In this document: positions 1 through 64,000 of the stretch, piece after piece | Layout of the letters: each line of letters begins with the position of its first letter | Numbering within the stretch: the first letter of the stretch is position 1 | Source of the DNA: Verrucomicrobiaceae bacterium | GTDB lineage: Bacteria > Verrucomicrobiota > Verrucomicrobiia > Verrucomicrobiales > Verrucomicrobiaceae | NCBI GenBank assembly: GCA_027490195.1 | Contig: JAIXYN010000006.1 | Coordinates: forward strand, 70,930 to 134,929 | Direction: 5' to 3' | DNA: 64,000 nt | The notes under the pieces: generated by a model | Database searches by the model: none | Seen by the model: only the letters and a program-made list of their open reading frames with translations | What the model was told of the DNA's origin: nothing | Position numbers and translations under genes: made by a program

Positions 1-1
1 A

Positions 2-55
2 CGCAAAGTGGCGCGGGAGAATTTTGAGGCGAATGCAGCGAAGAATGCGGGGTGA
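2..55 (+). CDS. C-terminal end of an upstream gene (partial)
   Basis: The first 55 bases keep one frame open from the left edge to a TGA at 53-55. The last residues read RKVARENFEANAAKNAG, a charged alanine-rich helix-like tail typical of a cytoplasmic protein. The reading frame matches the GC-rich codon style of the neighbours, but only 17 residues are visible, so no family can be named. It could be chance. Confidence 0.3.
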   Translation, partial: RKVARENFEANAAKNAG

Positions 56-245
56 AAGTTGTCCAGTTGCGCCGCTCTACAGCTTACGCCTTCTTCCCGG
101 CCAGTTTACAATTCTCAGTTTTCAGTTCTCATTTTGCAATACCCTGCCGGTCTGCCCCTACACTGCTTTGCCGAACTTCCATTCAGGACCGACTCCACCC
201 CGCCTCCGGGATTGACAACCGCCCCCCCTCGCTCTATCCCGCCCC

Positions 246-1481
246 ATGCGCATCCGCTCATTCAAAGGTCTCGTCCCCACCCAGAAAAACGCCCCCGAAG
301 TCGCCGCCGTCCCATATGACGTGGTGAACCGTGAGGAAGCCGCCGCCCTGGCCAAGGGCAAGCCCTTCAGCCTGCTGCATGTGGACCGCGCCGAAATCGA
401 TCTCGATCCCGAAATCGACCCCTATTCCGCCCCCGTTTACGCCAAGGCCCGCGAGAACTTCGACCGCCTGCAAAAAGACGGCATCTTGGTGCGCGAAGGC
501 AAGCCCTGCATGTACCTCTACCGTCAGGTCATCGCCGGCCACAGCCAGACCGGCCTCGTCACCGTCTGCCACACCGAGGACTACGAGAAGGACATCATCA
601 AGAAGCACGAAAAGACCCGTCAGGACAAAGAGGACGACCGCACCAACCTCGTCGATGCGCTCAACGCCAACACCGGCCCCATCTTCCTCACCTACCGCCA
701 GCGTCCCGGCATCAGCGCCCTCATCGAGAGCTTCATGAAGGATGAGAAGCCCATCAACGACTTCACCGCCCCGGATGGCGTGCGTCATCAGCTCTGGCGC
801 CTCTCCCTGGGCCTTTGCGTGTCTCTGACCGGCCTCTTTGATAGCCAGGTCCCCTGCGCCTACGTCGCCGACGGTCACCACCGCGCCGCCAGCGCCTTCC
901 GCGTCAGCAAGCTCCGCCGCGAGGCCAACCCGAACCACACGGGCGAGGAAAACTACAACTGGTTCCTCAGCGTCCTATTCCCCGGCAACGAGCTCAAAAT
1001 CCTGCCCTACAACCGCGCCGTCAAAGACCTCAACTGCAACGACCGCGAAGAGTTCCTCAAGAAGGTCGGCGAAGTCTTCACCATCAAGCCCACCACGCTC
1101 AAGTCCCCTACCAAGGGCGGTCAATGCTGCATGTACCTCAAGGACCAGTGGTATGAGCTCACCTGGGAGGCCGCCAAAGACGCTAGCCCCATCGACCAGC
1201 TCGACGTCAGCATCCTGCAGGACCGCCTCCTCAAGCCGATCCTCGGCATCGACGATCCGCGCACCAGCAAGCGCATCGACTTCATCGGCGGCATCCGTGG
1301 CACCGCTGAACTGGAAAAACTGGTGAACGCCAAGGAGCACTCCGTCGCCTTCTCCATGTTCCCCACCACCGTCGATCAGCTCATGGCCATCTCCGACGTC
1401 GGCCAGATCATGCCCCCCAAGAGCACTTGGTTTGAGCCCAAGCTCCGGAGCGGTTTGTTTGTGCACACGCTGGAGGGCTGA
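246..1481 (+). CDS. DUF1015 family protein
   Basis: The protein has 411 residues and matches the DUF1015 family from end to end. The start reads MRIRSFKGLVPT, followed by an AAVPYDVVNREEA segment (the family's 'PPYDV' region). The conserved YVADGHHRAASA motif lies at about residues 206-217 and EENYNWFLSVLFP follows soon after. No signal peptide or membrane segment is visible, so it is probably cytoplasmic. The family's biochemical role is not established; members often lie near serine-biosynthesis genes, which cannot be checked here because the left neighbour is cut off. The ATG at 246 is the first in frame and has no clear Shine-Dalgarno. It converges on tilS. Confidence 0.93.
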   Translation: MRIRSFKGLVPTQKNAPEVAAVPYDVVNREEAAALAKGKPFSLLHVDRAEIDLDPEIDPYSAPVYAKARENFDRLQKDGILVREGKPCMYLYRQVIAGHSQTGLVTVCHTEDYEKDIIKKHEKTRQDKEDDRTNLVDALNANTGPIFLTYRQRPGISALIESFMKDEKPINDFTAPDGVRHQLWRLSLGLCVSLTGLFDSQVPCAYVADGHHRAASAFRVSKLRREANPNHTGEENYNWFLSVLFPGNELKILPYNRAVKDLNCNDREEFLKKVGEVFTIKPTTLKSPTKGGQCCMYLKDQWYELTWEAAKDASPIDQLDVSILQDRLLKPILGIDDPRTSKRIDFIGGIRGTAELEKLVNAKEHSVAFSMFPTTVDQLMAISDVGQIMPPKSTWFEPKLRSGLFVHTLEG

Positions 1482-1533
1482 GGGCCAAAGTAGTTAAGAA
1501 CTTTAGTTCGCTCTGGATGGCGCGCACGCCCCT

Positions 1534-1566
1534 CCCAAAACGAGCTAAAGCTCAGGACTACTTTTT
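1534..1566. repeat. Short hairpin with CTACTT tail between convergent genes
   Basis: Arms GAGCT and AGCTC (1542-1553) enclose AA and are followed by CAGGACTACTTTTTT. The same layout, a short stem, then GGACTAC or GGCTACTTT, recurs in other gaps (22.97, 39.35-39.66 and 45.11 kb). It sits between the stops of the DUF1015 gene and tilS and could end the plus-strand transcript, but the stem is weak. Confidence 0.5.
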
Positions 1567-2538
1567 TCACTCCACCCACATCCGCTTCGCCTTCCGCCGC
1601 AGATGCTTGTCCCCCGGCAGATTGATCTTAGCCCCTCCATCCGGCGCCAGCATGCCCAGGGCCGCTTCAATGACATCATGATCAATGCCCGGCAGCTCCC
1701 AGGCCTCGCGCAGCCAGAGCGCAAACACCCGTGACGACACCGCCGGATGCAGCGCCAGCAGCTCCGGCGTGATCACCAGCGAGCGATCCTCCTTCACCCG
1801 CCCTTCCGCCATCAGAAACGCCAGGGCCTGACGCTGCAGCGCGTCATCATCCTGCTCCGCCAGCGATCCCAGCCGCAGAACCTGCGGCACCACGTCGCGG
1901 TCAAAAATATCATTCAGCAGCGGCAGCGCCTCATGCCGCAGCCGGTTCCGTCGATGCTTCGGCGAAGTATTGCTGGAATCTTCCCTATACTTGAAGCGCT
2001 TGGATTTCAGATACGCATCGATCTCGCTGCGCCGCACCTGCAGCAGCGGGCGCACCAGATGCAAGCCCGTATCAAGTCGCTGCACCGCATGAATGCCCGC
2101 CAGCCCAGCCAGCCCCGTGCCACGGCACAGATTGGCAAAAATCGTCTCCGCCTGATCTTCCGCATGGTGCGCCAGCAGCACGACCCAGACGTCGTACTTT
2201 TCCGCCATGCGCAGCAGAAACGCATGCCGGGCCTCACGCGCCGCCGTCTCGGTCGATACACGGCTTTTCTCCGCCAGCGCCGCCACATCCTCGGTCTCGA
2301 TCTCGCATTTCACCCCCAGCTTCTTCGCCAGACGCCGCACAAAGGCCGCATCGTCGATCGACTCCTTGCCGCGCAGACCATGGTTCAAATGGCAGAGAAT
2401 GAGCTGGGTGAACCCCGCCTCCAGCAGCAGATGCAGCAGTGCCACGGAGTCCCGCCCGCCCGAAATAGCCAGCATCACCGGTTCGGCAGGATCACAGGCA
2501 GCAGGCAGGTTAAGGAGGATGGCAGGCGCGGTTGGCAT
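1567..2538 (-). CDS. tilS: tRNA(Ile)-lysidine synthase TilS
   Basis: TilS attaches lysine to C34 of the AUA-reading tRNA-Ile, using ATP. The PP-loop SGGRDS lies about 30 residues from the start, followed by CHLNHGLRG and then AHHAEDQAETIFANLCRG, which are the core motifs of the N-type ATP pyrophosphatase domain. A shorter C-terminal region follows, ending in a basic tail. The protein is about 323 residues, shorter than the roughly 430-residue E. coli enzyme because the C-terminal domain is reduced. I chose the ATG at 2538 (MPTAPAILLNL); a GTG at 2562 in the same frame would add eight residues. It is divergent from cobA-hemD. Confidence 0.93.
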   Translation of the reverse strand: MPTAPAILLNLPAACDPAEPVMLAISGGRDSVALLHLLLEAGFTQLILCHLNHGLRGKESIDDAAFVRRLAKKLGVKCEIETEDVAALAEKSRVSTETAAREARHAFLLRMAEKYDVWVVLLAHHAEDQAETIFANLCRGTGLAGLAGIHAVQRLDTGLHLVRPLLQVRRSEIDAYLKSKRFKYREDSSNTSPKHRRNRLRHEALPLLNDIFDRDVVPQVLRLGSLAEQDDDALQRQALAFLMAEGRVKEDRSLVITPELLALHPAVSSRVFALWLREAWELPGIDHDVIEAALGMLAPDGGAKINLPGDKHLRRKAKRMWVE

Positions 2539-2638
2539 CCGAAACGATTTAGCCTCGCCCACCTCTCAGTAAAAGTGAAACGTCATCCATCCTTGCAGTA
2601 AGCCACGGTTTCGACACCTTGAGCGCCCCTTTCCCACC

Positions 2639-4165
2639 ATGGCCACCAAGAAAACCACCCCTGGCATTTGTTACCTCGTCGGCGCCGGTCCCGGCGACCC
2701 CGGACTCCTCACGCTCAAGGGCAAGGAATGCATCGAGGCCGCTGACGTGCTGGTTTACGACTACCTCTGCAACCCCGAGCACCTCCGCTACGCCAAGGAA
2801 GGCGCGGCCAGCATCTACGTCGGCAAGAAGGCGGGCAACCACACGCTCTCGCAGGATGAAATCAACAAGCTCATCGTCAAGCTCACCACCGAAGGCAAGA
2901 TCGTCACACGCCTGAAGGGCGGAGATCCCGTGCTCTTTGGCCGTGGGGCCGAAGAAGCCGCCGAACTCTACGAAGCCGGCGTGAAGTTTGAGATCGTCCC
3001 CGGCATCACCTCTGCCATCGCCGGCCCTGCCTACGCCGGCATTCCGGTCACGCATCGCTCCCACGCCTCCCAGCTCACCATCTTCACCGGCCACGAAGAC
3101 CCGACGAAGTCCGACACCTCGCTCAACTACGCCAAGCTCGCGCAGGCAGACGGCACCAAAGTCTTCCTCATGGGCGTGGAGCGCATTGATGAAATCACCC
3201 GCGAATTCCTCAAGCACGGTGCCAAACCCGAAACACCCGTCGCCCTCGTGCGCTGGGCTACTCACAGCCACCAGCAGACACTCGTCGGCACCCTCAGCGA
3301 CATCGCCGCCAAGGTGAAGGCCGCTGGTTTCAAAGCTCCCGCTGTCGCCATCGTGGGAGATGTCGTCACCGAGCGCCCGCAGTTGAACTGGTTTGAAGAC
3401 CGCCCGCTCTTTGGCAAAAGGATCGTCGTCACCCGCACTCGCGCGCAGGCCAGCGTGCTGAGCAAGCAGCTCTCCGTGCTCGGTGCCAATGTCATCGAAA
3501 TGCCCACCATCCGCATCGCCCCCGTGGAAGATCAGCTTTCTTTCGGCGAGCTCGTGCAGGACTGCCACACCTACGACTGGATCATCTTCACCAGCCCGAA
3601 CGGCGTGGATGCGTTCTTCACCATGTTCGACAAGCTCTACAACGACGCCCGCAGCATCGGTGGCGTGCGCATCGCCTGCATCGGACCCGGCACCGCTGAA
3701 AAGGTCAAGGCCCGCCACCTCGCCGTGGACCTCATGCCCGACAAAAAGAACTACGTCGCGGAAGGCCTCGTTAAAGCCTTCAAAGACCATCAGGACATGG
3801 AGAACGTGAAGGTCCTCTGGGTCCGCGCCCAGGAAGCGCGCGAAGTCATCGCCAACGAACTCAGCGGCATGGGTGCCATCGTCGATGAATGCGAAGCTTA
3901 CCGCACCATCGCAGAGACCGAGGACAACCTCGAAGCCCTCGCCCGCCTCAAAGAAGAAGGTGCCGACATGATCACCTTCACCAGCGCCTCCACCGTCGAG
4001 CATTTCCTCAATCTCAAAGTCGCACTCCCCGAAGGCATCAAAATCGCCAGCATCGGCCCCGTCACCAGCGCCGCAATCAAAGCCCGCGGCCTCAAGGTCG
4101 ATGTCGAAGCCAAAGAAAACACCATCCCCGGCCTCGTCGCAGCCGTGGAGAAGTTTTGGAAGTAA
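2639..4165 (+). CDS. cobA-hemD: Fused uroporphyrinogen-III C-methyltransferase / uroporphyrinogen-III synthase
   Basis: This 508-residue protein joins two tetrapyrrole enzymes. Residues about 8-250 are SUMT (CobA): VGAGPGDPGLLT near the start, then RLKGGDPVLFGRG and VPGITSAIAGPAYAGIP. It transfers two methyl groups from SAM to uroporphyrinogen III, giving precorrin-2. Residues about 258-505 are HemD, starting FGKRIVVTRTRAQAS, which closes hydroxymethylbilane to uroporphyrinogen III. There is no CysG-type dehydrogenase/ferrochelatase domain. The fusion is known in several phyla and supplies the haem, sirohaem and cobalamin routes. No other tetrapyrrole gene is adjacent. The repeat field at 4191 starts just downstream. 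Confidence 0.95.
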   Translation: MATKKTTPGICYLVGAGPGDPGLLTLKGKECIEAADVLVYDYLCNPEHLRYAKEGAASIYVGKKAGNHTLSQDEINKLIVKLTTEGKIVTRLKGGDPVLFGRGAEEAAELYEAGVKFEIVPGITSAIAGPAYAGIPVTHRSHASQLTIFTGHEDPTKSDTSLNYAKLAQADGTKVFLMGVERIDEITREFLKHGAKPETPVALVRWATHSHQQTLVGTLSDIAAKVKAAGFKAPAVAIVGDVVTERPQLNWFEDRPLFGKRIVVTRTRAQASVLSKQLSVLGANVIEMPTIRIAPVEDQLSFGELVQDCHTYDWIIFTSPNGVDAFFTMFDKLYNDARSIGGVRIACIGPGTAEKVKARHLAVDLMPDKKNYVAEGLVKAFKDHQDMENVKVLWVRAQEAREVIANELSGMGAIVDECEAYRTIAETEDNLEALARLKEEGADMITFTSASTVEHFLNLKVALPEGIKIASIGPVTSAAIKARGLKVDVEAKENTIPGLVAAVEKFWK

Positions 4166-4190
4166 GATCACAGTCATACCAAAGGCTGTG

Positions 4191-4365
4191 CCATGGGGTT
4201 TAGGTTCACTGGGTTCAGCATGGGTTCAAAATCCATTTTGAACCCATTGGGTTCAGGGTTCACGGGTTCATACCCTATATATAGGGTATGAACCCGTGAA
4301 CCCAAAACCCACCCTCCAACGGGTGAACCTGAACCCAACGGTGAACCTGAACCCAGAACCCGCCG
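4191..4365. repeat. GGTTCA/TGAACC repeat field with a perfect 48-bp palindrome
   Basis: The words GGGTTCA and TGAACCC recur about fifteen times in 170 bp. Bases 4256-4303 form a perfect palindrome with no spacer, 24-base arms centred on CCCTATATATAGGG (4273-4286). Bases 4221-4246 form a second hairpin with 12-base arms (TGGGTTCAAAAT and complement) and a 2-base loop. Further right, a unit with core GGTGAACCTGAACCCA occurs twice in direct order. No open frame fits the tract. It may be a cruciform-forming repeat, a protein-binding array, or replication-slippage debris. Confidence 0.9.
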
Positions 4366-4446
4366 CAGCCACCGCATACAAACCCATGGATCAAAATGCC
4401 AACATCCTGCCAGTTTATGGTATGATAGAATGATACCACGATTCGT

Positions 4447-4620
4447 AGAAAACAGTTCTGTTCTCCACTGGCAGCAGATTTCTTCTGGAACAGGCGGGCA
4501 GCGAGCTGCTCCGGTCGTAGGTTGGTCGTGTTTGGCGTCGAAAGAGTGCTTCGCTCCATCACTTCCTCCGCCAAACCGCCCGACCACCAGCGCGTTCGCA
4601 TGCCAAAGTGCGTTGCATGA
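4447..4620 (+). repeat. Dispersed repeat family E, copy 1
   Basis: The segment shares TAGGTTGGTCGTGTTT, then CTCCGCCAAACCGCCCGAC, with 8635-8800, with weaker similarity on both sides (AACAG.TCTGT... near the left end). A shorter inverted copy lies at 5838-5915. No protein is apparent in any frame. It occupies the middle of an 860-bp gap without a gene (4166-5029). Confidence 0.75.
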
Positions 4621-4869
4621 CCTTCACATACGGGCGGGCTTTCGCCACCCCCACCCAACGACGCCCAGACAAATGAACTTCATTGCACACAAGCCATCAT
4701 GCTTTTTCAGCGCAAAGCTCTCTCTGCAGGTGGTCCTTTCCAGACTCGTTTGCAACTACCTATGATATGATGCCGGAGAAGGATGCTCGTAGGTGGCGGG
4801 GACAGAGTTGAGTTTTGGGCATGCATGGAATGCAAGCTGTAGAGCGCAGACCTTCGAGTCATTCCGCTC

Positions 4870-4972
4870 TTGAAGGCCAACGGCCTTCCGTCTTTCCGCC
4901 CAGGGGTGCCGTGCTCCCCTGGGTAAAGCCATTCAGATGGGGAAGCAAACCCAACACTCCGCCACACACCAA
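4870..4972 (-). repeat. Two-hairpin repeat family D, copy 1 (inverted)
   Basis: Read on the minus strand, this segment has GTTGGGTTTGCTTCCCC, then a stem CCCAGGGG/CCCCTGGG (4899-4906 with 4916-4923), then a second hairpin GAAGGCC-AAC-GGCCTTC (4872-4888 as plus-strand coordinates). The same order is seen at about 16.8, 18.8 and 20.0 kb. It lies downstream of the membrane protein gene at 5030. Confidence 0.8.
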
Positions 4973-5029
4973 GGAATCCAGCAGCGTCCGCATTGAGCCA
5001 CCTCAACTCAAACGCGCAGAGCCGCAGGT

Positions 5030-5716
5030 TCATTCCTTCCTCTGCGTCATCACCGTCACCACCAAAATGAAGAAGCACATGACCACGGAAAAAAGCGGGA
5101 ACTGCAGCGCAGCGGGAAGACTGTAAACCAGCGCCAGCGCAGGGATCCACACCAGCCAGTTCGTGATGAGCACCGTCGGGCAGGTGCGCGTCCAAAATTC
5201 ACGGTTCAAGGTTGGCCGCGTGCGTGCCCAGGAGCCGCCCATATCCACCCAGCGCAGGGCGATGACGTAGGTCGGCACAAACCACACCGGGCTCATGATG
5301 AACTGATCCACCAGCACCTTCTTCACCAGCGTGGCGGCATCATGCGCATCCCCAAACATCCAGGTCTGGAAGTGATAAAACAGATCAATCTCCATGCCGC
5401 GATAGCCCCAGAAGAGTATCAGCAGCGCGAGACGCCTTCCGCCCCCCTCCTTCGGCAGAGTGCCCATGATCCGCTGAATACCCATGGGCATAACCGCTGC
5501 AGCAAACATGGTGGAGACACAGGAAAAAGCGAAGGACCAGTGCGTCTTGAACGCGCCCAGCGACTCCCAAAAGCCCGCCAGCGCCGGCACCTGATAGTAG
5601 CTGACCACCAACGCCACGGCGAACGCATTCAGCACCAGGCATGGCACGCGGTTCTGCCGAAACACCGCCACGATGGTGGCAAAGATGCCGGGAGAGGATG
5701 TGAGAGAAGCAGACAT
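5030..5716 (-). CDS. Integral membrane protein, possibly Mpv17/PMP22-like
   Basis: The 228-residue protein is very hydrophobic, with four to six likely membrane segments (near residues 25-50, 62-82, 95-118, 138-158 and 185-225). The second half, KKVLVDQFIMSP, then W, then LITNWLVWIPALALVYSLP, resembles the VDQ...P / L-x-x-N-x-x-x-W-x-x-x-P arrangement of the Mpv17/PMP22 family, mainly known from eukaryotic organelles. That link is my inference and is uncertain; the charged WXXP signature is only partly present. The ATG at 5716 has no clear ribosome-binding site. It appears to be a single-gene unit with long repeat-filled gaps on both sides. Confidence 0.85.
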   Translation of the reverse strand: MSASLTSSPGIFATIVAVFRQNRVPCLVLNAFAVALVVSYYQVPALAGFWESLGAFKTHWSFAFSCVSTMFAAAVMPMGIQRIMGTLPKEGGGRRLALLILFWGYRGMEIDLFYHFQTWMFGDAHDAATLVKKVLVDQFIMSPVWFVPTYVIALRWVDMGGSWARTRPTLNREFWTRTCPTVLITNWLVWIPALALVYSLPAALQFPLFSVVMCFFILVVTVMTQRKE

Positions 5717-5837
5717 ACGAAGCTGAATCCTTCATGTCTGCGGAAGTCCCTCATGGCAAGCGACTATGGCGGATGCCCAAATGCCCGGCTTTAGGATGAG
5801 TGTGGCGTTAGCCCACCCCTCCATGAGTGTACCGCAA

Positions 5838-5915
5838 ACACATGTGCCAGCGAACGCCCTCGCAGTCGGGCGGTTTGGCGAAGAATTCGGCAGGTGTTGA
5901 CGCGAAAAGCAGCCC
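5838..5915 (-). repeat. Dispersed repeat family E, copy 3 (inverted, short)
   Basis: On the minus strand it reads TTTTCGCGTCAACA, then CGCCAAACCGCCCGACTGCG, then GGGCGTTCGC, matching the right half of family E at 8720-8790. It lies in the 635-bp gene-free gap 5717-6351. Confidence 0.7.
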
Positions 5916-5931
5916 TCCAAAAACATGGCAG

Positions 5932-6283
5932 ACTGCCACGCATCACCAACTTTCATTTGGCAAGGGACTGCTCTGCAGATGGGGGCTGCACAGAAGTTCC
6001 GCACGACTGCTGATGCGGAGCCGCTGGAAAGATGCGGAATATCTAAGTCCGCAGCCCGCGCCGGGACGAAGGATCCAGGGACACGCACAGCGCATCCCTA
6101 CCATCCAGAGCACCGCGTGCCGCAGCGCTGGTAGGGAACCGCTGTGCGGGTCCGAAGTTTCGGGTCTGCGACGACGCAGGCGCTGAAAAAGGTCCGCCGT
6201 CCTTGTCGCAGCCGATAGACGGGCTCAGAGCACCCAAAAAGTTAGAGACGGGCTTCTTTTGAAAGTTGGTGATGCGCGGCAGT
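5932..6283. repeat. 24-bp inverted repeat bounding a 350-bp gene-free segment
   Basis: Bases 5932-5955 and 6260-6283 are inverted copies with one mismatch in 24 (core GCATCACCAACTTTC). The interval between them has no convincing coding frame. This could be the remnant of a mobile element or of an inversion. Confidence 0.7.
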
Positions 6284-6292
6284 ATCAGCCGC

Positions 6293-6327
6293 AAACAAAA
6301 GAGCGACAGCAGCACGCCGTCGCTCTT
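6293..6327 (-). terminator. Rho-independent terminator of the glutamate-receptor-like gene
   Basis: On the minus strand, GAGCGAC and GTCGCTC (6319-6325 with 6301-6307) form a stem, followed by TTTTGTTTGC. It lies 25 bases past the stop at 6352. Confidence 0.75.
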
Positions 6328-6351
6328 CGCAATTTCAAATGGAGACAGACC

Positions 6352-7464
6352 TTAGTTGTCCTCGCCGAAGTACTTCTTCCGCAGTTCCTTGCCGACGCCT
6401 TGTTCGGTGAGTTTCAAGAGGCCTAGGTTCAGGCTCTCACTCAGTATGCTGCCCTGCTGCAGGGCGAAGGAGTAGCTCTGGGGCTCAAACACGGGGCCGA
6501 CCATCTGCAGTTTTGCGTCATTCAGTTTGCCTGCTTCGTATTGCAGCACGGGCGCATCGTAAACGACGGCATCCACATCTTGCCCCTTCAAGGCGGCCAC
6601 GCATTCGGTGACGGTGGCATAGGGCACCACCTTGGCCCCCTTGGTGGTGAGCCAAGTTTCGGTGGTGCTGCCCTTGACGGTGGCCACTTTGCGGCCGGGC
6701 AAATCGTCAGGGCCATTGAGGTCGCCCTTGAGGGTGTTGACGGTCAGAGTGGTGGTGAAAGAAGCGGTGAGCAAGGACACCAGCACGATGCTCAGCAGCA
6801 TCCAAACGATAGCCACAATGCGACCACCGAGGCCAACGGGGCCTTTGTTGTCAGCGCCACCGACGAGCAGCGTGCTGATCGTCCACCAAAAGGACTCCAA
6901 CATGCCCTTCTTGTAATCTTCCGGCCATTGGTCGCCGTTCAATGGATGTTCAAAGCGCCAGACAAGGTGAGAAATGATGAGCATCGTCACCATCAGCAGG
7001 GCGAAAGCACCGACGAGCTCGACGTTAAAGAGATTGCCGATGAGTGAGAAGATGCTGTCAGCAAAGCTGCCGCTGCCGCCATTCACCAGCACCTGCAGGC
7101 CAGACTCATAGAAGGGCTGGGTGAAGTCGATGACCTCTTCGCGCTTGGCTGTGACGCTGATCGCACCCACGCCCACATCCGCCGTTTTGTTCTTCAGCGC
7201 ATCAATGATTTCCTGCGCGCTATTGACCACCTGAACCTCGTAATCCAGCTTCGTCTCACGTGCCAGTTGGTCCCACAACTCCGCCGCATAACCCACACGA
7301 CGGCCATCTTTTTCGAACGAGAAAGGTTCAAGATTGCGGGTGACGACGCGAATTTTAGCCCCTGCGCTGGTGGCCGCAGGCGCGGCAGCCGGAGCCTGTG
7401 CTGCGACCTCCGTGACAAAACTTAAAATGGAAACAGCAGACAGGAGCAGTAAGAGAGGACGCAT
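6352..7464 (-). CDS. Ionotropic glutamate receptor-like channel / periplasmic ligand-binding fusion
   Basis: The 370-residue protein has a signal peptide (about 1-23), then a type-3 solute-binding lobe split by a channel insert, as in bacterial GluR0. The first lobe carries SVTAKREEVIDFTQPF; Arg108 is at the place of the iGluR alpha-carboxylate-binding Arg. M1 lies about 149-168, a pore loop at SFWWTISTLLVGGADNKGP (191-209), and a third helix 213-242 ending in LLTASFTTTLTV, similar in layout to the eukaryotic SYTANLAAF gate. The second lobe has DAVVYDAPVL; Asp303 sits where the ligand amino group is held. The K-channel TVGYG filter of GluR0 is absent. The ATG at 7464 opens a clean signal peptide; a start at 7557 would leave only 5 bases to the divergent ygfZ. 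Confidence 0.9.
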   Translation of the reverse strand: MRPLLLLLSAVSILSFVTEVAAQAPAAAPAATSAGAKIRVVTRNLEPFSFEKDGRRVGYAAELWDQLARETKLDYEVQVVNSAQEIIDALKNKTADVGVGAISVTAKREEVIDFTQPFYESGLQVLVNGGSGSFADSIFSLIGNLFNVELVGAFALLMVTMLIISHLVWRFEHPLNGDQWPEDYKKGMLESFWWTISTLLVGGADNKGPVGLGGRIVAIVWMLLSIVLVSLLTASFTTTLTVNTLKGDLNGPDDLPGRKVATVKGSTTETWLTTKGAKVVPYATVTECVAALKGQDVDAVVYDAPVLQYEAGKLNDAKLQMVGPVFEPQSYSFALQQGSILSESLNLGLLKLTEQGVGKELRKKYFGEDN

Positions 7465-7562
7465 GTGAGGAACTTCGACACTGCCTCGACACCAGGATGA
7501 GTCAATACAATCCCTCGACTTTGCCAGCTTGCGACGCCGCACAGTCTGCTCATTCATAAGAC

Positions 7563-8450
7563 ATGACCGCCGAATTCTTCCAGCAGATCACCACCCACGG
7601 AGCCGCCGTGAATCTTTCCTCACGCGCCAAGCTCCGCCTCACCGGCGCTGACCGCATTCGCTATCTCAACGGCCAGGTCACCAACGATATGCGTCAGGCC
7701 CAAACAGATGAATCAATCTATGCCTGCGTGACCGATGTGAAGGGCCGCATCGCAGCAGATGTGTTTGTGCATACCGAGGGCGATTCACTGCTGCTGGACG
7801 CCGAACCCGATCTTCGCGAGACACTGGGCATGCGACTGGAGCGCTACATCGTGGCCGATGACGTGGAACTGACTGATGTCACCGAAGATTGGCAGTTCTG
7901 GCATGTCTGGGGCGGCACGGACACTCTTGCCAGCACGGAGAGCATTCATTGCTCAAATGAATTCCCTCATCACTTCCTGCGTTCATCACGTTTCGCCCCC
8001 CTAGGCATCGATCTTTGGCTGCCAGCCTCCGTCCCCCCTCCCACATTCGACGCGCACCCCATTTTGAGCGACGCCGACCTCGAAACCTGGCGCATCCTGC
8101 AAAAAATCCCCCGCTGGCCACAGGAACTGAACGCCGAAACATTCCCGCCGGAAGCGGGACTCGAAGGCAAGGCCATGAACTTCACCAAAGGCTGCTACAT
8201 CGGCCAAGAGGTGCTCTCACGCATCAAGACCACCGGCAAAATGCCGCGCGAAATGATCGCGTTCGAATCCAACTCACCCGTGAATTCAGGCGATGAACTC
8301 TGGATTGAAAAGAACGTCGGCAAAGTCACCAGCGTGACAAAGCATCCCGCCACCGGCCAGACCATCGGCCTCGCCATGATACGGCAGGGATCATCCCCTG
8401 ATGCTCTGCATATCGGCAGCAGCACAGGGCCTTTGCTCAGAAGCCGCTGA
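7563..8450 (+). CDS. ygfZ: Folate-binding protein YgfZ (GcvT-like)
   Basis: The 295-residue protein belongs to the YgfZ/GcvT folate-binding family, which supports maintenance of iron-sulfur enzymes and uses tetrahydrofolate. The diagnostic KGCYIGQEVLSR (about residues 209-220) contains the family K-G-C-Y-x-G-Q-E motif with its key Cys. The N-terminus has the expected LTGADRIRYLNGQVTNDM block. It is divergent from the receptor-like gene; about 98 bases separate the two chosen starts. The C-terminal beta-barrel is present but short. No glycine-cleavage genes are adjacent. Confidence 0.93.
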   Translation: MTAEFFQQITTHGAAVNLSSRAKLRLTGADRIRYLNGQVTNDMRQAQTDESIYACVTDVKGRIAADVFVHTEGDSLLLDAEPDLRETLGMRLERYIVADDVELTDVTEDWQFWHVWGGTDTLASTESIHCSNEFPHHFLRSSRFAPLGIDLWLPASVPPPTFDAHPILSDADLETWRILQKIPRWPQELNAETFPPEAGLEGKAMNFTKGCYIGQEVLSRIKTTGKMPREMIAFESNSPVNSGDELWIEKNVGKVTSVTKHPATGQTIGLAMIRQGSSPDALHIGSSTGPLLRSR

Positions 8451-8463
8451 TACCACGCACAAC

Positions 8464-8634
8464 TTAGACCCGTTCTCAAAAAGATTGTCATTTTGAACCG
8501 GCGAGCGCAGCGGCCCCAGTGGCAAGGAGAGTGCGCCACCTGCTATTTGTAAATAACAGGCAAGCACACGACGCAGCCAATGGGGCTGCTCCGCCGCCCG
8601 GGCAATGGGACAAGATTTTTGAGAGTTGGTCTAA
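8464..8634 (+). repeat. 171-bp near-palindromic MITE-like element, copy 1
   Basis: The ends are TTAGACC and GGTCTAA, and similarity between the arms continues inward: TCTCAAAAA...TTGTC near both ends, GGC(G/A)GCG-CAGC/CGGCCCC in the middle, and CCTGCTATTT/AAATAACAGG around the centre. The whole unit can fold into one long imperfect hairpin. An inverted copy at 27341-27511 has the same length and about seven differences (about 96% identity). There is no internal gene. TA dinucleotides lie just inside both ends, as expected for a TA-target element, but this is not proof. Confidence 0.92.
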
Positions 8635-8800
8635 AACAGGTCTGTATTCCGGACGCAGCGGAAACCTGTTCCCAAACCGATGCAAGGCCCGGCGCTCGGG
8701 GCTGTAGGTTGGTCGTGTTTCGCGTCCAAAGCATTTCATCGCCCAGCGCTATCTCCGCCAAACCGCCCGACTGCGAGGACCTTCGCACTCCCCAGCATTT
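8635..8800 (+). repeat. Dispersed repeat family E, copy 2
   Basis: It abuts the right end of the 171-bp element and carries TAGGTTGGTCGTGTTT then CTCCGCCAAACCGCCCGAC like 4447-4620. The rest of the gene-free gap 8451-9027 holds nothing I can name. Confidence 0.75.
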
Positions 8801-8956
8801 GCCGTGCGCGCACAGACACCTCCCATTCTTCGCACTGTGCGCTTCAAAACTCACTGCGTAGTTTCCCAGACAGCCTGTGAGACCCTCCGCTATCCTTCTC
8901 ACGAAGGGGGATCTTTAGTCTCATTTTCAACTGCGCGTGGTATGACTTCGGCTGCC

Positions 8957-8991
8957 CCAAAAAAAGCGCATGGTCCGGAGACCATGCGCTT
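8957..8991 (-). terminator. Strong Rho-independent terminator
   Basis: Perfect 12-bp arms AAGCGCATGGTC and GACCATGCGCTT (8964-8991) enclose a 4-base loop and are followed on the minus strand by seven T. It lies just past the stop of the acidic secreted protein (9028). Confidence 0.9.
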
Positions 8992-9027
8992 GGAATTGTT
9001 TCAGGAAGAAACTCTCACTACTGGAGA

Positions 9028-10344
9028 TTACTCCTCGCAGCAGCCGTCGTCGCAATCGGCAGCGCCGTCGCAGTCGTCGTCATCGCCGTCGTCTTCTTCT
9101 TCCTCTTCTTCATCCTCGTCAGCGTCTTCTTCGTCGGACTCGCCGTCGCCATCGTCGTCGGTGTCTTCTTCGTCGCTGACGCCGTCGTTGTCGTCATCTT
9201 CATCTTCTTCGTCGGAGATGCCGTCGCCGTCGTCGTCATCTTCGCAGTCAGCCGCTTCGTCAGAGAGGGACTGGTCGTCGTCTTCGTCATCCTCGTCCTC
9301 TTCCTGCTCTTCATCGATCTCTTCTTCGTCTTCGGTATCTTCTTCCGTCGCGGTTTCTTCCTCGTAGCTTTCCACAGACTCCTCATAGGAGGAGACTTCG
9401 GTCACGCTGATGGAGGTGCTGATGGAAGTACTCTCGTAGTAGCTGCCGTAGTTGGCGATGCTGGATTCATAGTAGTTCCAGCCGTCATAGTAACCCCAGG
9501 CCGATCCACCAAAGATGGAAGTCAGCACATTGACGAAAGGAGTGAGCTTGCCCCATGAGGACTGATAGTACTCCGGGTAGTAGGAGCGGGAGATGTTGCC
9601 ATAAGCGCCCATCGAGTTTCTCAGGCGGCCAGTCTGATACTGATACTTCGCATAGGTGCCGCGGTCCGTGCCCTGGATGCCAAGGATTTTCGTGGCCAGG
9701 CTGATGAGGTCGGCGATCATGCGATGCTGGTAGGACTTGGGTTTCGCCGTAGCTACAGCCTGCTTCAGGTTGCCGATGAGCTCTTCCATCTTCGGGCCTG
9801 CACCCTGAATTTCAGCGAGTTCAGCGTCCGTGAGCTTGCCCTTTTTGCCGCCTTTTTTCAGGATGGCAACGGAGGGGCCGAAATGACTGAGGTACATTTC
9901 ATAAGCGGCATCGAGGGATTTCACACCGCGGCCCACCTGGGACTTCGGATGTGCGCCGCGAATGATGGCCCAGGTGGTGGAAAGCTGTGTCACGCCTTCA
10001 CCTGTCGTGTCTAGGCCTTTGAGCATCTCCGGGCTCTTGTCTGCAATGCCTTTTTCAAGCTGGTCGAGCCCCTTCGCGGTGGACTTCAGAGCGGCGTAAA
10101 ACGGCACTGCCTGCTTGGACTTCGGATTGATGTCCTTGGAGTTTTTGGCGATGAAGGCGACGGAGGCCTTCATGTCTTTGACCAGAGAGGCGGCCGTGGG
10201 CGCGGCACCTTTCTTGTTTTGGGCAGGCTTGCCTTTGCCTTTGGCCTCCTGGCCCTGAAGTGGCAGACCAGAAACGCCCAAAAGGCTGAGACTGGCGATA
10301 AACGCTATGGATTTAAACAATGGGAGTCGGGATGGTATGGGCAC
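9028..10344 (-). CDS. Secreted protein with acidic, thrombospondin-type-3-like calcium-binding tail
   Basis: The 438-residue protein begins with a signal peptide (about 1-31) and a lysine-rich linker, then an alpha-helical domain of about 200 residues of unknown family. A Tyr/Ser/Gly-rich stretch follows (about 230-310). The last 110 residues are almost only Asp and Glu with units such as DDDGDGISDEEDEDDDNDGV, the DxDxDGxxD pattern of TSP3 calcium repeats, ending in a Cys pair. It is probably outside the cytoplasm and acts as a calcium binder or a spacer. The start is a GTG at 10344. The encoded D/E run gives a GAC/GAG-like repeat that makes long spurious Ser/Arg frames on the other strand. 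A strong terminator follows. Confidence 0.85.
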   Translation of the reverse strand: MPIPSRLPLFKSIAFIASLSLLGVSGLPLQGQEAKGKGKPAQNKKGAAPTAASLVKDMKASVAFIAKNSKDINPKSKQAVPFYAALKSTAKGLDQLEKGIADKSPEMLKGLDTTGEGVTQLSTTWAIIRGAHPKSQVGRGVKSLDAAYEMYLSHFGPSVAILKKGGKKGKLTDAELAEIQGAGPKMEELIGNLKQAVATAKPKSYQHRMIADLISLATKILGIQGTDRGTYAKYQYQTGRLRNSMGAYGNISRSYYPEYYQSSWGKLTPFVNVLTSIFGGSAWGYYDGWNYYESSIANYGSYYESTSISTSISVTEVSSYEESVESYEEETATEEDTEDEEEIDEEQEEDEDDEDDDQSLSDEAADCEDDDDGDGISDEEDEDDDNDGVSDEEDTDDDGDGESDEEDADEDEEEEEEDDGDDDDCDGAADCDDGCCEE

Positions 10345-10457
10345 AGCCTTGAGCCTACCCTCGCGAAATCTTTAAGACACCCTTTTTTACTTATTTTGAA
10401 AGAACCGCGTTCTTAAAAACGCGCATTTAACGAATAGTGGCGGCGAGCACGACACAA

Positions 10458-11753
10458 TCACTTAAGCCTATTCGCCCTCACATGCTTCAGGGCCGCCGCC
10501 TGCATGAACTTGCTGGCCGTAGGTGTGTTGGTATGCCCCGCGAGGATGTCATTGTGAATTTCCTTGGGAACTGTCAGGGCATTGTAGGCCGCGTAGACGC
10601 TGGTCGGCGGGCAGGTCGTGTCGATAAAGCCTACGGTCACCACCGCCCCCTGGCACTTCGCACGGAGGGCAAAGTTGACGTTGTCAAAATAACGCGATGC
10701 CTGCAGTGCGGCAGCGTTCGGTTTGCCCTCCGCATCATTGGGCACGATCTTGGGCCAGCCGCTGATGCGGTTAGCCCGGCTGCCGGTGTGGTCACAGCCT
10801 GCCGGCACGCCCGCACAGATGAACGAGACCCGTTTATCCAGCCCCGCTGCCGCGAATGCCTGGAAGCCACCCTGGCTGGACCCATACACAATCAGCGTCT
10901 TCCCATCCCACTCCGGCTGCGCGGTGAGGAAATCGATCGCACGGATCAGGCGCAGGAACATGCCTTTGAAGTAAACCGTTTCGCGGTCCTGCGGGTTTGA
11001 ATTCGAATACCCCTTCAGCTCGCCCGCTGTCAGCGCGTCGTAAAACTCCTTCGGCTTGCCGTTGGGCAAACCGTGGGCGTTGATGTCCATGGAGAGCATC
11101 CCGCCTTCGTTCAGCGCCCAGTAAACGCTGCCGAGATTCGAGCTGCGTACGCCAGCCCCATGCACATGCAGGATCGCCGGGAGAGACTTTGCCTTGGCCT
11201 GCAACGGCTTGCCAAAGTAACCACTCACAGGTTTGCCCACGCATTCGATTTGTACATCAAAGGCGGCCACGCCCTTGGGCGCTCCCGTTGTCACGGGTGT
11301 GAGCGTTGCTTTCGCCGGCACCTGCGCCAGCGCCGCCTTCTGGGCATCCCAGAACGCATCAAAATCCTCCGGAACCGGCATGCTGGGCTTGAGCAGAAGC
11401 GGATCATAGCCCGCAGCGGCCATGGCGTAGGCTTTGTCACTCGTGGCACGCAGCAGCAGGAAGCCGGGCTCGTCCAGCTTGCCGATAAGGGTCGCCTTGC
11501 CGTCCTTCACATTCAGCGTCTGCGGTGGCTGGGACTGCACACCGTCCTTCGAGAGTACGCACACCACTTTTCCATCCGCTAGCGGCTTGCCATCTTGCTG
11601 GGCCTCAATCGTGAAGGTGGCTGTCTCGCCCACCTTATACAAGGCATCGGGATGGTCGGCACTGGCCTTGAGCGTGAGCGCCGGCGCAGGTGTCTGCGCC
11701 TGCAAGTTGAGAGAAATGAGAAGCCACAATGCGGAGAACAGTTTCAGTTTCAT
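10458..11753 (-). CDS. Secreted acetyl xylan esterase-like hydrolase (AXE1 family)
   Basis: This is a 431-residue exported alpha/beta hydrolase. The signal peptide is MKLKLFSALWLLISLNLQAQ. An N-terminal beta-rich domain of about 100 residues (EAQQDGKPLADGKV) precedes the catalytic domain. The nucleophile motif GSSQGG, the acid in FIDTTCPP and the His in LAGHTNTP give a full triad in the order of AXE1 (acetyl xylan esterase / cephalosporin-C deacetylase). It probably removes acetyl groups from plant-type polysaccharides in the periplasm. The ATG at 11753 is chosen because it opens the signal peptide; an upstream in-frame start at 11789 would put twelve residues before it. Confidence 0.92.
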   Translation of the reverse strand: MKLKLFSALWLLISLNLQAQTPAPALTLKASADHPDALYKVGETATFTIEAQQDGKPLADGKVVCVLSKDGVQSQPPQTLNVKDGKATLIGKLDEPGFLLLRATSDKAYAMAAAGYDPLLLKPSMPVPEDFDAFWDAQKAALAQVPAKATLTPVTTGAPKGVAAFDVQIECVGKPVSGYFGKPLQAKAKSLPAILHVHGAGVRSSNLGSVYWALNEGGMLSMDINAHGLPNGKPKEFYDALTAGELKGYSNSNPQDRETVYFKGMFLRLIRAIDFLTAQPEWDGKTLIVYGSSQGGFQAFAAAGLDKRVSFICAGVPAGCDHTGSRANRISGWPKIVPNDAEGKPNAAALQASRYFDNVNFALRAKCQGAVVTVGFIDTTCPPTSVYAAYNALTVPKEIHNDILAGHTNTPTASKFMQAAALKHVRANRLK

Positions 11754-11858
11754 GCGCCCGAAGCATGTACAGGCATCCATGCGAATCAATCTTCATTCAC
11801 CTGCCTGACATCGGCCCTTGATCGAGCCTGACTTGTTCTCCATGCTGCCGCACCCCCC

Positions 11859-12866
11859 ATGTCTAGAAAACGCGGATGCCTCAAACTGCTTCTGCTGCTC
11901 GTCCTTGCCGGCGCGCTGCTGACTTGGCTTGTCGGTGAGGTGTTCTTCAATCTGAACAGCAATCTCGTCGCCGTCAGTGTGCGCGACTCCAAGCAGCCCC
12001 TCCAGATTCTAACCAAACGTGGCGAGTGGAAACCCGCTGCCGCCTTGACCGCCGGAGACCTTGATGCCGCCCTAATCGAGCGCCACCGCGAGACCGGCAT
12101 GCGCTGGGCCACACTCAAGGTCCGGCGCACAGGCGGCACCCTAGCCAGCATCGCCCACCGTATTTTCGGGGCGGAGGTCCACATTGTCACCCTCTCGCCT
12201 GACCGCTTTGACTTCATGACCACCTACCAGCCGAAGTTTGCCCTCACCACCGCACGGGAGCGCATGGAAGACGGCAATTTTTGGTTTACCATCACCGCGA
12301 ACTTCCGCGATCCCAAAGGCCGCCCCATGGGCTGGGTTTACCACGAAGGCCTTCAAGTCAATCAGCCCTTTGGCGACTGGAGCGGCTGCTTCTTCGTCAA
12401 AGACGGCCGCCCGTGGTGCGGGCCCAAATCACTCCTCAATGAAGTCCCCGGTCTCATCCAGGAAGGCTGCCAGGTCTATCCCTCCGTGATGAAGAACCAC
12501 ACCACCTTCTCCTACGTGGACCTCAAGCCCGATGAACATTTTGACGGCTCCAAAATCAGCTACCGCTCCCTCGTCGGCATGCGCAGTGATGGCACCATCG
12601 TCTTCGTCCTCTCCGGCGACGGCGGCGTCATGAACGTGAGCGAAGTCACAGAGATCGCCCGCAAGCTTAATGTCCAGCACGCCACCCTCCTCGACGGCGG
12701 CCGCGCCCTGCAGTACTCCATCCGCACCGACGACGGCCCCTGGCACTTCCACGCCTTGAACACCGAACTGCCCTTCAAACACAAGTGGCTCGAACGCCAG
12801 CGCTCCCCTGTCTATATCGGCGTCAGGCGCAAGGCACCCGTCATCGTCGACGGCCTCCCCAAGTAG
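11859..12866 (+). CDS. Membrane-anchored phosphodiester glycosidase-like (NAGPA) protein
   Basis: The 335-residue protein starts MSRKRGCLK, then one hydrophobic segment (about 9-30), so most of it is periplasmic. The C-terminal part, LVGMRSDGTIVFVLSGDGGV followed by LNVQHATLLDGGRALQY, is the typical core of the NAGPA domain found in N-acetylglucosamine-1-phosphodiester alpha-N-acetylglucosaminidase and bacterial YigE/exopolysaccharide proteins. It is likely to cleave a glycosyl-phosphodiester, but the substrate is unknown. Its 3' end overlaps the 3' end of the convergent DUF2726 gene by 55 bases. Confidence 0.88.
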   Translation: MSRKRGCLKLLLLLVLAGALLTWLVGEVFFNLNSNLVAVSVRDSKQPLQILTKRGEWKPAAALTAGDLDAALIERHRETGMRWATLKVRRTGGTLASIAHRIFGAEVHIVTLSPDRFDFMTTYQPKFALTTARERMEDGNFWFTITANFRDPKGRPMGWVYHEGLQVNQPFGDWSGCFFVKDGRPWCGPKSLLNEVPGLIQEGCQVYPSVMKNHTTFSYVDLKPDEHFDGSKISYRSLVGMRSDGTIVFVLSGDGGVMNVSEVTEIARKLNVQHATLLDGGRALQYSIRTDDGPWHFHALNTELPFKHKWLERQRSPVYIGVRRKAPVIVDGLPK

Positions 12867-13321
12867 CCTTCTTCCTCCGAAAGCGTCTTCCAGCGACGGT
12901 TCCAAGCCTTGGTGAGTTCTTCAACGAGGCGTTCGAGCTGATCGAGTTCCTGCACAGGCAGACGCAGCAGCGGCACGCCGGTGGAAGCGAAGAGCAGGTT
13001 CACAAACATGTCGCGCTTTTTGGTTCCAGCGCGCTCATGACTGGAATCATCCAGTTCGATGCCGAGCATGGGCATCCAGTCGTCGTTGCGGCAAATGAGA
13101 AAATCGACGTGCTTCTGGCTGATCATTTGGAAAGCCCCGTTCGTTTTTTCGTGCTCAAACACATCGGCCAGCCGGGGCTTGATCTGAATGCGACAGCGTT
13201 CCCCGGTGATTTGCAGCAGGCAGGCATGAAACTTGGCCTCCGTAGGGGTTAACAGAGGTTTGGCCGAGTATTCATACGGCATGGCAACACGCATGTCAGG
13301 ATCGGGAGCAATGAGTTTCAT
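12812..13321 (-). CDS. DUF2726 domain protein (nuclease-fold-like)
   Basis: The 169-residue protein has the DUF2726 order: KPLLTPTEAKFHACL near residue 20, QIKPRLADVFEHE, then HVDFLICRNDDWMPMLGIELDDSSHE, then KRDMFVNLLFASTGVPLLRL. The D-x-L and E-L-D-D residues with the later K-x-x-D resemble the PD-(D/E)XK nuclease fold, as suggested for this family; activity is unproven. No signal peptide. An ATG at 13372 would add 17 residues. It converges on and overlaps the NAGPA-like gene. Confidence 0.85.
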   Translation of the reverse strand: MKLIAPDPDMRVAMPYEYSAKPLLTPTEAKFHACLLQITGERCRIQIKPRLADVFEHEKTNGAFQMISQKHVDFLICRNDDWMPMLGIELDDSSHERAGTKKRDMFVNLLFASTGVPLLRLPVQELDQLERLVEELTKAWNRRWKTLSEEEGYLGRPSTMTGALRLTPI

Positions 13322-13408
13322 AGAAATGACTATTATGGAATTTATAGTCAAATCATCACGCCTGACAAGCATAGTCGAACATTTCCTCCGACAAGCAGCC
13401 TATCACAC

Positions 13409-14257
13409 TCATCCACCAAACGTCGCAGCAGGAACGCCCTGCGCACCGGGACGGCAGACGAAGAGACGGCCAGCAAGGGGCTCAGCAAATCCGGGCTTCT
13501 TGCCGGTGGTGATGTAGAGATCGCGCAAATCAGGGCCACCGAAGGCACAGGCGGTCGTTTCGACGCAGGGGAAGTCGATCTGCATCTCCTCCTTCTGGGT
13601 GGCGGGATTGAAGCAGACCACCTTGGCACCGTGGCAGAAGGCGATCCAGAGACGGTCTTCGCTGTCGATGGTCATGCCATCGGGAGAGGAGGGATCGGCG
13701 CTGGTGTCCCAGATGACGCGCTCATTGGTGATAGCGCTGGTGGCATTGTCGAAGTCGAAGGCGCGCACTTTTTTGCTAGGCGTGTCGATGTAATACATCG
13801 TGTTTGCAGCACGGTTCCAAATGATGCCATTGGAGTTGGTGACGGGGCCGAACTTCTTTTCGACGCTCAGATCGATGTGCAGGCAGTAAAGAGAGGCATC
13901 GGGGCGCTTCTGGAGGCAAATGGTGCCGGCCCAGAGGCGGCCGGCGGGGTCGCACTTGCCGTCGTTGAAGCGGTTGTCAGGGAGGTTCGGCTCGGGATCG
14001 GCGATGGGGGTGCTGATGCCTGTAGCTTCATCGAGGAAGAAGAAGCCGTTGTCGCCTGCCCAGACGAGGCCGCCGCTGGCGCGGGGTACCACGGTGCCGA
14101 CGCGCTGGCCGACGTCCCAAATCTGCTCTTTGCCAGTTGATGGGGTGAAGGCGATGATCTTATAGGTCTCAATATCAACGTACAAGAGGCGGTCGCCGTG
14201 CCAGATGGGGCCTTCGCCCCATTCGGAAATGTGGTTGGTGATGGGTTCGGGAGTCAT
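13409..14257 (-). CDS. SMP-30/gluconolactonase family protein
   Basis: The 282-residue protein forms the six-bladed propeller of SMP-30/gluconolactonases, which open sugar lactones with a divalent metal. Metal-site motifs are visible: WGEGPIW near the start (Glu), NRFNDGKCDPAGRLW (Asn/Asp), VTNSNGI (Asn) and SSPDGMTID (Asp). No signal peptide. The ATG at 14257 overlaps the tsaB stop by four bases (ATGA), which fixes this start and shows translational coupling. A longer frame up to 14452 is only a shadow of tsaB. Sugar-acid metabolism also appears at 41-43 kb. Confidence 0.93.
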   Translation of the reverse strand: MTPEPITNHISEWGEGPIWHGDRLLYVDIETYKIIAFTPSTGKEQIWDVGQRVGTVVPRASGGLVWAGDNGFFFLDEATGISTPIADPEPNLPDNRFNDGKCDPAGRLWAGTICLQKRPDASLYCLHIDLSVEKKFGPVTNSNGIIWNRAANTMYYIDTPSKKVRAFDFDNATSAITNERVIWDTSADPSSPDGMTIDSEDRLWIAFCHGAKVVCFNPATQKEEMQIDFPCVETTACAFGGPDLRDLYITTGKKPGFAEPLAGRLFVCRPGAQGVPAATFGG

Positions 14258-14877
14258 GGTGTGGGGCGCTTGGGAAGGGTGATGAATGCTTCGGCGAGGT
14301 AGTGGGGGATGAGCGGCTGGGCGATGAGGGCAACGAGTTCGTCGGCGGGCAGGGATTGGACGATTTTGGCGAGCTTGGCGGCGTCTGGTTTGGCGGAATG
14401 GACGGGCAAATCCAACGGACATTTGGGGTCGAACGTGTACCCTATTTCGCAATCAGCGATGCGCTCGCGGGCGATTTCGGCGGACACGATTTCGAGATCG
14501 GGCAGCAGGCGGCCGTTTTCGACTCGGGCCAGGTAGAAGCTTTGGCGGCGGGCATCGCCGATGATGGTGTAACTGGCAGGGGCATCGAGGTCGGGTGCGG
14601 TGAGGGAGGACCAGCCGACGCACCAGATATTGCGGGAGAGAGCGATGCCTTGGGCGGCGGCGATGGCGATGCGGACGCCGGTGTAGGAGCCGGGGCCGTT
14701 GCCGATGACGATGCCGGTGAGTTCATTACCTGCGGCGGCGAGGGCTTCTCGCAGTGGGGCAAAGACTTGGGCGTTGTGTGAGCGCTCGGATTGGAAGGTG
14801 GAGCGGAAGAGGACGTCATCGCCCCGCACGACGGCGATGCTGCCGTGGGCGGTGGAGAGGTCGAGGGCGAGGAGCAT
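14254..14877 (-). CDS. tsaB: tRNA threonylcarbamoyladenosine biosynthesis protein TsaB
   Basis: The 207-residue protein is the TsaB subunit of the complex that makes t6A37 in ANN-decoding tRNAs together with TsaC, TsaD and TsaE. LALDLSTAHGSIAVV opens the ASKHA fold, and GNGPGSYTGVRIAIAAAQ is the family's most conserved motif. It is shorter at the C-terminus than the E. coli protein, which is common. It lies 62 bases downstream of tsaE and overlaps the SMP-30 gene by four bases. tsaC and tsaD are not in the window. Confidence 0.95.
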   Translation of the reverse strand: MLLALDLSTAHGSIAVVRGDDVLFRSTFQSERSHNAQVFAPLREALAAAGNELTGIVIGNGPGSYTGVRIAIAAAQGIALSRNIWCVGWSSLTAPDLDAPASYTIIGDARRQSFYLARVENGRLLPDLEIVSAEIARERIADCEIGYTFDPKCPLDLPVHSAKPDAAKLAKIVQSLPADELVALIAQPLIPHYLAEAFITLPKRPTP

Positions 14878-14939
14878 GAAGGAGGGAATGACGAAATCAG
14901 AATGAGGAATGACGAATGAATAGCCAAACAGAATCGTCG

Positions 14940-15353
14940 TTATTTGGGTGATTCTGTGACCTCACGCGAGCCGTCTGGCTGGGGTTCGATTTGGAACCAG
15001 CGGGTGTGGGGGGGGAGGAGGTCGGGGAACATGTCGGCCCATTCGACGATGATGATGCCGGGTTCAGTGAGGAACTCGTCCCAGCCGATGCCGATGACTT
15101 CGGCGGCAGAGTCCATGCGATAGAAGTCGAAATGGAAAATGGGGAGGCGGCCGTCGAGGTATTCGTGGACGAGTGTGAAGGTGGGGCTGGTGACGGCGGC
15201 TTGGGAGTTCATGCCGGCGACGATGCCGCGGGTGATCTGGGTCTTGCCTGCTCCGAGAGTGCCGCAGAGGGCGATGACATCGCCTGCGGCGAGGGTGGGC
15301 GCGAGGTGGGTGCCCCAGGCGTGGGCGTCATCGGCGGTGTGCAGGATGGTCAT
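14940..15353 (-). CDS. tsaE: tRNA threonylcarbamoyladenosine biosynthesis ATPase TsaE
   Basis: The 137-residue protein is the small P-loop ATPase of t6A synthesis. It has the Walker A GTLGAGKTQ, then SPTFTLVHEY, FHFDFYRM and IIIVEWADMFPDLLP, the standard TsaE series. The ATG at 15353 overlaps the stop of the upstream membrane protein by four bases, which supports this start over one at 15431. It is followed after 62 bases, with a GAATGACGAA-type repeat tract, by tsaB. Confidence 0.95.
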   Translation of the reverse strand: MTILHTADDAHAWGTHLAPTLAAGDVIALCGTLGAGKTQITRGIVAGMNSQAAVTSPTFTLVHEYLDGRLPIFHFDFYRMDSAAEVIGIGWDEFLTEPGIIIVEWADMFPDLLPPHTRWFQIEPQPDGSREVTESPK

Positions 15354-15661
15354 GAGCGAAACAGTTCGTGGAGCAACCCGTGGGCGTTCATGTGATATGA
15401 ACGGAAGATGTGAATGGACAAAGGGAGGCACAGCAGCGCGGCCACGATGCGTGCGAGAATGCCTCCGCGCCGGAAGACCATAAGAATGGGAATGAGGCTC
15501 AAGCCAAAGAAAATATCTGTGACCAAGTATTCACTGAGCGGATAATATTTCGGAGGATGTGGCGCAAGCGTTGGACCGGAGACCACCACTGCTAAGAATT
15601 GAATGAACAATGCGAGACCTAGCAATCGTCGGACTTGGAGCGATTTTGAGGCGTCATGCAT
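15350..15661 (-). CDS. Small membrane protein between thiL and tsaE
   Basis: This 103-residue protein has three likely membrane segments (LLGLALFIQFLAVVVSG, YLVTDIFFGLSLIPILMVF, RIVAALLCLPLSIHIF) and a short basic N-terminus. I do not recognise a family. The start at 15661 overlaps the thiL stop by eight bases and its stop overlaps tsaE by four, so it is translated as part of the chain thiL - this gene - tsaE. An earlier frame start at 15721 would lie far inside thiL. Confidence 0.8.
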   Translation of the reverse strand: MHDASKSLQVRRLLGLALFIQFLAVVVSGPTLAPHPPKYYPLSEYLVTDIFFGLSLIPILMVFRRGGILARIVAALLCLPLSIHIFRSYHMNAHGLLHELFRS

Positions 15662-16559
15662 CTGCACTGAGGGCGAAGTGGTCCCAGCCGGTGCTTTCGA
15701 AGTCGGGGGGGCGGCCTTCACCGGGGAGGACGAGTTTGCCGATGATGGTGAGGGGGAGCTTGGGGAAGGCGAGGCGCCATTTTTGCTGGAGGGACTTCAC
15801 GCTGCGGGGATTGACGGCGAGGAGGAGCTCGTAGTCTTCGCCATCGCCCCAGGCTTGGTCGAAGGTGCAGCCGGGATTGCAGGGGAGGGAGGCGACGTTC
15901 ACTTGGTAGTGGGTGCCGCTGGCGAGGGCGAGACGGGGGAGGTCTTTGGCGAGGCCGTCGCTGATGTCCATCATGGCATGGGGATGTGCGTTTTCGGAGA
16001 GCCAGCGGCCTTCTTCGAGGCGGGGCTGAAATTTGAGGTGTTTGCCGGTGATGGAGCCGCCGAGGCGACCGGTGACGAGAATGACATCTCCGGCCTTGCC
16101 TTCGCTGCGTGAGAGCCAGCGCTTGGAGGGGACGGTGCCGCTCATGGAGATGGAGAGCATGAGGACGAGACCGCGTGAGGTTTCGCCGCCGACGATGTTG
16201 ATGCCGTACTCTTTGGCGATGGCGCGCATGCCGCGGTAGATGTCGGTGAGGAACTCGACCTGCATGGTGGGCGGTGCCACGAGGGTGATCATGGCGTGGC
16301 GCGGTGTGCCGCCCATGGCGGCGAAGTCGCTGACGACGCGGGCGATGGCCTTGCGACCGATGAGCTTGGGCGGGGTCTCGAGAGTGAAGTGGACGTCCTG
16401 CACGAGGGCGTCGGTTTTGAGGAGGGTGTGCTCGTCCTTGGTGCTGCGAACGACGGCGCAGTCATCCCCTGCCCCGGCGATGACGTCGCGGTCGAGTTTG
16501 ACACCGCGCATGAGTTTGCGGATGAGGTTGTCTTCTCCGATGTCGGCTAGAGTCGGCAT
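15654..16559 (-). CDS. thiL: Thiamine-monophosphate kinase ThiL
   Basis: ThiL phosphorylates thiamine monophosphate to the pyrophosphate cofactor. The protein has about 301 residues with the PurM-like fold: GAGDDCAVV (metal/nucleotide), LLKTDALVQDVHF, VSDFAAMGGTPRHA, NIVGGETSRG, DVILVTGRLGGS and MMDISDGLAKDL. All key Asp residues are present. The ATG at 16559 (MPTLADIGEDNL) gives the usual N-terminus; 16583 would add eight residues. It heads a minus-strand chain leading to tsaE, tsaB and SMP-30. Confidence 0.94.
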   Translation of the reverse strand: MPTLADIGEDNLIRKLMRGVKLDRDVIAGAGDDCAVVRSTKDEHTLLKTDALVQDVHFTLETPPKLIGRKAIARVVSDFAAMGGTPRHAMITLVAPPTMQVEFLTDIYRGMRAIAKEYGINIVGGETSRGLVLMLSISMSGTVPSKRWLSRSEGKAGDVILVTGRLGGSITGKHLKFQPRLEEGRWLSENAHPHAMMDISDGLAKDLPRLALASGTHYQVNVASLPCNPGCTFDQAWGDGEDYELLLAVNPRSVKSLQQKWRLAFPKLPLTIIGKLVLPGEGRPPDFESTGWDHFALSADA

Positions 16560-16586
16560 GATTGTTTTTTGCTCATTTGGCAATGA

Positions 16587-16905
16587 TGGTCGTGAAGCCG
16601 AAAATGACGAAACCAGAATGAGGAATTAGGAATGAATGACGAATTCCCGAATGACTGATGCCGAAAGTTCAAAGCGTTCGCATGAGTGACGCTCAGTTAA
16701 GGGGACTGATGGTGGATTTGTCGATTGGAGTGTTGTTCGGGCGCGGCAGAGGTGTGGCGGGACTCTTGGCAGACGCTGCTGGTGGGCGTGGGTTGTGGCG
16801 GAGTGCTGGGTTTGCTTCCTGGTTTGATGGCTGAGACCCAGGGTCGCCTCGCCAAGGCTCGGCTGACCCTGGGCTGTACTCCGCAGCCCCGTTGGGGCTG
16901 GTGTG
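16587..16905 (+). repeat. GAATGACGAA-type tract and two-hairpin family D, copy 2
   Basis: This is most of the 563-bp gene-free gap 16560-17122. The left part has GAATGAC/GAATGAGGAATTAGG words also seen at 14.88, 17.03-17.12, 17.45 and 22.84 kb. From 16745 the family D unit follows: GTGCTGGGTTTGCTTCC, stem CCCAGGG/CCCTGGG (16837-16843 with 16867-16873), then a hairpin CAGCCCC-GTT-GGGGCTG (16884-16900). Confidence 0.8.
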
Positions 16906-17122
16906 CGGCGGCGCGGGAAGGCGGATGATAGAGATGTTTGGGCGAGGAAGTGAAGGTGCCTGAGCAGGAGACTGCCGAAGTTTGCGGATGAGATTGATTT
17001 CTCCGATGTCGGCACGTGAGAGCAGCAGGGGGGAATGACGAATGAATGGAAATGAACGCGGGAGGCTGCGAATGGCACTTTGGTCATTCGGGCTTCATTC
17101 CTCATTCGCCATTCTGGTTTCG

Positions 17123-17440
17123 TCATTGTTTTACCACGACATGGGTGCCGTCGAAATGGAGGAGGCGGTTTTTGAGGCCGCGCATGGCCTGGCGGTGGAT
17201 GTAAACTTCGATGCTGCCGATTTGGTGGCGGTGCTCGGTGGCGGCCTGGGCGCCGCTGATCCAGGTGAGCTGGCACCATTCCTGACCGCTGAGCTCGCCC
17301 TGGGCGCAGCGCACGTAGTCGATGTGCAGGACATCGCCGGGATGGCCGATGGACTCGGTGTTGTGCTTCGACTCCAAGAAGTCTGCGAAGGCCTGAGAAT
17401 AGATCAGGCCGTTGCGAAGGCGATGGAGGACTATGGACAT
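17123..17440 (-). CDS. Hypothetical protein, 105 residues
   Basis: The protein has a balanced composition with a beta-rich middle (IGHPGDVLHIDYVRCAQGEL, then GQEWCQLTWISGAQ) and a C-terminal GSIEVYIHRQAMRGLKNRLL. No signal peptide or membrane segment. Codon third positions are rich in G and C on this strand, unlike the opposite frame, which supports it as real. I recognise no family. GAATGACGAA-type repeats flank both ends and it has no close operon partner. Confidence 0.62.
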   Translation of the reverse strand: MSIVLHRLRNGLIYSQAFADFLESKHNTESIGHPGDVLHIDYVRCAQGELSGQEWCQLTWISGAQAATEHRHQIGSIEVYIHRQAMRGLKNRLLHFDGTHVVVKQ

Positions 17441-17717
17441 GAGGGGAAAGGACGAAATCAGAATGAGGAATGTCGAATGACGGAGAGGAAGCGGAGGGTC
17501 GAGGGGAGCTAGTGAGTCAGTGGGGTGTGCGAATGGTTGTCTGAATTAGCAAAGGAATGGTGAGCAAGGGAATTGGGGATACGGATATGACGAATCACTG
17601 GAGGCTGGGAGGCGGCGGCTAGTGAATCAGTGTGGGATGCGAATGGTTTTCAGATCGGCCAGGGAATGATTTGACAGAGGAATGGGGGAGCAAACCTGAA
17701 TGACTGAGAGGTGAGAT

Positions 17718-17827
17718 GATTTCAACGCGAATGGCCACGAATGACCGCGAATTTGAATGAATGGCGCTGGCTGAGGAGTCTGATTCGTGGTTATTCGCGG
17801 TCATTTTTCTGCCGGCGCGTTGAAATC
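17718..17827. repeat. Long-hairpin repeat family G, copy 1
   Basis: Outer arms GATTTCAACGCG and CGCGTTGAAATC are perfect inverted copies, with GACCGCGAATT/AATTCGCGGTC-like pairing further in. The left arm continues AATGGCCACGAATGACCGCG, identical to the copy at 27162-27263, whose outer arms instead read TTTACAACGCG and CGCGTTGTAAA. Both arms changed together between copies. It lies in the gap between the 105-residue gene and sodA. Confidence 0.85.
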
Positions 17828-17841
17828 TGGGCCTGAAAGCG

Positions 17842-17879
17842 ACAAAGCGCGGGACGGGCTGAGCCGTTCCGCGCTTTGT
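17842..17879. terminator. Hairpin downstream of superoxide dismutase
   Basis: ACAAAGCGCGG and CCGCGCTTTGT form an 11-bp stem with an inner ACGG/CCGT pair, 31 bases past the sodA stop. No T-run follows on the minus strand, so termination or mRNA protection are both possible. Confidence 0.55.
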
Positions 17880-17909
17880 GGGAAGACGAGTTCGTCAGGA
17901 AGCGGGGAA

Positions 17910-18524
17910 TCAGCCGAGGGCGGCGGTGTAGTTGGCAGCGACGGCGTTCCAGTTTACCACGTTCCAAAAAGCGGCGAGGTAGTCGGGGCGCTTGTTCTGG
18001 TACTTGAGGTAGTAGGCGTGCTCCCAGACGTCGCAGCCGAGGATCGGGGTGCCGCTGGCGTCCATGAGGGGATTGTCCTGATTTGGGGTGGAGGAGATGG
18101 CGAGCTTGCCTTCCTTCACGCTGAGCCAGGCCCAGCCGGAGCCGAAGCGGGTGGCACCTGCTTTGGCGAACGCTTCCTTGAAGGCGTCAAAGCTGCCGAA
18201 GGTGGAGGTGATGGCGTCAGCGAGAGCGCCGGTCGGAGCGCCACCGGCGTTGGGGCCCATGATGTTCCAGAAGAGGGTGTGGTTGAAGTGACCGCCGCCG
18301 TTGTTGCGGACGGCACCCTGCACGTCGGCAGGCACCTTGGAGATGTTTTTGCAGAGGTCTTCGATGGACATCGCTTCCAGGTCGGCCTTGCCAGCGATGG
18401 CGTTGTTCAGATTGGTGACGTAAGCGTTGTGATGCTTGCCGTGGTGGATCTCCATCGTCTGCTGGTCGATGGTGGGCTCAAGTGCGTCGGTGGGATAAGG
18501 CAGGGGTGGGAGTGTGAAGGCCAT
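17910..18524 (-). CDS. sodA: Superoxide dismutase, Mn-type
   Basis: The 204-residue enzyme converts superoxide to oxygen and peroxide. Metal ligands are visible in [24 protein letters not shown] and [12 protein letters not shown] (His, His, Asp, His). The TPNQDNPLM segment, with Gln at this place, and GGGHFNH point to the manganese form of the Fe/Mn family; cambialistic use cannot be excluded. No signal peptide, so cytoplasmic. Start ATG at 18524. A hairpin follows the stop. Confidence 0.96.
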
Positions 18525-18754
18525 GGTGTTGGGGTAGGTGGGGTTGATGGATCTAACGGGTTAGGTATCGTGAATACGGGCGTGGGCAAGAGGAAGGTTG
18601 TGGCTAGTTCGGGGGCTAGGGAGCTACGTAGGGCAGCCGACTTCAGGGGGAACGGTGAGCAGAGGGGATTGTAAACTGGGAACGGAAAACTGAGAATTGG
18701 AAATTGGCCGGAGGCGTGGCGGCGACTGTCAGGGCTGGTTGATTTGTGGTGTGT

Positions 18755-18915
18755 TTACGGCGCGCTCGGATACGGGTGGGAAGCGCTGCTGGCAGCCGGC
18801 GGCGTGAGGCGAGGTTCTGGGTTTGCTTCCCGGATTGGCCGCCTGAACCCAGGGGAGCACTCGCTAAAAGCTCGGCACCCCTGGGCTGCATGACGAAAGG
18901 CCGTTGGCCTTTGAG
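18755..18915 (+). repeat. Two-hairpin repeat family D, copy 3
   Basis: GTTCTGGGTTTGCTTCC, stem CCCAGGGG/CCCCTGGG (18848-18855 with 18878-18885), then hairpin AAAGGCC-GTT-GGCCTTT (18896-18912). The second stem differs in both arms from the copies at 16.9 and 20.1 kb while the GTT loop is kept. It fills the gap 18525-19006 upstream of a small lipoprotein gene. Confidence 0.85.
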
Positions 18916-19006
18916 AGAAGGAGCTCAGTCTGTTATGCAGGTCTCCATAATAGGGACGAAATAGGAGTGACTGGACAGACGTTGGTATGGCCACCATCCT
19001 TCCTCA

Positions 19007-19498
19007 ATGAAACGTGCTTTGATCCTCCGCCTTGTTCTTGGTCTGATTTTGACGTCTGTCCTGCCGTCGTGTGGGTTTGCGTTTCGGTCTGCGTGGAAAA
19101 AGGGTGGATATACGGTATCTCCGACGGGGCCCGCTATCGCAGCAGGGGCTTCCAGCCACTCCTTGCCGCAAAGCAAGTGGGTGGGGACTTGGCTGAGTGA
19201 CGCGAGCGGGCATCATGGGGCGCTTCGGTGTGTGACGTCCAACACGATGAATGGCATGGGCGATCATGAGTTTTTCTACCACGCCACGTGGAAGACCATC
19301 CTCAGCGGCAGCTACAAGGCGGTGCACCGTGTGCAGAAGCAGAAGGACGGCACCTATACATTTACCGGAGAGCACAAGATGCCGAACTGGGCGGGTGGGC
19401 TTTACCATTATGAGGGGACGATCAAAGGGGATGAGTTCAAGGCGAGCTACCGGTGCTCGATGGACAACGGGACGTACACGATGAAGCGGGTGCGGTGA
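19007..19498 (+). CDS. Small lipoprotein, paralogue 1
   Basis: The 163-residue protein has a lipoprotein signal with lipobox LPSC near residue 22, so it should be anchored in a membrane and face the periplasm. The body, KWVGTWLSDASGHHGALRCV, then EFFYHATWKTILSGSYKAVH and a C-terminal YTMKRVR, looks like a small beta-barrel or lipocalin-like fold. It is a clear paralogue of the gene at 20306 (shared FFYHATW, GSY, YHYEGTI, NGTYTMKRVR), and the roughly 45 bases upstream are also similar, including GGACAGACGTT. Function unknown. Confidence 0.85.
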   Translation: MKRALILRLVLGLILTSVLPSCGFAFRSAWKKGGYTVSPTGPAIAAGASSHSLPQSKWVGTWLSDASGHHGALRCVTSNTMNGMGDHEFFYHATWKTILSGSYKAVHRVQKQKDGTYTFTGEHKMPNWAGGLYHYEGTIKGDEFKASYRCSMDNGTYTMKRVR

Positions 19499-19623
19499 GC
19501 CGCCAAGAGAGCTAATGCTGGATTTATTCTGCGTCATGTTTGTGACGTTCTCCGTGCAGTGGTTCTACAACATACGCGCCAGTTGATTGGTAAGGCATGA
19601 CTCGTTCCGTGCGGAGCGGCCGG

Positions 19624-19659
19624 AACCGCACATGGAATGTGCGGACCACTCCACGCTGG
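19624..19659 (+). repeat. Hairpin repeat family C, copy 1
   Basis: The hairpin CCGCACATGGAATGTGCGG is followed by ACCACTCCACGCTGG. Related copies at 30860, 35288 and 48889 change both arms but keep CCGCAC and the CCACTCCACGCTGG-like tail. Confidence 0.85.
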
Positions 19660-19964
19660 GTGCTTCGAGGGGCAAACTCCGATTTGGCGTGCCTTCACTG
19701 ATTGGCACAAGGGGAATTACGCTTCAGTCTTCGTTAGCAGCCTGTTGAAAAACTCCATCAAGAAACGTTGAGGCTGCAGAGCATGGTTGGCTGGAGAGGG
19801 AACATCCTGTTCCCCCGGTCTGGATGATGCGAGAGCGCTGGGCGGTGCGGGGGAGTGTGGGATCGGGACGATCCCTCTCCTCCAGGCGCTCAATGCGCAA
19901 ATCCGCCCGGGCTAGTTTATCAAAAGGCTGTTTTCTACTCTGGTATGTTATCGGGGTTGGGGGG

Positions 19965-20135
19965 CTGGCGGCACGTTCTGAGCGCGGCGGAGCTTTTGCA
20001 AACGCTGCTGGTGGAGGTGGTGTGTGGCGAAGGCGCTGGGTTGGCTTTCCGATGATTGACGTCCGGTACCAGGGTAGCCTCGCTGAGGCTCGGCAACACT
20101 TCGCTATGATGCGCAGTCCCGTTGGGACTGGGGTC
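19965..20135 (+). repeat. Two-hairpin repeat family D, copy 4
   Basis: AACGCTGCTGGTGG, then GCTGGGTTGGCTTTCC, then CCTCGCTGAGGCTCGGC, then a hairpin CAGTCCC-GTT-GGGACTG (20114-20130). The first stem has decayed relative to copies 2 and 3. This copy separates the two paralogous lipoprotein genes in the 807-bp gap 19499-20305. Confidence 0.8.
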
Positions 20136-20305
20136 AATTGGAATGGGATGCCGAAAGACCCTGGAACCTACCAAGAACATTCCACGGCGTCAGATGTGAT
20201 GCCGCAGGAAAGATTGCCCGATGGATTTTATGCCCTCTGATAACTTACCAAAGTAGAAATAGGAGGTGATGGACAGACGTTCGTATGGGCATCATCTTTA
20301 CCAAT

Positions 20306-20800
20306 ATGACACGTGCTTCGCTCCTCTGTTTCGCCCTGGGTCTGCTTTTGACCACTTCACTCACTTCCTGTGGCACCACGTTCCGGACTGCTTGGAAGAA
20401 AGCCCCGGATTCGAACAGTGTGGAGGGTAGGTGGGAAGGGACTTGGCAGAGCAGCACTTCAGTGAGCCGTGGCCAACTGCGCTGCGCGGTGGACAAACCG
20501 GTGCCGGGGAGGCACGACGTTCTGGACTACGTGTCTGCTGAAGGAAGCATCTCCCCTCCCCTGCCCCGATGCTTTTTCTACCACGCAACCTGGAATGGGG
20601 CTGCCAGCGGCAGCTACACGTCTTTTCATGATGTGCAGAGGCTGAAGGATGGCAGCATTGTGTTCAAAGGAGACTATGTGAGGCCCAAGTGGGCGGGTGG
20701 CGTCCATCATTATGAGGGCACCATCCGAGGTGATGACTTCACGGCCTGCTACCAGAGTGCCACGGACCACGGTACCTACACGATGAAGCGGGTGCGCTGA
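20306..20800 (+). CDS. Small lipoprotein, paralogue 2
   Basis: The 164-residue lipoprotein has lipobox LTSC, then TTFRTAWKKAP, matching FAFRSAWKKGG of the gene at 19007. It has an extra segment of about 12 residues (VSAEGSISPPLP) before CFFYHATWNGAASGSY and ends in HGTYTMKRVR. The ATG at 20306 is chosen because it aligns with the paralogue's start; 20285 would add seven residues. Upstream AGGAGGTGATGGACAGACGTT is shared with paralogue 1, so the duplication included the leader. It is 56 bases before the cyclase gene. Confidence 0.85.
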   Translation: MTRASLLCFALGLLLTTSLTSCGTTFRTAWKKAPDSNSVEGRWEGTWQSSTSVSRGQLRCAVDKPVPGRHDVLDYVSAEGSISPPLPRCFFYHATWNGAASGSYTSFHDVQRLKDGSIVFKGDYVRPKWAGGVHHYEGTIRGDDFTACYQSATDHGTYTMKRVR

Positions 20801-20856
20801 GCAACTACCCCGCCCAGCGCGGTGTTACTGCCCAACGTCACGTTGGTGACCTATCC

Positions 20857-22848
20857 ATGAAGTGGTTCCACAGCTTTCGCGCCAAGCTCATCCTCACCGT
20901 GTTCCCTGTGGTGGCGGGGATCATGATCGCTACGCTGGTGCTGGCGGAGTGGAAGTTCATGGCGTCCTACCGCAAGCTGTTTGAGGAGCAGTTTGACTCG
21001 CAGATCAGCAGCTACTCTTCGGCAAAGAAGAAACGCAGCGAGACGCTGTCCAAGGTGCTGGACAAGATCGCGAAGCAGCCGGAGGTGCTGGCGGCCATCG
21101 GCAGGAAAGATTTTGGTGAGGCGGGGCGGATGCTGCGTTCGCAGTTGGAGACGCTGACTCATGAACGGATCCTTAATGATGTGGCGGGCGCACTGCGGCC
21201 CGCAGGGGGCGTGCCGCTGCATCTGCCCCAGACGCCAGCCGGGCGCATGAACGGTGGCGACAAGGACAAAGAGAAGGAGAAAGACAAAGACAAGGACCGA
21301 GACGGTGACAAGGACCCTCCTGGCGCGCGACTGCCGCTCTCGCAGATGCCGTACGTCGCCCTCATCGACCCTGAGGGGCAATTCCTTGTGTCACCGAAAA
21401 AAGGCGTGTCGGGTGGGCGGGACCTTTTGCCGCCGCTGCGGTCGAAGGAGAGCGCCACGAGCGCGGAGTTTCGGCGTAAATCCGGCAAAATGCAGTGGCT
21501 GGGAGGCCGCAAGCTGGAGGACATCCTCAAGGAGCAGGAGGTGGGCTACCTGCGGGTGGAGTATGGTGATGACAGCCGGAATGAGCAGGTGCGGGAGGTG
21601 TTTATCACACCGCTGCGTGAGCCGGAGTCGGGTAAGTTTTTGGGTGCTATCTTGTTTGGCCTGCCGCTGCAGGTGCTGGCGGAGAAAGTGCTGTATGAGC
21701 AGACGAAGCATTCGGATCTGGGAGAGATCATGAGCGGTGTGTGGGTGGAGGAGGGGCTGGTGAGTACGACGATTCCCAAGGATGAGCGCGACATCGTGGC
21801 GGCATACATTGCTGACTCGATCCGCCACACACAAAAAACGCAGCGAGACATGGCCGTGTCGATCCACGGGGAGCGGCATCAGATTTACTACCGTGTACTC
21901 AACCCCGGCTCCCCCTTCCCTCTGGCGGCGCAGGTGAACTTGTATCCGCTGGTGGCCATGGAACATGAACTGGCGGAACTGCGGCGGAGTGTGGGTGTGC
22001 TGGGGGTGATCTCGCTGCTCATTGCCCTGCTGGCGGTGCTGTACATTTCGCGGGGGCTTTCAGGGCCGATCAGTGAGATCGTGAGTGGCACGCACCAGAT
22101 TGAGCATGGGAACTTTGATGTACGGGTGCCGGTACGCAGTCAGAACGAACTGGGCAGGCTGGCGGCGTCCTTCAACGAGATGGCGGCGGGGCTGGCGCTG
22201 CAGGAGAAGTACCGCAGTGTGCTGAATGCGGTGGCTGACCGCACGGTGGCGGAGCAACTGATCACCCAGAGCGGAACGCTGGGCGGAGAGATACGGCATG
22301 TGACGATGCTTTTCTGCGACATCCGAGGTTTCACGGCCCTGACGGAAAACATGCCGCCGACGGATGTGATCGACCTACTGAATGAGCACATGACGGCGCT
22401 GACGGATGTGGCGTATCAGCATGGAGGCATTGTGGATAAATTTGTGGGGGATTTGATCATGGTGCTGTTTGGCGCGCCGATGAGCACGGGTGAAGACGCG
22501 GTGCGTGCGGTGCAGTGTGCGCTGAGCATGCTGGAAGTGAGGCGGAACTTGAATGAGGTTTCCAAACACACGCTGGAGGTGGGGATCGGCCTGGCGACGG
22601 GGTCGGTGGTGGCGGGGTGCATGGGGTCTGAACAACGGCTGAGCTACACGGTGCTGGGGCACCGGGTGAATCTGGCGTCAAGGCTATGCAGCATCGCGCA
22701 GGCGGGGGAGATCATCATGGATGGGGAGACGTATGCGGATGCGCAGAGTTTTATTCATGCGGAGCCGATGCCGCCGATGCAGCTGAAGGGGATTTCGGAG
22801 GCGGTGAATCCGTGGCGGGTGGTGGGAGTCGCTGCTAATGACGAATGA
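20857..22848 (+). CDS. Membrane-bound class III adenylate cyclase with periplasmic sensor and HAMP
   Basis: The 663-residue protein has a membrane helix (about 10-30), a periplasmic sensor of about 340 residues, a second helix (about 375-397), HAMP (about 398-450) and a catalytic domain. FCDIRGFT supplies metal-binding Asp488 and KFVGDLIMVLFG supplies Asp532 and base-contacting Lys528; LGHRVNLASRL gives catalytic Asn605 and Arg609. His602 stands where adenine-selective cyclases usually have Asp or Thr. The periplasmic part has an unusual charged run, GGDKDKEKEKDKDKDRDGDK. It probably makes cAMP in response to an external signal. Confidence 0.93.
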   Translation: MKWFHSFRAKLILTVFPVVAGIMIATLVLAEWKFMASYRKLFEEQFDSQISSYSSAKKKRSETLSKVLDKIAKQPEVLAAIGRKDFGEAGRMLRSQLETLTHERILNDVAGALRPAGGVPLHLPQTPAGRMNGGDKDKEKEKDKDKDRDGDKDPPGARLPLSQMPYVALIDPEGQFLVSPKKGVSGGRDLLPPLRSKESATSAEFRRKSGKMQWLGGRKLEDILKEQEVGYLRVEYGDDSRNEQVREVFITPLREPESGKFLGAILFGLPLQVLAEKVLYEQTKHSDLGEIMSGVWVEEGLVSTTIPKDERDIVAAYIADSIRHTQKTQRDMAVSIHGERHQIYYRVLNPGSPFPLAAQVNLYPLVAMEHELAELRRSVGVLGVISLLIALLAVLYISRGLSGPISEIVSGTHQIEHGNFDVRVPVRSQNELGRLAASFNEMAAGLALQEKYRSVLNAVADRTVAEQLITQSGTLGGEIRHVTMLFCDIRGFTALTENMPPTDVIDLLNEHMTALTDVAYQHGGIVDKFVGDLIMVLFGAPMSTGEDAVRAVQCALSMLEVRRNLNEVSKHTLEVGIGLATGSVVAGCMGSEQRLSYTVLGHRVNLASRLCSIAQAGEIIMDGETYADAQSFIHAEPMPPMQLKGISEAVNPWRVVGVAANDE

Positions 22849-23126
22849 GTAAATCCGAATGACTAAATCATGACGAAGCTCGACCGTGGTGGGGGGCAAG
22901 GAAGCCCAAGAAATAGGACGGATAGGGCCTATGGGACCTATGGAGCTAGTTTGGGAATAGGTTGGCGAGGGGGGCCTTGTTCCGCAGGAACAAGGCTACT
23001 TTTCTTGTCTTGGCGGGGGCTGAAAGCGTATGAATGAGGGATGGCGCTGGATGGACCTGATGGACTGAATGGACAAAATGGACCACTCTTTGGGTGCCTC
23101 TCTTCATTATTTTTTATAGCCACCGC
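22849..23126 (+). repeat. Intergenic repeats before uvrC
   Basis: The gap holds a GAATGACTAAATCATGACGAAG tract (GAATGACGAA type), a perfect hairpin with arms GCCTTGTTCC and GGAACAAGGC and a GCA loop followed by TACTTTT (about 22975-23004), and a near-tandem of ATGGAC-x words (23047-23083). The hairpin could end the cyclase transcript. Confidence 0.7.
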
Positions 23127-24698
23127 ATGTCCAACGCCCGCCAGAAACCTGATCTCCTTGCCAAGCTGCGTGATGTGCCGCATGTGCCGGGGGTTTATAT
23201 CATGCGGGACCGGATCAATAATGTGATCTATGTGGGCAAGGCGCGGGATCTGCGGAAACGGCTGGCGAATTACTTCACGCCGGCGAGGTCGAAACTGGCG
23301 GACAGGAAGACGCGGGCGCTGATCGCGAGCATCTGGGATTTTGACCTGCATGAGGTGCGCAATGACACGGAGGCGCTGGTGCTGGAGGGCAAGCTGATCA
23401 AGGAATTTCGCCCGCGCTACAACGTGAGCTTTCGGGATGACAAGCGCTACTACCTGGTGCGGGTGCACTTTGGTGATGCGATCCCGCGGATGTCCACGAC
23501 GCGGCTGAAGAAGGAGGATGGCGCGCGCTACTTTGGCCCCTTCCCGCATGGGATGGCGCTGCGCACGACGCTGAACTGGCTGAACAAGAAATTTGGCCTG
23601 CGGGTGTGCCGCCCGCTGAAGCCGGGTGAGGCGGAGTACAAGCACTGCTCCAACGACATCATCAAGAACTGCTCTGCGCCGTGCATCCTGCGCATTTCGC
23701 TGGAGGACTACAAGAAGCGCGTGGAGCAGGCGTGTGAATTTTTGGATGGGAAGTCGAAGGACCTGGTGACGGCGCTGGAGGAGGAGATGCTGCAAGCGGC
23801 GGCGCGGATGGACTTTGAAAAGGCGGCGGAGCTGCGGGACATGGTGGAAGATTTTAAAAAGACGCTGATCCCCACGCGGACCTTTGAACGCGGGGCGCGG
23901 GCACGGGTGATTCGGAGCATCAACCCGATGGCGGATGTGCAGGAGCTCAAGGAGCTGCTGCACCTGGAGAAAGCGCCGCTGGTAATGGAGTGCTTTGACA
24001 TTGCGAACATCGGCACGGCGCACTGTGTGGCGAGCATGGTGCGGTTTAAGAATGGTGTGCCGGACAACTCGAACTATCGGCGGTACCGGATCAAATCGGT
24101 GACGGGGCAGAATGATTTCATCAGCATGGCGGAGGTGATCCGGCGGAGGTTTTCGCGCATCCTGCTGGAAGGAAAGAAGATGGCGGCGGATGTGGCGGAG
24201 TTTTCACAGGAGGCTCCGGCGGAGGCGCTGGAGCGAGTGGCGGCAACGAACACGAAATTTGTGACGCTGCCGGATCTGGTGATCGTGGATGGTGGCAAGG
24301 GGCAGCTAGGGGTGGCGGTGGCGGAGCTGAACAAACTGGGGCTGCATACGCTGCCGATCATTGGTCTGGCGAAGGAGCACGAGGAGGTCTATCGGCCGGG
24401 GGAGAGCCATCCGGTGATCATTCCGCATGAGCGCGGGGCTTTGAAGCTGCTGCAGCGCATCCGCGATGAGGCGCACCGATGGGCGAATGGGTACCACCAG
24501 CTGCTGCTGGGGAAGCGTGTGGCGGAGAGTCTGCTGGATGACTGCCCGGGGATCAGCAAGACGCGCAAGGCGGCGCTGCTGAAGAAGTTTGGATCGGTGA
24601 CTAGACTGCGGAAGGCGACGGTGGAGGAGATGGCGGAGGTGCCGGGGATCAGCAAAGTGCTGGCGCAGGGGGTGCGGGAGTTTTTGGAGAGTCGGTGA
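23127..24698 (+). CDS. uvrC: Excinuclease ABC subunit UvrC (short form)
   Basis: UvrC makes both incisions in nucleotide excision repair. The N-terminal GIY-YIG domain is clear (GVY at 22-24, YVG at 35-37, then KARDLRKRL). A Cys-containing segment, a UVR-like helix pair (EMLQAAARMDFEKAAELRDM) and the RNase H-like domain (VMECFDIANIGTAHCVASMV, VIVDGGKGQLG) follow, and it ends with a helix-hairpin-helix (LLDDCPGISKTRKAALLKKF). At 523 residues it is shorter than the roughly 610-residue E. coli protein, mainly between the UVR and nuclease domains. The ATG at 23127 gives the usual N-terminus. Confidence 0.95.
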   Translation: MSNARQKPDLLAKLRDVPHVPGVYIMRDRINNVIYVGKARDLRKRLANYFTPARSKLADRKTRALIASIWDFDLHEVRNDTEALVLEGKLIKEFRPRYNVSFRDDKRYYLVRVHFGDAIPRMSTTRLKKEDGARYFGPFPHGMALRTTLNWLNKKFGLRVCRPLKPGEAEYKHCSNDIIKNCSAPCILRISLEDYKKRVEQACEFLDGKSKDLVTALEEEMLQAAARMDFEKAAELRDMVEDFKKTLIPTRTFERGARARVIRSINPMADVQELKELLHLEKAPLVMECFDIANIGTAHCVASMVRFKNGVPDNSNYRRYRIKSVTGQNDFISMAEVIRRRFSRILLEGKKMAADVAEFSQEAPAEALERVAATNTKFVTLPDLVIVDGGKGQLGVAVAELNKLGLHTLPIIGLAKEHEEVYRPGESHPVIIPHERGALKLLQRIRDEAHRWANGYHQLLLGKRVAESLLDDCPGISKTRKAALLKKFGSVTRLRKATVEEMAEVPGISKVLAQGVREFLESR

Positions 24699-24786
24699 AG
24701 GGGGGGATGCTGGGGATATTTTTGAGTGCTTGGTGAGTTCGATGAGTGGATGTTTCTGGTGGTTTGAGGGTGAGGGAGTTTGAGTA

Positions 24787-24822
24787 GGCGCTGGCCGACA
24801 GACAGGAGTGTCTGTCGTACTT
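24787..24822 (+). repeat. Hairpin repeat family A, copy 1
   Basis: A 36-base unit: GGCGCTGG, then stem arms CGACAGACA and TGTCTGTCG around a GGAG loop (24796-24817), then TACTT. Other copies at 30961, 45188 and 53036. A second small hairpin, TGCCGGAGGCA, follows directly. Confidence 0.9.
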
Positions 24823-24902
24823 AAAACTGCCGGAGGCAGGATTCCAAAATGGGGGGAATGTTGTTCCTCGCCGGATGGGGCAAATGTGGTATAGGAGGGC
24901 TC

Positions 24903-25544
24903 ATGCACATCCTCGAACAAATGGGGCTCGCGCTGGGAATGGCTTCGCTGGCGGGGCTGAATCTTTACCTGACGGTGTTTCTCACGGGGATGCTGGTGAG
25001 GTTTGATGGGCTGCATCTGGCGGCGAAGTATCAATCGCTGGAAGTGCTGGGGCATGACTGGGTGCTGATGGCTGCGGGGGTGCTGTATGCGATTGAGTTT
25101 GTGGCGGACAAGGTGCCGTGGCTGGATTCGCTGTGGGACAGTGTGCATACGCTGATCCGGCCCGTGGGTGGGACGATCCTGGCGATGCAGGCGCTGGGAG
25201 ACATGCCGCCACATGTGGAGGTGATCGGTGCGCTGCTGGCGGGTGGTGCGGCGCTGACGACGCACAGTGCGAAGGCGGGGACGCGGCTGCTGGTGAATCA
25301 TTCGCCGGAGCCGGCTTCCAATATCGCGCTGAGCATTGCGGAGGACATCGTGGTGGTGGCGGGGACGCTGGTGATGGTGATGAAGCCGGTACTGGCGCTG
25401 TGTGTTTTTACAGCGGTGATCATTGTGCTGTGGCTGGTGCTGCCGCAGATGTTTCGGGTGCTGCGGAGGTCGGCGGAGTTTGTGAGGGGGAAGTGGCGGG
25501 GGGTGTTTGGGGGAAGACCTGTGGAGCAGCGGCTCTGCTCTTGA
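24903..25544 (+). CDS. DUF4126 family membrane protein
   Basis: The 213-residue protein has about five membrane segments and the DUF4126 pattern: GLALGMASLAGLNLYLTVFL, then FVADKVPWLDSLWD and GALLAGGAALTTHSAKAGTR. The family's function is unknown. The start at 24903 is supported by AGGAGGG at 24893-24899, one of few clear Shine-Dalgarno sites here; a frame from 24849 would precede it. The next gene starts four bases after the stop, so the two form an operon. Confidence 0.9.
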   Translation: MHILEQMGLALGMASLAGLNLYLTVFLTGMLVRFDGLHLAAKYQSLEVLGHDWVLMAAGVLYAIEFVADKVPWLDSLWDSVHTLIRPVGGTILAMQALGDMPPHVEVIGALLAGGAALTTHSAKAGTRLLVNHSPEPASNIALSIAEDIVVVAGTLVMVMKPVLALCVFTAVIIVLWLVLPQMFRVLRRSAEFVRGKWRGVFGGRPVEQRLCS

Positions 25545-25548
25545 TGCT

Positions 25549-26136
25549 ATGACGATGCATCGCTGTCGCCCCTGCAAGAAGGATTTTGCAGAAGGAGCCC
25601 TGCTCAACCTGAGGCGCTGCCCGCTGTGCCAAGGGCCTTTGCTGACTCATGCACAACTGCATGAGCATGCGCGCACGGCCCAGGAGGCGCTGGACCGGCT
25701 GCGCAAACAGTCTGCCGGCACGATGGCAGGAACGGCGCTGCTGATGCTGGTGGCGCAGGCGGTTTTTTCATTTCTCCAATCGGCCGAGATCGCCGGATTT
25801 TTCAATTGGCTGACGCTGGGAGTGGCAGCTTCCTCGATGGTGGCGGCGGCCTTGTGGCAGATCACCGCGCAAAGAATCTGGATGCTGGCGGGCGCGACCC
25901 TGCTGCAAACAGCGGCGGCGTTGTTCTTTTTTCTAGTGCTGGGTATGGAGCATCATCTCATGGGTGGTCTGAAGTTCATTCCCGTTAGATGGTCCTTGGG
26001 TGTTGCGGCGCTGCCGATGGCGGGGGCTTTGCTGGCGTGGCACCAGTATCGATCCTATACGCAAGTGCTGCGGCTGGAGCGGAGCAAAGGCAAGGGCTGC
26101 GAGGTGCCAGCACCAGAGATGGCGAGGATGAAGTGA
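25549..26136 (+). CDS. Zinc-ribbon membrane protein
   Basis: The 195-residue protein opens with two Cys pairs, CRPC (about 6-9) and CPLC (about 25-28), which look like a small zinc ribbon, followed by a coiled helix (LHEHARTAQEALDRLRKQ) and four membrane segments. The tail is basic and cytoplasmic. No named family is recognised. It is four bases from the DUF4126 gene and probably co-translated with it. Confidence 0.83.
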   Translation: MTMHRCRPCKKDFAEGALLNLRRCPLCQGPLLTHAQLHEHARTAQEALDRLRKQSAGTMAGTALLMLVAQAVFSFLQSAEIAGFFNWLTLGVAASSMVAAALWQITAQRIWMLAGATLLQTAAALFFFLVLGMEHHLMGGLKFIPVRWSLGVAALPMAGALLAWHQYRSYTQVLRLERSKGKGCEVPAPEMARMK

Positions 26137-26144
26137 AGGCGGCG

Positions 26145-26188
26145 CACTGACTTCTCGCGGTTGTTTCATTGCGAGAAGTTTGTCAGTG
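26145..26188. terminator. Hairpin between convergent genes
   Basis: CACTGACTTCTCGC and GCGAGAAGTTTGTCAGTG pair with a short bulge around a 12-base loop. It lies just after the stop of the zinc-ribbon gene and could act for both directions, though no T-run is strong. Confidence 0.5.
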
Positions 26189-26193
26189 AGGGT

Positions 26194-26233
26194 GCGAGAC
26201 CGGAACCGCCTGAAGGCGGGACTGCAAAACGTG
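26194..26233 (+). repeat. Hairpin repeat family B, copy 1
   Basis: GACCGGAA, then stem CCGCC-TGAA-GGCGG, then GACTGCAAAACGTG. Compared with the 39-kb copies (CCGGC-TGAA-GCCGG) both arms changed together and the TGAA loop is kept. A (CGAGTT)n microsatellite of about four units follows at about 26333-26354. Confidence 0.85.
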
Positions 26234-26372
26234 GTCTGCGGACTGCGGGGCGCTGAGCGGGTGTGGAGCTGAAGCGATTATCGGTGCCGCGTTGTGTATT
26301 CGGAGCTCAGCGCGAGAGCGGAGTGGAAGGATCGAGTTCGAGTTCGAGTTCGAGGATGAGGAGGGAACTCGA

Positions 26373-26753
26373 TTACTCGATGTCTTCGCCGGGATCGTCG
26401 AGGGCGTGGGCTTTGAGGTCTTCGAGGTCGACCCATTCGAGGGCGGATTCGTGAGTGGCGGAGAGGGAGACGGGGGGAGCGCAGCCGGCATCGAGGGCTT
26501 CTTTCCAACGGGTGACACAGAGGCACCAGCGGTCGCCGGGTTTGAGGCCGGGGAAGTCCCACTGGGGAGCTGGAGTGGTGAGGTCGTTGCCGCTGAGGAA
26601 GGAGAAGTTCAGGAACTCTTCGGTGGCTTCGATGCAGACGGTGTGTTGACCGACATCTCCGGGACCGGTGCGGCAGTAGCCATCGCGGTAGAACCCGGTC
26701 ATGGGTTTGCGGCAGCAGCAGGTGAGTGGTTTGAGGAGGACGTTGGTGCGCAT
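26373..26753 (-). CDS. DUF2237 family protein
   Basis: The 126-residue protein matches DUF2237 along its length: KPMTGFYRDGYCRTGPGDVG, HTVCIEATEEFLNFS, GNDLTTP, FPGLKPGDRWCLCVTRWKEA, and SATHESALEWVDLEDLKAHA. Several conserved Cys residues (Cys-Cys near the start and WCLCV) suggest a metal or redox site, but none is established. Cytoplasmic. Start ATG at 26753. It stands alone, with a long repeat-rich gap upstream (26754-27549). Confidence 0.93.
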   Translation of the reverse strand: MRTNVLLKPLTCCCRKPMTGFYRDGYCRTGPGDVGQHTVCIEATEEFLNFSFLSGNDLTTPAPQWDFPGLKPGDRWCLCVTRWKEALDAGCAPPVSLSATHESALEWVDLEDLKAHALDDPGEDIE

Positions 26754-26965
26754 GGGGCGATGGTGAGTGCGGGATTATGAATGCGGCGTGGTGAGAGTGC
26801 CAGAGGGTTTGAATGGGAAGGCCGAGAATTGACGATGGATTTGCGCGAGTAGTGCGGTGGAATATGTGCGAGCCGTGCGCGGAAGCTCGTGAACGAAGGG
26901 TTGTGGGATGCTTCTCGCCTACCTCCGGCAGGCGCTCCTAAACTGGGAAGTTTGGGGCGCATAGT

Positions 26966-27030
26966 CCGGTGGTTCTCGCTCGCCGAGCCTCGCTGCACCA
27001 CCGGCTAATATCCGTGCTCCCTCCGGGAGC
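26966..27030 (+). repeat. Two-hairpin repeat, CCGGTGGT type (family D layout), copy 5
   Basis: Stem CCGGTGGT (26966-26973) pairs with ACCACCGG (26997-27004), then CTAATATCCGT, then a hairpin GCTCCC-TCC-GGGAGC (27016-27030). It has the same order of long-loop stem, linker and short-loop hairpin as the 16.8-kb copy, but with different stems. Confidence 0.8.
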
Positions 27031-27161
27031 GCCAGACGCAGGAGTGTCGCATGTAAAAGATAACGAAAGTGGAGTGCCCGTCTCAAGGACAGAAACGACT
27101 GAAAGGACACCCAATCCAATCATTGCGAGAAGACTTGATGCTCAATGTCATTAAGTTAGAA

Positions 27162-27263
27162 TTTACAACGCGAATGGCCACGAATGACCGCGAATTCAGA
27201 GGAATCCTGAAGTCTGAAATTCGTGAAAAATTCGCGGCTGTTCGTGCTCATCCGCGTTGTAAA
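27162..27263. repeat. Long-hairpin repeat family G, copy 2, inside a further inverted repeat
   Basis: Outer arms TTTACAACGCG and CGCGTTGTAAA; inside, AATGGCCACGAATGACCGCG matches the copy at 17718. It is enclosed by another inverted repeat, CAATGTCATTAAGTTA near 27145 and TAACTTAACGACATTG near 27292 (one mismatch in 16). Confidence 0.82.
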
Positions 27264-27340
27264 ACACCCACCTTGGCGGTCGGTTCTGCTTAACTTAACG
27301 ACATTGACTTGATACTGGGCATGCGAACGATGCAACCAAC

Positions 27341-27511
27341 CTAGTCCAACTCTCAAAAGTCTTGTCACATTGCCCGGGCGGCGGAGCGGCCCCATTGGCT
27401 GCGTCGTGTGCTTGCCTGTTATTTCCAAATAGCAGGTGGCGCACTCTCCTTGCCACTGGGGCCGCTGCGCTCGCCAGTTCAAAATGACAATCTTTTTGAG
27501 AACGGGTCTAA
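27341..27511 (-). repeat. 171-bp near-palindromic MITE-like element, copy 2
   Basis: This is the inverted copy of 8464-8634 with the same length and about seven differences, mostly at the TAGTCC end. It lies 38 bases downstream of the PL6 lyase stop. The flanking TAGGTTGG...TTCGCATGCC (minus strand) looks like a shortened family E repeat, so an element may have entered or abutted family E here too. Confidence 0.92.
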
Positions 27512-27549
27512 CAACAAGCCGATAGTGGGTGTGTTTTGATCGCTTTGAA

Positions 27550-28776
27550 TCAAGGGTGCTTCCAGGATGGGCCTGTGGGTTCGGCGGCAGGGGATGGAAC
27601 GACGTTTGGCTGCTCTTTGTCGGTCTGGTTGTCCTTCATGGTGACACCATCCACGGCGCATTTGATTTCGAAGGGCTCGGCTTTGTTGGTCTGGATGTGA
27701 TTGCCACTGATCTCGGTTTCGAGCGGGGGGAGAGTGGCTTTTTTGTCGCCGCTCATGCCGATGAGGATGTTGTGTTTGCAGTTGATGAAGGTGTTATTGG
27801 TGACTTTGGCGCGTTTGACTTGGAAGTAGCCGTTGGGGACTGAATCGGGGATGCCGAGCATGATGCAGAGGGCGCTGCGTTCGTCGTCGCCGGTGAGATT
27901 TTCGAAGCGGTTGTTGGTGACGGTGTGGTCTTCGCCGATGATGCGGACGCCGCCGGTGCCTTTGGCTCCGTCGCCGATGAAGGTGTTGTGCTCGACGGTG
28001 CAGGCGTTGCCGTGGCGGAGGGTGAGGGTCCCGGAGACGCCTTTGAAGGTGTTGTGGCGGTAGAGATTGCCGCAGGATTTGTTGGAGATGCACTCGGCTT
28101 CGCCATCGCATTTCTCGAAGAGGTTGTGCTCGACGATGCAGGAGGCGGTTTGCATCGAGGTCTTGCTGTCGCCGAGGCGAATGGTTTCGCCGCCGTTCTT
28201 GCCGAGTCTCTGGCGGGGGCCGAAGTGATTGTGATCGATCTGGTGCTTGCCCTGTTCTTTGGATTCGTTGGAGAGCCAGACGACCATGGTGGTGCCCTGG
28301 GTGGTTTTGCCGGCGATGTAGCAGTGGTCCACGCGATTGCGCGCGCCGTAGATGGAGACGAACTGGGAGGAGGCTGTGGAGGCGAGCTGGGTGTCGTTGG
28401 TGACGGCGCAGTTGGTGATGCGGGAGTCGCTGGCGAGTTGCTTGGAGTCTTTGCGGAGTTCGATGACTTGCTCGGCGGTGGGGTTCTGAAACCAGAGGCC
28501 GTCCACGATGATGTGGGAGCCGCCGACGGAGATGCGGGAGGTGCCGGTGAGGATGACTTTGCCGGGGGTCTGGGCTTTGATGGTGACTGGTTTTTCGGCG
28601 GTGCCTTCGGCGTGGATTTTCAGATGGGCATCGGCCCAGGTGCCGTCGTTGAGGATGAGGGTGTCGCCTGCGTTGATTGTTTGGGCGGCGGCGGCGAATG
28701 CGGCGGGATCGGCGATGGGGATGTCTCTTGCCAGAGCGGGGATGGCGAGGGCTAGGGCGAGGAGGGCGTGGCGCAT
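27550..28776 (-). CDS. Secreted polysaccharide lyase family 6 (alginate lyase / chondroitinase B-like)
   Basis: The 408-residue exported protein starts with a short signal peptide (MRHALLALALAIPALA). It is a right-handed beta-helix of family PL6: NGGETIRLGDSKTSM, CDGEAECISNKSCGNLYRHN, then GTLTLRHGNACTVEHNTFIG carry the family's Lys and Arg catalytic residues (SNKS and LRHG) and the calcium-binding acidic residues. It should cleave uronic-acid polysaccharides by beta-elimination; alginate is the commonest substrate of bacterial members. KDG kinase at 41.4 kb could use products of such a pathway. Pro-rich C-terminus. Confidence 0.92.
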   Translation of the reverse strand: MRHALLALALAIPALARDIPIADPAAFAAAAQTINAGDTLILNDGTWADAHLKIHAEGTAEKPVTIKAQTPGKVILTGTSRISVGGSHIIVDGLWFQNPTAEQVIELRKDSKQLASDSRITNCAVTNDTQLASTASSQFVSIYGARNRVDHCYIAGKTTQGTTMVVWLSNESKEQGKHQIDHNHFGPRQRLGKNGGETIRLGDSKTSMQTASCIVEHNLFEKCDGEAECISNKSCGNLYRHNTFKGVSGTLTLRHGNACTVEHNTFIGDGAKGTGGVRIIGEDHTVTNNRFENLTGDDERSALCIMLGIPDSVPNGYFQVKRAKVTNNTFINCKHNILIGMSGDKKATLPPLETEISGNHIQTNKAEPFEIKCAVDGVTMKDNQTDKEQPNVVPSPAAEPTGPSWKHP

Positions 28777-28917
28777 GGGTGGACTATGAGAGACGGCGGG
28801 GGCTTGACGGCAAGTCTGGCTTTGCCAATACGGCCACGTTGGGGCCTTGTAGAAGTCGGCTTGCCAAACGGGGACCTGCCGTCACGTTGCCAGATGACAA
28901 TTTCTTCCTGGAGAAAC

Positions 28918-29670
28918 ATGGGAGTTCGGAGCGTGGCAATTGCGGCATTTCACGCTGTGGCCATGGCTGGTCCAGCAGTCGAATTTGACGCGAACTTCTC
29001 CCCGGCGTTTCTGCCGAAGTCCCGACTGGATCTCAAGCCGGATGGTAAGGCCGGAGTGCTGGCAATCGAGATCGAGGAGCTTCGGGCCTCGGTCCCGGTG
29101 CGTGCGGAAGTCATGGAAGCGTTTGCACGCAAAGTGCAGCAGATCCCCGGCAAGCCTGCCGCCTATAACATGGGGCTGGACGGGTGCGATGTGACGCTAC
29201 GGCTTAATGTGGCGGGCCAAGAGGTCTTTTCCGACCACGTCTGGTCTCCGACTCAAAAATCCGCGCCTGCGGAAGATGCGATGCTGCGCGCGCTTTATGC
29301 GGTGGTGGACCAGTCCGAAGTGCCTTCGCCGCAACGGGAGTATCTGGAGTTCCTCTTCGGCTACATGGACGACATTCAGCCCTTCTGGAAAAAGACCATT
29401 GGGTCAGACGGCGCGGAGGTGGTGCGGATGCGCGGCTCCATGTCGTCGAAAGACATTCCCGCCTTTCGAGCGCTGGTCAAAACACTGCCTGCTGATCGGG
29501 TCACTACCTTTGATGTGACCAATCTAGGCAGCACCGGCACCCTGTTTCACGAAGAAATACTGAAGTCCAGCAAGGAGCACCGCATCCTATGGCGGGCACG
29601 CGAGCCATGGTCAGAACTGCTCGGAAAGATCGGGGTGTCGAAGGAGACCATTCTTGAAGTCAAAGACTAA
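28918..29670 (+). CDS. Hypothetical secreted protein, 250 residues
   Basis: I recognise no family. The protein may have a signal peptide (MGVRSVAIAAFHAVAMAGPA) and then mixed alpha/beta sequence with LAIEIEELRASVPVRAEV, a CDVTLRL strand, EYLEFLFGYMDDIQPFW and VTTFDVTNLGSTGTLF. A GGAG at 28910-28913 lies just before the ATG at 28918, which I prefer over upstream starts that would overlap the divergent lyase gene. The next gene starts 87 bases downstream. Confidence 0.75.
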   Translation: MGVRSVAIAAFHAVAMAGPAVEFDANFSPAFLPKSRLDLKPDGKAGVLAIEIEELRASVPVRAEVMEAFARKVQQIPGKPAAYNMGLDGCDVTLRLNVAGQEVFSDHVWSPTQKSAPAEDAMLRALYAVVDQSEVPSPQREYLEFLFGYMDDIQPFWKKTIGSDGAEVVRMRGSMSSKDIPAFRALVKTLPADRVTTFDVTNLGSTGTLFHEEILKSSKEHRILWRAREPWSELLGKIGVSKETILEVKD

Positions 29671-29757
29671 CAGCTACAGAGCGGGTGATAAGTGTGGCGG
29701 CAGGAGGTTTCCGCATTGCGTTTGCTTTCGCAGGAGGGCTATTCATGCTGCGAGCTT

Positions 29758-30129
29758 ATGAAGCCCAACCTTGTGTGGTTTGATATTCCGGCGGTCGATC
29801 TCGACCGGGCGATGCGTTTTAATTCGGCGGTGCTGGGGAGGGAGATGAAGGAGGAAAACTTTGGTGGGGTGCCTACCGCGATGCTGCCGACGGCGGATGG
29901 GGGGCAGCAGGGGTGCGTGGTGGTGGTGAAGGATTTCAAGCCTTCGGCAGATGGCGTCATGATTTACTTGGATGTGAACGGGCGGCTGAAGGAGGCGGTG
30001 GCTGCGGTGAGGGCGAATGGGGGGACGGTGCAGCAGGATGTTCACTCGATTGGTGAGTATGGATTTCGGGCGGAGGTGCTGGATTTGGAGGGGAACTGCA
30101 TTGCGCTGCATGCGGAGACGGAAGGGTGA
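29758..30129 (+). CDS. VOC superfamily (glyoxalase-like) protein
   Basis: The 123-residue protein has the vicinal-oxygen-chelate fold of two beta-alpha-beta-beta-beta units: KPNLVWFDIPAVDLDRAMRF, VLGREMKEENFGG, then YLDVNGRLKEAVAAVRANGG and GFRAEVLDLEGNCIALHAE. The metal positions seen in glyoxalases are not clearly kept, so a binding role is as likely as catalysis. The ATG at 29758 gives the standard N-terminus; AGGAGGG lies about 20 bases upstream. It is cytoplasmic and 39 bases before the DUF2199 gene. Confidence 0.9.
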   Translation: MKPNLVWFDIPAVDLDRAMRFNSAVLGREMKEENFGGVPTAMLPTADGGQQGCVVVVKDFKPSADGVMIYLDVNGRLKEAVAAVRANGGTVQQDVHSIGEYGFRAEVLDLEGNCIALHAETEG

Positions 30130-30168
30130 GTAGCCACATTGATTCACATAGCATTGCCAGCTGAAACC

Positions 30169-30789
30169 ATGAAAACCGCGCCACTCATCATCGTCTTCTT
30201 TTCCGCAGTGCTTCTAATGGCGTGTAAAAGAGAAAAAAGTGCCGATACTCAGCCGGTGACTACCCAATGGAAATGCCCCCATTGCAATGAATGGCATTCT
30301 GATTTGCCTTTCATCTATGGCCCTTTGTATCCGGATCCCTATCTGGCGATTCCAGAGGAGGAACGTGAAAAGCGGACTCAGTTGGACAAGGATTTCTGCG
30401 TTATCGATGACAAGCAATTCTTTGTCAGAGGACATCTTGAGATTCCAGTCCGCGATTCCAAGGAAACTTTTGCCTGGGATGTCTGGGTTTCGTTGAGCAA
30501 ACCAAACTTTGACCGGACCATCAACCTCATGGAGACGGCCTGGAGGGAGAAGGAGCCTCCCTATTTTGGATGGCTATGCACAAATCTTTCCATCTATCCC
30601 GATACAACGAATCTCAAGACGCTGGTGCATACGCAACCTGTTGGTCGTGTGCCGATCATTGAATTGGAAGCAACCGACCACCCGTTGTCCGTGGAGCAAA
30701 AAAAGGGAATCACTCTGGACAGGGTGAAGGAGATTGCGGCCTTGATTCTGCATGACGATTACAAGCCGGAGAAACGACCTGAAAAGTAG
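30169..30789 (+). CDS. DUF2199 domain lipoprotein
   Basis: The 206-residue protein has a lipoprotein signal (KTAPLIIVFFSAVLLMAC, lipobox LMAC) followed by a typical DUF2199 domain: WKCPHCNEWHSDLP, YLAIPEEEREKR, FCVIDDKQFFVRGHLEIPV, FAWDVWVSLSKPNFDR. DUF2199 proteins are usually plain cytoplasmic proteins, so the export signal is unusual. The two-Cys CPHC suggests a zinc site. Base composition is poorer in GC (about half) than in the neighbours. Function unknown. Confidence 0.87.
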   Translation: MKTAPLIIVFFSAVLLMACKREKSADTQPVTTQWKCPHCNEWHSDLPFIYGPLYPDPYLAIPEEEREKRTQLDKDFCVIDDKQFFVRGHLEIPVRDSKETFAWDVWVSLSKPNFDRTINLMETAWREKEPPYFGWLCTNLSIYPDTTNLKTLVHTQPVGRVPIIELEATDHPLSVEQKKGITLDRVKEIAALILHDDYKPEKRPEK

Positions 30790-30859
30790 CATGCGCGAGG
30801 GAAGAGACCGGAGTTTTCCAGGCCACCTTGTGTGGGTGCGGGCGTCGGGAAACGCGCGT

Positions 30860-30996
30860 GCCGCACATGGAATGTGCGGACTACTCCACGATGGATGGGT
30901 TCAAATTTGCCGGACGTGCGGAAGGAGGCGATGGGGACTTTTACGCGTCGGGTGTGGCGGGGCGCTGGTCGACAGACAGGAGTGTCTATCGTACTT
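30860..30996 (+). repeat. Hairpin repeats: family C copy 2 and family A copy 2
   Basis: Family C (30860-30894): CCGCACATGGAATGTGCGG then ACTACTCCACGATGG. Family A (30961-30996): GGCGCTGG, arms CGACAGACA and TGTCTATCG around GGAG, then TACTT, with one C-A mismatch. Both lie in the gene-free gap 30790-31298. I see no gene in the rest of that gap. Confidence 0.85.
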
Positions 30997-31298
30997 CTGA
31001 ATCAGAGCGACACGCCGCGTTTCCGGGGGAAGAAGTCGTCTTGGCCGAGGGAGACTGCTTTTGGGGGTGTAGGTGCCGGTTAGGGGGGCCGAGGCGTGTG
31101 GTGAAGAGCGTCCTGTTGCAGCAGCCGCCGGTGAGGGCGGCACTGGCGGAGAGATCGGAAAGGGCGACGATGGCGCTGTCGGCAGGGTGGGTTTGGAGGA
31201 TGGGGGCCGCAGTGGGGCAGGAATGAAGCGTGGGCGGATGAGGGGAAGGCAGAATTTTGAACTTTGCTCTTTCTGCCAGACCGGGTTAGATCGGGAAT

Positions 31299-33062
31299 AT
31301 GCTCGAAATTAACAATCTCTCCCACGTTGTTCCCGGAAAAGGCAAGGAACCGCTGCGCGTGCTGGAACAAGTCAGCTTCATGGCGCCTGGCGGGCATGTG
31401 CTGGCGCTGATCGGGCCTTCGGGCAGTGGCAAGACGACGCTGCTGCGCATTCTGGCCGGATTGACGGAGCCGGAGGCGGGCACGATCACTTTTGGAAAGC
31501 GGGATCTCATCAAGCAGCCGCTGTATGCGAACCAGCTTGGCTGGGTGCCTGCGGAAGATGATAATTTGATCGAGCACCTGACGGTGCGGGAAAATTTGAT
31601 CAGCGCGGCGATGCTGCGTGGGGCGGGCCGGACGCGTGACGAAGTGCTCTCACGGGTATCGCATGTGCTGGTGACGGTGGGTCTGGAGAACATCGCGACG
31701 GAGCGCACTGCGGCGCTGGCGCTGCCGCAGCGGCGCAGGCTGAAGCTGGGGCTGGCGCTGGTGGCGGACCCGGTGATCGTGCTGTGTGATGATTTCACCG
31801 TGGGGCTGGATGTGCGCAGCGAGCGCGAGTTTGAGGCGCTGCTGAAAATGGTGGCGACGGACCGACCAGACCGGATTGTGATTCATGCCACGGACTCGCT
31901 GTCCAATCTGGGCGCGTATGACACGGTGGTAGTGATGCATGAAGGCTATGTGGCCTTCCATGGTCCTGCACGTGCCGTGCCGCACTACTTCACGGTGCCG
32001 ACTTATGATGAAGTTTACGCGCGTCTGGCGAAACGCCCCGCGCAGCGCTGGGGCGACTCATGGATGAAGCACCGCGATGCGTACTATGCGGCGTTCAAGC
32101 TCGGTGGTGGCGTGGCAGAGAAGCTTTCCGCCGCCGAGGAAGACCCAGGCGATGAAGACCGCACGATCATCATGAAGCAGAAGGGCGATGATGACGCAGA
32201 TGAGGTCAAAAAGCCCGCCGAAACCGAGGTGCGGCCGATCATTCCGCTGCCGGGCATCTTCAGCCAGGCGCAGCATCTGGTGAAACGCCGCTGGTCGCTG
32301 CTGCGCCGTACTCCGCGGGAGTGGATCATGCACGCCTCGCTGTTGGTAGGTGCACCGGCCATCGCCGCGCTGCTGCTGCTGCCCAATTTGAAGGGGCTGA
32401 AGGAAATGCGCGGTGGCAGCACCGCCGCCGAGGTGGTCTGGCCGGCGGCGCATGCTGTGTCGATGATTGTCCTGATTCAGATCTTGCTGGTGATGTTCAT
32501 GGCCGTACGCCTCGGCGCACGAGAGATCGCCGGGCGACGTGCGATTTACGAGCGCGAGCGCATTGGAGGTGTGAGCCCCGCAGCATGGCTGATCGGGTCC
32601 CTGCTCTTCATGCTGCCGATCATTCTGGTGCAGAGTATCTGGATGGAAATGTTTCTAGACATCGTTTCCGGCAAACTGCCGGGCGATGGCACGGCCAAGC
32701 TGCTGCTGCCAGCGCTCTCGGGCGCTGCGTTTGCGGCGCTGTGCCTGGGGATCTCTGCCAACGCAGGAAGCAAGGAGCGCGCGCACAGCATCTCGCTCAC
32801 GCTGCTCTGCGCCAATGTCCTGTTCTGCGGTGCGCTGCTGGGCTTTCCGAAGATTCTGGGGCATGTGGTGCACCCGTTTATCACAGCGCACTACGGCTGG
32901 TCGGGCATCATCGACTCGCTGGAAAAGACCGCCTATTTCACACCCATCGACAAACTGGTGAAGACCTGGTTTGCCACACCGGATCTCGCGCTGATCATGC
33001 TCGGGGTGCATTTCCTCGTCGGCGTGGTGCTGACTTACGTGGGATTGCGTCGGCGCGCGTGA
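31299..33062 (+). CDS. ABCG-like half-transporter with a degenerate ATPase domain
   Basis: The 587-residue protein joins an N-terminal ATPase (1-250) to a C-terminal ABC-2 membrane domain with about six helices (330-585), the order of ABCG/White proteins. Walker A GPSGSGKTT (39-47) and the H-loop His196 are normal. The Q-loop Gln is Ala (VPAEDD, 83-88), the LSGGQ signature is replaced by ALPQR (141-145), and the Walker B catalytic Glu is Asp (VIVLCDD, 159-165). ATP may be bound but turned over slowly. A charged linker rich in Asp/Glu/Lys separates the domains. No partner subunit is adjacent. Confidence 0.92.
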   Translation: MLEINNLSHVVPGKGKEPLRVLEQVSFMAPGGHVLALIGPSGSGKTTLLRILAGLTEPEAGTITFGKRDLIKQPLYANQLGWVPAEDDNLIEHLTVRENLISAAMLRGAGRTRDEVLSRVSHVLVTVGLENIATERTAALALPQRRRLKLGLALVADPVIVLCDDFTVGLDVRSEREFEALLKMVATDRPDRIVIHATDSLSNLGAYDTVVVMHEGYVAFHGPARAVPHYFTVPTYDEVYARLAKRPAQRWGDSWMKHRDAYYAAFKLGGGVAEKLSAAEEDPGDEDRTIIMKQKGDDDADEVKKPAETEVRPIIPLPGIFSQAQHLVKRRWSLLRRTPREWIMHASLLVGAPAIAALLLLPNLKGLKEMRGGSTAAEVVWPAAHAVSMIVLIQILLVMFMAVRLGAREIAGRRAIYERERIGGVSPAAWLIGSLLFMLPIILVQSIWMEMFLDIVSGKLPGDGTAKLLLPALSGAAFAALCLGISANAGSKERAHSISLTLLCANVLFCGALLGFPKILGHVVHPFITAHYGWSGIIDSLEKTAYFTPIDKLVKTWFATPDLALIMLGVHFLVGVVLTYVGLRRRA

Positions 33063-33171
33063 TGCCGTCCTGCCATCACAATTTGTGCTCAACGGCGCAA
33101 CTCTGTGATGGGTTCATTCTTGTCAAATTCCAGCTCTTCGCAACTGCCGTAAATGTGGTTTATCAACTGAT

Positions 33172-33732
33172 ATGAGAGCGACATTTACATGCCTTCTTTT
33201 CATTTTTTCTGTGCTAATACCTGCACTGGCAGGCCCCAAAGCGGCAGACATTGAGCTAAGAACCCATGTCGTGAAAAAAGTTCGCTCTAAATATGGAGAT
33301 GATCTTCAAGTCATCTCATTTCAGCACAAAAAATCGCAACTACTCCTATGTGTGCGACAGGGGTTGCTGGTATCAATAGCAGTGATACCGCCCAAAGAGC
33401 AAAAATTAAAATCGCTAAGTATAAATGCAATTCTTGTCAATGGAACCAAGACATACCAAGGACTAGTCGATCATGTTATACCGGTCACCCTCATCACAAA
33501 GTCACCGACCTTTGATCAAGACAACATCTCGACCACAGGCATTTTTAATGTGTGCTTCGACGTATCGCCCTACAATTTGAAGATTGGGTCTGAGGCTCCA
33601 ACAAAAATCATCACTGAATTTTTTTGTTACCCTATGAACAAAGAGAATAACACCTCGGGTGTTTTTGAAATTGTCATTCAAAACAATGAGGTCAGTGTTG
33701 ATGTGAGCAAGGAACAAGGTGCTGTAGAGTGA
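33172..33732 (+). CDS. AT-rich hypothetical secreted protein 1
   Basis: The 186-residue protein has a signal peptide (MRATFTCLLFIFSVLIPALA) and a beta-rich body (DLQVISFQHKKSQLLLCV, FNVCFDVSPYNLKIG, FEIVIQNNEVSVDV). No family recognised. The gene is about 43% GC by hand count, far below the window, and uses A/T-ending codons, which suggests recent transfer or a different mutational history. It is followed after 114 bases by a gene of similar composition. Confidence 0.8.
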   Translation: MRATFTCLLFIFSVLIPALAGPKAADIELRTHVVKKVRSKYGDDLQVISFQHKKSQLLLCVRQGLLVSIAVIPPKEQKLKSLSINAILVNGTKTYQGLVDHVIPVTLITKSPTFDQDNISTTGIFNVCFDVSPYNLKIGSEAPTKIITEFFCYPMNKENNTSGVFEIVIQNNEVSVDVSKEQGAVE

Positions 33733-33846
33733 AATGGCGGAAGATGGCGTCAGGCTGCCACGTGCACGACTGGTGAACTCGGCGGCCTCAAAAAAGCTGG
33801 AGATGCATCCGTTTGATGCTCAGCATATGACAGCCAAACAATTAAC

Positions 33847-34428
33847 ATGAAAGCTTATCTATTCTGTCTGTTTTATGCTGGTCAGCTTATCTCGAGTGAG
33901 CTGCCCCAGGGAATTTCAAAATATTATGAAATAAATGAAGGAAGCAGAACTCTTGTGATGTCAGTTGCCGAAGAGAGCCAATTGGGAGAGCGCCGAAAAA
34001 CCAAGCTAACACCAACTGAACTGCTCAGGTTCTTCCCTGAAAAAAACAAAACAGCTTTTGCCAGTGAGAATGAACAAGAAATTGTTGTGGCCGTCATCGT
34101 AGCGCAAAAATTGTTTGTTTATGGCAGGGACTGGAGCGCCCCTGAGGATTATCGTTTTAGTTTTCGGGGGCAATGGCTTGATAATGATGGCCAGAATCTG
34201 GGCGATGTGTTTAGCTTCAAAAATCCTTGCCCCCAGCTTAGTCCCACGCTCAAGCTCGTCTTCAGGAGTCAAAACAATATGAAGATGAGCCGAAGAGGAG
34301 GAATTGGTTTCATTTGCTACGATTTGACTCAACAAAAGCCTGAAGAGGCCCGCTTTCTTAAGATCCAAGTGAGGGAAAAGAAATGGTCAAATTTTAACTT
34401 CGTGATGGAGTTGCCAGCAGTTCAGTGA
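33847..34428 (+). CDS. AT-rich hypothetical secreted protein 2
   Basis: The 193-residue protein has a short, weak signal-like N-terminus (MKAYLFCLFYAGQLISSEL) and a body with RTLVMSVAEESQLGERRKTK, IVVAVIVAQKLFVYGRDW, RFSFRGQWLDNDGQNLGDVF and GFICYDLT. It has the same AT-rich codon style as the gene before it and may be distantly related (two beta-rich halves, a single Cys in a late strand), but I cannot align them well. Function unknown. Confidence 0.8.
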   Translation: MKAYLFCLFYAGQLISSELPQGISKYYEINEGSRTLVMSVAEESQLGERRKTKLTPTELLRFFPEKNKTAFASENEQEIVVAVIVAQKLFVYGRDWSAPEDYRFSFRGQWLDNDGQNLGDVFSFKNPCPQLSPTLKLVFRSQNNMKMSRRGGIGFICYDLTQQKPEEARFLKIQVREKKWSNFNFVMELPAVQ

Positions 34429-34550
34429 AGAAACACAATCATTGCGGACATAAATAAAGCCTGTTTCTTGCACTCTTTCGTCGCAGGCTCTTGACGGGGC
34501 TTGACCGTTGACCTCTTCTTGATCAGACCCGCCGATCTTTCCAACCACCC

Positions 34551-35030
34551 ATGCCGCTCAATTTTGTCCGCTTCAAGCACGCCCGGTTCTCCGCTCGTTT
34601 TCCTGATACGTTCCGCTATTCGCGCTCGCACTACTGGATGGCGAAAGTGGAGGGTGAAACGGATCTATGGCGAGTCGGATTCACCAAATTCGCCACGCGC
34701 ATGCTGGGTGAGCTGGTGGACTGTGAGTGGAAGCCTGCAGAGGGTGGTCCTGTGGCACCTGGCGACAACATTGGCTGGGTGGAGGGATTCAAGGCGGCGT
34801 CCGATGTGTATTGCGTGATGAACGGGGCGTTTGCGGGTGGGAATCCGGAGCTGAAGGTGGATGCGTGCATTGTGCGCAGTGATCCGTATGAGCAGGGGTG
34901 GCTGTACAGCGTGCGGGGTGAACCGGAGGCGGAGAGCATGGATGTGAATGGGTATATTGAGCTGCTAGGTGGGACGATTCAGAGGATGGCGGAGGAGGGG
35001 CATGGGGAAGAAGGGGCGGAGGAAGCCTGA
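34551..35030 (+). CDS. Glycine cleavage H-like lipoyl protein
   Basis: The 159-residue protein follows the GcvH plan: LWRVGFTKFATRMLGELVDC (usual VGIT..A...LGDIV), GDNIGWVEGFKAASDVY (usual ESVKAASDIY) with lipoylation Lys81 kept, and DPYEQGWLYSV (usual DPY..GWL). The acidic tail (GHGEEGAEEA) is extra. No gcvT, gcvP or lipoylation gene is near, so it may carry lipoate for another enzyme, as some H-like proteins do. GC content returns to the window norm. Confidence 0.88.
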   Translation: MPLNFVRFKHARFSARFPDTFRYSRSHYWMAKVEGETDLWRVGFTKFATRMLGELVDCEWKPAEGGPVAPGDNIGWVEGFKAASDVYCVMNGAFAGGNPELKVDACIVRSDPYEQGWLYSVRGEPEAESMDVNGYIELLGGTIQRMAEEGHGEEGAEEA

Positions 35031-35164
35031 GGGAGGAGAGGGACAATCAGATGGGGAGACAATGAGATCCTGGCATTGCCGTTCGCGCAGGTTTGTGGTG
35101 ATAAGGATGGTGCTGGCATGCCTCCGGCATGCGCCCGTGGGAGAGGGCTGGGCGAATGCGCATT

Positions 35165-35402
35165 CCAGGGGTCTTCGACCCCTGGCTACCCGCTGTGATC
35201 CCCTTCGGGGATCGAGGAATGGACGGCCTCATCCAGCATGAAGATCATGGCGCTCTAGTGCGATTCTTAACTGCATGCAGAACCCGGACCGCACTCGGAG
35301 AGTGCGGCCCACTCCACGCTGGAGCTACGGGTGCGTGGGGTATTGCGGGGCATTTTGCAGCAATCGGAGCTTTCTCTGCAGGCAAGAGTGCCTGCATCAC
35401 TT
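35165..35402 (+). repeat. Hairpin repeats: family D layout copy 6, family C copy 3, family A relative
   Basis: 35165-35185: CCAGGGGTC-TTC-GACCCCTGG, then CTACCCGCTGT, then GATCCCC-TTC-GGGGATC (35197-35213). 35288-35322: CCGCACT-CGGAG-AGTGCGG, then CCCACTCCACGCTGG. 35378-35395: GCAGGCA-AGAG-TGCCTGC, similar to family A. Three families are packed in one gap of 366 bp. Confidence 0.85.
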
Positions 35403-38400
35403 GCCGAGGAGGAAGGCAAGGAGATCGGCCATTTGGTCTTTGGTGATGGCGGCTTCGAGGCCGACGGGCATGAGGGTGTGATCGAGGGATTTCATTTCCT
35501 TGATGGCGGTGCGCTGGATGGTTTCCTTGGCTCCGCCCATCATGGCGAGGACAATGGCATCACCAGTCTCGCTTTGGATGAGGCCGGAGAGGGTGCGGCC
35601 GTCTTTGGTTTCGACGGTGTAGGCGCTCCAGCGGGCTTCGAACATGCGGTTGGGGTCGAGGATGTCGGAGAGGAGGCCTTCGGGGGGCTTCACTTTGACG
35701 TCGGAGAGAGGAGGGCCGACATCGACACCGAGGGTGCCGTGCTTGTGGCAGGTGATGCAGATGGTGGCGAAGACCTGCTGACCTTTTTGGGCGTTCCCTT
35801 TCATGGTGGTGGCGACCATGTAGTCCTGCACGACTTTAGCGCGGTCGCTGCTGGCTTCGCCGAAGAGTTTCTTGGCGAGTGTGGGCATTTCGCCGGTGCC
35901 GCGCTGGTAGCGCCAGCGGGTTTCGACATCGACCCAGGCGGTGGGGAACTCGCCCGCTTCCATGCGTTTGAACAGAGCGAGCGCGGTGGTGGCGTTGGCG
36001 GTGAGGACGGGGACGAGGTCGCGCTTCAATGCGGGGCCGGCTTTGGGCAGGAGTTCATAGATGAGCGGCGAGGTGGTGGTGGCGGGGTATTTCTTCAGCA
36101 GGGCGAGTGCGGCGGTTGTTAGTTCCGCAGGCTGGTTGGTGGTGAGCAAGGTCTTTACCACGGGCTGCACGGCATCCCATTTGCGCTGGCCGAGGAGGGG
36201 CATGACGGCGAGGCGTTGGTCGAGGGGTGCCTTATTGTCAGCGATGACTTCGTCCACCTTTAGAAGCAACACATTGATTTCCTTCGCTGCATCCTCAAAG
36301 CCAGGAGGCGGCTTGGAGACGAATGCCGCGAGCGATTTCACACCCAGCTTACCGCCGGATTTGGGCAGACCTTCTGCAAGGCCTTGGAGAAGCGCGGGTT
36401 TCCACCAAGTTAGGGTTGAGGGCGTGATTCTCACCGAGTTCATCGCAGACCAGAAATCATAGTTGGCGAGCTGTGATTGCCCGGCTTGCGAAGAGCTGAT
36501 CCGAGCAAGGTTTTTAACAAAGTCAGCCTTTGACGCGGTCATTGTTGATGAGGCTGGCTGCTTCACAAACCAATCGAGGATCACTCCAGCGGTGGCTTCA
36601 TGATCTTCGGTCATGGCCGCCAATAGAACTGCTTTAAAGATCCACGGGTCATCCGAAAAGCGAGCCAGAACACGCTGAATCAAATCCGCGTTCAACCTCG
36701 TTGGCCTAGCTGTCGATTGACAAAGCGATAAGAAGGCGATGCGAGTGAGATCACTATTTTCCATCTTAAAAAAGTCATCAGTGGCATGCCAGGTATAAAA
36801 ATCTGTAAAGCAACCGGACAGCACTTCAAACAATCGAGCGTCATCTAGAATGCGATACGAGTTCGGCTTTCCAGCTTTGTCGATGATGTCACGGAGTTTT
36901 TCATCGGTGTGGCGGCGATAGAGAGTGGAGACGACTGAATAGAAATGGATGTCGAAGAGCGTCGATGCTGACTGTTTCACCGAGGCGGCTGCAAAAGAGG
37001 ACAATTCCTCCGGCGGTAGTGTCGCAAGCAACCGCTGCGCCGTCTCGCGCTGCCATGCGTTTTCGTTCCCGAGCCACTCAACGAGTTTATCTATCTCCTT
37101 CGGTGCGGCTTCCACCTTTGGTGCTTTTTTGCCCTTAGGCACCACACGCCAGATGCGGCCTTCGTTTTCGCCTTGGCGCATGTCGTGGGTTTTGACGAAC
37201 TCTTCGGGGAAGAAGCGGGCGTGGTCGATCCAGCGGCGGTAGATGTCGCAAATGTAGATGGCACCGTCGGGGCCGGTGGTGAAGTTGACAGGGCGGGACC
37301 ATTCGTCGCTGCTGCGGAAGAATTCGGTGCGGTCGCCAATACGGGTGGCTTTGAGAGATGCGCCGTTGGGGGTGATCTTGTAGCGGGTGACGAGCTGGCC
37401 GGTGGGATCGGGGACGAAGACGTTGTTTTTCAGCTCGGGCATGAGTGGGCCGCGATAGACGCCGAGGCCGGAGCAGGCGGTGTTGGTGCCGGCGTGGGCG
37501 TCTGCGGTGGTGTGGGTGATCTGAAGCGGGAAGACGCGGGTCTCTGCGCCGAAGGGAGCGATGTCCTCGTAGTTCTGCGTGATGCCTGCATTGGGATTGC
37601 GCAGCATGGCCTCGTAGGGCATGACGGTGAACATGAGGGGATTGCGATTCGAGCAGTAGAAGTGGTGGCCGTAGTCATCGAACGCGCCGCCGTACTGGCC
37701 TTTGCCACCAGTGAGGGTGATCTTGTCGGTGCGGGGGTCCCATTTGAAATTGCTGCCGGGGATGTTCACGACATCGGTGGGATTGTCGGCGGGGTAGATC
37801 TCGCGGGCATCGAGGCCGTTGTTGAAATGGACGCAGCCGTCGAGGCCCCAGCGCGGGGCGCTGACCTGGAGCTGGGCGTGCTTGGGATTGAAGCCTTTGA
37901 TGAGGGATTTGATCTCGTCGGCCTTGCCATCGCCATCGGTGTCTTTGAGGAAGAGAATCTGTGAGCGGGTGGTGGCGATGAGGCCGCCGTTGTAGGGGAG
38001 GAGGCCCTGCACGTTGTCCATGTGATCGGCAAAGGTGACGGCTTTGTCCATGCGGCCGTCGCCATTTTCATCGGTGAGGAGCTGGATGCGGGAGAGCCAG
38101 GGATCTCCGGCGACTGGAGGGCCGAGGGGGTAGTCGCGCATGTCTGCGACATACATGCGGCCTTGCGCATCCCAGGTGCATTCGACGGGGTCGAGCACGA
38201 GGGGCTCGGCGGCGACGAGCTGGACTTCGTAGTCACCATCGAGCTGGATGCGCTTGAGGGATTCTTCGGGAGAGAGTGCTTTGGACTGGCCATCGCGCAC
38301 GGCACCGATGTCGCTGCCGCCGCTGGCCTGGATGGCGCTCCACTTTTCTTTGAATTCGCCGAGGGGATACAATTCGTAACGGCGCACGAGCATTTCTGCG

Positions 38401-39158
38401 CCTTCGGTTTGGAGGAGGATTTTGCCTTCGGCGGGTTTGCAGTCGAAGGCTTCGTTCACCATCGCGCCATTGACGAAGTATTGAAGTGTGTCGCCTTTGG
38501 CGATGACTTCGAGGCGGTTCCACTCGCCGGAGGGTGATTCGACATCTTCACGGCCGCGGAAGCCGACCTTATCGGCCCAGTCCACATCGCGGTGTTTCCA
38601 GTTGATGCGGCCTTTGGTGACGGTCTGGCGTGGCTCGCCTTTCTTCCAGATTTTTTCTTTGTCGCGGTCGAGGGTGAACTCGGCGGAGAGGGAGGTGGTG
38701 AGTTCTTTGCCATCGGCCAGTGTGGGCGAGAGCACGAGGATGTCGCCGACGCCGCCTTCGATGATCTGGGCTTCGATGCTGGCCATCCAGGTGTCGGTGT
38801 AAGCGCCGTGGGGGCCGTAGGCGTGGAGGAGGAGGCCGTTGTCTTTGGCGGCTTTTTCGCGTTTGCCCCAGGTTTTGGTGCCCCACTTGAATTCGATGAC
38901 GAGGTGGTAGTCGCGGAAGTTTTCCTTGGTGGCAACGTAGCCGTAGCCACGGCCGCTGATGTGGAAGGTGCCGTCTTTGTCGAATGTCCAGATGTCCTTG
39001 GGATCGTCGTGGAAATCGGCCTTGGGGTTGACGTGGTGCTCGACGTTGCCGGATTTGATGACGTCGAGGAGATTGAGCTTGGTTTTGACGGGCTCGATGG
39101 CGGAGAGATGGCCTACTGAACACACGAAAAACACGGAAAGGAGTGAGAGGATACGCAT
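35397..39158 (-). CDS. Giant secreted DUF1080 - dehydrogenase propeller - HEAT-like - cytochrome c protein
   Basis: The 1253-residue protein has a signal peptide (about 1-20). Domains in order: DUF1080/3-keto-disaccharide hydrolase-like (about 25-265; TFHISGRGYGYVATKENF, FRDYHLVIEFKWG), a PVC-type membrane-bound dehydrogenase propeller (about 290-660), HEAT-like helices (about 680-1080) and a c-type haem domain (CITCH at about 1134-1138) with a long tail. It probably oxidises or hydrolyses sugars in the periplasm and passes electrons to a chain. GC drops (38-53% in three 60-bp counts) in the HEAT-like part (about 36480-37080), against about 67% in a flanking count. It stands alone. Confidence 0.92.
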   Translation of the reverse strand: MRILSLLSVFFVCSVGHLSAIEPVKTKLNLLDVIKSGNVEHHVNPKADFHDDPKDIWTFDKDGTFHISGRGYGYVATKENFRDYHLVIEFKWGTKTWGKREKAAKDNGLLLHAYGPHGAYTDTWMASIEAQIIEGGVGDILVLSPTLADGKELTTSLSAEFTLDRDKEKIWKKGEPRQTVTKGRINWKHRDVDWADKVGFRGREDVESPSGEWNRLEVIAKGDTLQYFVNGAMVNEAFDCKPAEGKILLQTEGAEMLVRRYELYPLGEFKEKWSAIQASGGSDIGAVRDGQSKALSPEESLKRIQLDGDYEVQLVAAEPLVLDPVECTWDAQGRMYVADMRDYPLGPPVAGDPWLSRIQLLTDENGDGRMDKAVTFADHMDNVQGLLPYNGGLIATTRSQILFLKDTDGDGKADEIKSLIKGFNPKHAQLQVSAPRWGLDGCVHFNNGLDAREIYPADNPTDVVNIPGSNFKWDPRTDKITLTGGKGQYGGAFDDYGHHFYCSNRNPLMFTVMPYEAMLRNPNAGITQNYEDIAPFGAETRVFPLQITHTTADAHAGTNTACSGLGVYRGPLMPELKNNVFVPDPTGQLVTRYKITPNGASLKATRIGDRTEFFRSSDEWSRPVNFTTGPDGAIYICDIYRRWIDHARFFPEEFVKTHDMRQGENEGRIWRVVPKGKKAPKVEAAPKEIDKLVEWLGNENAWQRETAQRLLATLPPEELSSFAAASVKQSASTLFDIHFYSVVSTLYRRHTDEKLRDIIDKAGKPNSYRILDDARLFEVLSGCFTDFYTWHATDDFFKMENSDLTRIAFLSLCQSTARPTRLNADLIQRVLARFSDDPWIFKAVLLAAMTEDHEATAGVILDWFVKQPASSTMTASKADFVKNLARISSSQAGQSQLANYDFWSAMNSVRITPSTLTWWKPALLQGLAEGLPKSGGKLGVKSLAAFVSKPPPGFEDAAKEINVLLLKVDEVIADNKAPLDQRLAVMPLLGQRKWDAVQPVVKTLLTTNQPAELTTAALALLKKYPATTTSPLIYELLPKAGPALKRDLVPVLTANATTALALFKRMEAGEFPTAWVDVETRWRYQRGTGEMPTLAKKLFGEASSDRAKVVQDYMVATTMKGNAQKGQQVFATICITCHKHGTLGVDVGPPLSDVKVKPPEGLLSDILDPNRMFEARWSAYTVETKDGRTLSGLIQSETGDAIVLAMMGGAKETIQRTAIKEMKSLDHTLMPVGLEAAITKDQMADLLAFLLGK

Positions 39159-39336
39159 GAAGTGAGTACGGCGAGGGTTAGCGTATCATTACGGCGTGGG
39201 GGGCGGTGATGCAGACACGATTGAGGCCAAACTTGGTGCTTTTGTGATGGGGGGGGACACGAGGGGTGTCGCATCGCCCAACCCCATGCTGCAATGGCTT
39301 CGCCATCGGTGGGGTAATTGAAGTGGGCTCAGGGCG

Positions 39337-39660
39337 GCGCGACCGGAACCGGCTGAAGCCGGGACTACAATACGTGCGCTGTGGACTGCGGGGTGATGGG
39401 GGATTTTCGCCCTGTGACTTCAAGCTATGTGGCACTGCTTTGGTATGCGCTGTGGGTAGCGCGACCGGAACCGGCTGAAGCCGGGACTACATTACGTGTG
39501 CTGTGGAGTGCGGGGTGATGGGAGGATTTTGGCCCTGTGACTTCAAGCTATGTGGCACTGCATTGGTATGCGCTGGGTAGCGCGACCGGAACCGGCTGAA
39601 GCCGGGACTGCATTACGTGTGCTGCGGTGATTCCAGAACGAGCTGAAGCTCGGGAGTACT
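39337..39660 (+). repeat. Tandem 121-122-bp repeat carrying hairpin family B
   Basis: Units start at 39337, 39459 and 39580. Each begins GCGCGACCGGAA, then CCGGCTGAAGCCGG, then GACTAC or GACTGC, CA(A/T)TACGTG, and two units continue with GCTGTGGA.TGCGGGGTGATGG and a shared CTTCAAGCTATGTGGCACTGC. The third is cut short and is followed by GAACGAGCTGAAGCTCG (39636-39652), a related hairpin. The gap 39159-39670 holds no gene. Confidence 0.9.
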
Positions 39661-39670
39661 TTGTTCCTGC

Positions 39671-40867
39671 TCAGGAGAGCTTGTTGCGGAAGTCGGGGTA
39701 GCCGAATTTGCGGACGACGCGGTAGTCTTGAGTGGCGGGATCGTAGATGGCGATGTCGGGATGAGGGACGCCATTGAAGGTGGTGGTTTTCACCATGGTA
39801 TAATGTGCCATGTCGGCGAAGACGAGGCGCTGACCGATGCGGAGGGGCTCGGGGAAGGAGAAACCGTGGAGGACATCGCCAGCGAGGCAGGACATGCCGC
39901 CCATTTTGTACTCGTAAGGGTGCTCTCCGGGAAGGCCTGCGCCAAAGATGTGGGGGCGGTAGGGCATCTCGAGGGTGTCCGGCATGTGGGCGGTGGCGGA
40001 GATGTCGAGGATGGCGGTGGGAGTGGGGGCCTCGATTATGTCCTGGACTTCGGCGATGAGGTAGCCGGTGTTCAGGCCGGCGGCTTCGCCGGGCTCGATG
40101 TAAACGTCCTTGCCCCACTTTTCGCGGAAGGTGCGGAGGACGCGGATGAGAAGGTCCACATCGTAGTCTTTGCGGGTGATGTGGTGGCCGCCGCCCATGT
40201 TGACCCACTGCACCTGCTCAAGGAGGCGGGGGAAGCGTTTTTCGACGGCGGCGACGGTGCGGTCGAGGACATCGGAGTCTTGTTCGCAGAGGGCGTGGAA
40301 GTGGAGGCCTTCGATGCCGGTGAGGTCTTCGCCTTCGAGGAGGTCGGAACGAATGCCGAGGCGGCAGCCGGGGGAGCAGGGATCGTAGAGGGAGACTTCG
40401 ACTTCGGAGTGCTCGGGGTTCACACGGATGCCGGGGCTGGGCGCGTGGCCGGTGGCGGCTTTGGCGGCATCGAGCATGGGTTTGAATTTCCGAAACTGGG
40501 CGAGGGAATTGAAGCTGAGATGATGCGAGATAGGGATGATGTCGCGCATTTCATGCTCTTTGAATGCGGGTGCATAGACGTGCACTTCTTTGCCGAATTC
40601 CTGGGCGAGCAGTGCCTCGTTCAAGCCGCTGGCGCAGCAGCCGCTGAGGTATTCGCGCATGATGGGGAAGACGCTGAACATGGAGAAGCCCTTGAGCGCG
40701 AGCAGGACGCGAGCGCCGGATTCACTCTGCACGTGGGCGAGTTTTTCCATGTTCTTCCGCAGCAGCGCGACGTCCACCACGTAGGCGGGGGTGTCGATAG
40801 CGTTGATGTCGAATGCGGGGGCGGGCTGCTCGTAAACGTGCGGAGGCGTGAAGTCGGTGGATGCCAT
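39671..40867 (-). CDS. nspC: Carboxynorspermidine decarboxylase NspC
   Basis: The 398-residue protein is a PLP-dependent fold-III (alanine-racemase-like) decarboxylase that turns carboxy(nor)spermidine into (nor)spermidine. IDTPAYVVDVALLRKNMEKL, LLALKGFSMFSVFPIM (PLP-Lys), HFHALCEQD, WVNMGGGHHITRKDYD and EPGEAAGLNTGYLIAEVQ match the family. Cytoplasmic. Its usual partner, carboxyspermidine dehydrogenase, is not in the window. Start ATG at 40867. Confidence 0.94.
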   Translation of the reverse strand: MASTDFTPPHVYEQPAPAFDINAIDTPAYVVDVALLRKNMEKLAHVQSESGARVLLALKGFSMFSVFPIMREYLSGCCASGLNEALLAQEFGKEVHVYAPAFKEHEMRDIIPISHHLSFNSLAQFRKFKPMLDAAKAATGHAPSPGIRVNPEHSEVEVSLYDPCSPGCRLGIRSDLLEGEDLTGIEGLHFHALCEQDSDVLDRTVAAVEKRFPRLLEQVQWVNMGGGHHITRKDYDVDLLIRVLRTFREKWGKDVYIEPGEAAGLNTGYLIAEVQDIIEAPTPTAILDISATAHMPDTLEMPYRPHIFGAGLPGEHPYEYKMGGMSCLAGDVLHGFSFPEPLRIGQRLVFADMAHYTMVKTTTFNGVPHPDIAIYDPATQDYRVVRKFGYPDFRNKLS

Positions 40868-41418
40868 GGGGGCGTGGAGAATAGCGGCCCCTACCCGCCT
40901 CGCAAGGGTCTGTCGTGCGTTGTTCGTGGGTCAGTGTGACGAAACGTACACAGACACGCTCAAGCGTGAACGACATGACCGATCATCGTTGCACTTTCGC
41001 ATCACCGGAGTGGAGAAGGATGCATGGGATTGGCGGACGATCTCCCGCGTCCCTTCAGGACGCGACCTTCGGTGAGCAATGGTTATTTTCATGACCCAGG
41101 GCTTGCTGCGCTGCGCCCTGGGCTGAGTCCGGCGGCCCTTCAGGCCGCGAGTACGGGCCGTGAATGGTTTAGATATAGCAGTTCACAAAACACATTTCCG
41201 TTTAGCAGGCTGTCTCTGGCGAGAAAGTCATGGACTCCGCCGGCGGCTGGCTGGGGACAGCAAGCCCTACCCTCGCTGGGCTGGCGGGTGCCCGGCGCGA
41301 GGGAGGGAGGCTCGTCCTCATGCTGCCAAGACTGGATCTCAAACTTTGGGGCTGCTGTCAGGCATTCCGTGAGAGCAACCCCAGTTAATTGATGGTGCAA
41401 AACAGAGGCCAGACGGCC
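40868..41418 (+). repeat. Gene-free gap with family D layout, copy 7
   Basis: Hairpin GCGTCC/GGACGC at about 41047-41062, stem CCCAGGGC/GCCCTGGG (41095-41102 with 41115-41122), then hairpin GCGGCC/GGCCGC (41132-41148). A further GC-rich stretch (41230-41330) can fold around GCTGGCTGGGGACAGC. No convincing gene. Confidence 0.7.
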
Positions 41419-42516
41419 TTAGCGAACGACACGTGCGCCGCCGCCGCCGATGGTCTTTTCGACTTCCTTGCGAGTGGCCATGGAGGTGTCGCCGGGGGTG
41501 GTGGAGGCGAGGGCACCGTGGGCTGCGCCGTATTCGACTGCCTTCTGGGCATCGTTGAACTCCAGGAAACCGAACTGCACGCCAGAGGCGAAGCTGTCGC
41601 CGCCGCCGACGCGGTCGAGGATTTCGAGGTCGGGATACTTGCGGCTCTCGTGGAACTTGCCGTCGTGCCAGAGGATGGCGGACCAGTCGTTGACGGTGGC
41701 GGTCTTCACGCCGCGCAGCGTGGTGGCAGCCACCTTGAAGTTGCTGAATTCCTTGACGGCGGTTTCGATCATGGCCTTGAAGGCATCGAGTTCGATCTTG
41801 GAGATGTTGTGGTCCACGCCCTTGACCTCGAAGCCGAGGGAGGCAGTGAAGTCCTCTTCATTGCCGATCATGACATCGACGTATTTTGCGATCTCGCGAT
41901 TGACCTCCTGCGCCTTCTTGAGGCCGCCAATGGTTTTCCAAAGGGAGGGGCGGTAGTTGAGATCGTAGCTGACGATGGTGCCGTGCTTGTTGGCGGCCTT
42001 GACGGCTTCGACGGTGAGTTCGGCGGTGGTCGCAGAGAGAGCCGCGTAGATGCCGCCGGTGTGGAACCAGCGCACGCCGAGTGTGCCGAAAATATGATCC
42101 CAGTCGATGTCGCCGGGCTTGAGCTGCGAGGCGGCGGTGTTGCCGCGATCAGGATTGCCGACGGCACCGCGGATGCCGAAGCCGCGCTCGGTGAAATTCA
42201 GGCCATTGCGGACATTGCGGCCGATGCCGTCGTCTTCGCGCCACTGGATGAAGTCAGTGGCGACGCCGCCCTGCATGATGAAGTCTTCAATGAGATGGCC
42301 GACTTCGTTGTCCACGAAGGCGGTGACGACGGCGGTCTTGTAGCCGAAGCATTTTCTGAGGCCACGAGAGGTGTTGTATTCGCCGCCGCCTTCCCAGGCC
42401 TGGAACTGACGGGCGGTGCGAATGCGGCCCTCGCCGGGATCGAGACGGAGCATGACTTCTCCGAGTGAGATTTGATCGAAGGCGCAGGATTCGCGAGGTT
42501 TGATGGTGAGGCTCAT
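41419..42516 (-). CDS. kdgK: PfkB-family sugar kinase, probable 2-dehydro-3-deoxygluconate kinase
   Basis: The 365-residue protein is a ribokinase-fold kinase. GEVMLRLDPGEGRIRTARQF and GGEYNTSRGLRKCFG form the sugar site typical of KDG kinases, and DRVGGGDSFASGVQFG is PfkB signature 2 with the catalytic Asp; the usual GAGDAF reads GGGDSF. It should phosphorylate 2-keto-3-deoxygluconate from uronic-acid or pectin/alginate breakdown; the exact substrate is inferred. It is downstream of the 2-hydroxyacid dehydrogenase (54 bases) on the same strand. Confidence 0.9.
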   Translation of the reverse strand: MSLTIKPRESCAFDQISLGEVMLRLDPGEGRIRTARQFQAWEGGGEYNTSRGLRKCFGYKTAVVTAFVDNEVGHLIEDFIMQGGVATDFIQWREDDGIGRNVRNGLNFTERGFGIRGAVGNPDRGNTAASQLKPGDIDWDHIFGTLGVRWFHTGGIYAALSATTAELTVEAVKAANKHGTIVSYDLNYRPSLWKTIGGLKKAQEVNREIAKYVDVMIGNEEDFTASLGFEVKGVDHNISKIELDAFKAMIETAVKEFSNFKVAATTLRGVKTATVNDWSAILWHDGKFHESRKYPDLEILDRVGGGDSFASGVQFGFLEFNDAQKAVEYGAAHGALASTTPGDTSMATRKEVEKTIGGGGARVVR

Positions 42517-42570
42517 GATTGGGAAAGGGGCGGGATATTGGCTGAAGGTGGAAAGCTGTAAACTGGGAAC

Positions 42571-43536
42571 TCAGAAGGTGTTGGCCTGGGCATGCGGCTT
42601 CTCGCCGGCGAGGAAAAGGGTGAGGTTTTCGACAGCGCAGCAGGCCTGGCGCTGCACGCTCTCGTGGGTGCGGGAGCCGATGTGCGGCGTGACAATGCAG
42701 TTCGGCAGTGTGAGCAGCGGGTGATCTGCCTTCGGGGGTTCGACGTCCAGCACGTCGGTGCCGTAACCGGCGACCTGACCGGACTTCAGGGCGGCAACCA
42801 TGTCGTCGGTGTGGACGATCTCACCGCGTGCGCAGTTGAGGATGATCACGCCCTTTTTCATCTTGGCGATGGAAGCGGTGCAGATCATGTCCTGCGTTTC
42901 AGGCGTGAGGTTGGTGTGCAGGGAGAGGTAGTCCGAGCAGGCGAAAACTTCATCGAGGGTGGCGGCGCGCTTCACGTTGTACTGAGCGGCAAATTTTTCG
43001 TCCCAGTAGAGGTCGTAGCCGACGACTTCCATGCCGAAGGCGCGGGCGCGGATGGCGACTTCCTTGCCGATGCGGCCGAGACCGACGATGCCGATGGTCT
43101 TGCCCATGACCTCGTGGCCGGTCTTGCGTTTCCAGCCGCCGGAGCGAGTGGAGTCGGTGTGGAAGTAGAAGTTTTTCTCGAGGGCGAGGAGCAGCAGAAA
43201 GGTGTGCTCGGCCACGGTGGTGTGATTGACGCCCGGGGTGAAGAGCACGGGGATCTTGTACTCGGTGGCGCTCTTGACGTCGATCTTGTCGAGGCCGATG
43301 CCGTATTTGCTGATGACCTTGAGGCGCGGGAGGGATTTTTCGATGACGGCGCGGGTGATGGCGTCATCGCCGCAGATGAAGGCGTCGAACTCACCGGCGA
43401 GTTCGAGCATGCGTGATTCGGGGAGCGGACCGCGTTCGCTGACGACCTCGAAACCAGCGGCAGTCATCAGGTCGTGATGGCGGCCGGGTGTGTCTTGGAA
43501 TGACGTGGTGGTGAGGAGTACGCGGGTGGAGCTCAT
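42571..43536 (-). CDS. D-2-hydroxyacid dehydrogenase (phosphoglycerate-dehydrogenase-like)
   Basis: The 321-residue protein has both Rossmann parts of the D-isomer 2-hydroxyacid dehydrogenases: IGIVGLGRIGKEVAIRARAF (NAD-binding), ILNCARGEIV, DVLDVEPP and TPHIGSRTHES with the catalytic His, plus KYGIGLDKID. It could act on 3-phosphoglycerate, hydroxypyruvate or a sugar acid; the link to KDG kinase favours sugar-acid metabolism. ATG at 43536 gives the standard N-terminus (MSSTRVLLTTTSF); an in-frame start at 43635 would add 33 unrelated residues. Confidence 0.92.
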   Translation of the reverse strand: MSSTRVLLTTTSFQDTPGRHHDLMTAAGFEVVSERGPLPESRMLELAGEFDAFICGDDAITRAVIEKSLPRLKVISKYGIGLDKIDVKSATEYKIPVLFTPGVNHTTVAEHTFLLLLALEKNFYFHTDSTRSGGWKRKTGHEVMGKTIGIVGLGRIGKEVAIRARAFGMEVVGYDLYWDEKFAAQYNVKRAATLDEVFACSDYLSLHTNLTPETQDMICTASIAKMKKGVIILNCARGEIVHTDDMVAALKSGQVAGYGTDVLDVEPPKADHPLLTLPNCIVTPHIGSRTHESVQRQACCAVENLTLFLAGEKPHAQANTF

Positions 43537-43715
43537 GAGGAAGGGTTGGGAGGGATGCAGATTTTGGCTGGGGAGGACGTCATAGCGGGTAATGGGGCCT
43601 CCGCATCCACGATAATAAGAAAAAGTGTTTTTCAACCCTTGAGGCCTTTTTCCTGAGTCTTAGACAAGCGGGCTTGCTTTTCTCTCGCCGGGCGTTCTGA
43701 CAGGGTGTGAGAGGA

Positions 43716-43764
43716 GGTTTGCAGTGGTTTGCGATTGTTGAGCCCTGGCAAGCCACTGCAAACC
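43716..43764. repeat. 17-bp inverted repeat in a divergent promoter region
   Basis: GGTTTGCAGTGGTTTGC (43716-43732) and GCAAGCCACTGCAAACC (43748-43764) are inverted copies with one mismatch and a 15-base spacer. The 319-bp gap lies between the divergent dehydrogenase and serine-hydrolase genes, so an operator or attenuator hairpin are possible. The rest of the gap shows nothing more. Confidence 0.75.
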
Positions 43765-43855
43765 GGGTTTATTCGTTGTCATCGTTGTCGGCAATTTCTG
43801 CAGCGGGCAAAATGAGGCTGGCCAGATGAGGTGGGGCATTTCATGGTGATGGACC

Positions 43856-45085
43856 ATGAGCTTTCGAATTCTGACCGCCCTTGTTTTTGCTTCTGCAGCG
43901 CTGCACGCCGCTGATGTTTATTTCCCGCCACCGGACAGTGAAGGCGGCTGGCGTGAGGCGAAGGGGGAGAAGGAATGCCGGGAGCTGGGTGGGATGGATT
44001 TGGTGAAGCTGGAGCCTGCTTATACCATCACGGAGCGCTCGACGGGAAACGGCGGGCTGGTGGTGGTGCACAAGGGGTATCTGGTGTTTGAGAAGTACTT
44101 TGGCCGTGCGAGCCGCAACAGCAATCCGGACATGGCTTCCACAGGGAAGGCTTTTTGCAGCATCGCCTGCGGCATCATGCTGCATGAGTTCAAGGACAAG
44201 ATCCCTGAGGGGCTGGACACGAAGGTGTTTACTGAGAATTATCTGCCGGAGGCTTTTCCGCTGAATGACCCGCGCAAGGCGGAGATCACACTGGGGCAGC
44301 TGCTGTGCATGACGGGCGGCTACTGGGGCGAAGGGCAGACGCCGACGGGGTATGTCAAAGGTGATCCGAAGGCGCAGCAGCTCAAGGCGGTGCCGGGGCA
44401 GAACATCAAGGACCTGGACAAGTCATCGCTCAATGTGCCGCTGTGGACGAATCCGGGTGCGGGGTATTCGTATTCCTCCCCTTCCCCGCACATTGCGAGC
44501 ATTGTGCTGCGGCATGTGACGGGCATGGAGCTGAAGGATTACATTGATGCGCGGCTGGCGAAGCCGCAGGGCTGGGGTGCGTGGGACTACTGCCTGCACC
44601 GTGGTGACTACGTGATGCCGCATGCGAATGGCGCGGGCAGCACGGCGCTGCATGCGACGGATGCGTTGCGGATGGGCTACTGCCTGGCGCATGAGGGCAA
44701 GTGGAAGGACCAGCAGCTTGTGCCAGCGGATTACATCAAGAAGTGTCAGACGTGGAGTCCGTACAATCCGCACACGCCGTTCTCGCTGCAGTTTGAGCAC
44801 AATGCGGACGGGCACGTGGCGGGTGCGCCGAAGGATGCGTTTTGGAAATCGGGCGCGGGTGGTTTTTGTTTGTATGTGGTGCCGTCGCTGGACCTGGTGA
44901 TTTACAAGCTGGGGGGCAAGGACGGTCAGTATGATCCGACGCTGACGCGGATACCGCAGCCGGAGCAGAAGCATGATCGTGACAACTGGCAGCCGATTCC
45001 AGGGAATGCGTTTATGGAGGGAAGCGGTGCGGCTTCGTTGAACCGGGTGCTGGAGATGGTGTGTGCAGCGGTGAGGTATGAGTAG
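43856..45085 (+). CDS. Secreted serine hydrolase, beta-lactamase class C-like
   Basis: The 409-residue protein has a signal peptide (about 1-19) and a class-C beta-lactamase/esterase fold. The S-x-x-K motif is STGK (Ser95-Lys98); the second motif, usually YSN, reads YSS in PGAGYSYSSPSPH. The late KSGAGGFCLYVVPSLDLVIY is the usual third-motif region, but HTG/KTG is replaced. It may be an esterase or peptidase rather than a true beta-lactamase. It stands alone downstream of a divergent gap. Confidence 0.87.
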   Translation: MSFRILTALVFASAALHAADVYFPPPDSEGGWREAKGEKECRELGGMDLVKLEPAYTITERSTGNGGLVVVHKGYLVFEKYFGRASRNSNPDMASTGKAFCSIACGIMLHEFKDKIPEGLDTKVFTENYLPEAFPLNDPRKAEITLGQLLCMTGGYWGEGQTPTGYVKGDPKAQQLKAVPGQNIKDLDKSSLNVPLWTNPGAGYSYSSPSPHIASIVLRHVTGMELKDYIDARLAKPQGWGAWDYCLHRGDYVMPHANGAGSTALHATDALRMGYCLAHEGKWKDQQLVPADYIKKCQTWSPYNPHTPFSLQFEHNADGHVAGAPKDAFWKSGAGGFCLYVVPSLDLVIYKLGGKDGQYDPTLTRIPQPEQKHDRDNWQPIPGNAFMEGSGAASLNRVLEMVCAAVRYE

Positions 45086-45105
45086 GTGATAAGCGGGAAG
45101 GTGCT

Positions 45106-45223
45106 CCAGTTGCGGCGCAACTGGGCTACTTTGCTGGCGCTGTTTTCGGCTGGTTTATGGTTAGGCGCAGGCTAGGGAGATTGCGAGGGCGCTGGTCGAC
45201 GGGCAGGAGTGCCCATCGTACTT
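45106..45223 (+). repeat. Hairpin repeats, including family A copy 3
   Basis: CCAGTTGC-GGC-GCAACTGG (45106-45124) followed by GCTACTTTGCTGG, then family A (45188-45223): GGCGCTGG, arms CGACGGGCA and TGCCCATCG around GGAG, then TACTT. The middle of the stem changed from AGA/TCT to GGG/CCC compared with the 24.8-kb copy. Confidence 0.85.
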
Positions 45224-45280
45224 TTGGCAAGGGGTAGATGATTGACAGATCGAGCGCGCGACGCCTGTTGTTTGTTTCCC

Positions 45281-47986
45281 ATGAAGTTTTGCTCGTTCCT
45301 CGCGCTCCTGTCTTTTGCCACCTGTTCGATTGCTGCGGACAAACCTGCGAAGCCCAAGGTGGCGGAGGCTCCTGCTGCGCCGTCGCCGTGGGGGGATTTT
45401 GTGGAGAAGGATTTTCCGTTTTTCAGCAGTGTGCTGGATGCGCGGGAGGTGGGTGAGGGTTTTCCGAAGGACAATCTGACGCCGCGTGGGATTGTTTTGA
45501 ATCTGGGGCACAATTTGTGGGCGTGCTTTGACACGGATTTGCTGCGCATTGCGTGCATCTGGGAAGGCGAGGCTGGGAAGCCGCCGGTGAGTGCGGAGGC
45601 GCTGGCGCCGGGGTCGTATCATGTGGCCGGACAGAAGACGAAAGATGGGCAGGATTTTCTGCCGAAACCGATTGGCAAGGCGTGGCTGGCGAACGGGATT
45701 TATCCGGGGTGGCAGGTGGGGGAGAAGCCGAGCTTTGTGGATCCGCGTGAGCCGACGGCGAGTCCGGAGGAGGTGGGGAGAGGAAGCCTCTCGAACTCAC
45801 ATTTTGAGTCAATTCTTATCGCCAAAGATGGAAGTGTTTCCTTACAATATAAGGTTGGCGACGTTGAGATTACAGAACGTGTCTTGGTTTTGAAAACTGA
45901 CACTGCCGTTTCTGTTGAACGACACATCTCTGTGGCCCCTCATCGCGAGCCATTAACTTTAATGATCGGAAGGGATGCCCCACCAAGAGGCGGCGAGATT
46001 ACAGCATTCGGCAGAACGTTCGGCATTGATGTCAAGGACCAGTCGACAACAATCAGCTCAGAAAGAGATTGTTTGTACATTGTTCTTTCTCCAACCAAAC
46101 ACCCGCTAGAATTCATAGCGGGCGCTAGAAACAAGGCATTGAAGACTCTCTCAGCGGGGCCGAACGGGATCATGGAATGGAGTGATGTTATCACCACCAC
46201 TGCAACACTTTCAACCAAACCGGACGCTTATGTTAACGATGAGATTCCCCTGCCCCTCGACAATCCGTGGAAGCGGAATGTGAGGCTGGCGGATGTGGCG
46301 TTTTTGAATGACCAGGGGGATGCGGCGGGGGTGACGTTTGATGGGGATGTGTGGCTGATCTCGGGATTGAAGGGGGATTTGGAGAAGGTGACGTGGAAGA
46401 GGTTTGCGAGCGGGCTGCATGAGCCGATGAGTCTTGTGGTGAGGCGTGCCGCCGGAGATGGGAGATCGAAGATGGGAGATGCCGAGATTCTTGTCTTTGA
46501 TCGCAATGGGATTTGGAAGCTGGTGGATACGAATGGGGACAGGGAGTGCGACCGGTATGAGATGTTCTGCAATCTTTTTGCGCAGACGGCGGAGACGCGG
46601 GAGTTTCCGAATTCGATGAAGCTGGGGCCGAAGGGGGAGCTGTATATTTCGAAGGGCGGGCAGGAAGGGACGACTTATGGGAAGCACAACGGGACGGTGA
46701 TCAAGATCGCGGCGGATGGGAAGTCGATGGAGGTGATTGGGTATGGATTGCGGCAGCCGTTCATTGGGGTGAATCAAAAGACGGGGCTGGTGACGGCGAG
46801 CGATCAGCAGGGCAACTATGTGCCGTCCACGCCGCTGCATATTATTTCGGACCATCACTTCTACGGACATCTACCGACGATCGCGCCGAAGGAGAAGTAT
46901 CCGGAGACGATCACGGAGCCGCTGACGTGGCTGCCGCATCCGGTGAATCCGAGCGGGGTGACGCAGACGTGGCTCATCGACGCGAAGATGGGACCGGTGA
47001 ATGGAGAGCTGATTCACATCGGCTACAACCGGCCGGAGCTGTTTCGCGTGCTGATGAATTCGCATTTTGAAAAGCCGCAGGCGGCGGTGGTGAGCTTTAA
47101 CCGGAATTTTGACTTCCCGACGCTGAATGCGGTGGTAAATCCGGCGGACGGACAGCTCTATGTGGTGGGCTTCCAGGTGTGGGGCACGGTGGTGAAGAAG
47201 ATCAGCGGGCTGGCGCGCGTGCGCTACACGGACAAGCCGCGGGTGCTGATCAAGGAGGTGACGCCGACGGACAAGGGGCTGCTGCTGAAGTTCAATGCGA
47301 AGCTGGATGCGAAGCTGGCGACTGATCCTGACAGCTTCAATGGGGAGCGCTGGAACTACAGGCGCACCTTTGAGTATGGCTCTCCGCATTTGAAGCTGGA
47401 TGGCAGCAGCGGGCAGGAATGGATGACGGCGAGTAGCGCCTACCTGAGCAAGGACGGCATGAGCGTGCTGGTGGGCTTTCCTGACATGAAGGCGGGGGCA
47501 CACCAGATGCGCATCGGCTGGGGGCTGAAGAGCGTGGACGGTGACAAGGCGGAGAATACGGCGTATTTTTCACCGTGGGAGCTCATGACGTTTGATGCGA
47601 AGAAAGAAGGCTTTGATGAGAACCTGAAGGTGGACCTGACGCCACGCAAAGCGGCTGCGGTAGCGACGGTGAAGGCGACGGCGGAGGAAGGTGAGCGGCT
47701 GTATCAGATGTATGGCTGCATGGCGTGCCATAGCACGGACGGGACGCTAGTGGGCAAGGTGGGGCCAAGCTGGAAGGGGCTGTATGGCAGCGAGCGTGAA
47801 ATCGCCAAAGGGCAGAAGGGCAAGTTCAAGGCGGATGAGGCTTATCTGCGGGAGTCGATCACGGCTCCGAGTGCGAAGGTCGTGAAGGGGTTTGAGAAGT
47901 TTGATACGGGGATGCCGATTTACTCGGGGATTCTGAATGATGGGCAGATTGAGAGTCTGATTTTGTATATCAAGAGTTTGAAGTGA
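45281..47986 (+). CDS. Secreted DUF6797 / cytochrome c protein
   Basis: The 901-residue protein has a signal peptide (MKFCSFLALLSFATCSIAA), a DUF6797-type beta-rich region, a propeller-like middle (DVAFLNDQGDAAGVTFDGDV, GYGLRQPFIGVNQKTG) and a C-terminal c-type haem domain with CMACH (about 813-817) and a late Met in FDTGMPIYSG. It likely joins a periplasmic oxidation to electron transfer. Bases about 45785-46250 (residues about 168-323) fall to about 40% GC by hand count, against about 58% in a flanking count, with sharp edges. ATG at 45281 starts the signal peptide. A bidirectional inverted repeat follows the stop. Confidence 0.9.
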   Translation: MKFCSFLALLSFATCSIAADKPAKPKVAEAPAAPSPWGDFVEKDFPFFSSVLDAREVGEGFPKDNLTPRGIVLNLGHNLWACFDTDLLRIACIWEGEAGKPPVSAEALAPGSYHVAGQKTKDGQDFLPKPIGKAWLANGIYPGWQVGEKPSFVDPREPTASPEEVGRGSLSNSHFESILIAKDGSVSLQYKVGDVEITERVLVLKTDTAVSVERHISVAPHREPLTLMIGRDAPPRGGEITAFGRTFGIDVKDQSTTISSERDCLYIVLSPTKHPLEFIAGARNKALKTLSAGPNGIMEWSDVITTTATLSTKPDAYVNDEIPLPLDNPWKRNVRLADVAFLNDQGDAAGVTFDGDVWLISGLKGDLEKVTWKRFASGLHEPMSLVVRRAAGDGRSKMGDAEILVFDRNGIWKLVDTNGDRECDRYEMFCNLFAQTAETREFPNSMKLGPKGELYISKGGQEGTTYGKHNGTVIKIAADGKSMEVIGYGLRQPFIGVNQKTGLVTASDQQGNYVPSTPLHIISDHHFYGHLPTIAPKEKYPETITEPLTWLPHPVNPSGVTQTWLIDAKMGPVNGELIHIGYNRPELFRVLMNSHFEKPQAAVVSFNRNFDFPTLNAVVNPADGQLYVVGFQVWGTVVKKISGLARVRYTDKPRVLIKEVTPTDKGLLLKFNAKLDAKLATDPDSFNGERWNYRRTFEYGSPHLKLDGSSGQEWMTASSAYLSKDGMSVLVGFPDMKAGAHQMRIGWGLKSVDGDKAENTAYFSPWELMTFDAKKEGFDENLKVDLTPRKAAAVATVKATAEEGERLYQMYGCMACHSTDGTLVGKVGPSWKGLYGSEREIAKGQKGKFKADEAYLRESITAPSAKVVKGFEKFDTGMPIYSGILNDGQIESLILYIKSLK

Positions 47987-48013
47987 CCTCAGGGTGGCGA
48001 GGTGCCCATCTCC

Positions 48014-48114
48014 AAGGTGACGGGGTCTCCTGACCCCGTCTGCATTTCAAGGATTGGAGCGCGCTACACGGTCCGATCTTCAGAAAAGACGGGGTCGGGA
48101 GACCCCGTCACCTT
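48014..48114. terminator. Inverted-repeat pair between convergent genes
   Basis: Bases 48014-48041 and 48087-48114 are 28-base inverted copies with one mismatch, and each arm is itself a hairpin (GACGGGGTC-TCCT-GACCCCGTC; GACGGGGTC-GGGA-GACCCCGTC). They lie between the stops of the DUF6797 gene and ruvA, so they may end both transcripts; no T-run is seen. Confidence 0.7.
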
Positions 48115-48117
48115 GGT

Positions 48118-48723
48118 TTAGTTCATGCTGCGGAGGGCTTCGCGGATGAGTTTGTCGGCGGTGTCCATGCCGGGGTTTTTGGAGAGGTCGTTGACGGCTT
48201 TGATGGCTTCGGTCTGCTTGTAGCCGAGGGCGATGAGGCCGAGGACGGCGTCGGTCTGGGCTTCCTGCTTGGGATCGTGGGCGCCTTTGGCGGTGCGGGA
48301 GGCCTGCCAGGCATCGACGACGCCGACTTTGTCCTTCAATTCGAGCACGATGCGTTCGGCGGTTTTGCCGCCGACGCCTTTGATGCGGGAGAGGGATTTT
48401 ACATCGCCGCTGATGACGGCGTCTTTGAAGGCGGCGACGGGCATGCCGCTGAGGACGCTGAGGGCCATCTTGGGGCCGATGCCGGAGACGCGGTCCATGA
48501 GGAGGCGGAAGAGATCGCGCTCGTCTGCGGTGAAGAAGCCGAAGAGGGTGTGGTCGCGGTCGGTGACGTGGTAGTGGGTGAGGAGCTGTACCTCCGTGCC
48601 GGGATGTGGGAGTTTGTCGAAGGTGGTGAGGGGAATGAGGACGAGGTAGCCTACGCCGTGGACGTCGATGGTGGCACGGTGTGGGAGGGCTTCGGCGAGG
48701 AGTCCACGGAGAAAGGCGATCAT
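48118..48723 (-). CDS. ruvA: Holliday junction DNA helicase subunit RuvA
   Basis: The 201-residue protein has the RuvA plan: an N-terminal OB-fold (MIAFLRGLLAEALPHRATID, VDVHGVGYLV-type), tandem helix-hairpin-helix motifs (VSGIGPKMALSVLSGM and IKGVGGKTAERIVLELK), and a C-terminal three-helix domain (VLGLIALGYKQTEAIKAVND) that binds RuvB. It holds Holliday junctions for branch migration. ruvB and ruvC are not adjacent. Confidence 0.96.
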   Translation of the reverse strand: MIAFLRGLLAEALPHRATIDVHGVGYLVLIPLTTFDKLPHPGTEVQLLTHYHVTDRDHTLFGFFTADERDLFRLLMDRVSGIGPKMALSVLSGMPVAAFKDAVISGDVKSLSRIKGVGGKTAERIVLELKDKVGVVDAWQASRTAKGAHDPKQEAQTDAVLGLIALGYKQTEAIKAVNDLSKNPGMDTADKLIREALRSMN

Positions 48724-48859
48724 GCGGGCATGAAGGCGGGTGGGCGCGAAGGTGCAAGCGGAGGTTTGCTGCGGGGATGATTATGACGGTTTTCGAAGCG
48801 GGGTCCGGCGGAATTTGAAAGTGGCAGGGCTGGCGCAGAAAGTGGTCTGCAGATCGTTT

Positions 48860-49079
48860 GCGTGCTTCCAGCAAGCACGCATGCCCAGAACCGCACAGAG
48901 GACTGTGCGGGCCACTTTAGTGGCGTCCTCGCGGTGACCTCCGTGTCATTTTTTACGTTGGGCGGGAAACGATCACGCGCTCCAGCCATCGATCATTCTA
49001 TGGCATGCGCGAACCACCCGGCACGCCGAAAGCGGTAGCCACGTTCGTTCCTCACTTCGCAACCGCAGTCCAAATAAGG
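48860..49079 (+). repeat. Hairpin pair (family C copy 4) and dispersed repeat I, copy 1
   Basis: GCGTGCTT-CCAGC-AAGCACGC (48860-48880), then CCGCACAG-AGGA-CTGTGCGG with GCCACTTTAGTGG (48889-48923). From 49027, CGAAAGCGGTAGCCACGTTC, then CGCAACCGCAGTCCAAATAAGG, which recurs at 58396-58447. This fills the gap before htpG. Confidence 0.78.
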
Positions 49080-49130
49080 GCTGCGGTTGCGCGATGCGGG
49101 GATGAATTTTTCGATACGATGGATTCCGTA

Positions 49131-50969
49131 TTATGCGGAGAGCTTCTCCATGAGCTTCTGGGTGCGCTCGATGATGCGCTGGGGCTCGTCGAGGAGGCCG
49201 GCGGAGAGGAGGGCATTGTCCAGAATCTGCTCAGAGATGAGGCCGGCGGTTTCGGGATCTTTGATGTGAAGGGCGGAGAGATTGCGGACGAGCTGGTGGC
49301 GCGGATTGATTTCGAAGATGACCTTCGAGCCGGGCATGTCGCCGTCTTTGCCCATGGCCTTCATCATCTGACGAATCTGCGGGCTCATTTCGCCTTCCGG
49401 GGTGAGCACGAGGGCGGGGCTGCCAACGAGGCGCTTGCCGGTGCGGACGGTTTCGACCTGGGTGGCGAGGCGGTCTTTGATCCAGTCGCAGAGGGAGGTG
49501 GCATCGGCTTCAGCGAGGGCTTCGCCTTCGCTGGTGTCTTCGCCGAGATCGATGTCGGGGGCGTTGACGGACTTGAGGTCCTTGTCCTCGAACTTGTTGA
49601 GGCTGGAGATGACGTATTCGTCGATGTGCTCAAACATGTAGAGCACCTCGAAGCCCTTGGCCTTGAAGGCGGCGACGTAGGGGCCACTTTCGATGGTGCT
49701 GCGGGAGGTGGAGACCTGGTAGTAGATCTCCTTCTGGTCTTCCTTCATGCGCTTCACGTATTCGGTGAGGCTGACGGTCTCTCCGGGTTCGGTCATGCTG
49801 GATTCAAAGCGCAGGAGCTTGGCGATGGCGTCGCGATTGGTGTAGTCGGTCGCGATGCCTTCCTTGAAGAAGCGGCTGAAGCTGGCGTAGAATTCGTTGT
49901 ACTTCTTCGGATCTTCGACGGCTTCTTTGTCGAGGTGCTTGAGGAGGCGCTTGGCGACGACATCGCCGAGCTTGCGCACGAGGGCGCTGTCCTGCATGGA
50001 CTCGCGGGAGATGTTCAGCGGGAGGTCTTCGCTGTCGATGACGCCACGGACGAAGCGCATCCATTCGGGGAGGAGCTTCTTGGGCTTTGGATCGATGAGC
50101 ACCTTTTTGCAGTAGAGGCCGACGTTAGGCTCCATCTGGCCCATGCCGTAGGATTCCATGTTCTGCGTGGGGGTGAAGAGCAGCGCATTGATGGCGATGG
50201 GGGACTCGGCCTGGAAGTGGAGGCGGTAGCTGGGATCGTCAAAGGCGTGGGCGGCGAAGCGGTAGAATTCCGTGTACTGCTCGTCGGTGATGCCGTCCTT
50301 GGATTTGAGCCAGATGGCTTCGACGGTGTTGACGCGCTCGGTGTCGAGGATGACGGGGAAGCTGACGAAGTTGGAATATTTTTCCAGAACCTGCTTCACG
50401 CGATGCTTGGTGGCGAACTCGGCGGCGTCTTCCTTGAGATGGAGGACGATTTTGCAGCCTCGGGCTTCTTCGGTGGAGTCATCAATGGTGTAGCTGGTGC
50501 TGCCATCGCTGGTCCAGACGAGGTGCTCGCCTTCGTTGCGCCAGGAGTGGGTGTGGACTTCGACTTTGTCTGCCACCATGAAGGCGGAGTAGAAGCCGAC
50601 GCCGAACTGACCGATGAGGGAGGCGTCGTTTTGCTTGCCGGCGTTTTTCAGGGCGGCGGCGAAGGCTTTGGAGCCGGAGTGGGCGATGGTGCCGAGGTTT
50701 TCGACGAGCTCGGCGCGGGTCATGCCGATGCCGTGATCGGCGATGGTCAGAGTGCGGGCGGCTTCATCGGTGGTGATGGTGACTTCCAGCGCGGCGGAGG
50801 CGTCGAAGACGTCGTTTTCCGTGAGCTGGGTGAGGCGCATCTTTTCCATCGCGTCGGCAGCGTTGGACACCAGCTCGCGGATGAAGATCTCGCGGTCGGT
50901 GTAGAGGCTGTGGATGACGATATCGAGGACTTGTTTGACTTCGGCCTGGAATTCGTGGGTCTGGCTCAT
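49131..50969 (-). CDS. htpG: Chaperone protein HtpG (Hsp90)
   Basis: The 612-residue Hsp90 homologue has the GHKL ATPase domain (ELVSNAADAMEKMR, ADHGIGMTRAELVENLG, GQFGVGFYSAFMVADKV), a middle domain (DLPLNISRESMQ), and a C-terminal dimer domain. The typical bacterial length is kept. It assists the folding of client proteins with ATP. Start ATG at 50969; no nearby co-chaperone gene. Confidence 0.97.
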   Translation of the reverse strand: MSQTHEFQAEVKQVLDIVIHSLYTDREIFIRELVSNAADAMEKMRLTQLTENDVFDASAALEVTITTDEAARTLTIADHGIGMTRAELVENLGTIAHSGSKAFAAALKNAGKQNDASLIGQFGVGFYSAFMVADKVEVHTHSWRNEGEHLVWTSDGSTSYTIDDSTEEARGCKIVLHLKEDAAEFATKHRVKQVLEKYSNFVSFPVILDTERVNTVEAIWLKSKDGITDEQYTEFYRFAAHAFDDPSYRLHFQAESPIAINALLFTPTQNMESYGMGQMEPNVGLYCKKVLIDPKPKKLLPEWMRFVRGVIDSEDLPLNISRESMQDSALVRKLGDVVAKRLLKHLDKEAVEDPKKYNEFYASFSRFFKEGIATDYTNRDAIAKLLRFESSMTEPGETVSLTEYVKRMKEDQKEIYYQVSTSRSTIESGPYVAAFKAKGFEVLYMFEHIDEYVISSLNKFEDKDLKSVNAPDIDLGEDTSEGEALAEADATSLCDWIKDRLATQVETVRTGKRLVGSPALVLTPEGEMSPQIRQMMKAMGKDGDMPGSKVIFEINPRHQLVRNLSALHIKDPETAGLISEQILDNALLSAGLLDEPQRIIERTQKLMEKLSA

Positions 50970-51071
50970 GGTTGTGTGGTTTTTCGTAGGTTTGGGGGTG
51001 GAGAGAGTAGCGGGTGGGGATCGGAGGTCAAGTGTTGTGGGGAGAGGGGAGCTTCAGGTGGAAGCTGGGAG

Positions 51072-51108
51072 GAGACCGGACCGGCTGGAGCCAAGACTAC
51101 CCTACGTG
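51072..51108 (+). repeat. Hairpin repeat family B, copy 5
   Basis: GAGACCGGACC, then GGC-TGGA-GCC, AAGACTACCCTACGTG. The ends match the 39-kb copies but the stem is shorter. Confidence 0.7.
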
Positions 51109-51243
51109 TCTGGAGTTACTTGAGTGCCGGGGGTGTGGCGGGGTGCTTTGATCGAGGACGAGTAGGAGTAGGAGGACGATTAGGATTTTGCTTCGTCGGA
51201 GGGCCTTGACTTTGTGCCCCCCTACCCCACACTCGCAAGCACC

Positions 51244-51681
51244 ATGGGACTCTTCGATTCACTCGCCAAAAACGCGCTGGGCAGCATGCTCGGCGGCTCT
51301 GCCAAAATGGACCCTGCAGCGATGCTCTCCGGTCTGCTCAATGAAGCGGGTGGCCTGAATGGAATGAGCGCCCAGTTTGAGAAAGCCGGCATGGGTGAGA
51401 TTTTTTCATCCTGGGTGGGAACGGGAACGAACCTGCCGATCAATGCGGATCAGGTGCAGGCGGCTGTCGGCACGGAAAATCTGCAGGCACTCGCAGGCAA
51501 AGTGGGCATGCATGTGCATACGGTGCTGCCGCTACTGACGCAGTTTCTGCCGCAGATCATCGACAAACTGACGCCGCAGGGGCACGTGCATGAGAACAAC
51601 CCCAGTGGCAGCCAGATTCAAAGCGTGCTGACCAGCGTGATCAGCAGCGGACTTGGCGGATTGTTTGGCGGAGGGCGCTGA
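51244..51681 (+). CDS. YidB/DUF937-like protein
   Basis: The 145-residue protein is like E. coli YidB (DUF937-type): MGLFDSLAKNALGSMLGGSA, GGLNGMSAQFEKAGMGEIFSS, NLPINADQVQAAVG and LAGKVGMHVHTVLPLLTQFL. It is Gly/Ser rich and ends in GLGGLFGGGR. No signal peptide. Function is not well known. The ATG at 51244 is favoured over 51214. It lies 40 bases upstream of the permease gene start, so the two may be transcribed together. Confidence 0.9.
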   Translation: MGLFDSLAKNALGSMLGGSAKMDPAAMLSGLLNEAGGLNGMSAQFEKAGMGEIFSSWVGTGTNLPINADQVQAAVGTENLQALAGKVGMHVHTVLPLLTQFLPQIIDKLTPQGHVHENNPSGSQIQSVLTSVISSGLGGLFGGGR

Positions 51682-51721
51682 TGGCTGCGCCACGGCGCCA
51701 ATCCCAGACGTAATTCCTGAC

Positions 51722-52912
51722 ATGCTCCGCCTTGCTCTGAAAATGCTGTTTGGTGACACGGCTAAGTACCTGATGCTGGTCGCGGGTCTTGCGGTGGCGA
51801 CGTTTTTGATGACGCAGCAGACGGCGGTGTTTTGTGGGCTGATGAGCTGGACGAAATCGACGCTGAAAAACGTTCCGGCACCGATCTGGGTGGTGGAGGA
51901 AAAGGTGGAGCAGGTCAATGAGACGAATCCGCTGCTGGACACTGATGTGGCGCGAGTGCGCAGCGTTAGCAGCGTGGCCTGGGCAGCGCCGATCTATTCG
52001 GGCATCCAGCGAGTGCGCTTGGAGAACGGGAACTTCAAGATGATCCAGCTCATCGGCATTGATGCCAACACACTGGCCGGAGCGCCAGCGAAGATGCTGG
52101 AGGGTGATCTGATGAAACTGCGGCTGCCGCATTCAGTGATCATTGATGATCTGGGAGTGACGCGACTGGCACCCAAACGTGGCAACAAAGTGAAGGTGGG
52201 CGACATGTTTGAGCTCAATGATCAGGAGGCGCGGGTCGTAGGGATCGCCGATGCGGCGACGTCCTTCACCGGTGGCCCTTATGTCTGGACGACCTATGAG
52301 CGAGCACTGCAATATGTGCCGGCCCAGCGCAAGATGCTGCAGGCGGTGATCTGCGCCCCGCGCGAGGGCGTAAGCCTGGATAAGGCGGTGGCGGACATCC
52401 AGCGTGAGACGGGCCTGAAGGCGTTTGTGAACCGTGAAGCGGGCTTTGGCGAGTTCTGGGCACAACGCGGTGGCGCAAAGACAGACAACTTCAATGTCTC
52501 GACCGTGTGGTGGTACGTCAAAAACACCGGCATTCCGATTTCCTTCGGCACCACGGTCATCATCGGTCTGCTCGTCGGCATGGCGGTGAGCTGCCAGACG
52601 TTTTACTCGTTCGTGCTCGAAAACATGCGGCATCTCGGCGCGCTGAAAGCAATGGGCGCATCGAATGGCACGCTATGCCTGATGCTGATTGCACAGGCGT
52701 TCACCGCTGGCCTGATTGGTTACGGCATTGGTTTGCTCGGCACGGCGGGTTTCGCCATGGGGGCCATGAAGAATGAACAGCCACCTTTCTACATGCCGCA
52801 GTTTGTCCCCTTTGCTGCGCTGGCGGTGGTGCTGGGCATCTGCACGCTGGCGGCGCTGATGGGCATCTGGCGCGTAAGCAAGCTGGAACCGGCGATGGTG
52901 TTTAGGAGTTGA
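51722..52912 (+). CDS. ABC transporter permease, MacB/FtsX-like
   Basis: The 396-residue protein has one N-terminal membrane helix, a large periplasmic core (MacB_PCD-like; IGIDANTLAGAPAKMLEGD, RLAPKRGNKVKVGD) and three C-terminal FtsX helices (VIIGLLVGMAVSCQTFYSFV, LMLIAQAFTAGLIGYGIGLL, ALAVVLGICTLAALMGIW). The order matches DevC/MacB-type permeases. No cognate ATPase or membrane-fusion gene is adjacent; the next gene, an exporter, is on the other strand. ATG at 51722. Confidence 0.9.
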   Translation: MLRLALKMLFGDTAKYLMLVAGLAVATFLMTQQTAVFCGLMSWTKSTLKNVPAPIWVVEEKVEQVNETNPLLDTDVARVRSVSSVAWAAPIYSGIQRVRLENGNFKMIQLIGIDANTLAGAPAKMLEGDLMKLRLPHSVIIDDLGVTRLAPKRGNKVKVGDMFELNDQEARVVGIADAATSFTGGPYVWTTYERALQYVPAQRKMLQAVICAPREGVSLDKAVADIQRETGLKAFVNREAGFGEFWAQRGGAKTDNFNVSTVWWYVKNTGIPISFGTTVIIGLLVGMAVSCQTFYSFVLENMRHLGALKAMGASNGTLCLMLIAQAFTAGLIGYGIGLLGTAGFAMGAMKNEQPPFYMPQFVPFAALAVVLGICTLAALMGIWRVSKLEPAMVFRS

Positions 52913-53035
52913 GGGGTGTCGCTGCGATCAACCCCTTGCTACACGCTGAGATGGCTACGCCATCAATAAGCATTGAAGGCAAGGCATCCCTGATCTGAAG
53001 AGCGTGGGGGGCTTGAGAGCTTGGGATGATTGGAA

Positions 53036-53071
53036 GGCGCTGGCCGACAGGCAGGAGTGCCTGTCGTACTT
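53036..53071 (+). repeat. Hairpin repeat family A, copy 4
   Basis: GGCGCTGG, arms CGACAGGCA and TGCCTGTCG around GGAG, then TACTT. The A-T pair of the first copy has become G-C in both arms. It lies just downstream of the ABC exporter stop. Confidence 0.9.
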
Positions 53072-53075
53072 CAGG

Positions 53076-54857
53076 CTACTCCAACTGGAGTTTGGCTAGG
53101 GAGCCGTAGAGGCTGCCGGGTTTGGCGACGAGTTCGTCGTGGGTGCCGCGCTCGAGGATGGCACCGCTGGACATGACGAGGATTTGATCGCAACGACGGA
53201 CGGTGCTGAGGCGGTGGGCGATGATGATGCTGGTGCGGTTTTCCATCAGCTTGTCGAGCGCATCCTGCACGAGGCGTTCGCTTTCGGCATCGAGACTGCT
53301 GGTGGCTTCGTCAAGAATCAGGATGGCGGGATCTGCGAGAATGGCACGGGCAATGGCGATGCGCTGGCGCTGGCCACCGGAGAGCTGGGTGCCGCGGTCT
53401 CCCACGAGGGTCTGATAACCTTCGGTGAGGCCAGCGATGAAATCGTGCGCGTTGGCTTTTTTCGCGGCGCTGATGATTTCCTCCTCGCTCGCCTCGGGTT
53501 TGCCGTAGGCGATGTTTTCTTTGATGCTGCCGCCGAAGAGGAGCACCTCCTGAGGCACGAGGGCGAGATTGCGGCGGAGCGTGGTGAGCGACATGTCGCG
53601 AATCGGCTGGCCGTCGATGCGGATTTCGCCGGTGGTGGGATCGTAGAAGCGGAAGAGCAGCGAGACGCTGGTGGATTTGCCGGAACCGCTGGGACCGACG
53701 AGGGCGATGCGCTGGCCGGCTTTGGCCTGGAGATTGAAGTCGCGCAGCACCACGGCTTCCGGACGTGTGGGGTAGGCGAAGCTGACATCGTGCATGTCGA
53801 TCTCGCCTTTGAAGCGCTGCTTGGAGGCACCGGCGGTGTCGTCGGGCTCGGTTTGATCACGCAGGATTTCGCGGACGCGCTCGGTGGCTCCGAGTGAACG
53901 CTGGAGCTGAGTGATCAGTTCAGGAAACTGCATGAACGATGCTGCGATCATGCCACTGAGACCGGCGAACTGAGTGAGTTCCTCCTTGCCGATGCCGCCG
54001 TCGTTGAGCATGCGCATGGCGAACCATGTCACGAGGATCAAGGCCACACTGAAGGCGAAGATGATGAACGCGATGAATGAGGCCCTTGGAATGGCCGCAC
54101 GCAGAACGGTGCGGAGGTATTCGCTGAGGTTTTTGTCATAGCGGGCCAGTTCATAGGCCTCATTGCGGAAGGCTTTCACGCTGACGATGCTCTGGAGGCT
54201 CTCATCCACCACGACCTGCGAGGCGGCGAGGTTGTCCTGCGCGCGCTTGGTCAGCTTGCGAATGCGCGAGCCGAAGATGGCGATCATCACGATCACCACG
54301 GGGATGGTTCCCACCATGAACAGCGAGAGCTTGACCGACATGTTTAGGATCAGCACCAAACAGAGTGACAGCATCACGGTGTGGCGGATCAGCATTGGAA
54401 TCGTAACGACCAACGTCTCGCGCATGGCTTCGACATCGTTGGCGAGGCGTGAAGCAAGTTCACCGACACGGCGCTGGTTCAGCGTCGCCATCGGCAGACG
54501 AATAATGCGGCTGAAGGTGTCGAGCCGCAGAGCGGCCAATGCACGCTCGGAAGCCTTGGCGAAAAGAAGGATGCGGAAGAACGCGATGACTGCCTGGGCT
54601 GCCACGATGGCTACTAAAAACCAGGCACTGTGATTGAGTTCAGCCATCCACTCCGGTCCTTTGGCCCCACCAATCCCCCGCCCGGCCAACGCGGCGAGCT
54701 CCTTGATAAAAATGATCGTCATGCCGCCTGTGATCGCCAGCGCGATGAGCGCCGGGATGAAGACGTTGTAATGCGGACGCAGGTAGGTCAGGAAAAAGCC
54801 CGCGTCTTTCCACGCTGCACGGTCCCACAATTTTTTACTCGCTCGTTCTTCAGCCAT
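53076..54857 (-). CDS. ABC exporter, MsbA-like (fused membrane and ATPase domains)
   Basis: The 593-residue protein has six membrane helices (about 30-320) followed by an intact ATPase: Walker A GPSGSGKST, signature LSGGQRQRIAIARAIL, Walker B ILILDEATSSLD and the H-loop IAHRLSTVRRCD. The intracellular-loop GxxDGxx-type pattern and YPTRPEAVVLRDFNLQ are typical of the MsbA/lipid exporter class, so it may flip lipids or lipid-linked material. The upstream gene on the same strand ends 12 bases before its start. Confidence 0.95.
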   Translation of the reverse strand: MAEERASKKLWDRAAWKDAGFFLTYLRPHYNVFIPALIALAITGGMTIIFIKELAALAGRGIGGAKGPEWMAELNHSAWFLVAIVAAQAVIAFFRILLFAKASERALAALRLDTFSRIIRLPMATLNQRRVGELASRLANDVEAMRETLVVTIPMLIRHTVMLSLCLVLILNMSVKLSLFMVGTIPVVIVMIAIFGSRIRKLTKRAQDNLAASQVVVDESLQSIVSVKAFRNEAYELARYDKNLSEYLRTVLRAAIPRASFIAFIIFAFSVALILVTWFAMRMLNDGGIGKEELTQFAGLSGMIAASFMQFPELITQLQRSLGATERVREILRDQTEPDDTAGASKQRFKGEIDMHDVSFAYPTRPEAVVLRDFNLQAKAGQRIALVGPSGSGKSTSVSLLFRFYDPTTGEIRIDGQPIRDMSLTTLRRNLALVPQEVLLFGGSIKENIAYGKPEASEEEIISAAKKANAHDFIAGLTEGYQTLVGDRGTQLSGGQRQRIAIARAILADPAILILDEATSSLDAESERLVQDALDKLMENRTSIIIAHRLSTVRRCDQILVMSSGAILERGTHDELVAKPGSLYGSLAKLQLE

Positions 54858-54869
54858 GTTCGTTTTCTT

Positions 54870-57053
54870 CTACTGCACGCGCACCGTCCAGCGCGGCGTG
54901 GGTTTGTCGGTCAATTCCAAGACACTCAGACTCTCTGCATCATCCCCCTGCCGCCTGCTGCGGGTGAGAAAATAGTCACGCCCGCCACCGTTGAAGCGCA
55001 GGTTCAGGCCCATCTGGCTGTTGCCATTTCCCAAGGCCCATTCGTGACGGTAGAGATAGCTTTTTGGCAGTGTGATAGTGAGCCGGCGGCCACCCCCTGC
55101 GGAACTGCTGAGTGACGCCTGGATTTCTTTCGGCTCGAACACGGCTGCATAGCCGCTGCCAAAGGCCCAGGGCGCAATGGGATCGACCACCGCTTCACCA
55201 TCGGCCGCTTTACCGCTGATGCGCAGCGCGGCTGTGGCACCCGGAGTCAAGCGTTCGCCATAGCTGCGAGCGTCGATGTTCAGGAGCAGTTCAAAGGCCT
55301 TGCCGGAAGAGTCGTCCATGAGACTGACGCCAGTCAGATCGAGGGTGAAAAACAGCTTCATGCTGTCAGCATCCGCCCGCAGAGTGACGGCACTCTCCTG
55401 GCCATCCGAAGCAGCCAAGGGCACCGATTCTTTGAGTCCCATGTTGCGAGTGATTTCAATGTCGCGGTCAAAAATTTGTCTGACTCCATTGGAACTCAAG
55501 GCCAGTTTCAGAGGCAGCACCCGGCGCAGCGGAGCTTTCTCGCCTGATGGCAGTGGCAGCGCCAGCTTGAGCACCTCCGAACCACCAGCATCCAACGTGA
55601 CCTTACCTGTCTGAGCTTTCCCAGCCCAATCTGATTCCCATGTGGCAGAGAGATTGGAACCTGCGCTGTTTTCGATTTCGAGTTCAGGCGAAAACTCTGT
55701 TTCTTGATTGAAGGCCGCACGTGCATTCCAGGTGACGCTGAACGGGCGCAACGGCACCACGACGTCCTCAATGCGCGACTGTTTGCCCGCGATCACGAGA
55801 ACCGACAGGCGCATTTCGCCATCGGTCAGTGGCAGATAGCGAGTGTCTGTGATGGTGTAGTTCAACTGCACCGTCTGCTTTGCGCCAGCAGCCAGTTGAA
55901 GCTCAGGATTCGTGTCTTTGGGCTTTAGCCCGGCGGGCACGAGAGGCAGCAGCGTCACGACCAAAGGTTCGCGCCGAGTGTTGGCCAGTTCAAACTCCAG
56001 CGTCAGCTTCCCCTGCCCTGCCAGCGTGGCCGTTGCTGCGTTGATCTGCCATGGGACTGCGGGTGCGCCCTGCATCACATCCTGATACAAGATACGCCCC
56101 ATTTCCGCGTGCATGGCTGTCGTTGGCGTCATCACTCCTTCGGAAGGAACCAGGTTCAGGAGGCTTTGATACTCTTGTATCAGGGCCGGGAAGATTTGAT
56201 CCGCCCCTTTGGCACCGGGAGGTGTTTCCAGCAGCCGCGACAAATCCCCCATGTCCGAGAAAAGGACATCCGCCTTGGCACTGGCCACACGCAGCACGCT
56301 GGAGGGGCCTCGGGTGAGCGCCAGACTGGCCTCCTCAGGGTCTGCCGCCTGCGGAATCGGTCCGGCAACGATGACTTCGAGGTTTTTGCCGCGCGCGGTG
56401 TCCAGCAGACTGCGAAAAGCCACTGCGACATCCGCCGCAGACACTCCAGCCAGTCCGTCTTCCAAGCCCTGAGCCACGAGCACCACATCCGGCTGTCCTT
56501 GAAAGCCTACCGTGGCCAGTGCCGAGGCCGCCGAAATGATGCTGGACGTGCGTACTGGCTGAATCAAAATCTCTGGCCCCATGACCATGGATTCCTTGGC
56601 GCGCAATTTGCCGCCGGGCCGCACTACCCGCACTCCGCCGGTGTAGTAAAACTGTGCTGCCAGCTTTTTTGCAAACACACCCGCAAAGCTTTTCAGCACC
56701 GGATCCACGCCTTCTTCGGCCTTTGCACCATCGAGGATGGCATCCCCCAACACCACGATCTCCACACGTTCACGCCTTGTAAGTTTGAGCAGCATCTGCG
56801 GGAGAAATTTCCGCCAGCGATCCCGCTGCACGGGCGAAAGATCGAAATAAGTCTGAGGTAGCAAGGCGGCCGAAGGCAGCTTGGCCTCGACGGCGCGTGC
56901 CTCCGCCTGCAGTGCCTGCAATTCAGGCACTGTTTCAGCAGCAGGCACGGGGACCGGCGGCGCAGGCACCGACGGGGCCTGTGCCCGGAGACCAGTCACG
57001 CCCAGCAGCGCCAGAGCGCCGAGGTGGAGGAATGTCTTGCGGTTGGAAAACAT
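54870..57053 (-). CDS. Secreted protein with inactive-looking SGNH-type domain and long beta-rich tail
   Basis: The 727-residue protein has a signal peptide (about 1-24) and a Pro/Ala linker. The next part, VEIVVLGDAILDG (GDAI at about 103-106), has the start of an SGNH/GDSL hydrolase but with Ala where the catalytic Ser should be; a later DVVLVAQGLEDG stands at the place of the GxND block. Then come about 400 residues of beta-rich sequence. I infer a binding or scaffold role. It is 12 bases from the MsbA-like exporter, so the two are probably co-transcribed. Family membership is uncertain. Confidence 0.8.
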   Translation of the reverse strand: MFSNRKTFLHLGALALLGVTGLRAQAPSVPAPPVPVPAAETVPELQALQAEARAVEAKLPSAALLPQTYFDLSPVQRDRWRKFLPQMLLKLTRRERVEIVVLGDAILDGAKAEEGVDPVLKSFAGVFAKKLAAQFYYTGGVRVVRPGGKLRAKESMVMGPEILIQPVRTSSIISAASALATVGFQGQPDVVLVAQGLEDGLAGVSAADVAVAFRSLLDTARGKNLEVIVAGPIPQAADPEEASLALTRGPSSVLRVASAKADVLFSDMGDLSRLLETPPGAKGADQIFPALIQEYQSLLNLVPSEGVMTPTTAMHAEMGRILYQDVMQGAPAVPWQINAATATLAGQGKLTLEFELANTRREPLVVTLLPLVPAGLKPKDTNPELQLAAGAKQTVQLNYTITDTRYLPLTDGEMRLSVLVIAGKQSRIEDVVVPLRPFSVTWNARAAFNQETEFSPELEIENSAGSNLSATWESDWAGKAQTGKVTLDAGGSEVLKLALPLPSGEKAPLRRVLPLKLALSSNGVRQIFDRDIEITRNMGLKESVPLAASDGQESAVTLRADADSMKLFFTLDLTGVSLMDDSSGKAFELLLNIDARSYGERLTPGATAALRISGKAADGEAVVDPIAPWAFGSGYAAVFEPKEIQASLSSSAGGGRRLTITLPKSYLYRHEWALGNGNSQMGLNLRFNGGGRDYFLTRSRRQGDDAESLSVLELTDKPTPRWTVRVQ

Positions 57054-57149
57054 GCGAACGCTATCTCAGCGAGACCGGCGATGCCTGCAACCGGGGAGTG
57101 AGATATGGCAGATGGTTGCACAACTCACCTGAAGCGTCATCATCCTGCC

Positions 57150-58265
57150 ATGTTCACCCTCGCCCCAGCCGCCGTTTTGTATGAAGCCAAGCAACCCCTG
57201 CGCATTGAAGAGGTGCGCGTGCTGCCGCCGCAGGCGGGTGAAGTGACGGTGCGGATGAAGGCTGCGGGCGTATGCCACAGCGACCTGCATGTGATGAAGG
57301 GCGACCTTTCCATGCCAATGCCCATCATCCTCGGGCATGAGGGCAGCGGCGTGATCGAAGCGGTGGGTGAGGGTGTGACAGCGGTGGAGGTGGGTGATCA
57401 TGTGATCCTGGTGTGGCGCGGCTCCTGTGGGAAATGCGAGTACTGCAGCAGCGGACGCCCGGCGCTGTGTGACATGGGCACGGCAATGCGCTTCACCGGG
57501 CTGATGCCGGATGGCACGACGCGCTTTCAGAATTCGGCAGGCGAGAGCATCCGGCATTACGCGGGGGTTTCTGCCTTCTCCTCGCTGGCGACGATGCCGC
57601 AAGCCTCGGTGGTGAAGATTCCGAAGGAGTTCTCGTTTGAAAAGGCGGCGCTGATCGGCTGCGGGGTGATCACCGGTGTGGGCGCGGTGGAGAGAGCGGC
57701 CAAAGTGCAGCCGAACAGCACGGTGGCCGTGATCGGCTGCGGCGGCATTGGTTTGAACATCGTGCAGGGCGCGCGCATGGCGGGGGCGCGGCAAATCATC
57801 GCGGTGGACAAATTCAGCCGGAAGGAAGGCGATGCGCGGCAGTTTGGTGCGACGGATTACGTGGATGTCAACGCGGGCGATCCGGTGCAGGCGATCAAGG
57901 ACCTGACGGATGGCAAGGGCGTGGACTATGCGTTTGAGGCGTTCGGTTCCGGGAAGACCGCAGAGCAGGCGTTTGATGCGACGAAGAAGGGCGGCATGTG
58001 CGTGATGGTGGGGATCACGAGCGCGGCGGATCGGGCGTCGATCAATGTGAATCAGCTCGTGTATGCGGAGAAGACGCTGCGAGGGAGCCTGTATGGGAGC
58101 ACGCAGCCGAGGACGGATTTGCTGCTGCTGATTGGGATGCATCAGTCGGGGAGGCTGATGCTGGATGAGCTGGTGACGAAGCGGTATCCACTGGAGGGGA
58201 TCAATGAGGCGTATGACGCGCTGCAGAGGGGTGAGGTGGCGCGGAGCTTGATTGTGTATGAGTGA
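57150..58265 (+). CDS. Zinc-dependent alcohol dehydrogenase
   Basis: The 371-residue protein is a class III-like medium-chain dehydrogenase. Catalytic-zinc residues are in GVCHSDLHV and ILGHEGSGVIEAVGEGV; structural-zinc Cys are in GSCGKCEYCSSGRPALC (four). VAVIGCGGIGLNIVQGARM is the NAD-binding loop. It oxidises alcohols, possibly S-hydroxymethyl-mycothiol or glutathione-type adducts, but the substrate is unknown. Start ATG at 57150; 57105 would add 15 residues. Confidence 0.94.
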   Translation: MFTLAPAAVLYEAKQPLRIEEVRVLPPQAGEVTVRMKAAGVCHSDLHVMKGDLSMPMPIILGHEGSGVIEAVGEGVTAVEVGDHVILVWRGSCGKCEYCSSGRPALCDMGTAMRFTGLMPDGTTRFQNSAGESIRHYAGVSAFSSLATMPQASVVKIPKEFSFEKAALIGCGVITGVGAVERAAKVQPNSTVAVIGCGGIGLNIVQGARMAGARQIIAVDKFSRKEGDARQFGATDYVDVNAGDPVQAIKDLTDGKGVDYAFEAFGSGKTAEQAFDATKKGGMCVMVGITSAADRASINVNQLVYAEKTLRGSLYGSTQPRTDLLLLIGMHQSGRLMLDELVTKRYPLEGINEAYDALQRGEVARSLIVYE

Positions 58266-58395
58266 GGCTTTTGGAGTGCGGCGGCGAGAGCTGCCACTTT
58301 CGAGCATCTTGCGGCGCGCGCTGCTGACCGGCCTGAGGACAATCACCCGCGACTTCTTTTGGCTGTTTAATCGCATGCGCGTGCTGAGAGGCCTG

Positions 58396-58447
58396 CGAAA
58401 GCGGTAGCTTCGTTCGTGCCTCACTGCGCAACCGCAGTCCAAAAAGG
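58396..58447 (+). repeat. Dispersed repeat I, copy 2
   Basis: CGAAAGCGGTAGCTTCGTTC, then CGCAACCGCAGTCCAAA, then AAGG; matches 49027-49079 with a few changes. A GCATGCGCG word precedes both copies. Confidence 0.75.
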
Positions 58448-58458
58448 AGCGCGCGTCG

Positions 58459-59967
58459 TTATCCAATTGCTCGTTTCAGCGCGTTCTTCGTGATGCGCTG
58501 CACGCGCTCATCCGGTCCATGTGGGCGGGAGAAGTGGCTCCAGGGGATCATGTGGCCGGGGGGATCGCTGAGGCCCTGGGACCAGAAGATGGTGGTGGCG
58601 TTGAAGACGATGTTTTTCTTGGGGCCTTCGTAGAGGGTGGCGGCGTATTTGCCGAGACGCACGCCGCTGGCCCAGACGTTGCCTTCGGCGATGACTTCGA
58701 GGCCGGGGCGGGCGGTGTCGGGATCGCCGTGGAATTCCCAGCCGACGAGGCCGGGGATACTGTCGCCCTGCTTCATGCCGGTGCCTGCGAAGAGCCAGTG
58801 GTCGGGCTTGGCGCAGGTCCAGTCGCCGCCGCCATTGAAGGGGACGATGGTGCGTGCGCCGATGATGTCGCGCTCGTCGGGGCCGGGATTTTCAAAGGGG
58901 CCGAGGATTTTGGAATAGGCTTCTTTTTCTTCCTCGCGGAATTCGCCGTAGCAGGTTTCACGGGTGAGGCGGCGGTTGGCAGCGCCTTGCGCGTTTGGCG
59001 TGAAGGGTGTGACCATGTAGACGTCGTTGGCGGAGAGCCAGAGGACGCTGAGGCCGTCGGCGATGGCCTGCTTGACGTTGGTGTATTGGCGCAGGTCCCA
59101 GTATTCGTCATGACCGATGCTGATCATGGTTTTGACTCGGGAGAGATTGGCGGGGTTGAGGTTGTCGACGTTGGAGCAGTAGGTGACGTCGTAGCCTTCC
59201 TTTTCGAGCCAGTAGCAGAGCGGGTATTCCCAGAGGAGGAACTCGCCGCTGCCCATGCTCTGCGGGTTGTCGAAGATCTGCACGTACTTGCCGTAGGGGC
59301 GGTCAAAGCTGACGCTGACGCCGGGTGCGTGGGCGGCGCGGGGATCGGTGTAGAGGGATTCATTGACGGGCCAGCGATTGTAGGCCTGCCAGGTGTTGTC
59401 GCTGCATTGGAAGAGGATGTCCGCGGGGCGGTCGTCGGTGACGATGAAGATGATGTAGCTCTGCCAGTAGGGTTTGTCGGCGGCTTCGGGAATGGTGGTG
59501 AGGCGGCCGAGATAGACACCGCTGGGCCAGTCGGTGGGAATGGTGAGGGTGGTGGAGGACGCCCACTGGCACTCGCGCAGACGTTTGTCGGCCATTTCAG
59601 GCACGGGCTGCACTCTGCCCTCCAAGGGGCCGAGGGTGGTCATCAAGCGCGAGCCTGCGCCGTCGTAGTAGCCCATGCGAAAGACGTCGATGGTGAATTT
59701 GGCGGCCGGTTTGGTGCTGACGAAGATGTCGAGCTTTTCGCCGGCTTTGACCGACTGGCGGGAGCAGTAGCCCTCGATGAGGGAGGTGCGGTAGGATTTG
59801 GAGTCATCCGGCCGCATGCGGGTGAGCTGGAAACTCGCGCCGGGTTTGGCGTTTTCGGTTTTGATGAGGTTTGGCTGCCGCTTGGCGGCAGGTGCGGACC
59901 GCAGAGCGGAGGCTCCTGTCATTGCAGCCATTGCGCTGGTGGTCTTAATGAAATCGCGGCGGTCCAT
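58459..59967 (-). CDS. Tat-exported N,N-dimethylformamidase beta subunit-like protein
   Basis: The 502-residue protein begins with a Tat-type signal, MDRRDFIKTTSAMAAMTGAS. The body matches the dimethylformamidase large-subunit C-terminal family: VDVFRMGYYDGAGSRL-type, PSGVYLGRLTTIPEA, WQAYNRWPVNESLY, VSFDRPYGKYV, EFLLWEYPLCYWLEKEGYDV, SIGHDEYWD and TIFWSQGLSDP. Such proteins are exported and poorly characterised; an amidase role is not proven. ATG at 59967. It is divergent from the DUF1501 gene, and the 98-bp space should hold both promoters. Confidence 0.88.
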   Translation of the reverse strand: MDRRDFIKTTSAMAAMTGASALRSAPAAKRQPNLIKTENAKPGASFQLTRMRPDDSKSYRTSLIEGYCSRQSVKAGEKLDIFVSTKPAAKFTIDVFRMGYYDGAGSRLMTTLGPLEGRVQPVPEMADKRLRECQWASSTTLTIPTDWPSGVYLGRLTTIPEAADKPYWQSYIIFIVTDDRPADILFQCSDNTWQAYNRWPVNESLYTDPRAAHAPGVSVSFDRPYGKYVQIFDNPQSMGSGEFLLWEYPLCYWLEKEGYDVTYCSNVDNLNPANLSRVKTMISIGHDEYWDLRQYTNVKQAIADGLSVLWLSANDVYMVTPFTPNAQGAANRRLTRETCYGEFREEEKEAYSKILGPFENPGPDERDIIGARTIVPFNGGGDWTCAKPDHWLFAGTGMKQGDSIPGLVGWEFHGDPDTARPGLEVIAEGNVWASGVRLGKYAATLYEGPKKNIVFNATTIFWSQGLSDPPGHMIPWSHFSRPHGPDERVQRITKNALKRAIG

Positions 59968-60065
59968 GGGGTAGGTATACGGGGGCGCGGCAGAGTGTAT
60001 AGCAGGCGACGCCAATTACTTCGCATTCGCAAGATCTCTTTTCTGGCTGCGTAGGTTTGGATATC

Positions 60066-61430
60066 GTGCGCCCTTCTATTCCAGAGCTTCGCCTTTCGCG
60101 ACGCAGCCTGCTTCATGCCGGTGGCATGGGAATGCTGGGTCTGGGATTGAACCAGCTCGCGGCGTTGGGTGCGTCAGCCAACAAGAACAGCATCGGGCTC
60201 GGCAAGGCCAAGTCGGTGATCATGATCTTCAATGGCGGTGCGCCGAGCCATATTGACCTTTGGGATCCCAAGCCGGATGGGCCATCTGAGATTCGGGGCG
60301 AATTCAAAACGATCCGCAGCAATGTGCCGGGCATTCACGTGACGGAGTTGCTGCCGCAGATGGCGAAGCGCATGGATAAGCTGGCGGTGATCCGCTCGGT
60401 GCATCATGGGCACAGCAGTCACAATGGCGGCATGCACTGGGCGACCACGGGGCGGCCTTATCGCGTGGACAGCACGCTGATCACACCGAGTCCGACGGAT
60501 CTGCCCGGAGTGGGAACCCTTGTCGGCTGGCTGGCGCAGCGCGATGGTTTCAGCAAGGGAGTGCCACCGTATGTGATCACGCCGTTTCCGCATTGCGACA
60601 GCAAGGTGTATCTGACGCCGGGGCAGTTTGGCGGCTGCCTGGGCACGCGCTTCGACCCCTATGTGCTGGATGATGATCCGAACGCAGCCGCTTTTCGCGT
60701 AAGGAACATGGGACTGGATGCCAGCCTGACCCCTGCGCGCCTGCAAGAGCGCCTGGCGCTGCTGAACCAAATGAGCGCCGCCACGCGGCCCATCACGACC
60801 AGTCAGACGGCGCAGATGGACATTTTTAATGAGCAGGCCACAGCCATGCTGCAATCCGGCAAGGCTGCGAACGCCTTTGATCTGACCAAGGAGCCGGACA
60901 AGGTGCGCGAGCGTTATGGCCGGCATAGCTGGGGCCAGTCGCACCTGCTGGCGCGGCGTTTGGTCGAATCAGGCACGCGTTTCGTCACCACGGTGAACGG
61001 GCCCTCCATCACCTGGGACACGCACAAGGACAACTTTAACGGGCTCAAGAACCGTCTGGTGCCGCCGATGGAGCAGGCCTACTCCGCCCTGCTGGACGAT
61101 CTGGAAGAACGCGGCCTGCTGGAGACCACGCTCGTCGTTTGGATGGGCGAGTTTGGACGCACGCCAAAGATCAACACTGATGCGGGCCGGGATCATTGGC
61201 CGGGCTGCTACAGCGTCGTGCTGGCCGGAGGCGGCGTGCGCGGCGGTCAAGTCATCGGCAGTTCGGATGCCAGCGGAGCTTATCCTCAAGAGCGTCCGGT
61301 GACGCCAGCAGACATTCATGCCAGCATCTACTCGGCGCTGGGATACGATTACCGCGAGATCAGCTACCAATCGGCGGATGGACGCCCTATCGCCCTGACG
61401 GAAGGCACGACCATCAGCGAGCTGTTTTGA
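60066..61430 (+). CDS. DUF1501 family protein, Tat-exported
   Basis: The protein has about 454 residues and starts near RLSRRSLLHAGGMGMLGLGL, a Tat signal. It is a sulfatase-like DUF1501 protein: SVIMIFNGGAPSHIDLWDPK, VHHGHSSHNGGMHWATTG, TTLVVWMGEFGRTPKIN and GGVRGGQVIGSSD. DUF1501 proteins are abundant in Planctomycetes and Verrucomicrobia and often sit with DUF1553/cytochrome proteins in polysaccharide clusters. The start is uncertain: GTG at 60066 or TTG at 60057; no ATG fits. Confidence 0.93.
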   Translation: MRPSIPELRLSRRSLLHAGGMGMLGLGLNQLAALGASANKNSIGLGKAKSVIMIFNGGAPSHIDLWDPKPDGPSEIRGEFKTIRSNVPGIHVTELLPQMAKRMDKLAVIRSVHHGHSSHNGGMHWATTGRPYRVDSTLITPSPTDLPGVGTLVGWLAQRDGFSKGVPPYVITPFPHCDSKVYLTPGQFGGCLGTRFDPYVLDDDPNAAAFRVRNMGLDASLTPARLQERLALLNQMSAATRPITTSQTAQMDIFNEQATAMLQSGKAANAFDLTKEPDKVRERYGRHSWGQSHLLARRLVESGTRFVTTVNGPSITWDTHKDNFNGLKNRLVPPMEQAYSALLDDLEERGLLETTLVVWMGEFGRTPKINTDAGRDHWPGCYSVVLAGGGVRGGQVIGSSDASGAYPQERPVTPADIHASIYSALGYDYREISYQSADGRPIALTEGTTISELF

Positions 61431-61458
61431 TTTCCTGCCGCTTCAGCTATGGTGTGCC

Positions 61459-61746
61459 GTGCCGAAGAAAAAGAAAAAGCCCGCCGCCAAAGCCAACCGA
61501 GTCAAAAAGTGGCACCTGTATGTCCTGCTCTGCAAAGACGGGACACTTTACTGCGGCATCACGAACGACCTTGAGCGGCGGATTTCACAGCACAATGCTG
61601 GCAAAGGGGCCCGCTACACACGAGGTCGGGGTCCAGTGAGCCTGCAGCGCTCCTGGCCGCAAAAGAACAAATCGGCGGCCTTAAGAGCTGAAATTTCTTT
61701 CAAGAAACTTAGCCGTTCTGGCAAAGAGTCGTATCTAGCAGCTTAA
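61459..61746 (+). CDS. GIY-YIG domain protein (UPF0213-like)
   Basis: The 95-residue protein has a basic N-terminus (MPKKKKKPAAKANRVKKW) then HLYVLLCKDGTLYCGITNDL, ERRISQHNAGKGARYTRGRG and a C-terminal helix. This is the single-domain GIY-YIG nuclease fold of the YhbQ/UPF0213 type, with Tyr-Val-Leu and Tyr-Cys-Gly replacing the strict GIY and YIG words. The start is a GTG at 61459, 29 bases after the DUF1501 stop. Confidence 0.92.
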   Translation: MPKKKKKPAAKANRVKKWHLYVLLCKDGTLYCGITNDLERRISQHNAGKGARYTRGRGPVSLQRSWPQKNKSAALRAEISFKKLSRSGKESYLAA

Positions 61747-61824
61747 AGTGACATTACGCAGCAGAAATGTGCGTTTTGCGAAGGGTTTCTGAGACAGAAC
61801 GACATTCTTGTGGTACCGGAATAG

Positions 61825-62172
61825 ATGGTCACCACAAAAGCAGTCACGAAAAAAGCGCCTTTCTCCCGCCGGGTAGTTGATCACGTCACCGATGAATTGG
61901 TGAACGTTCTTTCTTCCGGCGAAACCTTTGAGTTTAAAGCCCTCTTTTCGAAAGTATTTGAAGGGTTGAAGCTGAAAAACGCGGTCAGCGGTGGCGAAGA
62001 GATGCTGCGCCTCCGTTCGTATGAGAAGATTCTCAAGCTGACCAACTGCGGTCTCGTGAAGAAAGTGGGCAAGACCTACCGCGCCCTCGAAGGGATTGAA
62101 TCCGCCTCCAGCGCCCATCGTCTGGCACGTCTGGATTCCGCCATCCTTGCAGCAGCGCAGGCCAAGGCCTGA
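61825..62172 (+). CDS. Small hypothetical protein, 115 residues
   Basis: The basic alpha-helical protein (RRVVDHVTDELVNVLSSGE, ALFSKVFEGLKLKNAVSGGE, LRSYEKILKLTNCGLVKKVG) might be a small DNA- or RNA-binding protein. Codon use is like the housekeeping genes and a terminator follows its stop, which both support it. No family recognised. Confidence 0.83.
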   Translation: MVTTKAVTKKAPFSRRVVDHVTDELVNVLSSGETFEFKALFSKVFEGLKLKNAVSGGEEMLRLRSYEKILKLTNCGLVKKVGKTYRALEGIESASSAHRLARLDSAILAAAQAKA

Positions 62173-62199
62173 GTTGTTGATCAGACATTGTTTTAGCGA

Positions 62200-62238
62200 A
62201 ACGGCACGGTGTACCTTTTGAGGTTGCCGTGCCGTTTT
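62200..62238 (+). terminator. Rho-independent terminator
   Basis: AACGGCACGG and CCGTGCCGTT form a 10-bp stem around a 17-base loop, followed by TT, 28 bases past the stop of the small gene at 61825. Confidence 0.8.
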
Positions 62239-62416
62239 GCGTTGGTGGCTGTGCCTGGGGCAGGAGTGTTTGCCGCATGCATTGAAACGCGGGATCTTGG
62301 TTGGAATCTCCGAAACTGGGGGCCTCCATGGCAAACCTTGATGCTTCACTTCGGGGCTTTAAGATGGTTGGGCCACTTGAATTTATTTTCATGTGCAGTC
62401 ACGGGCCAAAGCAGCG

Positions 62417-64000
62417 CTATTGCAATAGGAAGGCGGCAACGATTTGCTTGGCTTCATCGGCATAGACGAAACTGCCGCTGACTTGGAGGCCGTGATTGCC
62501 GCCGATGAGTTTGTAGTGGATGAGTTGGCCGCTGCGGTAGGTGTATTTCACAAAGGGGGCCGAGTAGCCGTTTGTGCCGTTGCCAGGGATACCGGCGGCA
62601 TCGGCCTGTTGCGGTCCGGTTTCACCCATCGCCTGCGCAAAGCGATAGATGCTCTCTTGGGCGGAGATGAAGGTGCCTATGACGCTCGCTCCGCCGGTGT
62701 AAGGGATCAGGGGATCGAAAGTGCCGTTGATGCTGATGATGCGGCGACGTTTGGCAGGCGCGATGGTCTGGTCGTAGGCATTGCTGCCTGTGGCATTGAA
62801 CCAAAAGGAGCTGTCGTGATACATCTTGGCAAGCATTTGGGAGACCTGGCAGCCAGCATTTTGAAAAGCGGCACCATCGAGTTCAATGAGCAGGCGGTTC
62901 GTCATGCCGGAGCCGTTGGAGTTGCCGAAGATGGAGATCTTGCCGGCATCCACGTTGTCGTAGGTCTTCAGTAGTGCGATGAGGTCGCGGATGAAGGCGA
63001 CATCGGGTGCTTGGGAGGCTTCGCCATCGACATTCCAACTGTTGAGGTAGCCATCCGGTGCCACGCGGATGGCGGTGCTGACATGCGGATTGAGCGCACC
63101 GATGGTGCCAGCGCCCGTCCCTCCATTGCCATGAAGCAGGATGATAACGGGGTGCGGCCCTGCGCCTGCGGGGACCTGGACGACGGCGGTGCGAGCGTAA
63201 CCGCCCGGCTGCTGTGCCCAGGTTTGTGTGATGCTGAGGGTGGTGTTGGCGAGGTTTCCATTCGGCGTGAGCACCGTCTTGGCGCGATAAAATTTCCTCG
63301 GCACGCTCGGGGCGTGGGTGAACTCGTCCGTGTAGGTGATGGAGCCGCCGGTGCCGGAAAGCGTGGCCAGCGGCGTCCATGAAAGCAGATCCGTGGAACT
63401 CTGGATCTCGGAGCTTTCGCCCGCGATGCTATCGAAGGTGAAAAACGGATGCCCACTGCTATCAATGCCTGCATTCGTCACCTTCGCTGCTGCATTGCCA
63501 CCACCAGGGAGGACACCGCCACCGCCGGTCACGGTGAGGAGCAATTGGTTGATGATGAAACGCGAGTTCAAGGCCGTGCCGCTGGTCGGCCCGACCGCCG
63601 TGATCTTCACGCTGGCGAGATTCGGCACGGAGATCGCAAAGGGTGTGGTATTGAACGAGCCGCTGCTGACGGAGGTGGTGCCGTCGAAGATGGCGTATTG
63701 CTTTTCCGTGGTGCCGATGGAGCGGGTGCCGATGCCGGAAATCCGCAGCGACTGCCCGACGGCAAGGCCGGTGACATTGCTCAAGGTAAAAACAAGCGAC
63801 TCATCATCATCGGCGATGAGATTGTTTCGATTGTCGATCTCGACCGCGCTGCCGCCCGATACACCGATGCCGTCGTTGTGATTCGTCACCGTCAGCGCGG
63901 GCGTGGCGACGCTCGTCGCGGTGATGGTGAGATCAAAGCTGATGCCCGCGCTGAGGCCCGAGACATTCGGACTCGCAGAACTCAACCCTGTGACGGAGCC
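62417..64000 (-). CDS. Secreted esterase, PHB-depolymerase-like (5' end missing)
   Basis: The frame stays open to the right edge, so the N-terminus lies beyond the window. The visible 527 residues are a beta-rich upstream part (DGIGVSGGSAVEIDN, LVFTLSNVTGLAVGQ), a linker with INYTDE-like repeats (SSTDLLSWTPLATLSGTGGS) and a C-terminal alpha/beta hydrolase. IILLHGNGGTG is the oxyanion region, GNSNGSGM gives the catalytic Ser, INGTFDPLIPY the acid and GGNHGL the His. It is probably exported and acts on an ester polymer. The beta part may be cell-surface. Confidence 0.88.
   Translation of the reverse strand, partial: GSVTGLSSASPNVSGLSAGISFDLTITATSVATPALTVTNHNDGIGVSGGSAVEIDNRNNLIADDDESLVFTLSNVTGLAVGQSLRISGIGTRSIGTTEKQYAIFDGTTSVSSGSFNTTPFAISVPNLASVKITAVGPTSGTALNSRFIINQLLLTVTGGGGVLPGGGNAAAKVTNAGIDSSGHPFFTFDSIAGESSEIQSSTDLLSWTPLATLSGTGGSITYTDEFTHAPSVPRKFYRAKTVLTPNGNLANTTLSITQTWAQQPGGYARTAVVQVPAGAGPHPVIILLHGNGGTGAGTIGALNPHVSTAIRVAPDGYLNSWNVDGEASQAPDVAFIRDLIALLKTYDNVDAGKISIFGNSNGSGMTNRLLIELDGAAFQNAGCQVSQMLAKMYHDSSFWFNATGSNAYDQTIAPAKRRRIISINGTFDPLIPYTGGASVIGTFISAQESIYRFAQAMGETGPQQADAAGIPGNGTNGYSAPFVKYTYRSGQLIHYKLIGGNHGLQVSGSFVYADEAKQIVAAFLLQ

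Follow-up and report, generated by a model that had tools for sequence, protein, structure and literature searches.

A near-palindromic MITE of Verrucomicrobiaceae, probably of the IS630 type, concentrated at gene 3' ends

Short repeats of three other bacterial groups offer the closest described parallels to the element reported here. RUP is described as a short palindromic intergenic MITE with ends that match those of IS630-Spn1 and with a TA target, which is enriched between convergent genes and nests mutually with other repeats (PMC2229807, PMC3049150, PMC10969869). The Correia/NEMIS elements of Neisseria are MITEs of about 107-155 bp, whose RNA stem-loops in neighbouring mRNAs were proposed as RNase III targets (PMC2229807). 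QMITE2 of Coxiella burnetii (150-190 bp) has a stable stem and lies mostly in 3' untranslated regions (PMC5896051).

The element analysed here occurs twice in a stretch of 64,000 nucleotides (the window), which lies on contig C92 of a 6.98-Mb Verrucomicrobiaceae draft genome in 101 contigs (G000). It is very probably (about 90%) a non-autonomous IS630-family MITE that would be moved by a transposase of the partner type described below, that is concentrated at gene ends and whose hairpin has been conserved. The two copies (8464-8634 on the forward and 27341-27511 on the reverse strand; Table 1) were of equal length, inverted relative to each other and identical at 164 of 171 positions without gaps, and they formed the top-scoring inverted pair within the window. 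Two 171-bp near-palindromes of approximately 96% identity in opposite orientation had been described in the first-pass annotation, and the alignment bears this out. Of the ends given there (TTAGACC...GGTCTAA or a variant), the outermost base on each side belongs to the flank, and one end of copy 2 reads GGACTA-G. The TA dinucleotides placed just inside both ends were also present, and are the target-site duplication. The repeat unit is thus 169 bp long (TA, 165 bp, TA), with the element proper running from GACC to GGTC, and consists of ends around a hairpin core only, with no transposase gene.

Table 1. Coordinates within the window of the two MITE copies and of neighbouring features
Feature	Position	Strand	Remark
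MITE copy 1, including TA duplication at both ends	8465..8633	+	Element proper 8467-8631
MITE copy 2, including TA duplication at both ends	27342..27510	-	Element proper 27344-27508
Left terminal inverted repeat of copy 1 (TAGACCCGTTCTCAAAAAGATTGTC)	8465..8489	+	Shared by the relatives' 1129-bp IS630 element
Right terminal inverted repeat of copy 1, inward reading TAGACCAACTCTCAAAAATCTTGTC	8609..8633	-	
295-aa gene with Pfam GCV_T and GCV_T_C matches	7563..8450	+	Stop codon 14 bp ahead of copy 1
408-aa gene	27550..28776	-	3' end 39 bp away from copy 2
Family E repeat, host of copy 1	8451..8943	+	About 325 bp without the MITE

Altogether, 23 family matches were found in G000, about 14 of them complete or nearly so at 78-100% identity, and the family was present in 16 of 56 relatives, which included Verrucomicrobiaceae/Verrucomicrobia MAGs. 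A wider search of the order gave 30 positive genomes out of 387, with matches at E <= 0.001 in 5 of 50 genera. Full-length copies were obtained in two genera of the family, namely the element's own genus and g21 (82-83% identity), which rules out restriction to a single genus, and three further genera gave short matches only. A plasmid search returned no match to the MITE, and no Rfam family was matched above its gathering score. All of the 71 full-length copies compared were 166-170 bp long, and TA flanked both ends in 58 of them. In G015 (C3:42453-42806, locus L175), two MITE copies of equal orientation lie about 20 bp apart.

For eleven G000 sites, the two flanks were joined across a single TA, and the resulting sequences were searched for in 48 genomes of the genus. 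Precise empty sites were found in relatives for L007 (three), L004 (three) and L009 (two), and the aligned relatives cross these points with one TA, or with TG in the case of a TGA stop codon; L011 was also empty in more than 10 genomes, with small length differences at the junction. For window copy 1, the empty site (ACAACT-TA-AAACAGG) is given by family E paralogues of the same genome that lack the insertion (92-95% identity). Copies that were 95% identical occupied unrelated sites in G000 and G020, and only one orthologous filled site was seen among the 71 full copies, common to relatives G018 and G033. The first-pass view of a multi-copy, recently mobile MITE is therefore upheld by the number of matches, the copies in relatives and the empty sites with their TA duplications; neither confinement to two sites nor orthologous conservation in distant relatives was observed. 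A fixed host regulatory palindrome, vertically inherited and immobile, could account for the well conserved length and fold and for the site shared by G018 and G033, but this is refuted by the precise empty sites, the TA duplications, the nesting with family E and the near-identical copies at unrelated sites, and we regard it as extremely improbable.

Copy 1 had been reported to abut family E repeat DNA; the contact is real, and the copy in fact lies inside the E repeat. The shortened E-like sequence reported beside copy 2 was not recovered (no E-like match at E <= 1e-3 next to it), and the proposed preference for E sites did not hold, copy 1 being alone in lying within E among the 14 near-complete G000 copies. 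Conversely, E was found inserted into MITE copies at three G000 loci (C22:5173-5666, C59:172815-173030 and C73:90322-90752), so both families have been mobile and the nesting is mutual, with no MITE preference for E. Family E itself has inverted ends (TACCACGC...) and more than 40 matches in the genome, and looks like a second TA-inserting MITE, its ends resembling those of the single DDE_3 IS630 element, on contig C37 (locus L071). A further short repeat family is present in the window as a tandem-like array (39324-39655) of approximately 122-bp units with GACCGGAACCGGCTGAAGCCGGGAC palindromes.

The partner transposon was found by scanning the genus for the end motif. Four elements of 1129-1130 bp in relatives carry MITE-like ends of about 25 bp at both sides (TAGACCRGTTCTCAAAAAGAATGTC and variants), one of which (G057:C365:17269-18397) is 1129 bp long with an intact 344-aa open reading frame. 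The transposase, P0001, matched the NCBIfam IS630 model NF033545 (203.8 bits, cut-off 100) and Pfam DDE_3 (PF13358; 102.1 bits, cut-off 28.6), with a winged-helix match in addition. The other full-length copies were located in G057 (79%, with a broken frame), G022 (81%, with an intact one) and the MAG Bin_29_9 (91%), while G009 held an internally deleted copy of 839 bp. Transposase and MITE copies occur together in both G022 and G057, and G022, with its intact transposase, is among the MITE-richest genomes (18 copies in the analysed set). The full transposon with the same ends that the first-pass annotation had proposed to look for thus exists in relatives and is absent from the G000 draft, in whose 101 contigs neither a P0001 match nor an IS630 copy with MITE ends was detected; for this reason, present mobility in G000 is unproven. 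Many G000 contigs begin or end within E copies (C5, C9, C15, C25, C49 and C59), so transposons may hide in assembly gaps. Two candidate partners in G000 were rejected: the only DDE_3 transposase of this genome (C37:4065-4484) has different ends, which resemble family E, and at C83:95577, where 18 bp match the end perfectly, a second end and a transposase are lacking.

Because the partner transposon in relatives has ends of about 25 bp in common with it, the MITE was probably mobilised by IS630: the transposase of the relatives would bind the MITE ends in trans, then excise the MITE and insert it at a TA. REP/REPIN sequences are short (20-40 bp) GTAG- or CGTC-tagged palindromes moved by a RAYT transposase. 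A long, intergenic palindrome would also suit an element of the REP/REPIN or IS200/IS605 kind, moved as single-stranded hairpin DNA by RAYT/TnpA, but the TA duplication and the ends held in common with an element encoding an IS630-family DDE transposase refute this, and its probability is close to nil; with a 169-bp unit, a TA duplication and a DDE-type partner, the family does not belong to REP/REPIN.

For the context statistics, genes were called with a simple codon-based gene caller, and intergenic TAs in 464 kb of three genomes served as the null. Genes contain 71% of the TAs, yet none of the copies lies within an intact gene. For the 50 copies with both neighbours called, the flanking genes were convergent, tandem or divergent in 26, 21 and 3 cases, respectively, relative to an expected 9, 34 and 7 (p about 2e-9). 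Among independent sites, 31 of 69 were within 30 bp of a gene 3' end, compared with 12% of intergenic TAs (odds ratio 5.7, p about 8e-11), and both window copies fit this pattern, lying 14 and 39 bp past a stop codon. In 19 of 72 copies (expected 5%), the adjoining gene stops on the element's own terminal TAG; for 18 of these 19 copies, reconstruction of the pre-insertion codon gives TAA or TAG. Each end gives TAG when read inward, so that a TAA or TAG stop codon hit at its TA is left as a TAG stop in frame. The exact insertion point reads TAG, TGA or TAA in relatives at L004, and TGA or TAA at L007; furthermore, the Pfam matches of several neighbour proteins are complete, reaching the domain ends (2-oxoacid_dh 231/232, TspO 145/145), and these are therefore natural gene ends. 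An origin of the stop-codon cases in truncated genes was rejected, because random interior insertions predict about twice as many other reading-frame endings, of which only two were seen. At two G022 loci (L160 and L166), MITE copies sit in the stop codon of a conserved short frame (M-x-NRKALIQK-x-FSAVF), which may encode a leader peptide or be the remnant of a duplicated gene.

Read most cautiously, this distribution means that gene ends are where copies survive or land, and that the TAG ends make stop codons safe sites. It is somewhat more likely than not that the location is a footprint of selection only, in which case insertion would be random among TAs, harmful insertions would have been lost and the TAG ends would be coincidental for IS630 termini; this explanation opposes targeting and leaves the identity of the MITE untouched. 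It agrees with the lack of copies in intact genes, and in the pneumococcus, an excess of RUP, BOX, SPRITE and IS elements between convergent genes has been read in the same way (PMC3049150). In the 30-bp zone at 3' ends, moreover, the excess of insertions at stop-codon TAs relative to other TAs was only marginal (p = 0.055). Enrichment at stop codons nevertheless persisted when only sites in YTAR context were considered (12 of 43 insertions versus 7%, p = 3e-5). There is a small chance that the TAG ends serve for docking, with stop-codon TAs favoured by the transposase or by whatever DNA or transcription state it senses. If so, every insertion would restore a stop from either end and leave a selected RNA hairpin directly behind the gene, and the mini-transposon would be adapted for harmless or useful landing at gene ends. 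With a quarter of its copies in self-rebuilt TAG stops, the family constitutes a natural test of how MITEs spare their host.

The predicted fold energies were about -87 and -84 kcal/mol for copies 1 and 2, respectively. As RNA, copy 1 reached -87 kcal/mol as compared with -52.7 +/- 4.3 kcal/mol for 200 dinucleotide shuffles (z = -8.0), none of which folded as well. Across 35 diverse copies, standard pairs occupied 89.6% of the cells of the consensus hairpin, and 24 pairs had changed on both sides; in the controls, none of 500 shuffles reached the observed values, and slid partners paired in 33-46% of cells. On a tree of the copies, double changes mapped to 15 branches at true partners versus 2-7 at shifted partners. 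Mismatches and bulges at fixed positions of the hairpin were retained, which argues against simple copy-correction from arm to arm. These compensatory changes across divergent copies indicate that the single-stranded form of the hairpin is probably under selection. Changes from standard pairs on the oriented strand gave 71 G-U against 36 A-C (35 against 20 in the inner stem, p = 0.06), an excess that suggests selection at the RNA level and is borderline without the ends. The folded strand, most likely an RNA hairpin in the 3' untranslated region, may be what selection sees, and the hairpin may lessen the harm of an insertion or act in transcript ending or processing.

A stronger form of this last idea is that the hairpin was recruited to terminate transcription in both directions or to signal 3'-end processing, and that useful copies were kept. 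The position of copies just past stop codons and between convergent genes, the compensatory changes in the stem and the preference for G-U over A-C at paired positions, as expected under RNA selection, are all in line with this. However, no classical stem-plus-T-run terminator was predicted in the element, a native terminator-like hairpin is still present downstream of the element at L007, and most sites are not common to different species; such co-option appears rather unlikely. For the MITE as here interpreted, filled and empty orthologous loci, such as the ribulose-phosphate 3-epimerase gene at L007 and its counterparts in relatives, allow a direct comparison of its effects on transcripts.

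Compared with described systems, the family resembles RUP in its IS630-like ends, TA insertion, enrichment between convergent genes and mutual nesting with other repeats, and differs from it in length (171 bp relative to 107 bp), phylum and partner. RUP is densest 50-150 bp from genes (PMC3049150); the Verrucomicrobiaceae family, by contrast, peaks at the stop codon itself, and the RUP sources report, in their accessible text, no stop-codon placement. Correia/NEMIS elements are likewise short MITEs, but differ in host and copy number, and the partner transposase of the Verrucomicrobiaceae element has been identified in relatives. QMITE2 is similar in size range, 3' untranslated location and stable stem; unlike the present family, it has variable-sequence duplications of 7-11 nt and not TA, contains a GTAG REP and is an IS1111 target. 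With IS630 transposons the element shares its ends and the TA duplication; in relatives, the full-length partner carries the gene for an IS630 transposase, whereas the window element is made up of ends and hairpin core. A literature search yielded neither a Verrucomicrobiaceae MITE family whose transposase partner is known nor a MITE that lands in and rebuilds stop codons; its coverage was incomplete, and it is hence no proof of novelty. The family is very probably a new IS630-type MITE family of the pneumococcal RUP kind, and is distinctive in its stop-codon positions with a rebuilt TAG and in the measured covariation of its hairpin.

Follow-up and report, generated by a model that had tools for sequence, protein, structure and literature searches.

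The window, by which we mean the whole 64-kb stretch of DNA that was analyzed, is part of contig 92 in a genome (G000) of 7.0 Mb and 101 contigs. It contains four copies of a short hairpin repeat, here called Family A. A preliminary description of this DNA had placed 36-bp hairpins at 24787, 30961, 45188, and 53036, and reading the plus strand we recovered all four at these positions. They are listed below under the strand that most likely folds.

24787..24822, reverse strand: Family A, REP-like copy 1; AGA/TCT stem with perfect 9-bp pairing
Parts of copy 1 as read on the plus strand: stem 24796-24804, GGAG loop 24805-24808, stem 24809-24817
24817-24820: tag of copy 1, GTAC (a palindromic word), 5' of the hairpin on the reverse strand
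30961..30996, reverse strand: Family A, REP-like copy 2; AGA/TCT stem with the C-A position (T-G on the reverse strand)
45188..45223, reverse strand: Family A, REP-like copy 3; GGG/CCC stem with the C-A position (T-G on the reverse strand)
53036..53071, reverse strand: Family A, REP-like copy 4; AGG/CCT stem

A plus-strand ORF ends about 90 to 170 bp before each of the four copies. On the plus strand, all four follow the pattern GGCGCTGG-Y-[CGACrGrCA]-GGAG-[TGyCyrTCG]-TACTT. The fixed GGAG loop and the constant end motifs that had been described hold without exception, with no mismatch in GGCGCTGG or TACTT in any copy. The paired stem changes are present as well (AGA/TCT at 24787 and 30961, GGG/CCC at 45188, and AGG/CCT at 53036), and the C-A mismatch reported at one place in two copies falls in the same stem pair in 30961 and 45188. 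We found four 9-bp hairpins with a GGAG loop and at most one mismatch in the 64 kb, and all of them are Family A. The same search on 50 block shuffles returned no hairpin in 46 and one hairpin in 4. The described length of 36 bp was right at one end only: conservation drops sharply past TACTT, but on the other side it fades gradually through RGCGCTGAT to about position -30, and the repeat therefore extends beyond 36 bp.

Copies from the wider set of genomes gave a consensus (183 distinct copies) of CGAYRGRCA-GGAG-TGYCYRTCG, followed by TACTT. When the 630 column pairs of 150 distinct 36-mers were ranked by mutual information, stem pairs 7 (0.94) and 5 (0.58) took the top two places. Pair 7 was paired in 147 of the 150 copies (shuffle mean, 110; maximum, 120) and pair 5 in 131 (shuffle mean, 101; maximum, 111), in a shuffle test that ignores relatedness among the copies. 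Because the top two correlations are the two variable stem pairs, the stem changes of Family A are compensatory. Thus, the stem differences are paired in a wider survey too, and the covariation over 150 distinct copies supports the structural selection suggested in the preliminary description. A swap at a single site was also observed: the orthologue of the 53036 copy in the relative G020 has A-T at stem pair 7, versus G-C in G000. This swap may alternatively be a replacement by gene conversion.

The imperfect stems bear on the question of which strand folds. On the strand read in the preliminary description, the non-Watson-Crick stem pairs are C-A or A-C in 126 cases versus G-T or T-G in 5. 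Read on the opposite strand, the 126 pairs are T-G or G-T wobbles. The predicted DNA folding energies agree, at -7.2 kcal/mol for the plus strand of a 45188-type copy versus -9.0 kcal/mol for the reverse strand. Both results oppose the plus strand as the functional one. Because of the wobble asymmetry, we take the reverse strand as the folding strand, and the working strand is most likely 5'-AAGTAC-GAYRGRCACTCCTG...-ATCAGCGC, in which AAGTAC is followed by the 9-bp stem with a CTCC loop and then by ATCAGCGC. The hairpins first described are real, but they most likely fold on the other strand than the one that was read, and on that strand the C-A mismatch becomes a T·G wobble. Such an asymmetry is a simple means of telling which strand of a repeat folds.

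Copy numbers were obtained from pattern searches of genomes. In G000, there are at least 53 copies of the 27-bp core CGACNGNCAGGAGTGNCNRTCGTACTT with up to two mismatches, and a reversed control pattern of this core gave no matches. Family A is present in 9 of 24 genomes of the genus, namely, G000 (53 copies) and eight others with 2 to 42 copies. Pattern searches found none in the 15 other genomes of the genus and none in 13 genomes of the order that belong to other genera. When one genome per species was scanned for exact matches, 94 stretches with Family A were returned, and among the matches listed, all records were from Prosthecobacter or from Verrucomicrobia/Verrucomicrobiaceae MAGs. Family A is restricted to Prosthecobacter-type genomes among those searched.

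Repetitive extragenic palindromes (REPs) are imperfect palindromes of 20 to 40 bp with many dispersed, mainly extragenic copies. Family A has this form, with a 9-bp stem, a 4-nt loop, and the 53 copies in G000. Among the 155 copies with enough flanking sequence, 116 lay outside ORFs by a simple and crude ORF call, and 39 lay within predicted ORFs, although many of these ORFs may be spurious. By the same simple call, the intergenic copies comprise 50 between convergent genes, 58 between co-directional genes, and 8 between divergent genes.

This location, the rarity of divergent sites, the covarying stem, and the placement of all four window copies behind plus-strand ORFs would also fit an RNA element placed at the 3' ends of genes, either an intrinsic terminator or a stabilizer of mRNA ends, whose hairpin is conserved for a role in the transcript. 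Such a role had been implied by the preliminary description, but several observations make it very unlikely. An intrinsic terminator combines a G+C-rich hairpin with a T-tract, whereas the stem of Family A is followed by TACTTC, and terminator scans called none of the four window copies. There was also no Rfam match in the window. We therefore rejected a terminator or known RNA, and the implied role is unsupported. Moreover, an RNA hairpin would not need a fixed loop and unpaired flanks, and because the folding strand is the reverse strand, the transcripts of the upstream plus-strand genes would bear the C-A mismatch in two of the four window copies. REPs that persist under selection against damage to promoters should likewise be scarce at divergent sites. 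Family A may still have a secondary effect on transcript ends.

The arrangement of the copies adds a further feature. A REPIN consists of two REPs in inverted orientation with their tag ends outward. Among 59 close pairs, a count in which the loose pattern took in a few sister or related hairpin families, 45 were inverted with the AAGTAC (GTAC) ends outward, 2 had the opposite inverted orientation, and 12 were in tandem. Family A thus resembles the REPINs that Bertels and Rainey reportedly described in 2011. It differs from them in that its spacers vary from a few to more than 300 bp, with no one conserved unit, and in that many copies are single.

We also compared the window sites with their orthologues. 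The genes that neighbor the 24787 copy occur together without the hairpin in G011, G012, and G007. At the 53036 site, the intergenic gap is 170 bp in G000 and holds Family A and another repeat; the orthologous gap is 9 bp in G007, 31 bp in G010, and 42 bp in G003, and in G011 and G012 it holds a different REP family. The repeat adjoining the 53036 copy (52911-52964) is 54 bp long and has many copies, 85 to 93% identical, in several genomes of the genus. The site orthologous to 45188 has an identical 27-bp core in G020, and in G001 it has a different RAYT with other REPs. The high conservation of the loop and flanks and the intergenic location of the copies could be taken to indicate a structural site that acts in cis, either in recombination or as the target of a host protein, and that is selected at fixed positions and not mobile. 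However, the positions are not conserved, since orthologous gaps are empty or hold other REP families. Family A is also patchily present across the genus and is linked to a transposase gene, as described below. A fixed site of this kind is therefore extremely improbable.

RAYTs are IS200-like HUH/Y1 single-strand transposases. In a scan of the loci around Family A copies, we found one RAYT gene adjoined by Family A, at locus L135 of G001. This gene, RAYT-A, is an ORF on the reverse strand (3984-4625; 213 aa), and Family A copies lie at both of its ends. In G022, a syntenic RAYT that is 85% identical to it has Family A on both sides, with one copy degraded. Thus, the same hairpins flank a RAYT gene at both loci. 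The G001 protein scored 29.6 against Pfam Y1_Tnp, above the cut-off of 23, and its best NCBIfam match, REP_Tyr_transpos, reached 58 bits, below the curated cut-off of 80. It carries the motif NHVH and has weak PDB matches to IS200/IS605-type transposases and to the E. coli-type TnpAREP structure 4er8. In a tree of 46 proteins, the G001 and G022 RAYT-A proteins form a pair (starred) that falls in a clade of seven. The hairpins of the remaining clade members have GTGA and GTAG tags and share the inner core of Family A. The GTAC, GTGA, and GTAG hairpin families thus sit on sister RAYT clades, and the order in which these three groups branch within the seven-member clade is not resolved. Judged from sequence, the pairing of Family A with RAYT-A is the most likely one. 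It draws on one orthologous locus in two genomes, because G000 and most of the other genomes with Family A lack a cognate RAYT.

In G000 itself, RAYT-A was not found, and the best RAYT match is 46% identical. We checked 16 Y1_Tnp loci in this genome, and no Family A copy lay within about 1.5 kb of any of them; on this basis, we rejected the idea that G000 has its own cognate RAYT. The locus orthologous to that of RAYT-A has a single Family A copy and no transposase in G000. This copy lies 6 bp past the matched stretch of the neighbor gene, where G001 also has one. The orthologous locus has a degraded copy in G011, and no copy was seen there in G012 and G020. These observations fit a loss of RAYT-A; they also fit a scenario in which the ancestor of G001 and G022 gained the gene next to a REP that was already there. 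It is possible but unlikely that the gene was missed in the G000 assembly, because the genome is about 95% complete. Since G000 lost RAYT-A or never had it, its Family A copies are probably orphan relics that are now vertically inherited.

That G000 has at least 53 copies yet no RAYT-A could also mean that Family A is a REP mobilized in trans by another RAYT or by an insertion sequence. G000 does have seven RAYT-like genes, at most 46% identical to RAYT-A, and several of them adjoin other hairpins. However, none of its Y1_Tnp loci has Family A nearby, and the sister RAYTs carry hairpin families of their own. We consider mobilization by an enzyme other than RAYT-A unlikely.

Family A is, very probably, a REP/REPIN family, that is, a nonautonomous DNA element spread by a RAYT. 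The mobile hairpin offered as one possibility in the preliminary description gains support from the dispersed copies, the inverted REPIN-type pairs, the empty orthologous gaps, and the RAYT gene flanked by the same hairpins. At the level of sequence comparison, the RAYT association, the stem pairing, the REPIN layout, and the empty sites are evident. Binding, cleavage, and movement of Family A by RAYT-A are what we infer from them. RAYT-A or an ancestor would recognize the folded single strand through the tag, the fixed loop, and the intact stem. It would then cleave beside the hairpin and copy or move it to other intergenic sites. If RAYT-A acts like known RAYTs, copies with unpaired stems would not be propagated and only those with an intact stem and loop would be, which would account for the compensatory stem changes and the fixed loop. 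In this way, the hairpins are explained as a REP/REPIN family whose likely transposase can be named in two relatives.

The tag sets Family A apart from known systems. Di Nocera et al. 2013 (PMC3733652) described GTAG-tagged REPs in Opitutus terrae and others, found Verrucomicrobia to be rich in them, and reported the variant tag GTGG; the string GTAC is absent from the text of that paper. Like those REPs, Family A is a short, RAYT-linked palindrome with many intergenic copies and dimers, in genomes with several families each, and its tag stands at the 5' foot of the hairpin. Unlike them, it has the tag GTAC, in which the fourth base is changed, in 169 of 192 copies. The C of this tag can double as the first paired base of the stem. 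A strict GTAG family has an unpaired GTAG at the 5' foot; in Family A the letter differs, but the position matches that of the GTAG or GTGA of the sister families. Because the tag is a GTAC variant, we do not claim membership in the GTAG superfamily. Another close comparison is the sister family AAGTGATGCGGGCACTCYTGCCCGCA of the same genus, which has the same inner stem and loop core as Family A and flanks RAYTs that are 48 to 58% identical to RAYT-A. It differs in its GTGA tag and in its outer stem.

Corneloup et al. 2021 (PMC8266576) studied the TnpAREP/REP systems of E. coli, Stenotrophomonas, and Marinomonas. In their work, RAYTs recognized the single-stranded REP through its tag, its loop, and an intact stem, and the two enzymes whose palindromes are perfect cleaved less when the stem contained mismatches. 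With GTAC in place of GTAG, the Marinomonas enzyme cut at GA or GT instead, and the Stenotrophomonas enzyme no longer cleaved. As in these systems, RAYT-A adjoins its own REPs, but there GTAC was a laboratory mutant, whereas in Family A it is the natural majority tag. One reading is that the tag drifted from GTAG to GTAC together with the enzyme, which would then cleave at GA or GT rather than at CT or CA, as the Marinomonas mutant predicts. We regard this reading as possible but doubtful. The element edge 5'-G/AAGTAC (the slash marks the edge) fits a G/A cut, and G is found at -3 in 55% of Family A copies; the sister GTAG family also has G at that place. A covariation of tag and cut site, with C before the A-run for GTAG and G for GTAC, was unsupported: GTAG family 'a' has G before its A-run in 30 of 38 copies, and family 'c' is mixed (C, 43; G, 29; T, 17). 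The genus has several parallel RAYT-hairpin pairs, with the tags GTAG, GTAC, GTGA, and GTGG. These pairs could reveal the coevolution of transposase and DNA tag, which has so far been tested with few enzymes in vitro.

Other repeats were observed in the window. A second REP family, GTAG-CCCAGTTGCGCCGCAACTGG, has a reverse-strand copy at 45106-45137, about 50 bp from the Family A copy at 45188, and a RAYT with flanking copies of it lies at L041 in G000. A third hairpin family, in which CCGCACATGGAATGTGCGG is followed by ACCACTCC or ACTACTCC and the reverse tag is GTGG or GTAG, is found at 19626-19662, 30861-30897, and 35289-35325; in G001 the CCGCACATGGAATGTGCGG family flanks the different RAYT at the orthologue of the 45188 site. 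One reverse-strand copy (35377-35408) belongs to the GTGA-tagged sister REP family (AAGTGATGCAGGCACTCTTGCCTGCA) whose RAYTs are in G018, G006, and G020. At 48012-48116 there is an inverted pair, GACGGGGTCGGGAGACCCCGTC ... ACCTTGG, and the same hairpin flanks a RAYT at L036 in G000. Three tandem units of about 122 bp with GGAACCGGCTGAAGCCGGGACTAC, a GTAG-type hairpin on the reverse strand, occupy 39324-39655, with a dispersed copy at 26181-26269. The stretches 8464-8633 and 27342-27511 form a 170-nt inverted repeat, 96% complementary and 18.7 kb apart. Finally, 4248-4311 is a near-perfect palindrome (TGGGTTCAGGGTTCACGGGTTCATACCCTATA) with 32-bp arms that are 94% complementary and have no spacer.
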